Below, piece after piece: positions 1-44,866 of a stretch of 44,866 bases of DNA (position 1 is the first letter of the stretch; every line of letters starts with the position of its first letter). The DNA is taken from NCBI GenBank assembly GCA_903970435.1, contig CAJCIS010000084.1:1-44866 (forward strand), in the 5' to 3' direction. This DNA comes from Acidobacteriota bacterium (GTDB lineage: Bacteria > Pseudomonadota > Alphaproteobacteria > Acetobacterales > Acetobacteraceae). Under the pieces are notes generated by a model. It was given only the letters and a program-made list of their open reading frames with translations. It searched no databases and was not told where the DNA came from. The position numbers were made by a program, and so were the translations under genes.

Positions 1-1656
1 GGCGGCCACAGCGGCGACTACCCCGGCGCCAAGGGCGGTGATGGCGGCATCGGCGTCACGCTGGCGGAAGGCGCGCAACTGACCAACATTGGTATTATCG
101 AAGGCGGATTGAACGGCTACAGCTATCACTATGGCGAACGCGGGGGCATCGGGGTCGAAATCAATGGCGGCTCTGTCGTCAACGGCGGCACGATCAGCGG
201 CGGCAACGGCCTCGAGCAACACCCCGACGCATATCGATATGATTACAATGGCGCCGATGGCGGCGCCGGCGTGTATGTCACCGCGGGCCAGTTGACCAAT
301 AATGGCGTAATTTCCGGCGGTGCCGGTGGTTACGCCATTGGCGGTTACGTCGATAGCGGGGGCGCCGGGGTCATTCTGACCGGTGGCGCACTGATCAACA
401 ATGGAACGATCACCAGCGGGCGTGGCGGGTACGCCTTTGGCGGCTTCGTCGCGGGTAACGCGGGCCAGGCAGTCCTCGCATCCGGCGCCACGGTGACCAA
501 CACCGGCGCGATCATCGGCAGCTATGGCACCTACGCCGAGCAAGGCGGCAATGCCGGTTCCGGCGTCACCATGACCTTGGGTGCACTCATCAACAGCGGC
601 AGGATTGCCGGCGGCGATGGCACCAACACCCCGGAAGGGCATGGCGGCAATGGGGGTTTCGGCGCCGACATCAAAGACGGCACACTGACCAACAGCGGCA
701 CGATAACGGGCGGCAACGGCGGTTTCGGTCAGGCTCCGCAGTACGACGGATTTGGTGGCGCAGGCGTCATTCTCGATGGCGGCACGCTAATCACCAGCGG
801 AACGATCAGCGGCGGCACCGGTGCCTATAACGACCACATCGCCGTCAGCGCGGTTTATGGCGCCAACACCGTCATTCTGGAACCCGGTGCAGTTTTCAAC
901 GGCTACGTGTTTGCAGGTGGTGACAGCGTGCTGGACCTCGCCGGCACGACGGCCGCTACCTTGACCGGCCTTGGCACCCAATTGCGCGGGTTTACGGCGC
1001 TCAATGAAGATGCGGGTTCCACCTGGACACTGAACGGCGCGAGCACGATCGACGGCAACATGGCGGTTTCCGGAACCCTGTCGCTGGCCGGCGGCGTGCT
1101 CACCGCGGAAACCGTAACATTGGCCACCGGCGCCCTGCTCGGCGGGAGCGGCACGATCAGCGGCACCCTCACCGTCGCCGGCAATGCCGGCGCGTCCGGA
1201 ACGACCCTCGAACTGGACGGACCCGTGCTCGGCGCCGGGACCCTCACCATCGACGGCGGCACCACGCTGCAAGCCGACAGCAATTTGAGCGCGGCCGGCC
1301 TGGCCTTCGCCGCCGGCAGCGAAACATTGGCGCTCGTCGAACCGGCCGACGTCACCAGCATCCTCTCGGGATTTGGCGCCGGCGACACGATCGACCTCAG
1401 GAACATCACCGCAACGTCGCTCAAATTCCTCGGCGACACCCTCACCGTCAAGGACGGCACCGCCATCATCGCCACATTGACGTTTCAGGGCAGCTACAAG
1501 ACCGCCGATTTCGCGCTGCACCCGGACGGCCATAACGGCACCGACATCCTCTACAAATCCGGCGCCGCGGGGCCGCACGAATACGCATGGTTCGTTCCGC
1601 ACGCTTTTGACGACGCGGTTTGGCACTTCATGGATTATGGCATGATGGAGCGTTAG
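1..1656 (+). CDS. Glycine-rich beta-strand-repeat surface protein, 5' end cut by window edge
   Basis: The frame is open from base 1, so the true start lies outside the window. About 280 residues of imperfect repeats come first, each with a G-G-x-L-T-N-x-G-x-I-x-G-G core followed by a Gly/Ala-rich linker, as in right-handed beta-helix or autotransporter passenger stalks. A non-repetitive C-terminal domain of about 230 residues follows, containing FGAGDTIDLRNI and LGDTLTVKDG, and the protein ends in a short His/Met-rich tail. I see no C-terminal beta-barrel and no membrane segment, so the export route is unclear. The next gene downstream is a paralogue with nearly the same C-terminal domain. 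The role is inferred to be extracellular or adhesive; no enzyme motif is visible. Confidence 0.8.
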   Translation, partial: GGHSGDYPGAKGGDGGIGVTLAEGAQLTNIGIIEGGLNGYSYHYGERGGIGVEINGGSVVNGGTISGGNGLEQHPDAYRYDYNGADGGAGVYVTAGQLTNNGVISGGAGGYAIGGYVDSGGAGVILTGGALINNGTITSGRGGYAFGGFVAGNAGQAVLASGATVTNTGAIIGSYGTYAEQGGNAGSGVTMTLGALINSGRIAGGDGTNTPEGHGGNGGFGADIKDGTLTNSGTITGGNGGFGQAPQYDGFGGAGVILDGGTLITSGTISGGTGAYNDHIAVSAVYGANTVILEPGAVFNGYVFAGGDSVLDLAGTTAATLTGLGTQLRGFTALNEDAGSTWTLNGASTIDGNMAVSGTLSLAGGVLTAETVTLATGALLGGSGTISGTLTVAGNAGASGTTLELDGPVLGAGTLTIDGGTTLQADSNLSAAGLAFAAGSETLALVEPADVTSILSGFGAGDTIDLRNITATSLKFLGDTLTVKDGTAIIATLTFQGSYKTADFALHPDGHNGTDILYKSGAAGPHEYAWFVPHAFDDAVWHFMDYGMMER

Positions 1657-1665
1657 AGAAGGCTG

Positions 1666-1782
1666 AGGAAGCAGTTCTTTTTTGAAAAAAAGAACCAAAA
1701 AACTTTTGCTTTTTGGCGGTGCCGCGAGGGGGCTGTATCGCTATCGAACAAAAGTTTTTTTTCAAAAAAGAAATACTTCCTT
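1666..1782. repeat. Facing pair of the A/T-rich palindromic repeat (second arm shortened)
   Basis: Forward copy at about 1666-1710, starting 10 bases after the stop of the first glycine-rich gene. A reverse copy at about 1750-1782 has lost the GGTTCTTT part of the arm. The pair separates the two paralogous genes, and the reverse copy ends about 11 bases before the likely start of the second gene. Confidence 0.85.
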
Positions 1783-1793
1783 CCTTATCCGAT

Positions 1794-4700
1794 ATGTCCG
1801 TGCCAGGAGATCCAGGTATGCCGAGCCACCACGCGCCGCCCACCAGGTCCGGCTACACAATCACCAGCGGCACGATGGTGAACTCGCAGAAGTACGGTCT
1901 GGATATTTCCGGTAACGATGCGGCCGTTACGGTGTTCAGCGCCGGCACGATTTCCGGACCGAGCGGCATCGGCTTCAAGAACGCCGGCGCCTATCTGCTG
2001 AATGGCGGCACCATCGAAGGCACCTCCAAATGCGGCGCCGACCTCAGCCTGGGCGGCACGCTGGTCAACGAAGCCGGCGGCATCATCACCGGCGCAGTGT
2101 GGGGCGCGTTTCTCGGCGCCGCGGGGGAGGTGACAAACCAGGCCGGCGGCCGCATCGCAGGCGGCAATGCCAGGAATGGCAGTGGCCATGCCGGCGGCGG
2201 CGGCATCTACCTCGACGGCGGCACGCTGATCAACGCCGGAGTCATCACAGGTGGCGCCGGCGGTATTGGCGGCGGCACTGCCACCGGCGGCATCGGCGGC
2301 GTGGGCGTCGATCTCGCCGCGGGGGGCACGATCACCAATGGCGGCGCCATACGCGGCGGTGTCGGCGGTGCCGGCGGCTACCTAAGCGGCGTCGGCGGCG
2401 CGGGCGGCAGCGGCGGCATCGGTATCATTCTGGCGCCCGGCGGCAACCTTACCAATAACGCAACGATCACCGGCGGCCGCGGCGGCGGCGGCGCATGCCA
2501 GGCCGATGGGGGCGCCGGCGGCACGGGCGTGCTCCTGTCCTCCGGTGACACATTGACCAACAATGGAACGATCGCCGGTGGCGCGGGCGGCCACAGCGGC
2601 GACTACCTCGGCACCACAGGCGGCACCGGCGGCACCGGTATCTATCTCGCCTCCGGCGCACAAGCAAACAACTTGGGCGCCATACAAGGTGGTTATGGCG
2701 GATATGGCTACCAATTCGGCGGGCGCGGTGGCACCGGCGCCTACGTGAAAGCCGGCACGCTGACCAGCAGCGGTACAATCGCGGGCGGGGCAGGATTTAA
2801 CAGTCAGATCTATCTGTCCGCCGGCAATGGCGGCACCGGCGTCTACCTCAATGGCGGCCAGGTCACAAATACTGGCCGGATCGAAGGTGGCACAGGCGGC
2901 AACATAGAGACTTATTTTAGCTATCGTTATTACATCGGCTGCGCTGGCGGGAATGGCGGCAATGGCGTCAATGTCGAGGGTGGCGGCCTGCTTGGCAACA
3001 CTGGCTTCATTTCGGGCGGCCGTGCCGGAGGCAGCGGGAACCAGCTCGGCGCCAACGGCGGAGTTGGTGGCGTTGGGGTTGATATCGGATCCCGCAGCCA
3101 GTTGGATAACACCGGCATCATTGAAGGCGGCTTCGGCGGCATGTGCGTACGGGGCCAAGGCGCCGACGCGGGGGCCGGAGGTGCCGGTGTCGATGTGGCA
3201 TCCGGCGCCACGGTGACGAACGGCGCCGGCGGCACCATCGCCGGTGGTTTCGGGGGCAACGCTTACGGCCCCGCGTTTACCGATGGCGGTAATGGTGGTG
3301 TTGGCGTCGATCTTGGATCGAGTTCGTTGCTTTCCAACCTCGGCGATATTTATGGCGGTGCGGGCGGTGTATCGGTGAACGAAATCGCGGGCGCAGGCGG
3401 CGCAGGGATTTATCTCGCGCCCACTTCTACCCTCATAAATCATAGCACCGTCGTTGGCGGAGTGGGCGGTGGTTCTGGCTCCCTGATAGGGCAAGGCGGA
3501 TCCGGCGGGGATGGGGGCTCCGGTGCCGCCGGTGTCGACATCCAAGCCGGCGCCGCCCTGGTCAACGACGGTTCCATCCGAGGCGGCGGCGGCGGGAGCG
3601 CCGCATACGACGCGGGCGGGTCCGGTGGCGCGGGCGCGGTCGTGTCGAACGGAACCCTGACCAACCACGGAACAATCACCGGCGGCCAAAGCGGCTACGT
3701 TCAAGGGTCCGATACCAATGGGTTTGCCGGCTCCGGTGGCGATGGCGTCGTGGCGTCCGGTTCGTTCTATAATTCCGGAACCATCATCGGGGGCGCGGGC
3801 GCGTTCGCGGTATTCAACGGCGGTGGCCCTGGCGGCGCAGGGGTTGTCCTTGCGAGCGCAATCGGCACTGCGACCGGCACGATCATCGGCGGCGCCGGCG
3901 GATACGGCTTCGCGTTCCTGGGGGCCGATGGCGGAGCCGGCGGATACGGCCTCGACCTGATCAACAGCACGCTATCCACATCCGCGTCGATATCCGGCGG
4001 GGTCGGCGGCGGAGAGGGCAGCGGCAATGGCTACGGGCACGGCGGTCTCGGCGGTCTCGGCGTCAGCCTGAGCGGCGCGTACCTGACCAACCATGGCGTG
4101 ATTTCCGGTGGTGCCGGCGGCGCCAGTTCGGTTGTCGCCGGGGGCGCCGGCGGCGACGGCGTCGACATGGCCGGCACGCTCAGCAACTTCGGCACGATCG
4201 TCGGCGGCAGCGGCGGGTCCGGTGCAACAACCGGCGGCAACGGCGGCAACGGCGTCGACCTCAACGGCGGCACGTTGACAAATGACGGAACCATCAGCTT
4301 CGGTGCAGGCGGCAGCGGAAAGGCTGGCAATGGCACCGCAGGCGCCGCCGTGCAATTCGGCGCCGCCGCAGCAACACTCATCCTCGATGCAGGTGCAACA
4401 TTCAACGGCCTCGTCGCGGCCAACGCCGGCGTCAACGACGTGCTCGAACTCGCCGGCGCCACGCCCGGCACGCTCACCGGCCTGGGCACGGAATTCACCG
4501 GCTTCACCACACTCACCGAAGATGCAGGCTCCACCTGGACCTTGAACGGCGCCGGCACGATTGGCGGAACCGTTGCGGTTTCCGGAACCCTGCAACTGGC
4601 CGGCGGCGAGCTCACCGCAACAACATTTGCCATCGACGCCGGCGGCGTGCTGACCGGATCAGGCACCATCACCGGCACCACAACCATCTCCGGCAACGTC

Positions 4701-5207
4701 GCCGCGGCCGGCGCCACGCTCGAGCTGAACGGACCCGTGCTCGGCGCCGGAACCCTCACCATCGACGGCGGCACCACGCTCCAGGCCGACACCGCCGTCA
4801 GCGCCGCCTCCCTCGCATTCGCCCCCGGCAGCGAAACATTGGCGCTCGTCAAACCCGCCGAAATAACCAGCGTGCTATCCGGTTTTGGCCCCGGCGACAC
4901 GATCGACCTCAGGAACATCACCGCAACGACACTCAAATTTCTCGGCGACACCCTCACCGTCAAGGACGGCAAGTCAATCATCGCCACCTTGACGTTCCAA
5001 GGCGCCTACAACACGGGCGATTTCGCGTTGCAGTCCGACGGCAACGACGGCACCGACATCATCTACGCCGGCAACACACCCCCGCCCGACCTCGTGCCAC
5101 ACGCCTTGACGCCGCACGACCCTGCGCGCGCGCCGTTCGCCGCCGCCGGCGCGTGGCATTTCATGCAATTCGAGGCTTGGGAAATGATGCACCATTGGGT
5201 CATTTGA
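1794..5207 (+). CDS. Glycine-rich beta-strand-repeat surface protein (1137 aa)
   Basis: I chose the ATG at 1794 because the longer open frame back to 1713 only translates the intergenic repeat; ATGs at 1818 and 1875 are alternatives. From about residue 25 to 870 the protein is a long series of 35-50 residue repeats (G-G-x-L-T-N-x-G-x-I-x-G-G followed by GGxGGxG stretches), which predicts a beta-helix. The last 250 residues are a domain shared with the upstream paralogue, including FGPGDTIDLRNI and LGDTLTVKDG. There is no Sec signal, no lipobox and no beta-barrel, so if it is exported it would need a C-terminal signal (for example type I) or another route. It is probably a surface or biofilm protein. 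The two genes look like a tandem duplication with different repeat counts. Confidence 0.85.
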   Translation: MSVPGDPGMPSHHAPPTRSGYTITSGTMVNSQKYGLDISGNDAAVTVFSAGTISGPSGIGFKNAGAYLLNGGTIEGTSKCGADLSLGGTLVNEAGGIITGAVWGAFLGAAGEVTNQAGGRIAGGNARNGSGHAGGGGIYLDGGTLINAGVITGGAGGIGGGTATGGIGGVGVDLAAGGTITNGGAIRGGVGGAGGYLSGVGGAGGSGGIGIILAPGGNLTNNATITGGRGGGGACQADGGAGGTGVLLSSGDTLTNNGTIAGGAGGHSGDYLGTTGGTGGTGIYLASGAQANNLGAIQGGYGGYGYQFGGRGGTGAYVKAGTLTSSGTIAGGAGFNSQIYLSAGNGGTGVYLNGGQVTNTGRIEGGTGGNIETYFSYRYYIGCAGGNGGNGVNVEGGGLLGNTGFISGGRAGGSGNQLGANGGVGGVGVDIGSRSQLDNTGIIEGGFGGMCVRGQGADAGAGGAGVDVASGATVTNGAGGTIAGGFGGNAYGPAFTDGGNGGVGVDLGSSSLLSNLGDIYGGAGGVSVNEIAGAGGAGIYLAPTSTLINHSTVVGGVGGGSGSLIGQGGSGGDGGSGAAGVDIQAGAALVNDGSIRGGGGGSAAYDAGGSGGAGAVVSNGTLTNHGTITGGQSGYVQGSDTNGFAGSGGDGVVASGSFYNSGTIIGGAGAFAVFNGGGPGGAGVVLASAIGTATGTIIGGAGGYGFAFLGADGGAGGYGLDLINSTLSTSASISGGVGGGEGSGNGYGHGGLGGLGVSLSGAYLTNHGVISGGAGGASSVVAGGAGGDGVDMAGTLSNFGTIVGGSGGSGATTGGNGGNGVDLNGGTLTNDGTISFGAGGSGKAGNGTAGAAVQFGAAAATLILDAGATFNGLVAANAGVNDVLELAGATPGTLTGLGTEFTGFTTLTEDAGSTWTLNGAGTIGGTVAVSGTLQLAGGELTATTFAIDAGGVLTGSGTITGTTTISGNVAAAGATLELNGPVLGAGTLTIDGGTTLQADTAVSAASLAFAPGSETLALVKPAEITSVLSGFGPGDTIDLRNITATTLKFLGDTLTVKDGKSIIATLTFQGAYNTGDFALQSDGNDGTDIIYAGNTPPPDLVPHALTPHDPARAPFAAAGAWHFMQFEAWEMMHHWVI

Positions 5208-5230
5208 TCCATCCCGACCGGTGACAGGAA

Positions 5231-5368
5231 AAGGAAGTATTTCTTTTTTGAAAAAAAGAAACAAAAAACTTTTATCAATGGCACATGCGTTCCAATTCGA
5301 ATTGGGCCGCGTAGGCCAATGAGTAAAAGTTTTTTGGTTCTTTTTTTCAAAAAAGAACTGCTTCCTTC
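5231..5368. repeat. Facing pair of the A/T-rich repeat, mixed subtypes
   Basis: Forward copy at 5231-5273 has the TTTC...GAAA hairpin; reverse copy at 5325-5368 has the GTTC...GAAC hairpin. The pair lies between the convergent 3' ends of the glycine-rich gene (stop at 5207) and the SRPBCC gene (stop at 5383), so it is placed to act as a bidirectional terminator. An unrelated spacer of about 50 bases separates the arms and contains a small AATTCGAATT palindrome. Confidence 0.85.
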
Positions 5369-5382
5369 ATGATTTCCTTCCG

Positions 5383-5922
5383 TTACAGCAATGATTCAAC
5401 TTTGTCGAACTGCTGATGCCATGCCACGATGGATATGATTCTTACGAAGAGCGGAATTCCCGCTTCAGTTACAGTCACCTTTGTTTTCCCGCCCGACTGA
5501 GTGAACGCGGTGGTCACTAGAATTTCGTCCGGCCAATGGCCGGGGACCGGTACTTTCGCGCCCGGAATCGCTCTGCCGGTCGCATCGGAAAACGACATGG
5601 TGGACACAAGTCTGATATTCGGAACCACCTCCTTGTAAACGCCCGTGTTCCAGGACATTTCCCCGGTCGGCGACTCCATCGACCAGAGATAGGTACCGCC
5701 GACGCGCGCGTCGTTCCTGATAACTGGCGCCGTATAACCCTTGGGGCCCCACCATTTCTTGATGGTGGCAGGATCATTCCAGACTTGCCACAATCTATCG
5801 GGCGACGCGTTGAAGGTCCGCTCGTAGGAACCGGTCGTATTGACCCTCAGGGCAACAAAGGTGAGTACCGCCAGGGCTAATACAGTGCCGGCCGACATCT
5901 TGTAGATCGTCCTGAATCTCAT
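5383..5922 (-). CDS. Membrane-anchored SRPBCC (START-like/AHSA1) protein, 179 aa
   Basis: A strong ribosome site (AGGAGGGGG) precedes the ATG at 5922. Residues 8-26 form one hydrophobic segment, probably an uncleaved anchor. The rest has the polyketide-cyclase/AHSA1 pattern: FNASPDRLWQVWNDP, IKKWWGPKGY, a GG-T-Y-x-W strand and a C-terminal helix around HQQFDKVES. The SRPBCC fold makes a deep hydrophobic ligand pocket; the ligand cannot be told from sequence. The anchor suggests activity at the inner membrane, probably on the periplasmic side. The gene is monocistronic, with repeat copies on both sides. Confidence 0.85.
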   Translation of the reverse strand: MRFRTIYKMSAGTVLALAVLTFVALRVNTTGSYERTFNASPDRLWQVWNDPATIKKWWGPKGYTAPVIRNDARVGGTYLWSMESPTGEMSWNTGVYKEVVPNIRLVSTMSFSDATGRAIPGAKVPVPGHWPDEILVTTAFTQSGGKTKVTVTEAGIPLFVRIISIVAWHQQFDKVESLL

Positions 5923-5983
5923 GGCGTCCCCCTCCTGAATCCCACCCGCGAGCCCAAGAGTAATATCGTAATGGCAAAGGCTT

Positions 5984-6126
5984 GGAAAGCAGTTCTTTTC
6001 TGAAGAAAAGAACCAAAAGACTTTTGCTCTTGCGCCGGCAGGGAGGTCGAAGCCACGGCCAACAGGTTTGGAATTGCATCAAGAACAAAAGTCTTTTGGT
6101 TCTTTTCTTCAGAAAAGAACTGCTTC
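5984..6126. repeat. Facing pair of the A/T-rich repeat, TTCT/AGAA subtype
   Basis: Both arms (5984-6028 and 6083-6126) carry the variant core TTCTTTTCTGAAGAAAAGAA, and AAAAGAC replaces AAAAAAC in the tail. The right arm lies just past the recG stop on the minus strand; the left arm is 61 bases upstream of the SRPBCC start. The spacer is about 54 bases. Confidence 0.85.
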
Positions 6127-6135
6127 TAAACTTGC

Positions 6136-8163
6136 CTACCCCGCATGCAAAGTCCTCACCGCCGCCCCCCGCTCGAACAACCGCAGCAGCACCCGCACCG
6201 CCTCCCCCCGAAGCGACTCCAATTTCGGATCCTTCTGCAACAAAACCGCCGCATCCTTGCTCGCCATGTGCAACAGACCCTCATGCTCCACCGGGTCCGC
6301 CAGCCGCCATCCCGGCTGCCCGCTCTGCCGCTTGCCCAACATGTCGCCGCCGCCGCGAATGCGAAAATCCTCATCGGCGATGGCAAACCCATCGTCCGTA
6401 TCGCGTAACAACACCAGCCGCCGCCGCGCCGTTTCGCTCAGCCCGTCATCATGCAGCAATAAGCAAAAACTCGCGGCAGCCCCCCGCCCCACGCGCCCGC
6501 GCAGCTGGTGCAATTGCGCCAGCCCAAACCGGTCCGCGTGGTCCACCACCATCACGCTCGCCTCCGGCACGTCCACGCCCACTTCGATCACCGTGGTCGC
6601 CACCAGCAACTGCGTCTCGCCGCGCGCGAACGCCGCCAGCGACGCCTCCCGCACCGCGCTGTCCTGCTGCCCATGCGCAATGCCCACCCGATTGCCGAAC
6701 CGCCGCCGCAACGTTACGTAACGGTCTTCCGCCGCCGCCACATCCAGCACCTCGCTTTCGCTTACCATCGGGCACACCCAGAAAATCCGCTCCCCCCGAT
6801 CGAGCGCCCGCGCCATCGCCTCCACCACCTCCCCGATCTGCGACAACGAATGCAACGTCGTTTTGATCGGCGTCCGCCCCGCCGGCTTTTCCAGCAGCCG
6901 CGACACCGCCATCTCCCCCCACTGCGTCAGCAACAAGGTGCGCGGAATGGGTGTCGCCGTCATCACCAGCACATCGGCCGCCGCCCCCTTGCCGCCCATC
7001 GACAATCTCTGATCGACCCCGAACCGATGCTGTTCGTCGATCACCGCCAGCCCGAGATCCTTGTAGGTCACCCCTTCCTGAAACAGCGCGTGCGTACCCA
7101 CAACGATACCCACCCGCCCCGCCGCCAGCCCCAGCAGCACGCTGCGCCGCGCCGCCCCCTTCACCGCCCCCACCAGCAGCGCCACCGGCACCGGACATAT
7201 CGCCTCCAATGTCCGGTAATGCTGCCGCGCCAGCGTTTCGGTCGGCGCCATCAGCGCCGCCTGCGCCCCGCTCTCCACCGCCCGCAGCATGGCCATCGCC
7301 GCCACCAGCGTCTTGCCCGACCCCACATCCCCCTGCAGCAGCCGCAACATGCGCCCCGGCCCCGCCATGTCCGCATCGATTTCCGCCAGCGCCCCCACCT
7401 GCGACCGCGTCAATTCGTGCCCGAACCGACGCAGCGCCTCGGCCCGCAAAACGCCTGTCCCGGTCAGCGATCGTCCCGGCCGTTTCTTTTCCCGATGGCG
7501 CACCCACGCCATCGCCACCTGGTGCGCCAGCAACTCGTCGTACGCCAGCCGCGCCCGATGTTTCGGCGCCGGATAATCCACCGGCGTGTGCAAGGCCCGC
7601 AGCGCCTCCGCAAAGCCCGGCCATTGCTCCCGCCGCATCAATGCCGGATCATGCCACTCCGGCAACGACGGGATAAGCGCCAGCGCCTGCACCATCGCCG
7701 CGCGGATCTGGCTCGGAAACAACCCCGCCGTCAGCGGCCACACCGGCTCCAGCGCGGGTATCCGCTCCGGCTGCCCGGCCGGCACAATATGATCCGGATG
7801 CGGAATAGTAAGCCGATCGCCGAAACTCTCCAACTTCCCCGAAACGAGCAATTTCGTTCCCGGCACGAGCGCCTGCGCCCGCTGCGGCTTGAAAAACACC
7901 AGTTCGGCAAACCCGGTGCCATCCGTCACCACCACGCGCCAGGGCTGCTTTTCCCGCGCCGGCGCCTCGTGCCGCACCACCTCCACTGCCAGGGTCGCCA
8001 CCTGCCCGCGCACCGCCCCGCGAATGGTCGGCCGCGCCCGCCGATCGACAAAACTCTCCGGCACGTGGAACAGCAGGTCCAGCACCCGCGTCCCCCCCGT
8101 CACCCGCGCCAGCAGCGCGCCCACCGCGGCGCCGACGCCGCGAAGATCGGTCATGGGCGACAT
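6136..8163 (-). CDS. recG: ATP-dependent DNA helicase RecG (675 aa)
   Basis: RecG remodels stalled replication forks and branch-migrates Holliday junctions. An N-terminal wedge/OB region (residues about 1-220) is followed by SF2 motifs: Walker A GDVGSGKT near residue 277, DEQH near 374, MTATPIPRTL, and in the second RecA lobe STRATEGICALLY placed TTVIEVGVDVPEAS and QLRGRVGRG. The frame runs open to 8433, but that part reads through an intergenic repeat pair, so I start at ATG 8163 (MSPMTDLRG); 8154 is an alternative. The length fits the family. It is divergent from sdhE-mfd, a frequent alphaproteobacterial neighbourhood. Confidence 0.97.
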   Translation of the reverse strand: MSPMTDLRGVGAAVGALLARVTGGTRVLDLLFHVPESFVDRRARPTIRGAVRGQVATLAVEVVRHEAPAREKQPWRVVVTDGTGFAELVFFKPQRAQALVPGTKLLVSGKLESFGDRLTIPHPDHIVPAGQPERIPALEPVWPLTAGLFPSQIRAAMVQALALIPSLPEWHDPALMRREQWPGFAEALRALHTPVDYPAPKHRARLAYDELLAHQVAMAWVRHREKKRPGRSLTGTGVLRAEALRRFGHELTRSQVGALAEIDADMAGPGRMLRLLQGDVGSGKTLVAAMAMLRAVESGAQAALMAPTETLARQHYRTLEAICPVPVALLVGAVKGAARRSVLLGLAAGRVGIVVGTHALFQEGVTYKDLGLAVIDEQHRFGVDQRLSMGGKGAAADVLVMTATPIPRTLLLTQWGEMAVSRLLEKPAGRTPIKTTLHSLSQIGEVVEAMARALDRGERIFWVCPMVSESEVLDVAAAEDRYVTLRRRFGNRVGIAHGQQDSAVREASLAAFARGETQLLVATTVIEVGVDVPEASVMVVDHADRFGLAQLHQLRGRVGRGAAASFCLLLHDDGLSETARRRLVLLRDTDDGFAIADEDFRIRGGGDMLGKRQSGQPGWRLADPVEHEGLLHMASKDAAVLLQKDPKLESLRGEAVRVLLRLFERGAAVRTLHAG

Positions 8164-8195
8164 CAGGGGGGTGATGTCCGGAGTCAAAAGAAACA

Positions 8196-8303
8196 GGAAG
8201 CCGTTCTTTTTTGAAAAAAAGAACCCAAAAACTTTTGCTCTCTGACGCGGACACCAGAGAGCAAAAGTTTTTTGTTTCTTTTTTTCAAAAAAGAAATACT
8301 TCC
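8196..8303. repeat. Long facing repeat pair in the recG/sdhE divergent promoter region
   Basis: Arms of 49 bases (8196-8244 and 8255-8303) around a 10-base loop, with about five mismatches between arms. The pairing extends beyond the usual repeat through GCTCTCTG/CAGAGAGC. The left arm has the GTTC...GAAC hairpin and the right arm TTTC...GAAA. Unlike most copies, this pair lies upstream of both flanking genes, so a terminator role is unlikely for either of them unless it insulates the two promoters. Confidence 0.9.
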
Positions 8304-8368
8304 TTCCTTCACCCACGTGCCGGCGCGGGGTGGCATCCCGCACCCCCTCGCTATATGTCACCCGCACC

Positions 8369-8638
8369 ATGGACGAAACACCCTCACCGGCGGTGCACGA
8401 TCCGCGCCGCCGCCGCCTGCTATTTCGCGCCAATCACCGCGGCACCCGCGAGAACGACATCCTGCTCGGCGGCTACGTCACCGCGCGCATCGCCACCTTC
8501 TCCGAACCCGACCTCGCCGCCCTGGAAGCCATCCTCGACCTGCCCGACCCCGTCCTCGCCGACTGGCTCACCGGCCGCGCCCCCATCCCCGACAACAACC
8601 CCATGCTCCGCGCCATCCGCGAAGCCGCCCTAGGCTGA
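8369..8638 (+). CDS. sdhE: SdhE family FAD assembly factor (89 aa)
   Basis: SdhE helps covalent attachment of FAD to the succinate dehydrogenase flavoprotein in the cytoplasm. The small all-helical protein contains the signature RGTRE (residues 24-28) in the context RANHRGTREND, followed by a helix with the acidic pattern FSEPDLAALEAILDLPDP and the conserved DW before the C-terminal helix. I start at ATG 8369; the frame extends upstream without similarity. mfd follows 11 bases after the stop, so the two are probably cotranscribed. Confidence 0.93.
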   Translation: MDETPSPAVHDPRRRRLLFRANHRGTRENDILLGGYVTARIATFSEPDLAALEAILDLPDPVLADWLTGRAPIPDNNPMLRAIREAALG

Positions 8639-8649
8639 ACCCGCACCCC

Positions 8650-11600
8650 ATGCCCACCATCTACGGCGCCCCCGAGGGCTACGACGCCCTCCTCCTCCTC
8701 CGCCGCACCACCGAGCACCCCGGCCCCCTGCTGCACATCGCCCGCGACCACGCGCGCCTCACGCGCCTCGCCGACCTGCTCGCCCTCTTCGCCCCCACTC
8801 TGGAAATCCTGATATTCCCCGCCTGGGACTGCCTGCCCTACGACCGCGTCTCCCCCAGCGCCGCCACCGTGTCCGAGCGCATCGCGACCCTCACCCGCCT
8901 GCTGGAGCCCGCCGCCGGCCCCCGCCTGGTGCTCACCACCGTGAACGCCGCCGTCCAGCGCGTGCCGCCCGCCAGCGTCTTCGCCAACAAATCCCTCGCC
9001 GTCCGCACCGGCGGCACCATCGCGCCGGAAAAACTCGCCGCCTTCCTCCAATCCAACGGCTACGGCCGCACCGACACCGTCATGGAGCCTGGCGAATTCG
9101 CCATCCGCGGCGGCATTTTCGACGTCTTCCCCAGCGGCGAACCCGACCCCCTGCGCCTGGATTTCTTCGGCGACACCGTCGAATCGATCCGCCGCTTCGA
9201 CGCCGCCACCCAGCGCAGCGTCGAGGACGTCGCCGCCTTCTCCCTCCGCCCCGTCAGCGAAACCCCGCTGGACCGCGAAACCATCGCCCGCTTCCGCACC
9301 GCCTGGCGCGATATGTTCGGCCAGGCCGCCGCCGCCGACCCGATCTACCACGCCGTCTCCGAGGGCCGCCGCATGCCCGGCATGGAGCATTTCTCCGCCC
9401 TGTTTCACCCAAAGATGTCCACCCTGCTGGACTACCTCCCGAACGCCTCGATCAGCCTCGACCACCAGGCCGACGAAGTTCTCGCCGGCCGCCTCGACAT
9501 GATCGCCGACCACTACGAAGCCCGCCGCGCCCCCCCGCGCGACGGCGAACTTCCCTACCGCCCCGTCCCCCCCGGGCGCACCTACCTCGATCGCACCGAA
9601 TGGGATGCGATGCTGGCCGCGCACCCCACCCTCATCCTCTCCCCCTTCGGCAAGTCCGACGGCGCGGAAGGCATCGACGCCGGCGGCCGTCCCGGCCCCA
9701 TCTTCACCCAATCCACCGCGGCGAACGCCCAAACCCCCGCCACCCAGCTCGAAGCGCAATTAAAAACCTGGTCCGAGCACCAGCGCCGCACCATCCTGGC
9801 CGCCTGGTCCCGTGGCTCCCGCGAGCGCCTCGCCCACCTTCTGCGCGAACACGGCTTCAAAATCGCCTTCTGCGACGACTGGCAAACCGCCCGCAAAACC
9901 CCCCGCGGCACCGTCGCCCTCATCACCCTCCCCATCGAGCGCGGCTTTCTCGCCGAGGATTTCGCCCTCATCGGCGAACAGGATTTCCTCGGCGAACGCA
10001 TCTCCCGCCCCGCCCGCCGCCGCAAGCGCGCCGACCAGTTCATTGCCGAAGCCACCGAAATCGCCGAAGGCGACCTCGTCGTCCACCAGGATTACGGCAT
10101 CGGCCGCTATGACGGCCTGGAGACCGTCACCGCCGGCAACGCCCCGCACGACTGCCTCCGCCTGATCTACGACGGCTCGGAAAAACTCTTCCTCCCGGTC
10201 GAAAACATCGAACTCCTCTCCCGCTTCGGCAGCGACGCCCACGGCATCGCGCTGGACCGGCTCGGCGGCTCCAGCTGGCAGAACCGCAAAGCCCGCGCCA
10301 AGCAGCGCATCCGCGACATCGCCGGCGAACTCATCCGCATCGCCGCCGAACGCCGCCTGCACGACGCCGCCATCGTCGCCCCCCCCGAAGCCACCTGGGA
10401 CGAGTTCTGTGCCCGCTTCCCCTTCGCCGAAACCGACGACCAGATCCGCGCCATTTCCGACGTCCTCGAAGATCTCGCCAGCGGCAAACCGATGGACCGC
10501 CTCATTTGCGGCGATGTCGGCTTCGGCAAAACCGAAATCGCCCTGCGCGCCGCCTTCGTCGTTGCCATGTCCGGCGCCCAGGTCGCGGTCATCGTGCCGA
10601 CCACCCTTCTGGCGCGACAACATTACCGAACCTTTACGGCGCGCTTCGCGGGCCTGGGCGTCAACATCGTCCAACTCAGCCGCATGGTGAACGCCCGCGA
10701 CACCGCCGAAGCCAAACGCGCCCTGGCCGAAGGCCACGCCCAGATCGTCATCGGCACCCACGCTTTGCTCGCCAAGAACATCGCCTTCGCCGACCTCGGC
10801 CTGCTCATTGTCGACGAGGAACAACATTTCGGCGTGTCCCACAAGGAAAAACTGAAAGCCCTGAAAGCCGACATCCACGTCCTCACGCTCACCGCCACCC
10901 CCATCCCGCGCACCCTGCAACTGGCGCTGACCGGCGTGCGCGAAATGAGCATCATCGCCACCCCCCCGGTCGACCGCCTCGCCGTGCGCACCTTCATCAT
11001 GCCGTTCGACCACGTCGTCATCCACGAAGCCCTGCAACGCGAACGTTTCCGCGGCGGACAGATCTTCTGCGTCGTCCCGCGTATCGAGGACATGGACCGC
11101 ATGGCCGAACGCCTGCGCGAAATCGTCCCCGACGCCCGCCTCATCCAGGCCCACGGCCGCCTCTCGCCCACCGAACTCGAACGCGTCATGACCGAATTCG
11201 GCGACGGCAAATACGACATCCTGCTGTCCACCAACATCGTCGAGAGCGGCCTCGACATGCCCGCGGTCAACACCTTGCTCATCCACCGCGCCGACATGTT
11301 CGGCCTGGGCCAGCTCTACCAGCTTCGCGGACGCGTCGGCCGCGGCAAGCAGCGCGGCTACGCCTATCTCACCTGGCCGCCGGCCCACAAACTCAGTGCG
11401 GCCGCGGAAAAACGCCTCAACGTCATGCAAACCCTCGACACGCTCGGCGCCGGCTTCACGCTGGCCAGCCACGACCTCGACATCCGCGGCGCCGGCAACC
11501 TGCTAGGCGACGAACAATCCGGCCACATCCGCGAAGTCGGCATCGAACTTTATCAACAGATGCTCGAAGACGCCGTCGCCGACCTGCGCGCCGCCAAAGG

Positions 11601-12084
11601 CCGCCGCCGCACCGAATCCCGCGACTGGACCCCCAACATAAATCTGGGCCTGCCCGTCCTGATCCCCGAAACCTACGTCCGCGACCTCCCCGTCCGCCTC
11701 GGACTCTACCGCCGCATCGGCGCGCTGGAGTCGGATGCCGAAGGCGAAGCCATGGCCGCCGAACTCGTCGACCGTTTCGGCTCCCCGCCCCCCGAAGTCG
11801 AAAACCTGTTACAGGTCGTAAGCCTGAAACGAGCCTGCCGCGCCGCCAACGTCGAAAAACTGGAAGCCGGCCCCAAAGGCATGACCTTCGCCTTCCGCGC
11901 CAACAATTTCGCCAACCCCGCCGGCCTGGCGGCATGGTTGGGGACCACCAAAGGCCGCATCCGCCTGCGCCCCGACCACAAACTCGCTTTGGTCGCCGAT
12001 CTCAACGTCCCCGAACGCGTCCGCCAAGCCCGAGAAATCCTAACCAACCTGACCCGCATAACCAGCCAGGCAAAAGCAGCGTAA
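8650..12084 (+). CDS. mfd: Transcription-repair coupling factor Mfd (1144 aa)
   Basis: Mfd removes RNA polymerase stalled at DNA lesions and recruits UvrA. Order seen: UvrB-like N-terminal domains (about residues 1-400, with FPAWDCLPYDRVSPS and EFAIRGGIFDVFP), a CarD-like RNA polymerase interaction domain (about 475-525, GDLVVHQDYGIGRYDG), SF2 translocase with Walker A GDVGFGKT near 621 and DEEQHFGV near 722, ATPIPRTLQLALTG, the second lobe with STNIVESGLDMPAVNT and QLRGRVGRG, and a C-terminal D7 region. The frame is open back to 8272, overlapping sdhE; ATG 8650 gives the normal Mfd N-terminus. Confidence 0.97.
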   Translation: MPTIYGAPEGYDALLLLRRTTEHPGPLLHIARDHARLTRLADLLALFAPTLEILIFPAWDCLPYDRVSPSAATVSERIATLTRLLEPAAGPRLVLTTVNAAVQRVPPASVFANKSLAVRTGGTIAPEKLAAFLQSNGYGRTDTVMEPGEFAIRGGIFDVFPSGEPDPLRLDFFGDTVESIRRFDAATQRSVEDVAAFSLRPVSETPLDRETIARFRTAWRDMFGQAAAADPIYHAVSEGRRMPGMEHFSALFHPKMSTLLDYLPNASISLDHQADEVLAGRLDMIADHYEARRAPPRDGELPYRPVPPGRTYLDRTEWDAMLAAHPTLILSPFGKSDGAEGIDAGGRPGPIFTQSTAANAQTPATQLEAQLKTWSEHQRRTILAAWSRGSRERLAHLLREHGFKIAFCDDWQTARKTPRGTVALITLPIERGFLAEDFALIGEQDFLGERISRPARRRKRADQFIAEATEIAEGDLVVHQDYGIGRYDGLETVTAGNAPHDCLRLIYDGSEKLFLPVENIELLSRFGSDAHGIALDRLGGSSWQNRKARAKQRIRDIAGELIRIAAERRLHDAAIVAPPEATWDEFCARFPFAETDDQIRAISDVLEDLASGKPMDRLICGDVGFGKTEIALRAAFVVAMSGAQVAVIVPTTLLARQHYRTFTARFAGLGVNIVQLSRMVNARDTAEAKRALAEGHAQIVIGTHALLAKNIAFADLGLLIVDEEQHFGVSHKEKLKALKADIHVLTLTATPIPRTLQLALTGVREMSIIATPPVDRLAVRTFIMPFDHVVIHEALQRERFRGGQIFCVVPRIEDMDRMAERLREIVPDARLIQAHGRLSPTELERVMTEFGDGKYDILLSTNIVESGLDMPAVNTLLIHRADMFGLGQLYQLRGRVGRGKQRGYAYLTWPPAHKLSAAAEKRLNVMQTLDTLGAGFTLASHDLDIRGAGNLLGDEQSGHIREVGIELYQQMLEDAVADLRAAKGRRRTESRDWTPNINLGLPVLIPETYVRDLPVRLGLYRRIGALESDAEGEAMAAELVDRFGSPPPEVENLLQVVSLKRACRAANVEKLEAGPKGMTFAFRANNFANPAGLAAWLGTTKGRIRLRPDHKLALVADLNVPERVRQAREILTNLTRITSQAKAA

Positions 12085-12087
12085 GAA

Positions 12088-12160
12088 AGGCGAGGCCTCC
12101 GCCCCTCGACCCCGCCGGGGACAAGTCCCCAAACCCCATTACTAAAGTAAGTCGTTCCGT
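12088..12160. repeat. GC-rich dispersed hairpin repeat after mfd
   Basis: It contains GGGGACAAGTCCCC followed by AAACCCCATTAC. The reverse complement matches the element at 35938-35975 (GTAATGGGGT-TGGGGACTTGTCCC, one base different). It lies immediately past the mfd stop and may end mfd transcription. It also forms the truncation boundary of the transposase remnant. Confidence 0.6.
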
Positions 12161-12637
12161 TCCGCGCGCCGACCAGGCCGATCACGCCGCCATGCTCGGC
12201 ATCCACGGCGATGGTCGATGAATGAACAGACCGATATCGGTACCATTACCAGAAGTTCCGAAGCCGCGTTTGCTGGCGGCGTGCTCGGGAAAATTAAGTT
12301 CCGTGGTGTCCTGCACCGCCAGCACGTGGCGCCCAGCCGCGCGTTGCCCGGTGCGCCGGCCGGCGGCCACCAGCATCTCCGCTTGGCTGACCGCGTCATG
12401 CTCCAGGAAGCGGCCGAAGGCGACGGCCTCGTTACGGTCCTCTGCCAAAGCATGCAGACACATAGTCGGCTGCTCGCGCATCGCCTCCAGCAGCCGCGCG
12501 CCAACACTGCGCAGCCGAGCGCCGCCAAACCCACCCAAATCGTCCTGCACCACGCCGATCCCTCCCGACCTCGCCCGCAACACAGAATCAGTGTTCGCCG
12601 CGTCGGGAAAGTCGATTCGCACTTGTGTGACCGCCAT
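12160..12637 (-). pseudogene. IS4-family transposase, N-terminal remnant with frameshift
   Basis: Translation from ATG 12637 gives an IS4-type N-terminus: a helical region with CLHALAEDRNEAVAFGRFL, then RHVLAVQDTTELNFP, where the DTTE holds the first acidic catalytic residue, then GNGTDIGLFIH. At about 12208-12211 the frame breaks. Reading on in another frame restores TIAVDAEHGGVIGLVGA, consistent with loss of one C from an original CATCCG. Similarity ends near 12160, so the catalytic core and C-terminus are gone. It cannot be active. Its position next to the AT-rich island marks past mobile-element activity there. Confidence 0.8.
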
Positions 12638-12702
12638 AGCCCTCTTGGGGGAGGTGTCGGCAAAGCCGACGGAGGGGGCCGACGACCCACCAGACCAGCA
12701 AA

Positions 12703-12750
12703 GAAAGCAGTTCTTTTTTTGAAAAAAAGAACCAAAAAACTTTTGCTCTT
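12703..12750 (+). repeat. Single A/T-rich repeat copy
   Basis: Forward copy with the GTTC...GAAC hairpin and one extra T in the arm. It lies between the transposase remnant and the lipoprotein gene and is the last intact copy before the AT-rich island. Confidence 0.85.
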
Positions 12751-12806
12751 TATACATTTTCCCTCGCCCTTGTGGCCTTGAGAGTCACACGTTTGTCGAA
12801 GGCTTG

Positions 12807-13634
12807 TTACTTGCGTATGCGCGGCGCCGGAGGGGCCGGGGGCGCACCTTCGCCCAAGCCACCACCACTAGCCAGAGACGGGCCCCCTGTTTTCGGGTCA
12901 ATTGACGGAGCTTTCTTGGGAATGTCTCGTTGCTGAAAGCTTACTGTAATCGTATTACCAGTAGCCGATTTATGCTCAAAATTCGCACCGAAATCGACGA
13001 TGGCCAACTTTATATCGATTCCTCCCTTTCCGTCGTCGGTTATTGTCAGGCCAAGTTTATAAGTCCCGCCTTTATCAGTTGACGGAGCTTTGAAATTGTA
13101 ATCCCAAAAGCACACGGATTGCAGCGTCGCTCCCTTTATCAGAGCCTCGCGCAACCCAAACAGGGCGTCTGCAATTGGCGCCGGTGCCGCATCCGGCGAC
13201 GCGACGTAATTTCGATTTTGCGCCGGATAAAGCGGAAGCGATATCTCTTGGGTGTTGGTTACATCCCGGCTAAGCGAGCCACTTGGTCCAATTGTTCCTG
13301 CAGGACCGATGACCGGAATTGTAAGGCCGAGCGAGCCACTGGCCGTCGTATCTACTGTTGTCGTTAAGTCGAGAGTGACTGACTCAACATCAAAGTCAAT
13401 TTTTCCCTCCCCACAAACGAATCCCGAAGCCGCAGCCGCTTGCCGTGCAGGATCCGTCTCGGGGTGCAGATAAGCTGCGTTTGCTTCGGCTTCATATACA
13501 CTGATCTGCCGCTTTATTTCGGCCTCGACCTGGTATATTCTGTCGGAAGTAATTGCATTTATGGGGGGCGTCTTGTTGACAGCGCATCCGCTGATCAATA
13601 GGGCCGAACCAAACACAAGCTTTCCCACGCTCAC
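12807..13634 (-). CDS. Lipoprotein with Trypco2-like beta domains (275 aa)
   Basis: An N-terminal signal ends in the lipobox LISGC (Cys17), so it is predicted to be lipid-anchored. A helical stretch follows (EAEIKRQISVYEAEANAAY). Two beta-rich blocks come next: GKIDFDVESVTLDLTTTVD running to NTQEISLPLYP (about residues 77-145), and YKLGLTITDDGKGGIDIK running to NTITVSFQQR (about 195-240). The pattern of a helix, 'I-x-F-x-v-x-s-V-x-L-x-L' strands and a final 'T-x-T-V-x-F' strand resembles trypsin-co-occurring (Trypco2-type) domains; this is from memory of the family and needs a profile search. The C-terminus is a Gly/Pro-rich tail. It follows the trypsin-like gene on the same strand after a 213-base gap. 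Confidence 0.7.
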   Translation of the reverse strand: MSVGKLVFGSALLISGCAVNKTPPINAITSDRIYQVEAEIKRQISVYEAEANAAYLHPETDPARQAAAASGFVCGEGKIDFDVESVTLDLTTTVDTTASGSLGLTIPVIGPAGTIGPSGSLSRDVTNTQEISLPLYPAQNRNYVASPDAAPAPIADALFGLREALIKGATLQSVCFWDYNFKAPSTDKGGTYKLGLTITDDGKGGIDIKLAIVDFGANFEHKSATGNTITVSFQQRDIPKKAPSIDPKTGGPSLASGGGLGEGAPPAPPAPRIRK

Positions 13635-13847
13635 AACACCCTCCCTCGATTATGGTTGCGATCTCATAAGGTAACAATGAAACTCCTAATTCGCGTGAGT
13701 CAATACCTATTCAGCGCGTCGTCACGGAATAGAGCATTATCTCCAGATCGCCAATGCACGTCCAGAATCAATCGATGCGAGAATAAGTCAGACGGTCCCG
13801 CACAAGGTTTTCCGGCGCGCACCAGCGTCCGATCGGCTGCGGGCCAC

Positions 13848-15671
13848 CTAATGAATACATTTTCCAGCATTTAGTAATACTCGCAACCGTTTCAAGCTTG
13901 TGGATATCTCCTGCGGAGTGTCATGCGTCATATTTAAGTTACAACGGGGCCCAGCATATTGCTCAAAAAACCACGTCCAATAACCCAGCCTGCTTGGCTT
14001 TGAAGCAATACTCTCCCCGGCGACTACCGACGAGGCGCTCTCGCCACCATATGTCTCGAATATGGTCAGAATTGCGGACAAGGTCTGGTCGTTATAGACA
14101 CGAGGCAGCGATCTCGGATTATGATATAAGAGCGTGCTTACGACCTCGTTTGCCGCCCAGTCAGGGCTTTCACCGACTCCAGGAACTGCTTGAGCAAGGT
14201 CCTCCCTTCGACCCATACAGGCTACCACCCAGCTAGCGAACTCAGAAATGGCATCTGGTTGCGCCGAGAAACTATCGTTAGCCAAGGAATCGTGCTCGGC
14301 GATGACAGCGCGACACGGCAGCCCTATTTGGTTCCTAAATTGCCCAAGAAAACGCGCTCTCTGGAATTTTTTATCAGGCCCATCGGCATCCCGCGTGTAT
14401 GCCAACGCGCTCGCGAACATGTTGTCCAATTGAGCTATCGGCAACTGCTCGCTATCGAGCTTATCTGTGTTATTGTCGCGGCACGAAGCGTACACACTCG
14501 GCAAGGCGCCCTTTTGGCTGAAGCAAGATGGAAGTGCGGCGAATATCTGTTCACGCAACGGCCACGCGTCTTGCGCCAGCAGATTGGCAATATATCGCTC
14601 CCGTTCCCAAACTTCGAGCGGCTCTTCTAGACTGACGACACCCGGCTGTATTTTTGCCGGCTTCGGAATTGAAATATAAGTTCCCTCGTTAGGCGGTAGA
14701 AGCAGATCTGGTGCTTCAACAGCGCCGATCAGTAACGTCGGATTATCGTTCGATTTCAATTCTAGATTAGTTGCAAAGTTTCCGTCGCCATCCGTTGGCG
14801 TTGGTTCCTCCGGTCCAACGATCTCTTTTGCATCGCTTGGTATGGGTACCACTGCCTCGTTAGATCTTGCGGCTCGAGCCGAACCGCTAGCGTCACGAAC
14901 CAGGACGGTTCCCGTCAGATGGGCAACTGATTTGCCATCGCTCACTTGGTTCCAGGCTGGCTTTGGTTCAGCCCCTGGCGCAGGAAGATACACGCGAAAG
15001 GTTTGCAGCCAGGGCATTGCCCTGTCTAGGGGAATAAAATATTCAGTGCCCCCAGCGCCCTCGGAATCGACTGCGATGACGTTGCCGAATCGATTCACAA
15101 CTGGTGCACCGCTCCAACCCTTCCCGCCATCAACCTGAGCACGAATAAAGCCTTGATTTGTGTCCGGCAAGTCTATGACGCCGTGGCGGGCAGTAGCGGA
15201 TTCGCCGAACCCAAAGCCATAGAATGAAACGAAATCGCCTTGCGTAGCGTTGGGGGGCCACCCAAGAGGTAGTTTTGACCGTGGACTCACGGTGGTCGCT
15301 ATGTCCAGAGCAGCTAAATCCAAGGTGTCATGCAGGGACACATTCTTTGGGTCATACGGCACCGTCGTCACTGCAGGAGCTGTCTGAAATGAGATGTTTA
15401 TGCTTGCGACGTCATATCTGGTAGGACTATCTGGCGTGGACTTGGGACTAACCAAGTGCTTCGCGGTCAGTAAAATGCGATCCGAGACAAAAAAACCCGT
15501 TCCCTTTTCTGATGTACTATCGGCCCAGGTGGTTATTATTTCTACAACGGCGGCCTTTCTGGTCTGATCCCATATCCTTTGCTCAAGCTTCGTCGCGTCG
15601 TCACCGGTCTGCGAGTATGCTCGCTGGGACACGAAGGCGATCAGACTCAGCGCAATTAGATATCCCCTCAT
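13848..15671 (-). CDS. Secreted trypsin-like serine protease with large C-terminal extension (607 aa)
   Basis: The start ATG 15671 overlaps the upstream metzincin stop as ATGA, so translation is probably coupled. Residues 1-20 are a Sec signal ending RAYSQ. The S1/V8-like domain spans about 30-235: His72 in LLTAKHLV, probable Asp118 in LDLAALDI, Ser187 in GWSGAPV. All three triad positions are present, so it is predicted active. The remaining roughly 370 residues have a beta-rich block (about 255-335) and then a helical, Cys-containing region (CFSQKG, ASCRDN, LPCRAV, ACMGR, PRCNLN) that I do not recognise. Base composition is more AT-rich than the housekeeping neighbours. It is probably periplasmic or extracellular. 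Confidence 0.85.
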   Translation of the reverse strand: MRGYLIALSLIAFVSQRAYSQTGDDATKLEQRIWDQTRKAAVVEIITTWADSTSEKGTGFFVSDRILLTAKHLVSPKSTPDSPTRYDVASINISFQTAPAVTTVPYDPKNVSLHDTLDLAALDIATTVSPRSKLPLGWPPNATQGDFVSFYGFGFGESATARHGVIDLPDTNQGFIRAQVDGGKGWSGAPVVNRFGNVIAVDSEGAGGTEYFIPLDRAMPWLQTFRVYLPAPGAEPKPAWNQVSDGKSVAHLTGTVLVRDASGSARAARSNEAVVPIPSDAKEIVGPEEPTPTDGDGNFATNLELKSNDNPTLLIGAVEAPDLLLPPNEGTYISIPKPAKIQPGVVSLEEPLEVWERERYIANLLAQDAWPLREQIFAALPSCFSQKGALPSVYASCRDNNTDKLDSEQLPIAQLDNMFASALAYTRDADGPDKKFQRARFLGQFRNQIGLPCRAVIAEHDSLANDSFSAQPDAISEFASWVVACMGRREDLAQAVPGVGESPDWAANEVVSTLLYHNPRSLPRVYNDQTLSAILTIFETYGGESASSVVAGESIASKPSRLGYWTWFFEQYAGPRCNLNMTHDTPQEISTSLKRLRVLLNAGKCIH

Positions 15672-16453
15672 GGTCCACCCCATGGAGTGGGTCGGGTCCG
15701 TGTAAGCGTGGCGGCGACTAAAACCTTATACGTCGTTATATCCTTAAGCGATAACTTTGGTGGTCTTCCATATATATTATTGCAATAATTTACTTGCGAA
15801 TCAGGATCGTATGACGTGATGATTATTGGATCGACTCCGTGGAAGTCATTCGCTATCTCGCCCTTGTATATACTATAGCAGTAAGGATCTTTCTTTGGTA
15901 GATCAGGATTTAGCTGCTCATGTAAGAAACCGATGCTATGCATAAACTCATGAACAGCGATATTCTGAATACAAGTGGTTCTGTAGTAAGTCGGTTTCGC
16001 ACAATTCGCGTTCCACTTAACAAACGTAAAGTCAAGGAATACCTTTGTCGGCACACCAACACGATTGTAGCCCGTGCCTGAGGTTTGATAACCGATGTTT
16101 GAGTAAGCTTGCGCGTCAGAAATTATTATTTCGATCCGTGCTTTTTTTACGTTGTCGCATGGTGGCCAAACATCGCCAAAGGAGTACCGGTTGCCAGCAA
16201 TATTGTCATGGAGATTCGATGTAACCGCGTCCTTGGTAAGCTGCTTTTCCGCCACGTATAATGTCGCTTTCGATCGCCAGCAAACATCGATCGTTGTCGT
16301 TGGCCAAATACCAGACGCATCGACAATGCCATGCTGCGCAATGCCGCTGGTAGTTAAATCCTTTGGCGGTGGCGCTGCTTGAGCGACCGCACAGGAAATA
16401 AACGCTGGATTTAGCGCAATAAGGCTACTGACTGCGAGAAACCGGGCAAGCAT
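15668..16453 (-). CDS. Secreted metzincin zinc protease, astacin-like (261 aa)
   Basis: Residues 1-25 are a Sec signal ending AVAQA. The zinc site is HEFMHSIGFLHEQ (His168, Glu169, His172, His178), the full metzincin HExxHxxGxxH. The sequence after it (LNPD...YC) and the form HEQ point to the astacin/M12A-M10A side of the clan. The usual Met-turn S-x-M-x-Y is here SYDPDSQVNYC, with Val where Met is expected. Several Cys residues could form disulfides, fitting an exported enzyme. The stop overlaps the trypsin-like start (ATGA), so the two proteases are made together. No typical ribosome site is visible before the ATG. Confidence 0.85.
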   Translation of the reverse strand: MLARFLAVSSLIALNPAFISCAVAQAAPPPKDLTTSGIAQHGIVDASGIWPTTTIDVCWRSKATLYVAEKQLTKDAVTSNLHDNIAGNRYSFGDVWPPCDNVKKARIEIIISDAQAYSNIGYQTSGTGYNRVGVPTKVFLDFTFVKWNANCAKPTYYRTTCIQNIAVHEFMHSIGFLHEQLNPDLPKKDPYCYSIYKGEIANDFHGVDPIIITSYDPDSQVNYCNNIYGRPPKLSLKDITTYKVLVAATLTRTRPTPWGGP

Positions 16454-17040
16454 GGCTAGCTATCTCGCTTCGACTGCATTTTGGCGAGATAAATCGAAAT
16501 CCCGCCACTCGAGGATCTTCGCACCAGCCGAAAATTGTTATTGAAGTAGACGCAGTTCATTCAGGAGGTGGTATGGTAGCCAATCGTTGCCTTTGCCGTC
16601 AACTGCCACGGGAGGATCGCCTGCCCCGAACCCGCAAGAAAATTGTAACAAGCCTGCTGAACATATGTTCCGCTACTTAATGTGGGCCAAAACTGCGCGA
16701 AGCTTAAGGCAAATAAAGAACGCTTTCGTAAAAAGAAGCGCGGTGCCGCTAATAATTCAGACTGGCCAGACTCGAGCAACGCCTGTCAACAAATTCCTAG
16801 GCGCACGCCGAAGCATTATCACTGCTGCTTGAAGCCAAACAATCGGCCTCGCCCGCCCAAAATTCAATCCGTCGCCGCCTGGAACCAACGGGCGTGTTGC
16901 TGCCAGCCAGCGCGGGTGGCGCCCACGCCCCATCGCCCAACGAAAGGCGTCGATTTCACGCACGCGACGATCGCTGCCGGTACCAAACCGTTCGTAGGGT
17001 GCCCTTTGAGCCGCAGCGCTCAGGTAGCCCGATTCTGAAC
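16454..17040. other. 587-base gap between TIR gene and protease operon
   Basis: No gene I can support. It probably holds the promoter of the metzincin-trypsin-lipoprotein operon at its left end. On the plus strand a 35-codon reading frame (16573-16680) has a good AGGAGG site four bases upstream. On the minus strand, short frames at 16561-16779 and just after it read like protein but are broken, possibly a gene relic. Neither is convincing. Confidence 0.4.
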
Positions 17041-17766
17041 CTAGAACGGTATATCATCATCAAGGCTGGCCGGCGCCATCGTCGGCTTCGCGGCAGCCAA
17101 TCTTGGCGCAGTTCTCTCGTCCCCCTCAAGCAGCGAGCGAACTTCCTCGGCAATCTGCTCCGCCGTGCGCTGCCGCCGCGGCAAAGCTTGGTGTTTCGAA
17201 ATGAAGCCAGTCGGATCTTCGCCCATCTTTATGGAAATGATCTTGACCCCCCGCGCAACCGCAAACCCAATCTCCTGCTGCGTCCAGAAGCTCGCCGAGA
17301 AGCCGACTGTGTGCAGCGCGATGAAGGCGTCCATCGCGTAGAGCGCCCGCTCAATCTCGCCCTGCCACTCAAGTGTTGGATGAATGTCGTCATGAGCAAC
17401 AAATCCACTGATCCCGTACGGAGCAAGGCAATCCTTCAACCTTTTTGCCTTGTCCTTCTCATTTGAGACATGACTGATAAACAACCGCAACAAACTCGTG
17501 TCTTTCCAATTCCGAGGTGCAACCGATGTGCCGCGACGTGCGCTTGGCACCGGAACTTCCAATTCTTCGGCTATGCTAAGCAGAACGTCTGTATTAACGC
17601 CCTGCAACGCGGCTTTCGAATATGCCCATCTATTATTTCCCTGCCAATTGGTAATCGAAGCGATCCGATATTCCGCAAGAAACGCATCAATCTCTGCGAA
17701 AGTAAACTTCGCTTGCAGCGCCCGGCCAATTTTATCGACTAAATCTAGCTTCTCGGACACCCGCAT
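17041..17766 (-). CDS. TIR-domain protein with N-terminal helical domain (241 aa)
   Basis: Residues 1-72 are a compact helical domain (SEKLDLVDKIGRALQ, FTFAEIDAFLAEY, TDVLLSIAEELEV), reminiscent of the small adaptor domains found in front of bacterial TIR and other conflict effectors; the exact family is unknown. Residues 93-195 are a TIR fold: LRLFISHVSNEKDKA (beta-A/box 1), GISGFVAHDDI, LEWQGEIERAL, AFIALHT, and FWTQQEIGFAVARG, where Glu165 sits at the position of the catalytic Glu of NAD-hydrolysing TIRs. The C-terminal 45 residues are low complexity. No signal peptide, so it is cytoplasmic. Likely an NADase or cyclic-ADP-ribose-type effector in antiviral defence; activity is inferred. Confidence 0.85.
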   Translation of the reverse strand: MRVSEKLDLVDKIGRALQAKFTFAEIDAFLAEYRIASITNWQGNNRWAYSKAALQGVNTDVLLSIAEELEVPVPSARRGTSVAPRNWKDTSLLRLFISHVSNEKDKAKRLKDCLAPYGISGFVAHDDIHPTLEWQGEIERALYAMDAFIALHTVGFSASFWTQQEIGFAVARGVKIISIKMGEDPTGFISKHQALPRRQRTAEQIAEEVRSLLEGDERTAPRLAAAKPTMAPASLDDDIPF

Positions 17767-18100
17767 TTAGCCCTCCCTTATCGCAAAGGCCCGACGAAGA
17801 ACTACGGGCAAAGTCCACCAGCCGCAACAATCTATACGGCAACCAGCCAGGCCTAACGCCGCTCTTGCCACCGGACGCCAATGCACTTCCCGCCCCGGAA
17901 TGCCACGAGGTCTTCCCAAGTCCCAGCCGCCGTCTGTCGTTCCCGCTGCGGCGACCAGCGCAAGCGCCAACGCGAGCCACCACACAACCCTGATTGGCGA
18001 GAAACATTACTTTTTCCCAAAAAAGACTATTTGCCTATCCCGCATGTTCATGCTACGTTCCATCCAACCCCAATCCCGGGCCCACCCCCAGGCACCCGCC
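17767..18100. other. Intergenic region between TIR and ParB-like genes
   Basis: Divergent promoter region without a supportable gene. At 18003-18038 a worn sequence (CTTTTTCCCAAAAAAGAC then TATTTGCCT) looks like a degenerate reverse arm of the A/T-rich repeat. Here the composition returns to the high GC of the flanks. Confidence 0.4.
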
Positions 18101-19012
18101 ATGCAAGACGCCGCCGCAAACATCGCCCGCATCGACCCCGCCCAATGCCGCCTCCCGCCCGGCCGCCTGCCCATCTCCCCCGATGACTGCGCCCAACTCG
18201 CGGGCAGCATCCGCGCCCACGGCCAGCTCGTCCCCGGCCTCGTCCGCCGCACCCCGCCAGGCGACCCAATCCGCTACGAAATCGTCTGCGGCGTCCGCCG
18301 TCATTTTGCCATCGGAATCCTCCGCCAAGCCGACCCCGCCTGCACCCAGCCCTTCTTCGCCGCCATCCGCCCCCTCTCCGACGAAGAAGCCTTCGCCGCC
18401 GCCGACCGCGACAACCGCAATCGCGCCGACATCTCCGATATCCAGCGCGCGCTCGACTACACCTTCGCCCTGCCCAAATATTACGATGGCAACCAGGATC
18501 GCATGGCCCGCGCCATCCGCATGCATCCCACCGATCTCGGCCGCTACCTCACTCTGGCCACCCTGCCCGAAGAAATTTTCGCCGCCTTCGGCCGCCCAGG
18601 CCGCCTAACCATCGCCCGCGCCCGCGCCCTCTTCCCGCACCTCAAAAACGCGGAAAAAAATCAGCGCATCCTGCAAACCGCCCGCGAAATCGCCGCCCAA
18701 CAGAAACAATGCATCCTCAAGCGCGGCGCCTGGCTACCACCCGAAGCGGTCCTGCATCGCTTGCTCCACCCCGAAACCCCCATCCGCGCCCGCCCCGCCC
18801 ACATCGTCACCACCCTCGACGGCCGCAGGCTCGCCACCGGACAACGCCGCCCCAACGGCGCCATCCAAATCACCGTCACCGCAACCCTACCCCTGGACCG
18901 CGCAACCGTGCTCGCAGCCGCCGCCGAAATCCTGGATAATCTATGCGGATCCGAAAAGGGTTGGAGTACTCCAACCCTTTCCGTAACGGCAACAAACGCG
19001 TTGGCGGCGTAA
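18101..19012 (+). CDS. ParB-like nuclease/partition-domain protein (303 aa)
   Basis: The N-terminal ParB/sulfiredoxin-like domain (about residues 10-105) has LAGSIRAHGQLVPGLVRR and CGVRRHFAI, the latter matching the GxRRxxA box where ParB proteins usually read GERRxxA. A helical DNA-binding part follows (about 105-200): DRDNRNRADISDIQRALDY and a helix-turn-helix around MARAIRMHPTDLGRYL. The start is uncertain: ATG 18101 gives the domain with little extra, while 18044 and 18050 are in frame. There is no ParA partner nearby, so it is probably an orphan regulator or a relic of a plasmid or phage partition module rather than the chromosomal ParB. Confidence 0.75.
   Translation: MQDAAANIARIDPAQCRLPPGRLPISPDDCAQLAGSIRAHGQLVPGLVRRTPPGDPIRYEIVCGVRRHFAIGILRQADPACTQPFFAAIRPLSDEEAFAAADRDNRNRADISDIQRALDYTFALPKYYDGNQDRMARAIRMHPTDLGRYLTLATLPEEIFAAFGRPGRLTIARARALFPHLKNAEKNQRILQTAREIAAQQKQCILKRGAWLPPEAVLHRLLHPETPIRARPAHIVTTLDGRRLATGQRRPNGAIQITVTATLPLDRATVLAAAAEILDNLCGSEKGWSTPTLSVTATNALAA
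18955..18980. other. Perfect 26-bp palindrome inside the ParB-like gene
   Basis: AAAGGGTTGGAGT is followed directly by its reverse complement, with no spacer. It lies within the last 20 codons of the ParB-like gene. A loopless perfect palindrome suits a dimeric DNA-binding protein better than a terminator, and no T-run follows. It does not resemble the usual chromosomal parS TGTTTCACGTGAAACA. Confidence 0.7.
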
Positions 19013-19015
19013 GAA

Positions 19016-19060
19016 AGGAAGCAGTTCTTTTTTGAAAAAAAGAACCAAAAAACTTTTGCT
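19016..19060 (+). repeat. Single A/T-rich repeat between convergent genes
   Basis: Forward GTTC...GAAC subtype, lying between the ParB-like stop (19012) and the ABC exporter stop (19059). It fills the whole convergent gap, a terminator-like position. Confidence 0.85.
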
Positions 19061-20810
19061 ATGTTAGGTCGAACTGCAACGCCGCCAGGCGCGAATACAG
19101 GCCTTCGCCACGTGCCAGAGCCTCGTGCGTGCCGCTGGCCACGATGCGGCCCGCTTGCATGACCAAAATCCGATCCGCCCGGCGAACGGTCGCCAACCTG
19201 TGCGCCACCACCAGCGTCGTTCTCGCATGCCCCAGCACCGTCAGCGCATGCTGCACCGCCTGTTCGCTCTCCGCATCCAGCGCGCTCGTCGCCTCATCCA
19301 GCAACAAAATCGGCGCGTCCCGCAACACCGCCCTGGCAATGGCCACCCTTTGCCGCTGGCCGCCCGAAAGCCGCACACCCTTCTCGCCCAGAAATGTATC
19401 CAGCCCCTGCGGCAAGTCGAACAAAAACGCCGCCGCCGCCGCCTCTACCGCCGCGCGAACCTCCGCGTCGGTCGCCTCCGGCTTGCCATACCTGATATTC
19501 TCCGCCGCACTCGCGCTGAATATGATCGGGTCCTGCGGCACCACCGCAATCCGATGCCGAACCGCCGCCGGCGCCGCGTCCCGCACATCAACCCCATCGA
19601 TCCGAATCGCCCCCTGCTGCACATCATAAAACCGCAGCAAAAGCTGAAACACCGTGGTCTTCCCCGCCCCCGAAGGCCCCACGATCGCCACCGTCTCGCC
19701 AGGCGCCACATGCGCCGAAAACTCATCCAGCGCCGCCCGGTCCGGCCGGCTCGGATACCGAAACGTCACCGCCTCGAACTCGATCTCCCCCCGCCCCCGC
19801 GCCGGCAACGCAACCGGCGCCGCGGGTGCGCGCACATCCGCCCGCGCCGAAAACAGTTCCGAAAGCCGTTCCGCCGCCCCCGCGGCGCGCTGCACCTCGC
19901 CCCACAACTCGCTCAACGTGGCGCCCGCCATCGCCAACATCACTGCGTAGAACACGAACGCCGTCAACTGCCCGCCCGTCATCCGCCCCGCGATCACGTC
20001 CCGCCCGCCAACCCACAAACTGAACGTAATGGCCCCAAACCCCAGCAAAATCACCGCCACCAGCAACAATGCCCGCGTGCGAATGCGCCGCACCGCCGCC
20101 GTAATGGAAGCCTCCACCCGCACGCCATACACCTCGATATCGACCGGCTCATGGGTAAACGCCTGCACGGTGGTCAGCCCCGCCAGCGTCTCTTCCGCAT
20201 ACGCACCAAGATCGCCCACCCGATCCTGCGCAATGCGCGACAATTTCCGCTCCCGCCGCCCGAAAAACAGCAACGGCACCACCACCGCCGGAACCACAAG
20301 AACAATAATCCCCGCCAGCTTCACGCTGGTCAGCAGCAGCAGCACGAACGCACCCACCAGCGTCAGCACATTGCGTATAGACATTGAAATCGCCGAGCCG
20401 ACCAGCGCTTGCAGCAGCGTAATATCCGCCGTCATGCGCGACAGAATGTCGCCCGTGCGCGCGGTCTCGAAAAACGCCGGGGACAATGTAATGATATGCC
20501 CGTACAGCGAACGCCGCAAATCGGCGGTCACCCGCTCGCCCAGCCACGTCACCAGCGCGAACCGCAGCGCCGTCGCGCACGCCAGCGCCGCCACCACGCC
20601 GAACATCATCAACGCCGCACCATTCAGCGAAGCCGCACTGCGACCGGCAAATCCATGATCGATCAGCTGCCGCAGCCCTTGCCCGATCGCCAACTGCAAG
20701 CCCGTCGAGGCCAGCAACGCCACCGCCGCCGCTGCCGCGCGCGGCAGATAGGGCCGGAAATACGGCAGCAGCAGCCGAAGCGCCAGCAGCCGTGCCGGGC
20801 CGGCGGTCAC
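19059..20810 (-). CDS. ABC exporter, fused permease-ATPase (MsbA-like, 583 aa)
   Basis: A half-size exporter. Six membrane helices lie in residues about 15-310 (for example VLTLVGAFVLLLLTSVKLAGI). The nucleotide-binding domain spans about 345-583 with GPSGAGKTT, Q-loop VPQDPIIFS, signature LSGGQRQR, Walker B ILLLDEATSALD and the H-loop VAHR. I start at GTG 20810, which overlaps the DUF2177 stop as GTGA; the frame runs open to 21269 only because of high GC. It dimerises to export lipids, drugs or peptides; the substrate is not readable from sequence. It is the last gene of a five-gene minus-strand cluster. Confidence 0.92.
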   Translation of the reverse strand: MTAGPARLLALRLLLPYFRPYLPRAAAAAVALLASTGLQLAIGQGLRQLIDHGFAGRSAASLNGAALMMFGVVAALACATALRFALVTWLGERVTADLRRSLYGHIITLSPAFFETARTGDILSRMTADITLLQALVGSAISMSIRNVLTLVGAFVLLLLTSVKLAGIIVLVVPAVVVPLLFFGRRERKLSRIAQDRVGDLGAYAEETLAGLTTVQAFTHEPVDIEVYGVRVEASITAAVRRIRTRALLLVAVILLGFGAITFSLWVGGRDVIAGRMTGGQLTAFVFYAVMLAMAGATLSELWGEVQRAAGAAERLSELFSARADVRAPAAPVALPARGRGEIEFEAVTFRYPSRPDRAALDEFSAHVAPGETVAIVGPSGAGKTTVFQLLLRFYDVQQGAIRIDGVDVRDAAPAAVRHRIAVVPQDPIIFSASAAENIRYGKPEATDAEVRAAVEAAAAAFLFDLPQGLDTFLGEKGVRLSGGQRQRVAIARAVLRDAPILLLDEATSALDAESEQAVQHALTVLGHARTTLVVAHRLATVRRADRILVMQAGRIVASGTHEALARGEGLYSRLAALQFDLT

Positions 20811-21220
20811 AGGAATTTCCGCAGCACGGCATTTGCCGCCGCAATCCCCGCCGCCGACGCGACACCCGTCACGAAACATCCCCACGCCATATCCGTTACC
20901 GTCAAATACAAGGTCCAGGGCCGCAGAATGGCAAAGCTGGTCAAATCCAGCGCCGCGTACGTGAACAAACCAAACAAAGCGCCGAATAGAAAATTCTGCG
21001 CCACGGACTGCGTCCCCGGCACGGCAGGCACGACGAAAATCATGATGCCAAGGATCTGCAAAAGGTAGAAGATGATCGCTGGTGCGGCGCGGAATTGTTC
21101 CAGCATAACCCCGCCCAACGTCTTCTTGTATAGCGGCGCTACAAAAAACGTAATCCAGGCGCCATCCAGCACACCGAAGGCAAGCAAGGTGGTGATATAA
21201 GTCACAGCGTAGCGCAGCAT
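20807..21220 (-). CDS. DUF2177 family membrane protein (137 aa)
   Basis: A four-helix inner-membrane protein of unknown function. The family pattern is visible: an early helix with an acidic residue (LLAFGVLDGAWITFF), APLYKKTLGG, a helix with FGALFGLFTYAALDLTSFAIL, WTLYLTVTDMAWG and a final helix. A strong AGGAGG lies 10 bases before ATG 21220; an ATG three codons earlier (21229) overlaps the upstream ATPase stop as ATGA but sits too close to the AGGAGG. The gene also overlaps the downstream exporter as GTGA, so all three are probably cotranslated. Confidence 0.85.
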   Translation of the reverse strand: MLRYAVTYITTLLAFGVLDGAWITFFVAPLYKKTLGGVMLEQFRAAPAIIFYLLQILGIMIFVVPAVPGTQSVAQNFLFGALFGLFTYAALDLTSFAILRPWTLYLTVTDMAWGCFVTGVASAAGIAAANAVLRKFL

Positions 21221-21225
21221 GAAAA

Positions 21226-22542
21226 TCATTCCTCCTGTTCGAGAAAGAATTGATCGGCTTCCTCATCATAATTAAAAAGCTCGGCGAAGCGGGCCCAGCC
21301 GATCACCGCGCGCAGCGTATCCTCCGCGTAATCAGGCGACATGTGATCCTCCAGCTCGTCACGGAACCGGGCCGCATTGGCGCGATGGTTCCACCGTTCG
21401 TCCAGCACACTGCGAATATTCGCCGCCATCTTCACCCGGCTGCGCAACGCCGCCTCGAACAGCGCGCGGCGTTCATCGGAATCCGCCTCGGCGAATTTCT
21501 TGCCGGCGTCCGTCAGCCGAATATCGCCTTCCTCCAACACCGCAAATCCCAGCAAATGCAGCGTCTCGCCCAGCGGCAGCAATTCGTCGATTTCCAGTTG
21601 CAGCGCCGCCGCCAGCGGCGGAAGGTCCGCCCGCCCCTTGTAGGGCTCCATCGCCAGCGTCTCCATCAGGCCCGCCAGCAAATTGGTGCTCACGAAATGC
21701 AGCGCATGGATCGTTTCGACGGCAGGCGCATCCGCCGTACCCGCCGCGGCGGGTGCCGGCACGCTGGTCGCGCGGCGTGTCATCAAGGCATAGATATCGT
21801 CGACAAACTTGCGAAACGCCGCGTCATGCCGGTTGCGCGGATGCGGGAAGGGTACACGCAATTCCTGCGCGACCCGGCCGGGGTTGGAGGAGAACACCAG
21901 AATGCGGTCGCACATCAGCACCGCTTCCTCGATATTATGCGTCACCATCAGAATGGACTTGACCGGAAGCTTGTCCTCCATCCACAAATCGATAAGATCG
22001 GTCCGCAATGTTTCCGCGGTCAGAACATCCAGCGCGGAAAACGGTTCGTCCATCAACAGCAGATCGGGATGCACCACCAGCGCGCGCGCCAGACCAACGC
22101 GCTGCCGCATGCCGCCCGACATTTCCTTCGGATACGCCTCCTCGTAGCCGCCGAGGCCGATCAGGTCGATGGCTTCCTCGGCACGGTCCTCGCGCACGCG
22201 GCGGGCCACGCCCTGCGCCTCCAGCCCCAGCTCCACATTTTCCTGCACCGTCAACCAAGGAAACAGCGCAAAGGATTGAAACACCATCGCCACACCCTCG
22301 GCCGGCCCGGTCAATTTCTGGCCGCGCCAGATGACGTCGCCCTCGGTCGGCCGCAGCAGCCCGGCAACGATCCGCAACAGGGTCGACTTGCCGGAGCCGG
22401 AACGACCCAGCAGCCCGACAATCTCGCCGCCGCGCAACGACACGTTCACGTCGTCCAGCACAATGAAGTCGCTGGCGCTATCCTTGTGATACGCCTGCTT
22501 GCAGTGGCGAACTTCGAGAAGCGGTTCCGCGGTCGCACTCAT
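21226..22542 (-). CDS. ABC transporter ATPase with C-terminal AAA-associated domain (438 aa)
   Basis: ATPase of a nitrate/sulfonate/taurine-type importer. Motifs: Walker A GRSGSGKST, Q-loop FQSFALFPWLTV, signature MSGGMRQR, Walker B LLLMDEPFSALD, H-loop VTHN. After about residue 260 an extra domain of about 150 residues is appended (HALHFVSTNLLAGLMETLA through DEEADQFFLEQEE). It matches the AAA-associated domain found on a subset of these ATPases and probably regulates them. The fused permease gene ends 15 bases upstream, so the two form one transporter. Confidence 0.92.
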   Translation of the reverse strand: MSATAEPLLEVRHCKQAYHKDSASDFIVLDDVNVSLRGGEIVGLLGRSGSGKSTLLRIVAGLLRPTEGDVIWRGQKLTGPAEGVAMVFQSFALFPWLTVQENVELGLEAQGVARRVREDRAEEAIDLIGLGGYEEAYPKEMSGGMRQRVGLARALVVHPDLLLMDEPFSALDVLTAETLRTDLIDLWMEDKLPVKSILMVTHNIEEAVLMCDRILVFSSNPGRVAQELRVPFPHPRNRHDAAFRKFVDDIYALMTRRATSVPAPAAAGTADAPAVETIHALHFVSTNLLAGLMETLAMEPYKGRADLPPLAAALQLEIDELLPLGETLHLLGFAVLEEGDIRLTDAGKKFAEADSDERRALFEAALRSRVKMAANIRSVLDERWNHRANAARFRDELEDHMSPDYAEDTLRAVIGWARFAELFNYDEEADQFFLEQEE

Positions 22543-22557
22543 GAATCGAACCCTTTT

Positions 22558-24285
22558 CTACAAGGTAAGCCGCTTGCTCGAATACGCATATAACGGCCGC
22601 CAGACGAGCCGGTTGAACGTAAGCACATATGTCGCCATGACAACCATGCCCAGCAGAACGCGCCCGGAATCACCCTGGGTCGTGGCATCCTGGATATAGG
22701 CGCCCAGCCCGTGCGCGCGCAGCGTCGTCGGCCCCCAGGTCACGATTTCGGCCAGCACCGCCGCATTCCACGCCCCGCCCGAGGCGGTGATGGCGCCGGT
22801 GACGAAATACGGAAAAATCCCCGGCAGAATCACGCGGCGCCACCACAGCACGCCGCCGACCTGAAAATTGCGCGCCGCTTCGCGCAGGTCGCCGGGAAAC
22901 GCATTGGCCCCCGCAATGACATTGAACAGCACGTACCATTGCGCGCCAAGTATGATCAGCGGGGTGAGCCAGATATCCACATTGAGATGAAAGCGGATGA
23001 TATAAACGGCAAAAATCGGAAACAGCAGGTTGGCCGGAAAGGCCGCCAGAAATTGCGCCGAGGCGCCCACGCTCTTGGCAAGCTTGGGCCGCAGGCCGAC
23101 AAGAACGCCAATCGGCACCCACACGACAGTCGCCACAACCATCAGGGCAATCACGCGCAGCAGCGTATAGAACCCCATGGTGACGGCGATGACAACGTCG
23201 CCCGGGCCAAGATGGCTGCCGCGGCAGAAACTATAGATCCGCCAGATCGCCACCACGACAAGCGCGCCCAGCAGGCTTGCCCAGATGACATCGACCAGGC
23301 GCGACCCGCGCCGGGTCGCCACGATGCTGGCCGGCCGGCGGCGGCCGACACGCAGGCCGGTCACCGCGAAAAAAAACACGCCCACCGCATCGGCGCCCAT
23401 GCGCAACAGCCGGGTGCGGCGCAGCAGCGCCAGCACCCAGGGGTCGCGGCCCTGGTCTTGCTGCGTGGTCTCAAAACGAAATTTCGAGCTCCACGCGACC
23501 AGCGGCCGGAACAGAAGCTGATCGTAGGCCAGAATGACCAGAAACATGGCGGCAATGGCGTAGAACACCGCATGAATGTTGCGCACCATCAGGGCCGTCC
23601 TGATGTAGCTGCCGATGCCCGGCAAGGTGAAATTGGTGCCGCCCACCGATACGGCCTCGGAAGCGACCAGGGCAAACCAGCCGCCGCTCATGCTCATCAT
23701 CATGTTCCACAGCAGGCCAGGCATGGCGAACGGCACGTCCAGCCGCCAGAAACGTTGCCATGTGCTGAGCTGAAAGCCGCGCGCCGCTTCGTCCAGATCG
23801 CCGGGCACGGTGGTCAGGCTCTGATACATGGAAAACGTCATGTTCCAGGCCTGGCTTGTGAAAATGACGAACACCACGGCCAATTCCGCGCCCAGCACCT
23901 GGCCGGGAAACAGGCCCAGGAAGAATGTCACCGTAAAGGTGAGAAAGCCGAAAATCGGCAGGCTCTGAAGTATATCCAGTATCGGAATGAGAATCAGCCG
24001 CGCCCGGCGGCTCTTGGCCGCCCAGGTGGCATAGGTGAAGGTGAACAGCAACGAAAGCGCGAGTGCGGCAAACATGCGCAGCGTGGTGCGCAGCGCATAG
24101 CCGGGCAGGTACGACGGCTCCAGATGGATCGTCGTGCCTTCGGTGGCGGCCAGCGGCCCCAGCGTGTGGCGCGCGACGTTGCCCACGGCGATCAGCCCCG
24201 CGGCCAGCAGCAGCATGGCCGCCAGGTCGAACAGGTTGGGCAGGCGCCTTACGGAGGCGGTGGTGGTCTGGCTCGTCGCGGGCAT
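22558..24285 (-). CDS. Fused double ABC permease, nitrate/taurine type (575 aa)
   Basis: Two binding-protein-dependent permease domains in one chain. Each has an EAA loop that contacts the ATPase: DEAARGFQLSTWQRFW in the first half and REAARNFQVGGVLWW in the second. About 11-12 membrane helices are visible. I start at ATG 24285 (MPATSQTTT); the longer frame to 24588 reads into the FNT gene antisense and lacks similarity. No substrate-binding protein is encoded nearby, so the substrate (an anion, judging from the ATPase type) is unknown. It follows the FNT gene after 88 bases. Confidence 0.9.
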   Translation of the reverse strand: MPATSQTTTASVRRLPNLFDLAAMLLLAAGLIAVGNVARHTLGPLAATEGTTIHLEPSYLPGYALRTTLRMFAALALSLLFTFTYATWAAKSRRARLILIPILDILQSLPIFGFLTFTVTFFLGLFPGQVLGAELAVVFVIFTSQAWNMTFSMYQSLTTVPGDLDEAARGFQLSTWQRFWRLDVPFAMPGLLWNMMMSMSGGWFALVASEAVSVGGTNFTLPGIGSYIRTALMVRNIHAVFYAIAAMFLVILAYDQLLFRPLVAWSSKFRFETTQQDQGRDPWVLALLRRTRLLRMGADAVGVFFFAVTGLRVGRRRPASIVATRRGSRLVDVIWASLLGALVVVAIWRIYSFCRGSHLGPGDVVIAVTMGFYTLLRVIALMVVATVVWVPIGVLVGLRPKLAKSVGASAQFLAAFPANLLFPIFAVYIIRFHLNVDIWLTPLIILGAQWYVLFNVIAGANAFPGDLREAARNFQVGGVLWWRRVILPGIFPYFVTGAITASGGAWNAAVLAEIVTWGPTTLRAHGLGAYIQDATTQGDSGRVLLGMVVMATYVLTFNRLVWRPLYAYSSKRLTL

Positions 24286-24373
24286 CGGGGCGCCTATGCC
24301 GATGGGTCGCGGGCCTTTATCCCAGGGCCACCGGGTTGACCACCTTGAAAACGGCGCGTGTCCTACCGTGACA

Positions 24374-25219
24374 TCAAGTGGACGATCCCAGTTCGCGGAG
24401 CTCCCCGGCGATGGGCGCGTGGTTGAACACCGCGGCCAGCGCGGTGCCGCCGAACACGTTGCCGGCCAAGGTCGGGAGCAGGAATTTGACGAAATAGGCG
24501 CCCACCGGCGCGTGGCCGGAAAACACCGCGAACGATGCCTCCACCGAGCCCGCGATAATGTGCGGGAATTCGCACATCGCCACCACATAGGTCAGCAGGA
24601 TAATCACCAGCGGCCGTGCCGAGCCGGAGGCCGGCAGCAGCCACACCATCAGGCCGATCAGCCAGCCGGCGCCGCAGGCGCGGATGGCGCACTGCCAGAA
24701 CGGCAGCGCCACCAGTTTGCCCGACAGCGTCACCATGGCGGCATACGCCTCCGGCTCGAACACGCCTTTCTGCGCGGCGATGAACGCGAATATGTACGTC
24801 CCCAGCAGGTTCATGGCCAGAACGATGCTCCACACCCGCAACGTGGCCACCAGCGACTTCATATCGCGGCGGGTCAGCGTGGGGATCAGCGCCGTCAATG
24901 TCGTTTCGGTGAATAGCTGCTGCCGTCCCAGCACCACGATGAGAAAACCCAAGCTGTAGCCGAACGCCGCCACCAGCCGGCGCCACGACGTGTCGGGCAG
25001 TCCGGACATCAAATAGGATTGCGCCACGAACGAAAATCCGATAGAAAGGCCTGCGGCCAGCCCCGACCACACCAGCCCGGATGTGTGGCGTTCGAGCTCC
25101 GCCTCGCCTTCCGCGCGGACGATTTCGTGAATCACCAGTGGGCCGGGCGCGGCGCGGTCGGCGGCCTGCTTTTGCTCCCGTTCGTCGAGATGCGGGGAGT
25201 CTTCGCCTGCCTCTGCCAT
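24374..25219 (-). CDS. Formate/nitrite transporter (FNT) family channel (281 aa)
   Basis: Pentameric anion channel family (FocA/NirC). A hydrophilic N-terminus of about 50 residues is followed by six helices. Family landmarks: GLSIGFSFVAQSYL in helix 1, LGRQQLFTETTLTALIP, where the helix 2 break occurs, AFIAAQKGVFEP, GWLIGLMVWLLPAS, ALCEFPH-type MCEFPHIIAGSVEA with the central His, and LLPTLAGNVFGGTALAAVFNH. ATG 25219 is chosen over an upstream TTG at 25231. It heads a cluster with a nitrate-type ABC transporter, suggesting uptake or release of small monovalent anions. Confidence 0.92.
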   Translation of the reverse strand: MAEAGEDSPHLDEREQKQAADRAAPGPLVIHEIVRAEGEAELERHTSGLVWSGLAAGLSIGFSFVAQSYLMSGLPDTSWRRLVAAFGYSLGFLIVVLGRQQLFTETTLTALIPTLTRRDMKSLVATLRVWSIVLAMNLLGTYIFAFIAAQKGVFEPEAYAAMVTLSGKLVALPFWQCAIRACGAGWLIGLMVWLLPASGSARPLVIILLTYVVAMCEFPHIIAGSVEASFAVFSGHAPVGAYFVKFLLPTLAGNVFGGTALAAVFNHAPIAGELRELGSST

Positions 25220-25240
25220 GATGCCCCACAAGGAAAAAAA

Positions 25241-25330
25241 GGAAGCAGTTCTTTTTTGAAAAAAAGAACCAAAAAACTTTTAAACATAAAAAAGTTTTTT
25301 GGTTCTTTTTTTCAAAAAAGAACTGCTTCC
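25241..25330. repeat. Perfect 41-bp inverted repeat of the A/T-rich element
   Basis: Arms at 25241-25281 and 25290-25330 are exact reverse complements around the 8-base loop AAACATAA. It lies just past the crotonase stop (25335, minus strand) and upstream of the FNT start (25219), so it can end the crotonase transcript or act between the two. It is the cleanest pair in the window. Confidence 0.95.
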
Positions 25331-25334
25331 TTCC

Positions 25335-26144
25335 CTACAACGCCCGAAGGGCCAAAAAGTCCCCCGCCCGCCGCGCCGCCCGCGCCGCAATGGCATCCAG
25401 CACATCGGACGTATTCCACAGCGCCGCCTGCAGCAGCGCCACCTGCTCCAAACTTTCCGCAACGGTATGTTCCCGCGCGAAATCGATCGCGCGCTTGCTC
25501 GCCGTCACCGCCAGCGGCGCCTTGCCGGCGATCTCGCCGGCCGCCGCCAGCGCGGCGCCCAAAGGGTCGTCCGCCACCGCGTTGGCAAAGCCGAGGGCGG
25601 CCGCCTGCGGCGCACGCAAGGTCATGCCGCAGAACGCCATCTGGCGCAGCACGGCGTCGGGCAGCAGATAGGGCAGGCGCTGCAGGCTGCCGACGTCGGC
25701 CATCATGCCGATATTGATCTCTTCGATGCGGAAATAGGCATCCTCGGCCACGAAGCGCAGGTCGCACGCCGCCACCAGGTCCAGCGCGCCGCCGACGCAC
25801 GCCCCCTGAATGGCCGCAATGACCGGGAAGCGCGCCTGGCTGACGCTGGAGAGCGCATCCTGCAGCCGCCGCACCGTATGGACGAACGCCTCGCGCGCTG
25901 CCGGCCCGTCATCGGGGCGCAGTTCGGCGCTCTGGAACACGGCGACGTCCATGCCGCTGCAGAAATGCTTGCCCTCGCCGCTGATCACCAGCGCACGCAC
26001 CCGCCCGCTGGCATCGAGGGCTTTGATCTGGCGGGGGAATTGATCCCAGAATGCGGGGGTCATGGAATTGGCCGCGTGCGGACGGCAGAAGCGCATATGC
26101 GCCACCGGCCCGTCCTGCGACACGGTAAACGGCACGTCCGCCAT
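25335..26144 (-). CDS. Enoyl-CoA hydratase/isomerase, dienoyl-CoA isomerase-like (269 aa)
   Basis: Crotonase fold: HFCSGMDV forms the first oxyanion region and GACVGGALDL the second. The acidic residues Asp122 (ALDL), Glu142 (EEINIG) and Asp150 (MMADVG) have the spacing 20 and 8, the same as the Asp176/Glu196/Asp204 set of mammalian delta3,5-delta2,4-dienoyl-CoA isomerase, with the following VGSLQRLP also matching. It is thus probably an isomerase for odd-position double bonds in fatty acid beta-oxidation. It appears monocistronic and is divergent from kdsD. The ribosome site GGGAGAGGG lies about 7 bases before the ATG. Confidence 0.9.
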   Translation of the reverse strand: MADVPFTVSQDGPVAHMRFCRPHAANSMTPAFWDQFPRQIKALDASGRVRALVISGEGKHFCSGMDVAVFQSAELRPDDGPAAREAFVHTVRRLQDALSSVSQARFPVIAAIQGACVGGALDLVAACDLRFVAEDAYFRIEEINIGMMADVGSLQRLPYLLPDAVLRQMAFCGMTLRAPQAAALGFANAVADDPLGAALAAAGEIAGKAPLAVTASKRAIDFAREHTVAESLEQVALLQAALWNTSDVLDAIAARAARRAGDFLALRAL

Positions 26145-26294
26145 GGTCTTGCCCTCTCCCTGGTCTGCTCCATGGGTGTGGCGGCCAGCCTTACAAGCGG
26201 CGCGCGCCGGATGCCACCCGGCAACATTCGTTCACACGGCTTCGATTGACCGGCGCGGGGCCGCTGCCCATACAAAGGGCACGCATCACAGGAA

Positions 26295-27332
26295 TTGACC
26301 ACGCTGGATACAAATCCTGCTGCCGGTCAGGCCGCCTTGCGAGCGCCTCCGGACACCGCCCTGCCGCCTGCCGCCGACGACCTTTCCGTCGGACGGACGG
26401 TTTTGGCCACCGAGGGCGCCGCCCTGGCGGCCCTTGCCGCGACATTGAATGGCGATTTTTCGGCCGCCGTGGCGCTGCTGGCGGCGGTGCCGGGGCGCGT
26501 CGTCGTCACCGGCATGGGCAAATCCGGCCATATCGGCCGCAAGATCGCCGCCACCTTCGCGTCCACCGGGACGCCGGCGCTGTTCGTCCACCCGGCCGAA
26601 GCCAGCCACGGCGACCTCGGCATGATCGTGGCCGGCGACGCCGTGCTCGCGCTGTCGAACTCGGGCGAGACGGCCGAGCTCGCCGACCTGATTGCCCACA
26701 CCAGCCGGCACGGTATTGCGCTCATTGCCATCACCGCGCAGGCGAACAGCACCCTGGCGCAGGCCGCCGACCGGGTGCTGCTGCTGCCGCCGGCGCCCGA
26801 AGCCTGCCCGATGGGCCTGGCGCCGACCACCAGCACCACCATGCAGCTCGCCCTGGGCGACGCGCTGGCGGTGGCGCTGCTGAGCCGGCGCGGCTTTTCG
26901 CCGGACGATTTCCAGCAGATCCATCCTGGCGGCCGGCTGGGCGCGCGGCTCAAGCGGGTGCGCGACCTGATGCATCGCGGCGACGCTCTGCCGCTGGTGG
27001 CGCCCGACGATGCGATGCAAGCCGCCCTGCTGATCATGACCGGCAAGGGATTCGGCGCGCTGGGCGTCGTGGCGGCGGGCGGCACCTTGGCCGGCATGGT
27101 GACGGACGGCGATTTGCGCCGCGCCATGGGCCCGGACCTGCTGTCGCGGCGGGTGCGCGACATCATGAACCCGGCGCCGCTGACCATCGGGCCCGACATG
27201 CTGGCCGCCGAGGCGCTGCGGGTGATGAATGCGCGGCCGCGGCCGGTGACCGCGCTGTTCGTGCTGGATGCGGCGCGCCGGCCGGTGGGCCTGCTGCACG
27301 TGCACGACCTGCTGCGGGCCGGCGTCGTATGA
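26295..27332 (+). CDS. kdsD: Arabinose-5-phosphate isomerase KdsD/KpsF (345 aa)
   Basis: It converts ribulose 5-phosphate to arabinose 5-phosphate, the first step of Kdo synthesis for LPS. The SIS domain (about residues 55-200) has VVTGMGKSGHIGRKIAATF, ASHGDLGMI and SNSGETAEL; two CBS domains follow (about 220-345: VRDLMHRGDALPLV and VRDIMNPAPLTI). The first possible start is TTG 26295 with CAGGA very close upstream; a later start would remove only non-conserved residues, so the N-terminus is uncertain. It is the first gene of the kdsD-lptC-lptA-lptB operon; lptC starts 10 bases after its stop. Confidence 0.93.
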   Translation: MTTLDTNPAAGQAALRAPPDTALPPAADDLSVGRTVLATEGAALAALAATLNGDFSAAVALLAAVPGRVVVTGMGKSGHIGRKIAATFASTGTPALFVHPAEASHGDLGMIVAGDAVLALSNSGETAELADLIAHTSRHGIALIAITAQANSTLAQAADRVLLLPPAPEACPMGLAPTTSTTMQLALGDALAVALLSRRGFSPDDFQQIHPGGRLGARLKRVRDLMHRGDALPLVAPDDAMQAALLIMTGKGFGALGVVAAGGTLAGMVTDGDLRRAMGPDLLSRRVRDIMNPAPLTIGPDMLAAEALRVMNARPRPVTALFVLDAARRPVGLLHVHDLLRAGVV

Positions 27333-27342
27333 CGCCGCCCGC

Positions 27343-28011
27343 ATGATGCCCAAGATCATGCCCCAGTTGGCGGACGGCGGACCGGCCGCCGATACGCAAG
27401 CCGCCCCCCCGCGGCCGCGGATCAGCGCCCGCGCCATGGCGCGCCGCCGGCGCGGCGTTCGCATCGCCAAGATCATGCTGCCGGTGGCGGCGCTGATCCT
27501 GCTGTCCTCGATCGCCCTGTGGCCGGAAATAAGCCGCACGATCGAGCGTGGACGCGAGACCTTGCAGCGCCTGGCGCTGGCGCAGACCGGCGGCGTGATG
27601 CGGCAGCCGCGCTACCGCGGCTACGACACGCAGAACCAGCCTTACATGGTCAGTGCCGACACCGCCGACCGCATCGGCGAGGAACGTTACGACCTCGCCA
27701 GTCCGCGCGGCGATATCACGCTGCGCAACGGCACCTGGCTGCAGGTGCGCGCCCGGCACGGCATCTATATCCAGAAGGCCGACCAGCTCGACCTCACCCA
27801 GGACGTCGTGCTCTACCGCGCCGACGGCACCATCATGAACTCCGACACCGCCACGGTGGACATGAAGCGGGGCGCGGTGACCAGCGCCGATTACACCCAT
27901 GCCGAGGGCCCGTTCGGCACGCTGGATGCCGAGGGGTTCACCTTGCTGGACAAAGGCGGCATCGTGCAGTTCCACGGACCGGCGAAACTGGTGCTGAATG
28001 GCGCCCACTGA
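27343..28011 (+). CDS. lptC: LPS export protein LptC (222 aa)
   Basis: LptC is an inner-membrane bitopic protein that takes LPS from LptB2FG and passes it to LptA. A basic cytoplasmic N-terminus (about residues 1-45) is followed by one membrane helix (IMLPVAALILLSSIALW) and a periplasmic beta-jellyroll with pairs such as YDLASPRGDITLRNGTWLQV and GTIMNSDTATVDMKRG. Two ATGs stand side by side (27343, 27346); either may be used. The 3' end overlaps lptA by 14 bases. Confidence 0.9.
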   Translation: MMPKIMPQLADGGPAADTQAAPPRPRISARAMARRRRGVRIAKIMLPVAALILLSSIALWPEISRTIERGRETLQRLALAQTGGVMRQPRYRGYDTQNQPYMVSADTADRIGEERYDLASPRGDITLRNGTWLQVRARHGIYIQKADQLDLTQDVVLYRADGTIMNSDTATVDMKRGAVTSADYTHAEGPFGTLDAEGFTLLDKGGIVQFHGPAKLVLNGAH

Positions 28012-29157
28012 GCGGCGCTTTCGGGGCGCCCTTTGCGGGCTGGCGATGCTGGCGGCGCTGGCAGCGCCGTCCGCGGCCGGCGCGCAGGCGCTGGATTTGT
28101 CGCATGGCGGCCCGGTGACGGTGACCGCGCTCGGCGGCATCGATTGGGATCAGGGCAACCAGACCGTCACCGCGCACGACGACGCCCGCGCGGTCCGCGG
28201 CGACGTGACGGTCACGGCCGACCGCCTGATCGCGCATTACCGCAAGAAGGCGGCCGGGCCCGGCGCGCCTGCCAACGCGGCCGGCGCCAGGCCGGACGAC
28301 ACGGCGGACCCGAAGCCGGTCGTGCCGGCCGCCGCCACCGCAACGGCCGCCGCACCCGCGCAGCCTGGCGTGACCGGCGCGCCTGATGATACCGGCAACA
28401 ACGAAATCTACCGGCTGAATGCCGAGGACCACGTGCACATCTACACCCAGACCGACCAGGCCTGGGGCGATCATGGCGTGTACGACATGGATCAGGCGGT
28501 GCTGGTGCTGACTGGCCGCGCGCTGAAAATGACCACGGCGCAGGACCTGATCACCGCGCGCGACACGCTGGAATACTGGTCGCAGAAGCACCTGGCGATC
28601 GGCCGCGGCGACGCCACCGTCACCAGCAACGATGGCCGCCGTATCAAGGCCGATACGCTGGTCGCCTATATTGTCGACAACAGCCAGCCTGCCCAGGGCG
28701 GCGCCAAACCCGCCACGCCGCCACCATCGAAGCCGGTCGCCAAGGCGGGCGAAAAGCCGGTCGATCCGCTCGCGGATTCCGGAAAGATCCAGCGTGTGGA
28801 AGCGTTCGGCCATGTCGAAGTGCGGACGCTGACGGAGATCGTTACGGGCGACCGCGGCGTCTATGTGCCCGATACCGGGCTTGCCCGCGTGGTCGGCCAC
28901 GTGCACGTCACCCGCGGCGAGAATCAGCTCAATGGCGCGGCCGCCATCATCAACATGAAGACGGGCGTCGCCACCATGACCGAAACACCCGGCGCGCGGG
29001 TGCATGGCCTGGTGGTGCCGAACGAACCGCAGGCCGGCAGCGGCGGCACGGACGAAAAATCCGATACCAAACCGGACGCGAAACCGGCCGCCAAACCGGA
29101 CGCCAAACCGGCCGCCAAAGCTGCAACGGGCAACGACGACACCGCGAGGGATACGCA

Positions 29158-29161
<4 letters not shown>
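27998..29161 (+). CDS. lptA: LPS periplasmic bridge protein LptA, enlarged (387 aa)
   Basis: A Sec signal (about residues 1-29, ending AAGAQA) precedes OstA-type beta strands. LptA oligomers bridge LptC to LptD and carry LPS through the periplasm. The protein is about twice the usual length. An Ala/Pro-rich insert (about 85-130) splits the first OstA repeat from the core (YRLNAEDHVHIYTQTDQAWG, GHVEVRTLTEIVTGDRGVYV). A second Pro/Lys linker lies near 228-260, and the C-terminus is a tail of DAKPAAKP-type repeats. The stop overlaps the lptB start as ATGA. The identity rests on both the domain and the operon. Confidence 0.88.
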
Positions 29162-29922
<761 letters not shown>

Positions 29923-29935
29923 GGGAAGCAAGACA

Positions 29936-29980
29936 AGGCAGCATTTCTTTTTTGAAAAAAAGAAACAAAAAACTTTTTTC
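29936..29980 (+). repeat. Single A/T-rich repeat between convergent genes
   Basis: TTTC...GAAA subtype, 14 bases after the lptB stop and just before the stop of the convergent RibD-like gene. Terminator-like position. Confidence 0.8.
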
Positions 29981-29982
29981 CT

Positions 29983-30516
29983 TTAGGCGGGGACGTAGGT
30001 CAGCCGGAAGGCTTCGTCGCCGATCGTGTCGCTGGCGATAAGGCGAAGCGGGGGGCGGGGGGCGGCGAAGAAGGGGGTGCCGTGGCCTAGCACGATCGGG
30101 CGGAAGTAGAGTCTATATTCATCGACGAGTCCCAGGTCGGTCAGGCTTCGCGCCACGTTCGGGCCGGCGACGTCGATCTCCCCGGCGAGCCGGGATTTCA
30201 GTTCGCGCACGGCGCTTTCCACATCATTCTGAACCAGGGTGGCGTTGGCGCCGACCGACGTCAACGAGCGCGAGACGACCCATTTCGGCATGCGTCGCCA
30301 CGCGGCCGCGAAGCCGCTTTCCTCGGCGTCCCAATCGGACTGGTCTTCGTCCCAATATTGCATGATTTCGTACGTGCGGCGGCCATACACAGTGCCGGCC
30401 AGCGCGCGCACGTGCTCCAGGAAGTGACCAAAGAGCGCGGCTCCTGGCCGGCCGAGCGCCTGATGGTCGACGTAGCCGTCCAGCGACTGCTGCAATCCGA
30501 ATACGAGCTTGGCCAT
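29983..30516 (-). CDS. Dihydrofolate reductase-family (RibD C-terminal-like) protein (177 aa)
   Basis: The sequence MAKLVFGLQQSLDGYV, TVYGRRTYEIMQYW, KWVVSRSLTSVG, EIDVAGPNVARSLTDLGLVDEYRLYFRPIVLG shows the NADPH-binding RibD_C/DHFR-like fold common in stand-alone reductases of unknown substrate. A good ribosome site (GGAGGAAGG) precedes ATG 30516. It is divergent from an HxlR regulator with a shared operator candidate between them, so its expression is probably controlled by that regulator. Confidence 0.88.
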   Translation of the reverse strand: MAKLVFGLQQSLDGYVDHQALGRPGAALFGHFLEHVRALAGTVYGRRTYEIMQYWDEDQSDWDAEESGFAAAWRRMPKWVVSRSLTSVGANATLVQNDVESAVRELKSRLAGEIDVAGPNVARSLTDLGLVDEYRLYFRPIVLGHGTPFFAAPRPPLRLIASDTIGDEAFRLTYVPA

Positions 30517-30554
30517 GCCTTCCTCCGCCGCCCGGGCGCCGCGCGCCCATTTCT

Positions 30555-30575
30555 CTGATTGCGTTATGCAATCAG
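30555..30575. promoter_or_regulatory. Candidate HxlR operator (8-bp inverted repeat, 5-base spacer)
   Basis: CTGATTGC, spacer GTTAT, then GCAATCAG: a perfect inverted repeat in the 111-base divergent region between the RibD-like reductase (start 30516) and the HxlR regulator (start 30628). HxlR proteins bind such dyads between divergent genes, so autoregulation is likely. Confidence 0.65.
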
Positions 30576-30627
30576 TTGCGGGTTAGCTCGACCGGTTTTA
30601 AGTTGCAAGCGGTTTTTTGGAGTGCGC

Positions 30628-31116
30628 GTGAACGCGAATCGCTCAGGCTGCCCGATCAATCTGACGTTGGAGACGCTGGGGGACCGCTGGAGCCTGATCG
30701 TCATTCGCGACCTGATGTTCGGCACCAGCCGTCACTTCCGCGAGTTGCTGACACGGTCGCAGGAGGGCATTGCCTCGAACATTCTGGCCGACCGGCTGAA
30801 GCGGCTGGAGGCGGCCGGGCTGGTGTCGCGCCGCGACGATCCGAGCCACAAGCAGAAGGCCATTTACAGCCTGACCGAAGCCTCGATCGAGCTGGTGCCG
30901 CTGCTCGCCCACATGGGCGGCTGGGGCTTGCGCCACACGCCGGCGTCGGAGGAACTCTCCATACGCGCGCAAATCCTGGAAGATGGCGGCCCGCTTTTAT
31001 GGTCCGCGTTCATGGCGGAGTTGCGGCATCTCCACCGAGGCGCGCCGCAGCCCAAGGAATCGGTGATGGCCCGATTACAGTCGGCCTACGAATCCGCCGT
31101 AGCCCGTAACAGATAA
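30628..31116 (+). CDS. HxlR-family transcriptional regulator (162 aa)
   Basis: Winged-helix HxlR core: SGCPINLTLETLGDRWSLIVIRDLMFG, RHFRELLTRSQEGIASNILADRLKRLEAAGLVSRR, then the wing KQKAIYSLTEASIEL. The Cys in the N-terminal SGCPI is the conserved residue that senses electrophiles or oxidants in characterised members. I start at GTG 30628, five bases after GGAG; the open frame extends to 30559 but overlaps the operator dyad. It probably regulates the divergent reductase. Confidence 0.92.
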   Translation: MNANRSGCPINLTLETLGDRWSLIVIRDLMFGTSRHFRELLTRSQEGIASNILADRLKRLEAAGLVSRRDDPSHKQKAIYSLTEASIELVPLLAHMGGWGLRHTPASEELSIRAQILEDGGPLLWSAFMAELRHLHRGAPQPKESVMARLQSAYESAVARNR

Positions 31117-31156
31117 AAGTTTTTTGGTTCTTTTTTTCAAAAAAGAACGACTGCCT
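31114..31156 (-). repeat. Single A/T-rich repeat, reverse copy
   Basis: GTTC...GAAC subtype between the convergent stops of the HxlR gene (31116) and the anchored hypothetical (31156); it overlaps the last bases of the HxlR stop codon region. Confidence 0.85.
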
Positions 31157-31752
31157 TACGGAACGAAATCAGACGCCGGGTCCGCGGGGCAGGACGCCAC
31201 CGGCTGCGCCGTTGCCGCGAACTCGATCCAACGGTAGCAATCGGCAAAAACCGAGCAGTAACAGATGTCGAATTGCAGATGGGCGCGGGCCTCGTCGAAA
31301 TTATGCCAGAACGGATCGGCATCGCCCTGGCGGCGATAGGAAAAGATTTCGCTCTCGCCGCGGGCCGGGATGAATCGTTCGTACGCATTGGATATGCTGA
31401 GGCCACTCGAGGGGTGCTGTTTATGGCAGCAGATATCCATGATATCCTGCATGTTGTGGAGCTTCTTGCCGTCGAGTTGCAGGCGGAAGTTCATCAGGCG
31501 GGCGGGGCCCACGCCTTCGTTGCGCAGGGTAAGATGGGCAATATAGGAGTCGTTCATATAGTCGCCGCTATAGACGGTCAGAAACGGTAGCGAACTGGCT
31601 TGCAACATCTTTTCCATCACGCGGCCGTTTTGGACCGCCATGAAAATTGAGATAGCGGACGTAACAAGCGCGGCGACCGAGAGGATGAGCTCAAGCCAAT
31701 AAGGGCCGTGCCGCGGATGGACCGGGTGGATTTCGGGCAGGTCGGACGGCAT
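31156..31752 (-). CDS. Hypothetical protein with one N-terminal membrane segment (198 aa)
   Basis: Not recognised. Residues about 20-42 form one membrane helix (WLELILSVAALVTSAISIF), followed by a short helix (VQNGRVMEKMLQASSLP) and a beta-rich soluble part with FLTVYSGDYMNDSYIAHLTLRNEGVGPARL, a pattern seen in membrane-tethered proteins with an immunoglobulin-like or galactose-binding-like domain. There are several Cys residues (DICCHK, ICYC, DCYRW, SCPAD). ATG 31752 is preferred to TTG 31758. It stands alone, flanked by repeats. Confidence 0.7.
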   Translation of the reverse strand: MPSDLPEIHPVHPRHGPYWLELILSVAALVTSAISIFMAVQNGRVMEKMLQASSLPFLTVYSGDYMNDSYIAHLTLRNEGVGPARLMNFRLQLDGKKLHNMQDIMDICCHKQHPSSGLSISNAYERFIPARGESEIFSYRRQGDADPFWHNFDEARAHLQFDICYCSVFADCYRWIEFAATAQPVASCPADPASDFVP

Positions 31753-31825
31753 GCGCAAGCTCCAGGACGGGGCAGCCGCATATTAGGTTGCCGCGCCGGC
31801 GAATAATAGAGGCGCATTGCGCGCA

Positions 31826-31971
31826 AGAAAGCAGTTCTTTTCTGAAGAAAAGAACCAAAAGACTTTTGCTCTTGATGCAATCCCCAACGTATCGGCCATG
31901 CCCCGAACCTCTGTGCAGGCGCAGGGGCAAAAGTTTTTTGGTTCTTTTTTTCAAAAAAGAACGACTTCCTT
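31826..31971. repeat. Facing pair of the A/T-rich repeat, mixed subtypes
   Basis: Left arm 31826-31870 has the TTCT...AGAA core; right arm 31928-31971 has the all-T core. The pair lies between the cupin stop (31975, minus) and the start of the anchored hypothetical (31752, minus). Confidence 0.85.
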
Positions 31972-31974
31972 GTT

Positions 31975-32484
31975 TTATTCGACGTGACGCCACCCCGGCC
32001 TGCCCGGTTCCAAGTACCGCATGTCAACCGGCGCCAATCCGCAGATAGCAATAACCGCCGGCTCGAGCCCGCTCGCCACCACGCCGTCGTAGTGCGGCGT
32101 GTGGGCAACGCGGTGCACGAAGCTGCCGGCCGGCACGGGTACGCAATGCGCCGGATCGAAGTCGGCGCCGCTGTTGACCCACCAGGTGCCCGAGACCACC
32201 ACGCACAGCCGGTCCGTTACGTAAGTGTGCGGCGCGCTCATGTAGCCGGGATACCATTTGATCAACTCGTAATAAATACCGTTGCCGGTCCGGCTGCCGA
32301 AAAGCGGCGCGGAGGTGACGCTGTCCTTGGGGTAGTCGGGGCGCAGCTTCCATGGAATGTCGGCGGGCACGGTCACGATGGTCTCGGCCGGATTTAGCGG
32401 CGATGCGCGCGCGGCGAGGGGGACCAAGGCGGTCAGGAGGGGGGCTAGCAGTAGGTCGCGGCGTGGCAGTTGGCTTTCGGGCAT
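31975..32484 (-). CDS. Tat-exported cupin-domain protein (169 aa)
   Basis: The N-terminus MPESQLPRRDLLLAPLLTAL has twin arginines before a hydrophobic stretch and AARA, a Tat-like signal. The mature part is a single cupin barrel: WYPGYMSAPHTYVTDRLCVVVSG (motif 1, with PHTY) and VPVPAGSFVHRVAHTPHYDG (motif 2), which supply His residues for a metal. It is probably periplasmic. I start at ATG 32484; the frame upstream translates a repeat. The substrate is unknown. Confidence 0.8.
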   Translation of the reverse strand: MPESQLPRRDLLLAPLLTALVPLAARASPLNPAETIVTVPADIPWKLRPDYPKDSVTSAPLFGSRTGNGIYYELIKWYPGYMSAPHTYVTDRLCVVVSGTWWVNSGADFDPAHCVPVPAGSFVHRVAHTPHYDGVVASGLEPAVIAICGLAPVDMRYLEPGRPGWRHVE

Positions 32485-32511
32485 TTGTGCTCCCGCGCAT
32501 TCAATAAGAAG

Positions 32512-32554
32512 AAGAAGTCGTTCTTTTTTGAAAAAAAGAACCAAAAAACTTTTG
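32512..32554 (+). repeat. Single A/T-rich repeat, forward copy
   Basis: GTTC...GAAC subtype in the divergent region between the cupin gene (start 32484, minus) and the DUF1214-like gene (start 32686, plus). It lies upstream of both genes. Confidence 0.85.
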
Positions 32555-32685
32555 TCTGTTTCAAGCCGTGACAGCACGGCGGTTCATTACATCACGACGG
32601 CGCAGCATGGGGCAAAAAACTAATGACTATCTATGGCTGTGTATGCGAGTAGACACAACCAGAGAATGTATAACAGAGATTCACT

Positions 32686-34014
32686 ATGAATATATGTAGA
32701 ACAACGCTTGCCTTCGCCTTGGGTTGCGGGGGCACCGCCTTTGCGCCGCCGGGTTTTGCGAGCCCAAATCCGCTCGCAACGCCCGACCAGATCGCCCTGG
32801 ACGGACAGGCGCTGGCGGTGTTTCGCGCCAAGGCGGTGCAGGACGGGATCGGCTTCGTTGCGCGAACCTTTGCCACCGACCCGTACGGGCAAACGCCGGA
32901 AGGCCGCGCGACCTTGCCAGGCGCGGCGCGGGAAGTGGCGTTTGCCGCGGTTGTCGATACGATCAACCGGGATGCCGCCCGGCCGCATTTGCAATGGGTT
33001 TGGTCACCGGCGCATGCCTGGTTCGGCCGCGATGTGCCGGCGAGCAAAGTGCTGATGCCGAACGTCGATAACGTGTTCCGCATCATGCCGGTGGATCATG
33101 TTTCGCATTACCTCATCACCGCGGCACCTGCCGGGCCGATTCCCACACAGTTTTCCATCCAGTTGCTGCCGGCGCTGCCCGCGGAACCGCAGTGGAGCAA
33201 GGTGATACAGGAACTGGTCGATACCGATATCGAGCGGTCGCCGGACGGTTCGTTCAAATTGACGATCGGTCCGGAGCCGGCCAGTCATAACCATATTGCC
33301 ACCACCGCGGCCGCGCATTTCATTTTGATACGCGACACAATCCAGGATTGGCGCCGCGAGACGCCATACCGGCTGAGCGTGACCCGGCTGGACGGGCCGG
33401 CGCCGGCGGCGCCGGCGGGCGATGCCCAGCTGGCCGCGCAAAGCGCGGCGCGGCTGCGTGACATCACGCCGCGAATCCAGCAGGCGAAGGGCGGCGGATT
33501 TGCCAATGCGCCGGGATTTTTCCAGGGCGCGGCCAACCTGTTGACGTCCCCCAAAATCCGCGAGGGCGGCCGTTGGGGCTTGTCCTCATCGGGGCATTTT
33601 CACCTCGCCGGCGACGATGCGCTGGTGCTCACACTGGACCCGATCGGCGCGAAATATCTGGCCGTGCAACTGGCGAGCGCGTGGCTCGGCTCGCTCGATT
33701 ACGTGCACCACGCCGCGTCGCTGAACCTGGCGCAAACCCGCCCGAATGAAGATGGCACGATCACGGTCGTCATCGCCGCGAAAGATCCGGGCGTGGCGAA
33801 CTGGCTGGATACAACCGGCCTGCACGACGGATCGATGTTCGTGCGCTGGCAGAAATTGCCCGAGCCGCTCGCCGCGAACGCGAAGGGCGTGCGCGATGTC
33901 CGGCTCGTGAAGATCCGGGATTTGGACGCTGCATTGCCGCGTGTGAGCAAGTCTGGGCGGCAGGCGCAGGTGACGGCGCGGGCGGCAGACTATGGCAGGC
34001 GATGGAAGGCGTGA
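32686..34014 (+). CDS. Secreted DUF1214-like protein (442 aa)
   Basis: A signal peptide (about residues 1-25) ends GFASP. The C-terminal third has the DUF1214 wording: GDDALVLTLDPIGAKYLAVQLASAW, DYVHHAASLNLAQT, and ITVVIAAKDPGVANWLDTTGLHDGSMFVRW. The N-terminal half is less conserved and rich in aromatic and Pro motifs. Such proteins are periplasmic and of unknown function, often found with DUF1254 proteins; no partner is present here. ATG 32686 lies in an AT-rich leader (32557-32685) that probably carries the promoter. Confidence 0.75.
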   Translation: MNICRTTLAFALGCGGTAFAPPGFASPNPLATPDQIALDGQALAVFRAKAVQDGIGFVARTFATDPYGQTPEGRATLPGAAREVAFAAVVDTINRDAARPHLQWVWSPAHAWFGRDVPASKVLMPNVDNVFRIMPVDHVSHYLITAAPAGPIPTQFSIQLLPALPAEPQWSKVIQELVDTDIERSPDGSFKLTIGPEPASHNHIATTAAAHFILIRDTIQDWRRETPYRLSVTRLDGPAPAAPAGDAQLAAQSAARLRDITPRIQQAKGGGFANAPGFFQGAANLLTSPKIREGGRWGLSSSGHFHLAGDDALVLTLDPIGAKYLAVQLASAWLGSLDYVHHAASLNLAQTRPNEDGTITVVIAAKDPGVANWLDTTGLHDGSMFVRWQKLPEPLAANAKGVRDVRLVKIRDLDAALPRVSKSGRQAQVTARAADYGRRWKA

Positions 34015-34160
34015 AGGAAGTCGTTCTTTTTTGAAAAAAAGAACCAAAAAACTTTTACTCTCATAGAGTTACGCTCATAGGTAAGTATCGATCGCGCCTA
34101 ACGCATCAACTAACAGAGCAAAAGTTTTTTGGTTCTTTTTTTCAAAAAAGAACTGCTTGC
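34014..34160. repeat. Facing pair of the A/T-rich repeat
   Basis: Arms at 34014-34058 and 34115-34160, both GTTC...GAAC subtype, about 55 bases apart. They lie between the convergent DUF1214-like gene (stop 34014) and LysR gene (stop 34245). The short flanks CTCT/AGAG extend the dyad. Confidence 0.85.
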
Positions 34161-34244
34161 TGGCCATTCTGGCCGAAAGCTACGGACTCTTATGTTTGAA
34201 TTTATCCACTCGCTCTTTGTTTGAACGAGCATTTTCATCAGCCG

Positions 34245-35174
34245 TCAGGCCGCCGGCTCGATAGGCACGATCCAGTCAGGCTGATAATGCTCTAACGACA
34301 GCCTTTCGCCGAGCCAGGTGGCCGCGGGGCCGGGCTGAACATCGGCGCGGTGCACCAGGCTGAGCGGGTACACATAATCACCAGCCTCGGCCAATTTCAG
34401 CCTTGTCAGACGGCCGGCCCTGATATCGTCCGCCACCAGGTGCCCGGGCATATTGCCCCACCCCAGGCCGGCGACCAGCAGCGCATGTTTCGCGCCGAGA
34501 TCGCCCAGCCGCCAGGTGCGCAGCGACAACACACCGAAATCCCGCCCCTCGGTCAGCCGGCTCGCATCCGACAACACAAGCTGCGTGTGCTCGCGCACCG
34601 CGCCGCTCGGCACCGGGTCCAAAGCGGCAAGCGGATGCGATGGCGCCGCCACCGGAATAAGCATCAGTTCGCCGATGGCCCGCCGGCGCAACACATCCGG
34701 CAAATCACCCGCCCAGCCGCACACGCCCAGACTGCACGTTCGATCCACCACCAGCTGAGCCACCCCGCCGATTGCCTCCATCCGCAGCCGCAGCCCCACC
34801 GTGGGGTAGGCGGCGGCGAAGTCCCGCAGCACCGTGGTGAGGCGCGGAATGGGAAACATCACATCCACCGCCAGCGCCACTTCAACCTCGGTGCCCTGGC
34901 GCAACGCCATCGCGCGGGCCCGCAGTTCGTCCACCCGCAGTGCCACCCGGCGCGCATCCGCCAGCAACGCCCCACCGGCGTCCGTCAGCACCGGCGTGCG
35001 GCCGGACCGGTCGAACAGCGCCACGCCCAACACCGCTTCGAGGTTGGTCATGGTGTAGCTGATGACCGATTGCGCCCGCCGCAGCTTGCGGGCGGCCGCG
35101 GAAAAGCTCCCGGCGTCGGCAATGGAAGCCAGCACGCGAAGCTGGTCGAGGGTCGGCTCACCGATTTCTGGCAT
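34245..35174 (-). CDS. LysR-family transcriptional regulator (309 aa)
   Basis: The N-terminal helix-turn-helix (about residues 8-65) reads LDQLRVLASIADAGSFSAAARKLRRAQSVISYTMTNLE, then LFDRSGRTPVLTDAG. The effector-binding periplasmic-binding-protein-like domain (about 90-300) includes EVALAVDVMFPIP and WRLGDLGAKHALLVAGLGWGNMP. It is divergent from the wrbA-like gene with a clear dyad between them, so it likely controls wrbA and itself in response to an unknown, perhaps quinone-like, effector. Confidence 0.93.
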   Translation of the reverse strand: MPEIGEPTLDQLRVLASIADAGSFSAAARKLRRAQSVISYTMTNLEAVLGVALFDRSGRTPVLTDAGGALLADARRVALRVDELRARAMALRQGTEVEVALAVDVMFPIPRLTTVLRDFAAAYPTVGLRLRMEAIGGVAQLVVDRTCSLGVCGWAGDLPDVLRRRAIGELMLIPVAAPSHPLAALDPVPSGAVREHTQLVLSDASRLTEGRDFGVLSLRTWRLGDLGAKHALLVAGLGWGNMPGHLVADDIRAGRLTRLKLAEAGDYVYPLSLVHRADVQPGPAATWLGERLSLEHYQPDWIVPIEPAA

Positions 35175-35176
35175 CG

Positions 35177-35205
35177 ATAATCTCGCTACATCACATCGAG
35201 ATTAT
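35177..35205. promoter_or_regulatory. Candidate LysR-type operator (9-bp arms, 11-base spacer)
   Basis: ATAATCTCG and CGAGATTAT are perfect inverted arms separated by 11 bases. The site starts three bases upstream of the LysR start codon and lies 62 bases before wrbA. The size and position match a LysR recognition site in a divergent promoter. Confidence 0.75.
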
Positions 35206-35266
35206 GGGGGTTTTTCGATGGATAGAATATCCCATCTTGGTCGCACAGAAGAAACCGGAGAGAGAC

Positions 35267-35866
35267 ATGACCGCAAAAATCCTGATCGTCTTCTATTCGC
35301 GTAACGGCTCCACCGAGGCGCTGGCCAAAGCCGTGGCGGAGGGTGCCAACGCGGAGGGCGCCGAGGTGCGGCTGCGCCGTGCACGCGAATTCGTGGGACC
35401 CGAGGTGATGGCGCTGGCGCAGGGCTGGAAGGAAAATGCCGAGCGCATGAACGCGTTATATGAGGCGCCGACGGAGGCTGATGCCGACTGGGCCGACGCC
35501 ATTATTTTCGGCACGCCGACGCGCTTCGGCAACACGAGCGCGGAGCTGAAGGCGTTCATCGACGGCCTGGGCGGCCTATGGTTCCAGGGCAAGCTGAACG
35601 GCAAGGTGGGCAGCGCCTTCGTCTCCACGCAGAGCCAGCATGGCGGCAACGAGACGACGATCGTGTCGCTCTATCATCCGATGGCGCATCTGGGGATGAT
35701 TATCGTGCCGACGGGTTACGCCGATCCGGCGGTGTTCAAGGCCGGCACGCCGTATGGCGCGAGCGCCGTGTCGGGGGCGAGTGCGCTGCCGACGGATGAT
35801 GAGAAGGAAGTGGCGCGGTTTCAGGGCAAGCGGGTGGCGCAGGTGGCGCAGAAATTGAGGGGATAG
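35267..35866 (+). CDS. wrbA: NAD(P)H:quinone oxidoreductase WrbA-like flavodoxin (199 aa)
   Basis: WrbA proteins carry FMN and reduce quinones by two electrons. Seen: the FMN phosphate loop FYSRNGSTEALAKAV, IIFGTPTRFGNTSAELKAFIDG, GLWFQGKLNGKVGSAF and TQSQHGGNETTI, all characteristic of the WrbA subgroup. Length 199 is typical. ATG 35267 follows CGGAGAGAGAC; an upstream GTG in frame is unlikely. Regulation by the divergent LysR protein is inferred from the shared dyad. Confidence 0.93.
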   Translation: MTAKILIVFYSRNGSTEALAKAVAEGANAEGAEVRLRRAREFVGPEVMALAQGWKENAERMNALYEAPTEADADWADAIIFGTPTRFGNTSAELKAFIDGLGGLWFQGKLNGKVGSAFVSTQSQHGGNETTIVSLYHPMAHLGMIIVPTGYADPAVFKAGTPYGASAVSGASALPTDDEKEVARFQGKRVAQVAQKLRG

Positions 35867-35872
35867 GTCAAA

Positions 35873-36005
35873 GGCCAGGGCTCTGCCCTGGACCCGCTGG
35901 GGCCTGAGGCCCCAGACCCCCGTTATTTGGTCCGTGCTAAGTAATGGGGTCTGGGGACTTGTCCCATTCGGGTGAGACGGGTCCAGGGGCATGGCCCCTG
36001 GCGTT
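35873..36005. repeat. GC-rich dispersed hairpin repeat
   Basis: Nested palindromes (CCAGGGCTCTGCCCTGG, GGGGCCTGAGGCCCC, GGGGACTTGTCCC and CCAGGGGCATGGCCCCTGG). The outer blocks CCTGGACCCG and CGGGTCCAGG pair across the element. It lies between wrbA and the serine hydrolase and could terminate wrbA. Parts recur at 12088-12160 and 44764-44795. Confidence 0.7.
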
Positions 36006-36019
36006 CCTTGGAGAATTGC

Positions 36020-37384
36020 ATGCGTCTGATGTCCCTTGCCGTTTTGGCCTGTCTCGCCAGCGCCGCCGCCTTGGCCGACCCTGCCATCGACGAAGCCGCC
36101 AATCAGACCCTCAGGCTCACCGGCGTTCCCGCCGCCAGCATCGCCGTCGTGCGCGACAACAAGATCGTCCTCACCGCCGCCTACGGCCTGGCACGAATCA
36201 CCCCGCCGTTGGCGGCGACACCCGACATGAAATTCGCCATCGGCTCCATCTCAAAACAATTCACCGTCGCCGGCATCATGTTCCTGGTGCAGGACGGCAA
36301 GCTCAGCCTGGGCGACAAGGTGGGCAAATTCCTGCCCCAACTCACCCAGGCCAACGACATCACGATCCGCCAGCTTCTGTCGCACACCGCCGGCTACCAG
36401 GATTTCTGGCCGGAGGATTATTCCCCCCTCGCCTTCCGCAACCCCACCACGCCACGCGCCATCGCCGAAAAATGGGGCGAGAAGAAACTCGATTTCCCGC
36501 CCGGCACCGCCTGGCAATATTCCAACACCGGCTTCACCATCGCCGCCCTGATCGCCGAAAAAGCCGGGGGCGCACCGTTCTTCGATCAGTTGCGCACCCG
36601 CATCTTCATCCCGCTCGGCATGAAGACCGTGGTCGACTACAACGCCGCCGGCATCCCGCCGGGCGGCCCCACCGGCTACGAACGTTACGCATTCTCGCCG
36701 CCCCGCCCCGCCCCGCTCGACCGCCCGGGCTGGAGTTTCGGCAGCGGTGAACTGGCCATGACGGCGCACGACCTCGCCTTGTGGGACATCAGCCTGATCA
36801 ATCGCAGCCTGCTGTCGCCGGCTTCGTACAACACCATGGAAACGGAGACGAAACTCAACAACGGCAAGGGCACCGGCTACGGCCTCGGCATCGATGTCGG
36901 CAGCCGCGGCGGCCACCGGTTTTTCGAGCATAGCGGCGAGGAAACCGGTTTCGTTGCGGAAAACATCGTCTTCCCGGACGATCACGACGCGGTCGTGGTG
37001 CTGACCAACCAGGACGCATCGCGCGCCGCCCGGATCATCGCCCAGCAGGTCGCCCATATCGCCTTCAACATCAACGCGGCAGCCCCCACCGACAAGAACG
37101 CAACGCTGGTTCTGTCCATGCTGGACGATCTCGCGCACGGCCACGTCGACAGCGCGCGCCTGAACGAGAACGCGCAATCCTACTTCAGCCCGGGCGTGCT
37201 GGCGGACTACCGCCGCAGCCTCGCCCCGCTCGGCCAGCCGCTCGGCGTGCATGAGCGGCTGCACGAGGACCGCGGCGGCATGGTGTTCCGCGTTTGGAAC
37301 GTCAGCTACCCGGCTCGCGACGTCACGGTCACCACCTACGAACTTCCCGACGGCCGCCTCGGCCAATTCCTCATCGAACCGTAA
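36020..37384 (+). CDS. Secreted serine hydrolase, class C beta-lactamase fold (454 aa)
   Basis: A signal peptide (about residues 1-19) ends AAALAD. The active-site Ser76-x-x-Lys79 is in GSISK, the Tyr167-x-Asn169 in WQYSN, and an HSGEETGF block takes the place of the third motif. These are features of the S12/beta-lactamase-related family, which includes esterases and D-amino peptidases as well as AmpC. The family is broad, so antibiotic resistance should not be assumed. The last about 110 residues form a separate small domain. GGAG lies six bases before ATG 36020. A pirin gene follows 11 bases after the stop. Confidence 0.88.
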
Positions 37385-37395
37385 GGAGAGAAGAC

Positions 37396-38094
37396 ATGAT
37401 TGCCATCCGCAAGTCCGACGCGCGCGGCAAGACGAAGATCGACTGGCTCGACAGCCGGCACAGTTTTTCGTTTGGAGATTATTACGATCCGGCCGCGATG
37501 AACTGGGGCCCATTACGTGTGATTAACGAAGATCACGTGGCCCCCGGCGCCGGATTTCCAACACACCCCCACCAGAATATGGAAATCGTCACCTGGGTGC
37601 TGGAGGGCGAGCTTGCGCACAAGGACAGCACCGGCAACGCGGAAAAAATCCGGCCCGGCGAGTTGCAGCGCATGACGGCCGGCACCGGCATTCGCCATTC
37701 CGAGTACAATGCGTCCGCCACCCAGCCGGTTCACCTGCTGCAAATCTGGCTGCTGCCTGGTGTGCAGGGCCTGGCTCCCGGCTATGAACAGAAATCGTTC
37801 GCCGCCGAAATCGACGGGCATCTCCGCCTGGTCGCCTCGCCGAACGGCCGCGAAGGTTCCGTCACCATCCACCAGGACGCCGAAATCTACGCGGCACGCC
37901 TGGCCGCCGGCCAAACGGAATCGTTGCCTGTCCGCCCCGGCCGCGTGCAATGGGTGCAGGTCGCCCGTGGCACCGCCACGCTGAACGGCGTGTCGCTGGC
38001 GCAAGGCGACGGCGCCGCGGTCAGCGGCGAGCAGTCGCTGGCGATCGCGGCGAACGACGCCGCCGAGCTTCTGGTGTTCGATATGGCAGCGTAG
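37396..38094 (+). CDS. Pirin-family bicupin protein (232 aa)
   Basis: The metal-binding pirin motif [25 protein letters not shown] with the later [10 protein letters not shown] supplies the iron ligands (three His and one Glu). The YhhW-like C-terminal cupin lacks them. Members of this group can oxidise quercetin-type flavonols or act as redox sensors. ATG 37396 follows AAGGAGAGAAGAC. It is probably cotranscribed with the serine hydrolase upstream. Confidence 0.92.
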
Positions 38095-38148
38095 CAAAAA
38101 ACCAAAGTTTTCTGGTTCTTTCTTTCAAAAAAAGAACCGCTTTTTTTC
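38095..38148 (-). repeat. Diverged A/T-rich repeat, reverse copy
   Basis: Worn copy (AAAGTTTTCTGGTTCTTTCTTTC, AAAAAAAGAACCGC) between the convergent pirin (stop 38094) and alpha/beta hydrolase (stop 38156) genes. Several substitutions break the standard core. Confidence 0.7.
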
Positions 38149-38155
38149 GTCTCGC

Positions 38156-38833
38156 CTACATCTCCGAAAGACAGGCCGTCACCCACCGAAAAACCTCAGC
38201 CTCGACAGGCGCCAGCCGGTGCCGGCATTGCACCTCAACGCAACGTTCCGGTATCTCATCGTCGACGCAGCTCTGCCACCATACGATGCCGTCACGTTTC
38301 GAATAGATGGAGGCCCAGGGCACCGGTGGCGGCTGGCGGACCATGTAGCTCAGCGCGCCGATATCCACGTCGCGCCAGAGCGGCAGGAAGGGGCGGATGG
38401 GAAACCAGGCGCTGTCGAGGGGACTGGCAAACGGACTCATGACGGTGACGACGGAGTGCACCAGGTTGGTGCGGCGGTGGGCAAGCCATCGGGCGAACAG
38501 GCCGCCCATGCTGTAGCCGATCAGGCGCACGGTACCATGTTCGGCGGCAAGGTCCGTCAGGCGTTTGGTGACGCCTTCCATGAGTTGCCGGGAGGGGCCG
38601 GCGTTCGGGCCGAGATCCCAGCCGAACGCCTGGTAGCCAAGCGTGTTGAGGCTGCCGCGCAGCAAGGCGGTTTGTCCGTCACCGTGCAGGATGCCGGGCA
38701 GGACGAGAACGGCGCCGCCGTCGCCACGCGGGCAGCCGGTCACGAGGGCGGGGGTTATGCGCTCCCGCGGCCCGAGGGCGGTGAAGTCCTTCAACGTATC
38801 GGACCAGCGGGGCCGTGATCGGGGGGCGGGCAT
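38156..38833 (-). CDS. Alpha/beta hydrolase, lipase-like (225 aa)
   Basis: The nucleophile elbow GYSMGG (in VRLIGYSMGGLFARWLA) and an oxyanion region AVLVLPGILHGDGQ identify the fold; an Asp in SKRDGIVWW and a late His (QCRHRLAPV) may complete the triad. It resembles the PGAP1/lecithin-acyltransferase-like esterases. I see no signal peptide from ATG 38833; the longer open frame to 38956 translates an intergenic repeat. The substrate is unknown. Confidence 0.82.
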   Translation of the reverse strand: MPAPRSRPRWSDTLKDFTALGPRERITPALVTGCPRGDGGAVLVLPGILHGDGQTALLRGSLNTLGYQAFGWDLGPNAGPSRQLMEGVTKRLTDLAAEHGTVRLIGYSMGGLFARWLAHRRTNLVHSVVTVMSPFASPLDSAWFPIRPFLPLWRDVDIGALSYMVRQPPPVPWASIYSKRDGIVWWQSCVDDEIPERCVEVQCRHRLAPVEAEVFRWVTACLSEM

Positions 38834-38900
38834 TGAAGCGGCTTGTAGAGCAAGGGTGCCGGCGTCGCCAGCGTGTCCATGGGTTGGGTGCAGGCGCAGG

Positions 38901-38946
38901 GAAAAAGTCTTTTGGTTCTTTTCTTCAGAAAAGAACATTCTTCCTT
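38901..38946 (-). repeat. Single A/T-rich repeat, TTCT/AGAA subtype
   Basis: Reverse copy carrying TTCTTTTCTTCAGAAAAGAA. It lies between the alpha/beta hydrolase start and the stop of the SPFH-partner gene. Confidence 0.85.
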
Positions 38947-38981
38947 CGTAAGTCACTGACTAATCTTTATTTTTATTATAG

Positions 38982-39479
38982 TCATGAGGACTTCCCCCGG
39001 CTCGCAAACGCCTCCCGCGCCGCCAGCACGGTTTCCACCGCCCCGATCAGCGCGGCATTTCCGCCCGTCTGCACCGCGCGCGCCAGCAGCGCCGCGTCCA
39101 GCGCCACCAGTTCCTGGCGCGCTGCCTCCGAGGGCACCACCCGGGAGAAATCGCGGTCCGGCAGCGCAGCCGCGCCGCGCAGCCTGGTCTGCACGGTCGC
39201 GATACGATCATGCAGGGCGCGCAGCGTGCGGATGGCGGCCAGGGCGGCGGCGTCCGGAAAGGGGTGCTCGCGGCTCAGCGGCGGCAGGTCGGCATGGGCC
39301 GCCTGGATCGAAGCCGCGACAGTTTCGGCCGCGCGGCACAGCGCGTCCGCGGCCTGGCTGCGCACCAGCAGATCGTCGGCCCGCGTGCGTGCAACGTCCC
39401 GGTAGAAGCCGTAGCCGCACTGGTTCAGCCGTTGGAGTCCGTCCAGATCCACAGGGTCCACGGCCGCCGCGTCAAACAT
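38982..39479 (-). CDS. Hypothetical helical protein, partner of SPFH protein (165 aa)
   Basis: Not recognised. It is predicted almost entirely helical and Ala/Arg-rich, with long amphipathic stretches (DDLLVRSQAADALCRAAETV, AALAAIRTLRALHDRIATVQ). No signal peptide or membrane segment. Its ATG 39479 lies inside the last codons of the SPFH gene (8-base overlap), so the two are translationally coupled and probably interact. The frame extends upstream antisense-like without support. Confidence 0.7.
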   Translation of the reverse strand: MFDAAAVDPVDLDGLQRLNQCGYGFYRDVARTRADDLLVRSQAADALCRAAETVAASIQAAHADLPPLSREHPFPDAAALAAIRTLRALHDRIATVQTRLRGAAALPDRDFSRVVPSEAARQELVALDAALLARAVQTGGNAALIGAVETVLAAREAFASRGKSS

Positions 39480-40350
39480 CCATGCGCCCGAACGCAGGGA
39501 CACTGGCGTTGGGTGCGCTTGCCGCGGGCGCGGCGGGCGATGGCGCCGGCATCGCCATCTGCACGCCGGACCCGATATTGAACGGCAGGCCCACGGCCAT
39601 GTTCGGCGCACTCAGCACGCCGCGTTCGGCCATGATCATGGCGGTATAATATCGCACCGCATCGAGCTCCGACAATCCGAACGCTTTCAGCGAAATCAGC
39701 GCCCGCATCCGCTCGTCGCGCGGGAAAATCAGCACCTTCACCATATCCAGCGTAATGCCGAACACCTTGAGGAAATCCCCCAGGTGGCTGTGCACCATTT
39801 CGGATATGTCGTGGATTTTCTCGTTCACCCGCTCCAGCGGCGTTACCTGCACCACCTGGTTGATCGCCTGTTCCACCACCGGCGTCGCATAGGAATTGAC
39901 CTGGTCGGCCGAAATGAGATGATCGGCAATCGGCATGTGGGTCACCAGCGCGACCGCATCATCCTTGCTGGTGCAATGAAAATAATAATCCACCTCGTAC
40001 GCCATCTCGGCCATTTCGGCCGATAGCGCGAGGCCCCGCGCCTTGACCACCATCTTGGCGCGGTTGACGTAGATCACCTCGTATTGCCACGGGCTGGCGC
40101 CGCCGAAGAAAGCGGTGGTGAAACTGCCCAGCAGCGGCTTGTCCGGCGTAATGACCGGATACTGGCCCGTATCGTACACGTTCAGAATGGCCCCGCGCGA
40201 TTTCAGCACGCAGAAATGGTTGCTCTCCACCGTCAGCAGCGAGCCGGACACGATGGAGTTGTCCGGATAATGCCAGGCGAGAACGCCCGGCCCCATAAGC
40301 TCCCGCCCATCCGGGCCGAGAGTGGAAATAACGCCGCGTGTGAGGGCCAT
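39472..40350 (-). CDS. SPFH/Band 7 domain protein (292 aa)
   Basis: It has the sequence ISTLGPDGRELMGPGVLAWHYPDNSIVSGSLLTVESNHFCVLKSRGAI, then an SPFH-type core with VIYVNRAKMVVKARGLALS and an alternating helical region. It resembles the soluble 'virion core protein'-type SPFH group, which lacks the usual N-terminal membrane hairpin. The C-terminus is an Ala/Pro-rich tail. I start at ATG 40350; upstream frame to 40521 is unsupported. SPFH proteins form oligomeric scaffolds at membranes; this one's function is unknown. Confidence 0.8.
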   Translation of the reverse strand: MALTRGVISTLGPDGRELMGPGVLAWHYPDNSIVSGSLLTVESNHFCVLKSRGAILNVYDTGQYPVITPDKPLLGSFTTAFFGGASPWQYEVIYVNRAKMVVKARGLALSAEMAEMAYEVDYYFHCTSKDDAVALVTHMPIADHLISADQVNSYATPVVEQAINQVVQVTPLERVNEKIHDISEMVHSHLGDFLKVFGITLDMVKVLIFPRDERMRALISLKAFGLSELDAVRYYTAMIMAERGVLSAPNMAVGLPFNIGSGVQMAMPAPSPAAPAASAPNASVPAFGRMDV

Positions 40351-40470
40351 GGATGGTTCCCGCAAGTTTGCCTCCTCTTCTACCGTACCCGGTGGAACCC
40401 GCGCCAAGCGCAATCGGGGGCCAGACCTGCAATGTGGGCCACCATCGGGCAATGGCCGCCGAAAATGTGC

Positions 40471-40506
40471 TTGACACTCTATCATGTGTAAGATATTCCT
40501 TACGCA
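40471..40506 (+). promoter_or_regulatory. Promoter and dyad of ArsR-type gene; possible leaderless start
   Basis: A -35 box TTGACA (40471-40476), 17 bases, then TATTCC (40494-40499). An inverted repeat TGTGTAAG/CTTACGCA (40485-40492 and 40499-40506, one mismatch) overlaps the -10 box, as expected for autorepression. The start codon ATG is at 40506, about where transcription would begin, and there is no ribosome site before it. Confidence 0.6.
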
Positions 40507-40847
40507 TGAAAGAGACGCCAACCACTAACGGAGACCAACTGCTTACCGTGCTCGCGGCCCTGGCCAATCCGCATCGGCTCCGCGTGATCGCGGCCCTGGC
40601 CACCGGCGGCCGCAACTATGTCAGCCGGTTGGCGCGCGACATCGGAATCAGCCGGCCGCTGCTGCATCTGCACCTCCAGAAGCTCGAGGAAGCCGGCCTG
40701 GTCGCCAGCCGGCTGGAACTCTCCGCCGACGGCAAGGCGCTCAATTATTACGAACTGCGCGACTTCGCCTGTCCGCTCACGCCGGAGACCATTGCGGCAG
40801 CGGCAAAGTCCCTCACCCTCAAACCCGAACCCGAGAGATCCCAATGA
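40506..40847 (+). CDS. ArsR-like winged-helix regulator (113 aa)
   Basis: Winged helix: LLTVLAALANPHRLRVIAAL, NYVSRLARDIGISRPLLHLHLQKLEEAGLV, then the wing LELSADGKALNYYEL. There is no Cys pair of a metal sensor, so it is likely responsive to something else. It heads a three-gene unit: the next ORF overlaps it as ATGA and a small membrane-protein gene follows. ArsR-type regulators paired with small membrane proteins of this kind often repress the unit. Confidence 0.88.
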   Translation: MKETPTTNGDQLLTVLAALANPHRLRVIAALATGGRNYVSRLARDIGISRPLLHLHLQKLEEAGLVASRLELSADGKALNYYELRDFACPLTPETIAAAAKSLTLKPEPERSQ

Positions 40848-41080
40848 CTGAAACCGCCTTTCTGGCTGCATTCTTTTTCCCCGCGGCCGCGGCCGTGCTG
40901 GTCTTCTTCATGAAATACGTCTCCGCCGTGCTGCAGGCGCGCGTCCGCCTCGCGCAGGACGCAGCCTATCGCGACGTCGCGACCAAGGCGGCGGCCGCGC
41001 AAAATGAAACAGCCGCCGCGCTCGCGGACATCCGAGCCCAACTCGCCGCCATTACGAAAATCCTCAAGGACGTCGAATAA
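40844..41080 (+). CDS. Small membrane protein (78 aa)
   Basis: Its start overlaps the regulator stop as ATGA. One membrane helix (residues about 4-26) is followed by a charged amphipathic helix or short coiled coil (DVATKAAAAQNETAAALADI to KILKDVE). No family is recognised, but the arrangement regulator, small coiled-coil membrane protein, second membrane protein is recurrent in proteobacteria. Confidence 0.8.
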   Translation: MTETAFLAAFFFPAAAAVLVFFMKYVSAVLQARVRLAQDAAYRDVATKAAAAQNETAAALADIRAQLAAITKILKDVE

Positions 41081-41102
41081 TCCACCAGACAGGAACCCTC
41101 CC

Positions 41103-41504
41103 ATGCCCGAAGTTTCGTTATTTCGCCTCTATGTCCTGCGCGCCATGTATCTGTTCATCGTCGTCGGCCTGGGCACGTTTCTCTGGCCCGACATCATCAA
41201 TCCGGCGAAACATTGGCACCTCAGCGAGGGCCATGCCGACTGCATGCTCGCAGCCTTTTCCCTGCTTTGCCTGCTGGGCTTGCGCTATCCGCTCCAGATG
41301 CTGCCCGTGCTGCTATGGGAAGTCACCTGGAAAACAATCTGGCTGGCACTCGTTCCGTTGCCGCAGTGGTGGGCCGGCCACGTCGACGACGCGATCAAGC
41401 CGGCAGTATTTGCCTGTGCCATGGTTGTCATTGTATATGCTGCGGTGCCGTGGCCTTATGTGTTCAGGCACTTCGTTAAAGCGCGTGGGGAGCGTTGGGC
41501 ATAG
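41103..41504 (+). CDS. Integral membrane protein, about four helices (133 aa)
   Basis: Not assigned to a family. Hydrophobic segments: YLFIVVGLGTFLWPDI, CMLAAFSLLCLLGLRYPLQM, LLWEVTWKTIWLALVPLP, FACAMVVIVYAAVPWPYVF. AGGAA precedes ATG 41103 by a few bases, and the gene starts 22 bases after the small membrane protein, so it belongs to the ArsR-led unit. Confidence 0.8.
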   Translation: MPEVSLFRLYVLRAMYLFIVVGLGTFLWPDIINPAKHWHLSEGHADCMLAAFSLLCLLGLRYPLQMLPVLLWEVTWKTIWLALVPLPQWWAGHVDDAIKPAVFACAMVVIVYAAVPWPYVFRHFVKARGERWA

Positions 41505-41506
41505 AA

Positions 41507-41552
41507 GAAGGAAGCAGTTCTTTTTTGAAAAAAAGAACCAAAAAACTTTTGC
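41507..41552 (+). repeat. Single A/T-rich repeat between convergent genes
   Basis: GTTC...GAAC subtype, filling the gap between the membrane-protein stop (41504) and the MmcQ/YjbR stop (41555). Confidence 0.85.
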
Positions 41553-41554
41553 TC

Positions 41555-41872
41555 TCAGCGGGGACTTGCCAGCCCAAAAGCCGCTAACAAGGCCGACTTC
41601 AGCGTGGCTTCATCAACCACCCTAAGATCACACCTGGTGGCGCCTTTCTTGCCCCAGCCGCCGGGCACCGGTGCAAACGCATCGGGCGCCTGCTCGCAAT
41701 AGAAATCCCGCATCGCAGGATCAAACATGAAATTCACATCACATGCCTTCGCATCCAGCGTCGCGAAAATCTTCCGCGGCGTGCGAAACGCCAGCCGATG
41801 AAAATGCGGCGCCTCGCTTGCATTCGGCAAAGCAAGCGCCAGTTCCCGAGCCCGCGCAGCATCCACCGCCAT
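41555..41872 (-). CDS. MmcQ/YjbR family protein (105 aa)
   Basis: Small DNA-binding-like alpha/beta protein: ARELALALPNASEAPHFHRLAFRTPRKIFATLD, VNFMFDPAMRDFYCEQAP, and GGWGKKGATRCDLRVVDEATLKSALLAAF follow the family layout, including the C-terminal 'W-x-x-V/L' helix region. Its role is unknown in the family. It is divergent from a methyltransferase gene 52 bases away. Confidence 0.9.
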   Translation of the reverse strand: MAVDAARARELALALPNASEAPHFHRLAFRTPRKIFATLDAKACDVNFMFDPAMRDFYCEQAPDAFAPVPGGWGKKGATRCDLRVVDEATLKSALLAAFGLASPR

Positions 41873-41924
41873 CCGACGCCTCCATCGTTGCCACCGACAC
41901 TAACATACGCATTCAAGTGAAACC

Positions 41925-42524
41925 ATGACCTCCGAAGCTGACCGCGTCATCGGCCTCTACCAACGCCACGCCCACGCCTGGGCCGCCGACCGTGGCGACC
42001 GGCTCTACGAAACTGCCTGGCTCGACCGCTTCCGCGCCCACATGGGCGCCGGCACCGAAGTGCTCGACATCGGATGCGGCTCCGGCAAACCGATCGCCCG
42101 ATATTTTATCGAAACCGGCTGCGACGTCACCGGCATAGACTCGGCGCCCGAAATGATCGCCCTGTGCACGGCCAGCTTTCCTGCCCAGACCTGGCATGTT
42201 GCCGATATGCGAACATTGGCCCTGACCAAGCGCTGCAACGGCCTGCTGGCCTGGGATAGTTTCTTTCATGTGTCGCCCGAGGCGCAACGCCGCATGTTCC
42301 CGATCTTCCGCGAACACGCCGCCCCCGGTGCGGCCCTCATGTTCACCAGCGGCACATACCTTGGCGAAGCCATCGGCGCCTACGCCGGCGAACCGCTCTA
42401 CCACGCCAGCCTCGATCCACAGGAATATACATCGTTATTGAACGAAAATGGCTTCCACGTCATTGCGCACGTCGTCGAGGACCCCAATTGCGGCCACCGC
42501 ACCATCTGGCTAGCCCAAAACTGA
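41925..42524 (+). CDS. Class I SAM-dependent methyltransferase (199 aa)
   Basis: Rossmann-fold methyltransferase: motif I EVLDIGCGSGKPIARYF, motif II CDVTGIDSAPEMI, the motif around WHVADMRTL, and the post-motif GLLAWDSFFHVSPEAQRRMF. It is of the small 'methyltransferase domain 25/11' type; substrate unknown. No membrane or signal region. The pdxI-like gene follows after a repeat. Confidence 0.92.
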   Translation: MTSEADRVIGLYQRHAHAWAADRGDRLYETAWLDRFRAHMGAGTEVLDIGCGSGKPIARYFIETGCDVTGIDSAPEMIALCTASFPAQTWHVADMRTLALTKRCNGLLAWDSFFHVSPEAQRRMFPIFREHAAPGAALMFTSGTYLGEAIGAYAGEPLYHASLDPQEYTSLLNENGFHVIAHVVEDPNCGHRTIWLAQN

Positions 42525-42566
42525 AAAAAGTTTTTGTTTCTTTTTTCAAAAAAGAAATACTTCCTT
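42523..42566 (-). repeat. Single A/T-rich repeat, reverse copy
   Basis: TTTC...GAAA subtype between the methyltransferase stop (42524) and the PdxI-like start (42599). It overlaps the last stop base. Confidence 0.8.
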
Positions 42567-42598
42567 CTTCTAACTGGCCTTCTCAAAAGGAAACGATC

Positions 42599-43471
42599 AT
42601 GTCCGAAATCGCGGCGGTTGCCGGCACCTACACCCTCGGCGACCGCACCGTAAACCGCCTCGGCTACGGCGCCATGCAGCTCGCTGGCCCCGGCGTGTTC
42701 GGCCCGCCCAAGGACCGCGACACCGCGCTGGCCGTGCTGCGCGAGGCCGTGGCCAGCGGCGTCAATCATATCGACACCAGCGACTTCTACGGCCCCCACA
42801 TCACCAACCTTCTCATCCGCGAGGCCCTCCACCCTTATCCGCACGACCTCACCATCGTCACCAAGGTCGGCGCCGTCCGCGGGCCGGACGCCTCCTGGAA
42901 CCCCGCCCAAAGCCCCGCCGAGCTATCCCAGGCGGTGCACGACAATTTGCGCAATCTGGGCGTGGAAGCGCTCCACGTGGTCAATTTGCGCATCACCGGC
43001 GACATCCACGCCCCCACCGAGGGCTCCATCGCCGCCCGCTTCACCGCCCTCGCCAACCTGCAGCGCCAAGGCCTCATCCACCATCTCGGCCTCAGCAACG
43101 TAACACCCACGCAAGTGGAGGAAGCCCGCGCCATCGCCCCGGTGGTCTGCGTCCAGAACCACTACAACCTCGCCCACCGCCACGACGACACCCTCATCGA
43201 CACCCTGGCCGCCGCGTCCATCGCCTACGTCCCCTTCTTCCCCCTCGGCGGCTTCACCCCGCTGCAATCCGCCACCCTGTCCGCCGTCGCCGCCCGCCTT
43301 CACGCCACCCCCATGCAAGTCGCCCTCGCCTGGCTGCTCCACCGCGCGCCAAACGTCCTGCTTATTCCGGGTACGTCGTCCGTGAGCCACTTGCGCGAAA
43401 ACCTCGCCGCAGGTGCGTTGAGGCTGCCGGCCGAAACGCTTGCCGGGCTGGACGGTGTTGGGGCAGAATGA
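42599..43471 (+). CDS. pdxI: Aldo/keto reductase, PdxI (YdbC)-like pyridoxal reductase (290 aa)
   Basis: The sequence matches my memory of E. coli YdbC/PdxI, an NADPH-dependent pyridoxal reductase, across its length: VNRLGYGAMQLAGPGVFGPP, GVNHIDTSDFYGPH, LTIVTKVG, HHLGLSNVTPTQVEEAR, FFPLGGFTPLQS and LLIPGTSSVSHLREN. The catalytic Asp, Tyr and Lys of aldo/keto reductases are present. The usual His is replaced by Asn in HVVNLR, as in YdbC. AAAAGGAAACG precedes ATG 42599; the frame upstream translates a repeat. Confidence 0.9.
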   Translation: MSEIAAVAGTYTLGDRTVNRLGYGAMQLAGPGVFGPPKDRDTALAVLREAVASGVNHIDTSDFYGPHITNLLIREALHPYPHDLTIVTKVGAVRGPDASWNPAQSPAELSQAVHDNLRNLGVEALHVVNLRITGDIHAPTEGSIAARFTALANLQRQGLIHHLGLSNVTPTQVEEARAIAPVVCVQNHYNLAHRHDDTLIDTLAAASIAYVPFFPLGGFTPLQSATLSAVAARLHATPMQVALAWLLHRAPNVLLIPGTSSVSHLRENLAAGALRLPAETLAGLDGVGAE

Positions 43472-43475
43472 AGTA

Positions 43476-43521
43476 AGGAAGGAAGCAGTTCTTTTTTGAA
43501 AAAAAGAACCAAAAAACTTTT
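43476..43521 (+). repeat. Single A/T-rich repeat between convergent genes
   Basis: GTTC...GAAC subtype, between the PdxI-like stop (43471) and the GloVer-protein stop (43527). Confidence 0.85.
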
Positions 43522-43526
43522 GCCAC

Positions 43527-44684
43527 TTATAGCTTGTACTTGAACACCAGGCCGTCGCCGTTGGCGCCGCCCGACCAGGTGGTGCCGTAGAGCGCGTTGC
43601 CGACCTTGATCAGGTCACCAAGCGGGGCAATGCCGTCGCCGTTCTTGCCGAAACTGTGCAAAACCGTTTCGACACCGGCCGGCGTTATCGAGAACAACGT
43701 GCCGGAAAATGCGCCGTTCTTGTTGTAGCCTGCGCCGGTGACGCCGTAGAAGGTGCCGTTGACATTGATCAGGCCGGCCGATGGGCCTCCACCATCCTTG
43801 CCCACACCGGAGAAATTATACAGAACCGTTTCCGCGCCGGCCGGCGTGATCTTGAACACCGTGCCGAATTCGCTGGTGCCGCCCGACTCGGTGGTGCCGT
43901 AGAATGTGCCGCCGACGTGGAGCAGGCTGTCGCCGGGATCGGCCCCATCGGTGCCACCGCCGAACGAATACAGGAACTTGTATTTGTCGTCAGTGCTTAT
44001 TTCGAACATCGCTCCAAAGCCGCTCTGATATTTACCGCCTTCGAAACTGGTGCCGTAGAGCTTTGAGCCCACCTGCACCAAAGCGGCAACGGGCCCGACC
44101 GCGTCCGGCGGGCCATTGAAATTGTAAGTGTCCTTGTATGCGCCGCTCAGCTTCATTTTGAACAAGGTTCCCCAGAAAGGATAGATGCCTCCGCCGGCCG
44201 TGGTACCGTAGAGCGTACCGCCCACGCGGACCAGGCCGGCCATCGGGTTTGCGCCGTCGATCTCGGTGCCGTTTGGACCGCCCTTGAATGAGTACAACAC
44301 CGACTCGACACCGGCCGTGGTGATCTTGAACAGGGTTCCGACGCTTTCGGTCCCGCCGTTCGAACTGGTGCCATATAGCGTGCCGCCGACATTGATCAGG
44401 GTGGCCCAGGGATTGGCCGCGTCGCTGCCGCCCTTGAACGAATATATCACCGACTCAACACCTGCCGGCGTGATCGAGAACACCGTCCCCTGCCCGTTCG
44501 CGCCGCCGCCATAGGTGCTGCCGTAGAGCAGGCCGCCGACCTTGATCAGTCCGGCCGGAACATTCGAGCCGTCGGTGGTGCCTCCCTTGAAGGAATAGAT
44601 CGCTTCGTAGCTGGCCGCGCAGGCCGGCATGGCCCCCGATACGGCGAGCGCAACACAAGCTGGCATCATGAATGAACTGGACAT
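43527..44684 (-). CDS. Secreted GloVer-repeat protein (385 aa)
   Basis: A signal peptide (MSSSFMMPACVALAVSGA to ACAAS) is followed by about seven tandem repeats of 45-55 residues. Each has a VGGTLYGTTxxGG strand set and an ITPAGVETVLYSF strand set, the pattern of the 'choice-of-anchor tandem repeat GloVer-containing' proteins, which should form a beta-propeller-like ring. No C-terminal anchor is obvious, so it is probably periplasmic or released. ATG 44684 is chosen because the upstream frame runs into the GC-rich repeat. Its function is unknown. Confidence 0.85.
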   Translation of the reverse strand: MSSSFMMPACVALAVSGAMPACAASYEAIYSFKGGTTDGSNVPAGLIKVGGLLYGSTYGGGANGQGTVFSITPAGVESVIYSFKGGSDAANPWATLINVGGTLYGTSSNGGTESVGTLFKITTAGVESVLYSFKGGPNGTEIDGANPMAGLVRVGGTLYGTTAGGGIYPFWGTLFKMKLSGAYKDTYNFNGPPDAVGPVAALVQVGSKLYGTSFEGGKYQSGFGAMFEISTDDKYKFLYSFGGGTDGADPGDSLLHVGGTFYGTTESGGTSEFGTVFKITPAGAETVLYNFSGVGKDGGGPSAGLINVNGTFYGVTGAGYNKNGAFSGTLFSITPAGVETVLHSFGKNGDGIAPLGDLIKVGNALYGTTWSGGANGDGLVFKYKL

Positions 44685-44763
44685 CGAGGTTCTACGCTCC
44701 GCTGCGGTTTCGTTGACGGTATAATACCATGTCCTTGATGTTGACCCTCGCGTTTCGCCTTCG

Positions 44764-44795
44764 GCGACCGGGGGCTTTGCCCCCTGGACCCCCGT
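44764..44795. repeat. GC-rich dispersed hairpin repeat, partial
   Basis: CCGGGGGCTTTGCCCCCTGG forms a short hairpin and is followed by ACCCCCGTCGTGCGC. It belongs to the same family as the element at 35873-36005 and lies upstream of the GloVer-protein gene. The remaining bases to the window end hold no gene I can support. Confidence 0.55.
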
Positions 44796-44866
44796 CGTGC
44801 GCAGCACGCATTCGCGTGACGGCGTGCCGCCGGCGTCGCAAATTGGCTAAATGCCAAGTAGCGACG

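Follow-up and report, generated by a model that had tools for sequence, protein, structure and literature searches.

The window analyzed here, a stretch of 44,866 nucleotides, carries a low-GC cassette on its minus strand. The last gene of this cassette encodes a predicted lipoprotein, P0001, and the other two encode exported proteases, one trypsin-like (P0002) and one metzincin-like (P0003). The genes and features of the region are as follows.

12807..13634, minus strand: P0001, predicted lipoprotein of 275 aa with two Trypco2 blocks (two PF19631 stretches; profile scores against shuffles; a relative on a Rhizobium plasmid).
13584..13634, minus strand: predicted lipoprotein signal of P0001, residues 1-17, with the lipobox-like motif ISGC (motif scan).
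13224..13553, minus strand: Trypco2 block 1, approximately residues 28-137 (best Pfam stretch, 70-133; home-made profile, 77-141).
13413..13415, minus strand: Cys74, between the block 1 helix and strand 1 (same place in the relatives L029, L009, L027, L030, and L032).
12927..13187, minus strand: Trypco2 block 2, approximately residues 150-236 (home-made profile, 194-236; alignment with single-domain Trypco2).
13110..13112, minus strand: Cys175, at the equivalent place in block 2 (same place in L029, L009, L027, L030, and L008).
12810..12926, minus strand: Pro/Gly-rich C-terminal tail, residues 237-275 (composition).
13848..15683, minus strand: P0002, exported trypsin-like protease, 611 aa (PF13365, 2.7e-13; signal-like start by eye).
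15668..16453, minus strand: P0003, exported metzincin-like protease, 261 aa (zinc motif; signal-like start by eye).
17041..17766, minus strand: P0004, TIR-domain protein (PF13676, 1.6e-11), upstream of the cassette and on the same strand.

The initial annotation placed a lipoprotein gene at 12807-13634, and this is what was found: P0001 is a single minus-strand open reading frame of 275 residues with a GTG start codon. A lipoprotein-type start is also present: the N terminus is a short hydrophobic stretch running into ISGC (residues 14-17, with the cysteine at residue 17), the single lipobox-like match that a motif scan returned in the protein. Lipid attachment and a membrane location are predicted from these sequence features. 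The trypsin-like neighbor that had been reported likewise lies upstream on the same strand (P0002), with a gap of 213 bases between the two genes.

The His, Asp, and Ser positions of P0002 (TAKH, DLAAL, and GWSGAP) align with those of three other trypsins. The long C-terminal region of the protein (residues 240 to 611, approximately) has no Pfam match listed. The P0003 gene overlaps that of P0002 by 16 bases, and its product contains an HExxHxxGxxH zinc motif (HEFMHSIGFLHE, residue 168) and scores 22.4 bits against PF01400 (Astacin), just below the Pfam cut-off of 22.5. The Met-turn methionine is a defining feature of metzincins. P0003 has Val at the position where four aligned plasmid metzincins have this Met, and we therefore refer to it as metzincin-like. 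Pfam scans of 12 window proteins revealed no VMAP, MoxR ATPase, or vWA partners. The TIR-domain protein P0004 gives ThsB-like PADLOC matches (best, 1.9e-7), and its link to the protease cassette is uncertain.

Between 13 and 18 kb, the GC content per 1-kb bin is 0.50 to 0.57, and the neighboring bins have approximately 0.60 to 0.69; further GC-poor bins lie elsewhere in the window (0.54 at 5 kb and 0.56 at 31 kb). The dip across the cassette suggests acquired DNA, and no plasmid match was found for the cassette DNA. Promoter-like sites numbered 8 against 3.5 expected (standard deviation, 1.6), and the terminator scan gave 6 against 6.1. We also observed an A/T palindrome, TTTTTGAAAAAAAGAA, with 51 matches on both strands at up to 3 mismatches against 0.1 expected. 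It occurs at 25 places (for example, 1679, 5245, 8208, 12716, 19029, 29949, and 43493), many of them intergenic (between called genes), and looks REP- or MITE-like.

P0001 had been proposed to resemble Trypco2, with a Pfam search as the suggested check. When this was run, PF19631 (Trypco2) matched P0001 with 46.9 bits (E = 3.4e-12), nearly twice the curated cut-off of 24.2, and two stretches of the protein each passed independently. Pfam listed no other family for P0001 up to E = 10, and nothing was listed in NCBIfam and PADLOC scans. As a control, a home-made profile was derived from 11 single-domain Trypco2 proteins of other genomes, which are encoded by open frames of approximately 105 to 155 residues and have no obvious signal by eye. 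P0001 scored 29.6 bits with this profile, whereas the top of 1000 shuffles reached 3.1. The two domains taken separately gave 15.4 bits (residues 77-141) and 11.6 bits (residues 194-236), so that with this profile each block alone is weak and the strength lies in the pair. The proposed identity with Trypco2 is supported because the PF19631 match is accompanied by a home-made profile score well above those of the shuffles. The final-strand motif that had been described can be read in both blocks, as NTQEISL (residues 127-133) in block 1 and NTITVSF (residues 227-233) in block 2.

An AlphaFold model of P0001 (five rows) was poor, with a mean pLDDT of 38.9; it is therefore taken as a hint, and its helix/strand order alone was used. 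The modeled elements are helices at 25-55 and 153-170, a short helix at 62-67, and strands at 83-105, 120-136, 189-210, and 213-235, giving the order helix, two strands, helix, two strands. The helix part of block 1 rests on this model together with alignments. A model of one Trypco2 block (16 rows; mean pLDDT, 57.7), also poor, had the same helix-before-strands order. In sequence searches, neither a double-lipoprotein profile nor a single-domain Trypco2 protein retrieved any solved structure.

Lipoprotein relatives of P0001 were found in another genome of the host's taxonomic family, in one elsewhere in the phylum, and on a Rhizobium plasmid, and an exported relative without a lipobox was found in another genome of the host's class (G508). 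Exported relatives were called from inspection of their starts. They are listed here with their Pfam stretches and scores.

L009, genome G024: lipobox VAAC, two Pfam stretches, 42.4 bits.
L027, genome G870: lipobox LGAC, two Pfam stretches, 49.3 bits.
L028 2184-2771, genome G508: signal-like start without a lipobox, two Pfam stretches, 70.2 bits.
L029 7971-8756, Rhizobium sp. NXC24 plasmid pRspNXC24c: lipobox-like LSSC, one Pfam stretch, 34.6 bits.
L030, another Rhizobium plasmid: two Pfam stretches, 34.2 bits, with a lipobox-like piece in another frame, so that its export is uncertain.
L008, genome G048: a lipobox open reading frame and then a Trypco2 open reading frame with a stop between them, 29.6 bits.
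L032, genome G056: LGAC, with the first block alone complete; family alignment, E 2.2e-4.
L048, a fragment on a Sinorhizobium terangae plasmid: Pfam 14.5 bits against the cut-off of 24.2; home-made double profile, E 2.3e-6.

The plasmid protein L029 aligns with P0001 at about 39-40% identity over 82% (E 3e-35), and its second block rests on this alignment, because Pfam lists one stretch only. With the 11-protein profile, L028 scored 61.9 bits, L009 25.8, L029 20.8, and L027 16.9 (best shuffles, 8.7, 9.0, 4.9, and 10.3, respectively), and in L029 the first block alone was recognized.

Such proteins are rare. A search with P0001 matched 3 of 200 genomes of the host's taxonomic family, its own included, and an alignment of the protein family matched 5 of 240 at E 0.01, again counting its own. 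The PF19631 search missed both relatives found with P0001, and its counts are therefore lower bounds: at least 4 of 200 family genomes (3 over the cut-off), at least 4 of 385 genomes in the class sample (4 over the cut-off, own included), and at least 13 of 398 in the phylum sample (12 over the cut-off, own included). Searching plasmids with P0001 gave one record and searching phages gave nothing; scans of genome_contigs and viral_contigs confirmed no close relative, whether P0001 or a two-sequence alignment served as the query. L007 and L026 were left out as below the Pfam cut-off. L024 (27.2 bits) and L025 (26.3 bits) exceeded it, yet a partial match or open reading frame kept them out of the single-domain set of 11. 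L037 was dropped as a relative, being a single weak match in an open reading frame without the architecture. Several locus labels denote the same genes: L001, L002, and L031 are the window, L003 and L035 are L008, L004 and L034 are L009, L015 is L028, L023 is L027, and L036 is L032.

Besides the lipobox Cys, each intact two-block lipoprotein (P0001, L029, L009, and L027) has a single Cys in each block at the same place, after the helix and before the first strand; L027 carries an additional Cys beside that of the lipobox. Both block cysteines also are present in L030, and L032 has two block cysteines despite its cut-short second block. L008, which has the block 2 Cys and is missing that of block 1, counts against a strict rule. 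The three cysteines of L028, which has no lipobox, all lie inside the signal-like start, with none in the blocks, and 8 of the 11 single-domain Trypco2 proteins are without any Cys (the exceptions, with one or two, are L006, L014, and L022). The simple reading is that Cys74 and Cys175 probably form a disulfide between the blocks of P0001, which fits an oxidizing compartment. The Pro/Gly-rich tail is shared with fewer relatives: Pro and Gly make up 43% of the last 35 residues in P0001 and 40% in L029 but 3-9% in L009, L027, and L028.

We then considered whether the pairing with proteases recurs. A protease directly adjoins four of the nine exported members (the window, L028, L029, and L048), whereas the remaining five (L008, L009, L027, L030, and L032) have no adjoining protease in the sequence read. 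The window member is adjoined by both proteases, trypsin and metzincin-like. In G508, L028 lies 18 bases before an exported trypsin, the gene order seen in cytoplasmic pairs, in which Trypco2 precedes trypsin. On pRspNXC24c, L029 lies 63 bases before an exported metzincin; no trypsin adjoins it, and an alpha/beta-hydrolase-like open reading frame (weak Pfam match only) lies upstream. The L048 fragment overlaps a metzincin gene, with a trypsin next, on the S. terangae plasmid; this locus was found through the metzincin search and is therefore biased as evidence of recurrence. By motif scan, a trypsin-like open reading frame lies directly downstream of single-domain Trypco2 in 8 of 11 loci, and none was found at L006, L020, and L022. 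The order in the window, protease and then Trypco2, is the opposite of the usual one. As judged by eye, L009 lies amid conjugation-like genes and L027 between integrase-like and transposase-like genes.

The partner proteases are not closely related to one another. A P0002 search at E 0.001 did not find the G508 trypsin. Searches with P0002 also found no relatives in plasmids, nor did any pass E 1e-8 among 119 other genomes of the taxonomic family; weak matches in G870 and G048 were rejected as DegP-like by eye. A P0003 search of six genomes found its own and nothing in the five others, and the metzincin adjoining L029 is absent from the 15 plasmid records that P0003 matched (22% identity in the alignment). 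Since these partners are not close relatives, the pairing arose several times or is partly chance. In a set of 100 taxonomic-family genomes, P0003 matched two, its own and G001, and home-made profiles revealed no Trypco2 relative around the G001 metzincin.

Neighborhoods were examined in 9 of the 15 plasmid records matching P0003, including 2 of the 8 Bradyrhizobium records. A Trypco2-like fragment lies beside a P0003-type metzincin in the S. terangae record. The S. sojae, R. leguminosarum OyaliB, three Caballeronia, and Nostoc records contained no Trypco2 relative (6.4 bits or less with home-made profiles), nor did one accompany the second Caballeronia metzincin copies; the Deinococcus metzincin record was judged from annotation alone. 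A Bradyrhizobium plasmid lipoprotein (L043 2858-3946, and L052) went unmatched by the Pfam Trypco2 model and scored only 6.6 bits with the home-made profile, and it is therefore regarded as a positional analogue. On these plasmids this lipoprotein, a metzincin, a trypsin, and a lipoprotein-like alpha/beta hydrolase (DUF900) lie in a row (L043 2858-7160; L052 3858-8161). Relatives of the Bradyrhizobium lipoprotein occur in 9 records; that of Bradyrhizobium barranii (L053 3388-8580) is annotated as two CDS and has a serine protease on one side and an S8 peptidase on the other; an IS630 transposase adjoins. Separately, large proteins that look exported and that by eye contain propeller-like repeats are encoded near Trypco2 relatives (L048 5744-7111 and L030 9619-10869), and the latter has no Pfam match.

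In passages of PMC7159879, Trypco1 and Trypco2 are described as frequent neighbors of trypsin-like peptidases in VMAP systems, and passages of PMC10907252 describe Trypco2 as an adapter domain. The word "lipoprotein" occurs once in PMC7159879, within a reference title, and in the passages of PMC10907252 it refers to proteins other than Trypco2. The passages of the two papers report no tested Trypco2 function, and a literature search on PF19631, also in combination with "lipoprotein," returned no paper beyond these two. P0001 resembles Trypco2 as described in part of PMC7159879 in its profile match above the cut-off and its trypsin-like neighbor. Unlike that family (PF19631), it is predicted to be exported and lipid anchored, it has two domains and one Cys per block, its gene comes after the trypsin gene rather than before it, and its cassette includes a metzincin. 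The G508 protein shares with P0001 the two Trypco2 stretches, the signal-like start, and an adjoining exported trypsin but lacks the lipobox and the block cysteines. The Rhizobium protein L029 shares the lipobox-like motif, both block cysteines, the Pro/Gly tail, and an adjoining metzincin, but it has one Pfam stretch and no adjoining trypsin, whereas P0001 has two stretches and a trypsin. As presented in part of PMC7159879, the multi-peptidase/NucA System 3 of alphaproteobacteria also brings several peptidases together, trypsin included, and the membrane segments of some of them were counted as a likeness to the cassette; however, no NucA nuclease is among the scanned cassette proteins, which instead include a metzincin and a Trypco2 lipoprotein.

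P0001 is, on its predicted features, a real and rarely found exported two-domain Trypco2 lipoprotein within a known family. The suggestion in the initial annotation that a lipid-anchored version would extend Trypco2 to the envelope gains support from the predicted lipobox, the signal-like starts (by eye) of the neighboring proteases, and the further exported relatives. We propose that P0001 acts in the envelope as an adaptor or regulator of exported proteases, and we give this proposal an even chance of being correct. It draws on the domain membership, the lipobox-like motif, the neighborhood and its partial recurrence, the paired cysteines, the trypsin-like neighbors of most single-domain Trypco2 loci, and the low GC content of the cassette. 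P0001 would be lipid anchored in the cell envelope, and its two Trypco2 domains, each a helix followed by strands, would be tied together by the Cys74-Cys175 disulfide. As a noncatalytic envelope counterpart of cytoplasmic Trypco2, it would bind and position, or gate, a trypsin-like protease. In the window this would be the exported P0002, working together with the exported metzincin-like P0003. The three genes would make up a protease cassette acquired by horizontal transfer and plausibly used for conflict (defense or competition). Counted against this proposal are the five of nine members without an adjoining protease, the lack of close relationship among the partner proteases, and the reversed gene order with its 213-base gap, as well as the missing block 1 Cys of L008, the other GC-poor bins, and the poor models.

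P0001 might instead be an immunity or inhibitor component that holds both exported proteases inactive at the envelope of the producing cell and so prevents them from digesting it. It has no catalytic family match, is predicted to be tethered to the membrane via the lipobox, and is encoded with two exported proteases in a partly recurrent pairing, all of which would suit such a role. Given that Pfam lists no inhibitor family for it, that relatives without an adjoining protease have no local target, and that passages of PMC10907252 present Trypco2 as an adapter domain, we consider inhibition unlikely. We place at a similarly low level the notion that the protease neighborhood is by-catch of mobile DNA and that the lipoprotein serves mobile elements as an accessory envelope protein, functionally unlinked to the proteases. 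The five of nine exported members without a protease neighbor are consistent with this, as are the conjugation-like and the integrase/transposase-like surroundings of L009 and L027 (by eye), the GC-poor cassette in the window, and the lack of close relationship among the proteases beside different members; however, L028, L029, and L048 (found through its metzincin) also directly adjoin an exported protease, and the Trypco2 family is itself defined by trypsin neighbors in passages of PMC7159879.

Much less probable still is that P0001 is an effector or substrate that either protease would cut, for instance within the Pro/Gly tail with its Lys/Arg residues, to free a membrane-acting form built from Ser/Thr-rich hairpin strands. 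The tail does offer Lys/Arg sites, and the long hairpins in the model are predicted to be Ser/Thr rich with an alternating pattern by eye, but the model is of low confidence, L009, L027, and L028 have no Pro/Gly tail, and no pore-forming family was matched in Pfam.

Beyond the adaptor or regulator role proposed for P0001, a broader picture is conceivable, although we would sooner bet against it: a clade of disulfide-linked tandem Trypco2 lipoproteins, together with an exported trypsin and metzincin, may constitute a mobile proteolytic cascade that senses or acts in the periplasm, related to the cytoplasmic trypsin conflict systems but located on the envelope side. An exported Trypco2 protein beside one or two secreted proteases offers a simpler setting than a multigene NTPase system for testing the effect of the domain on its protease. 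Should the pairing prove functional, conflict logic of the kind described in the cytoplasm would run in the envelope too.
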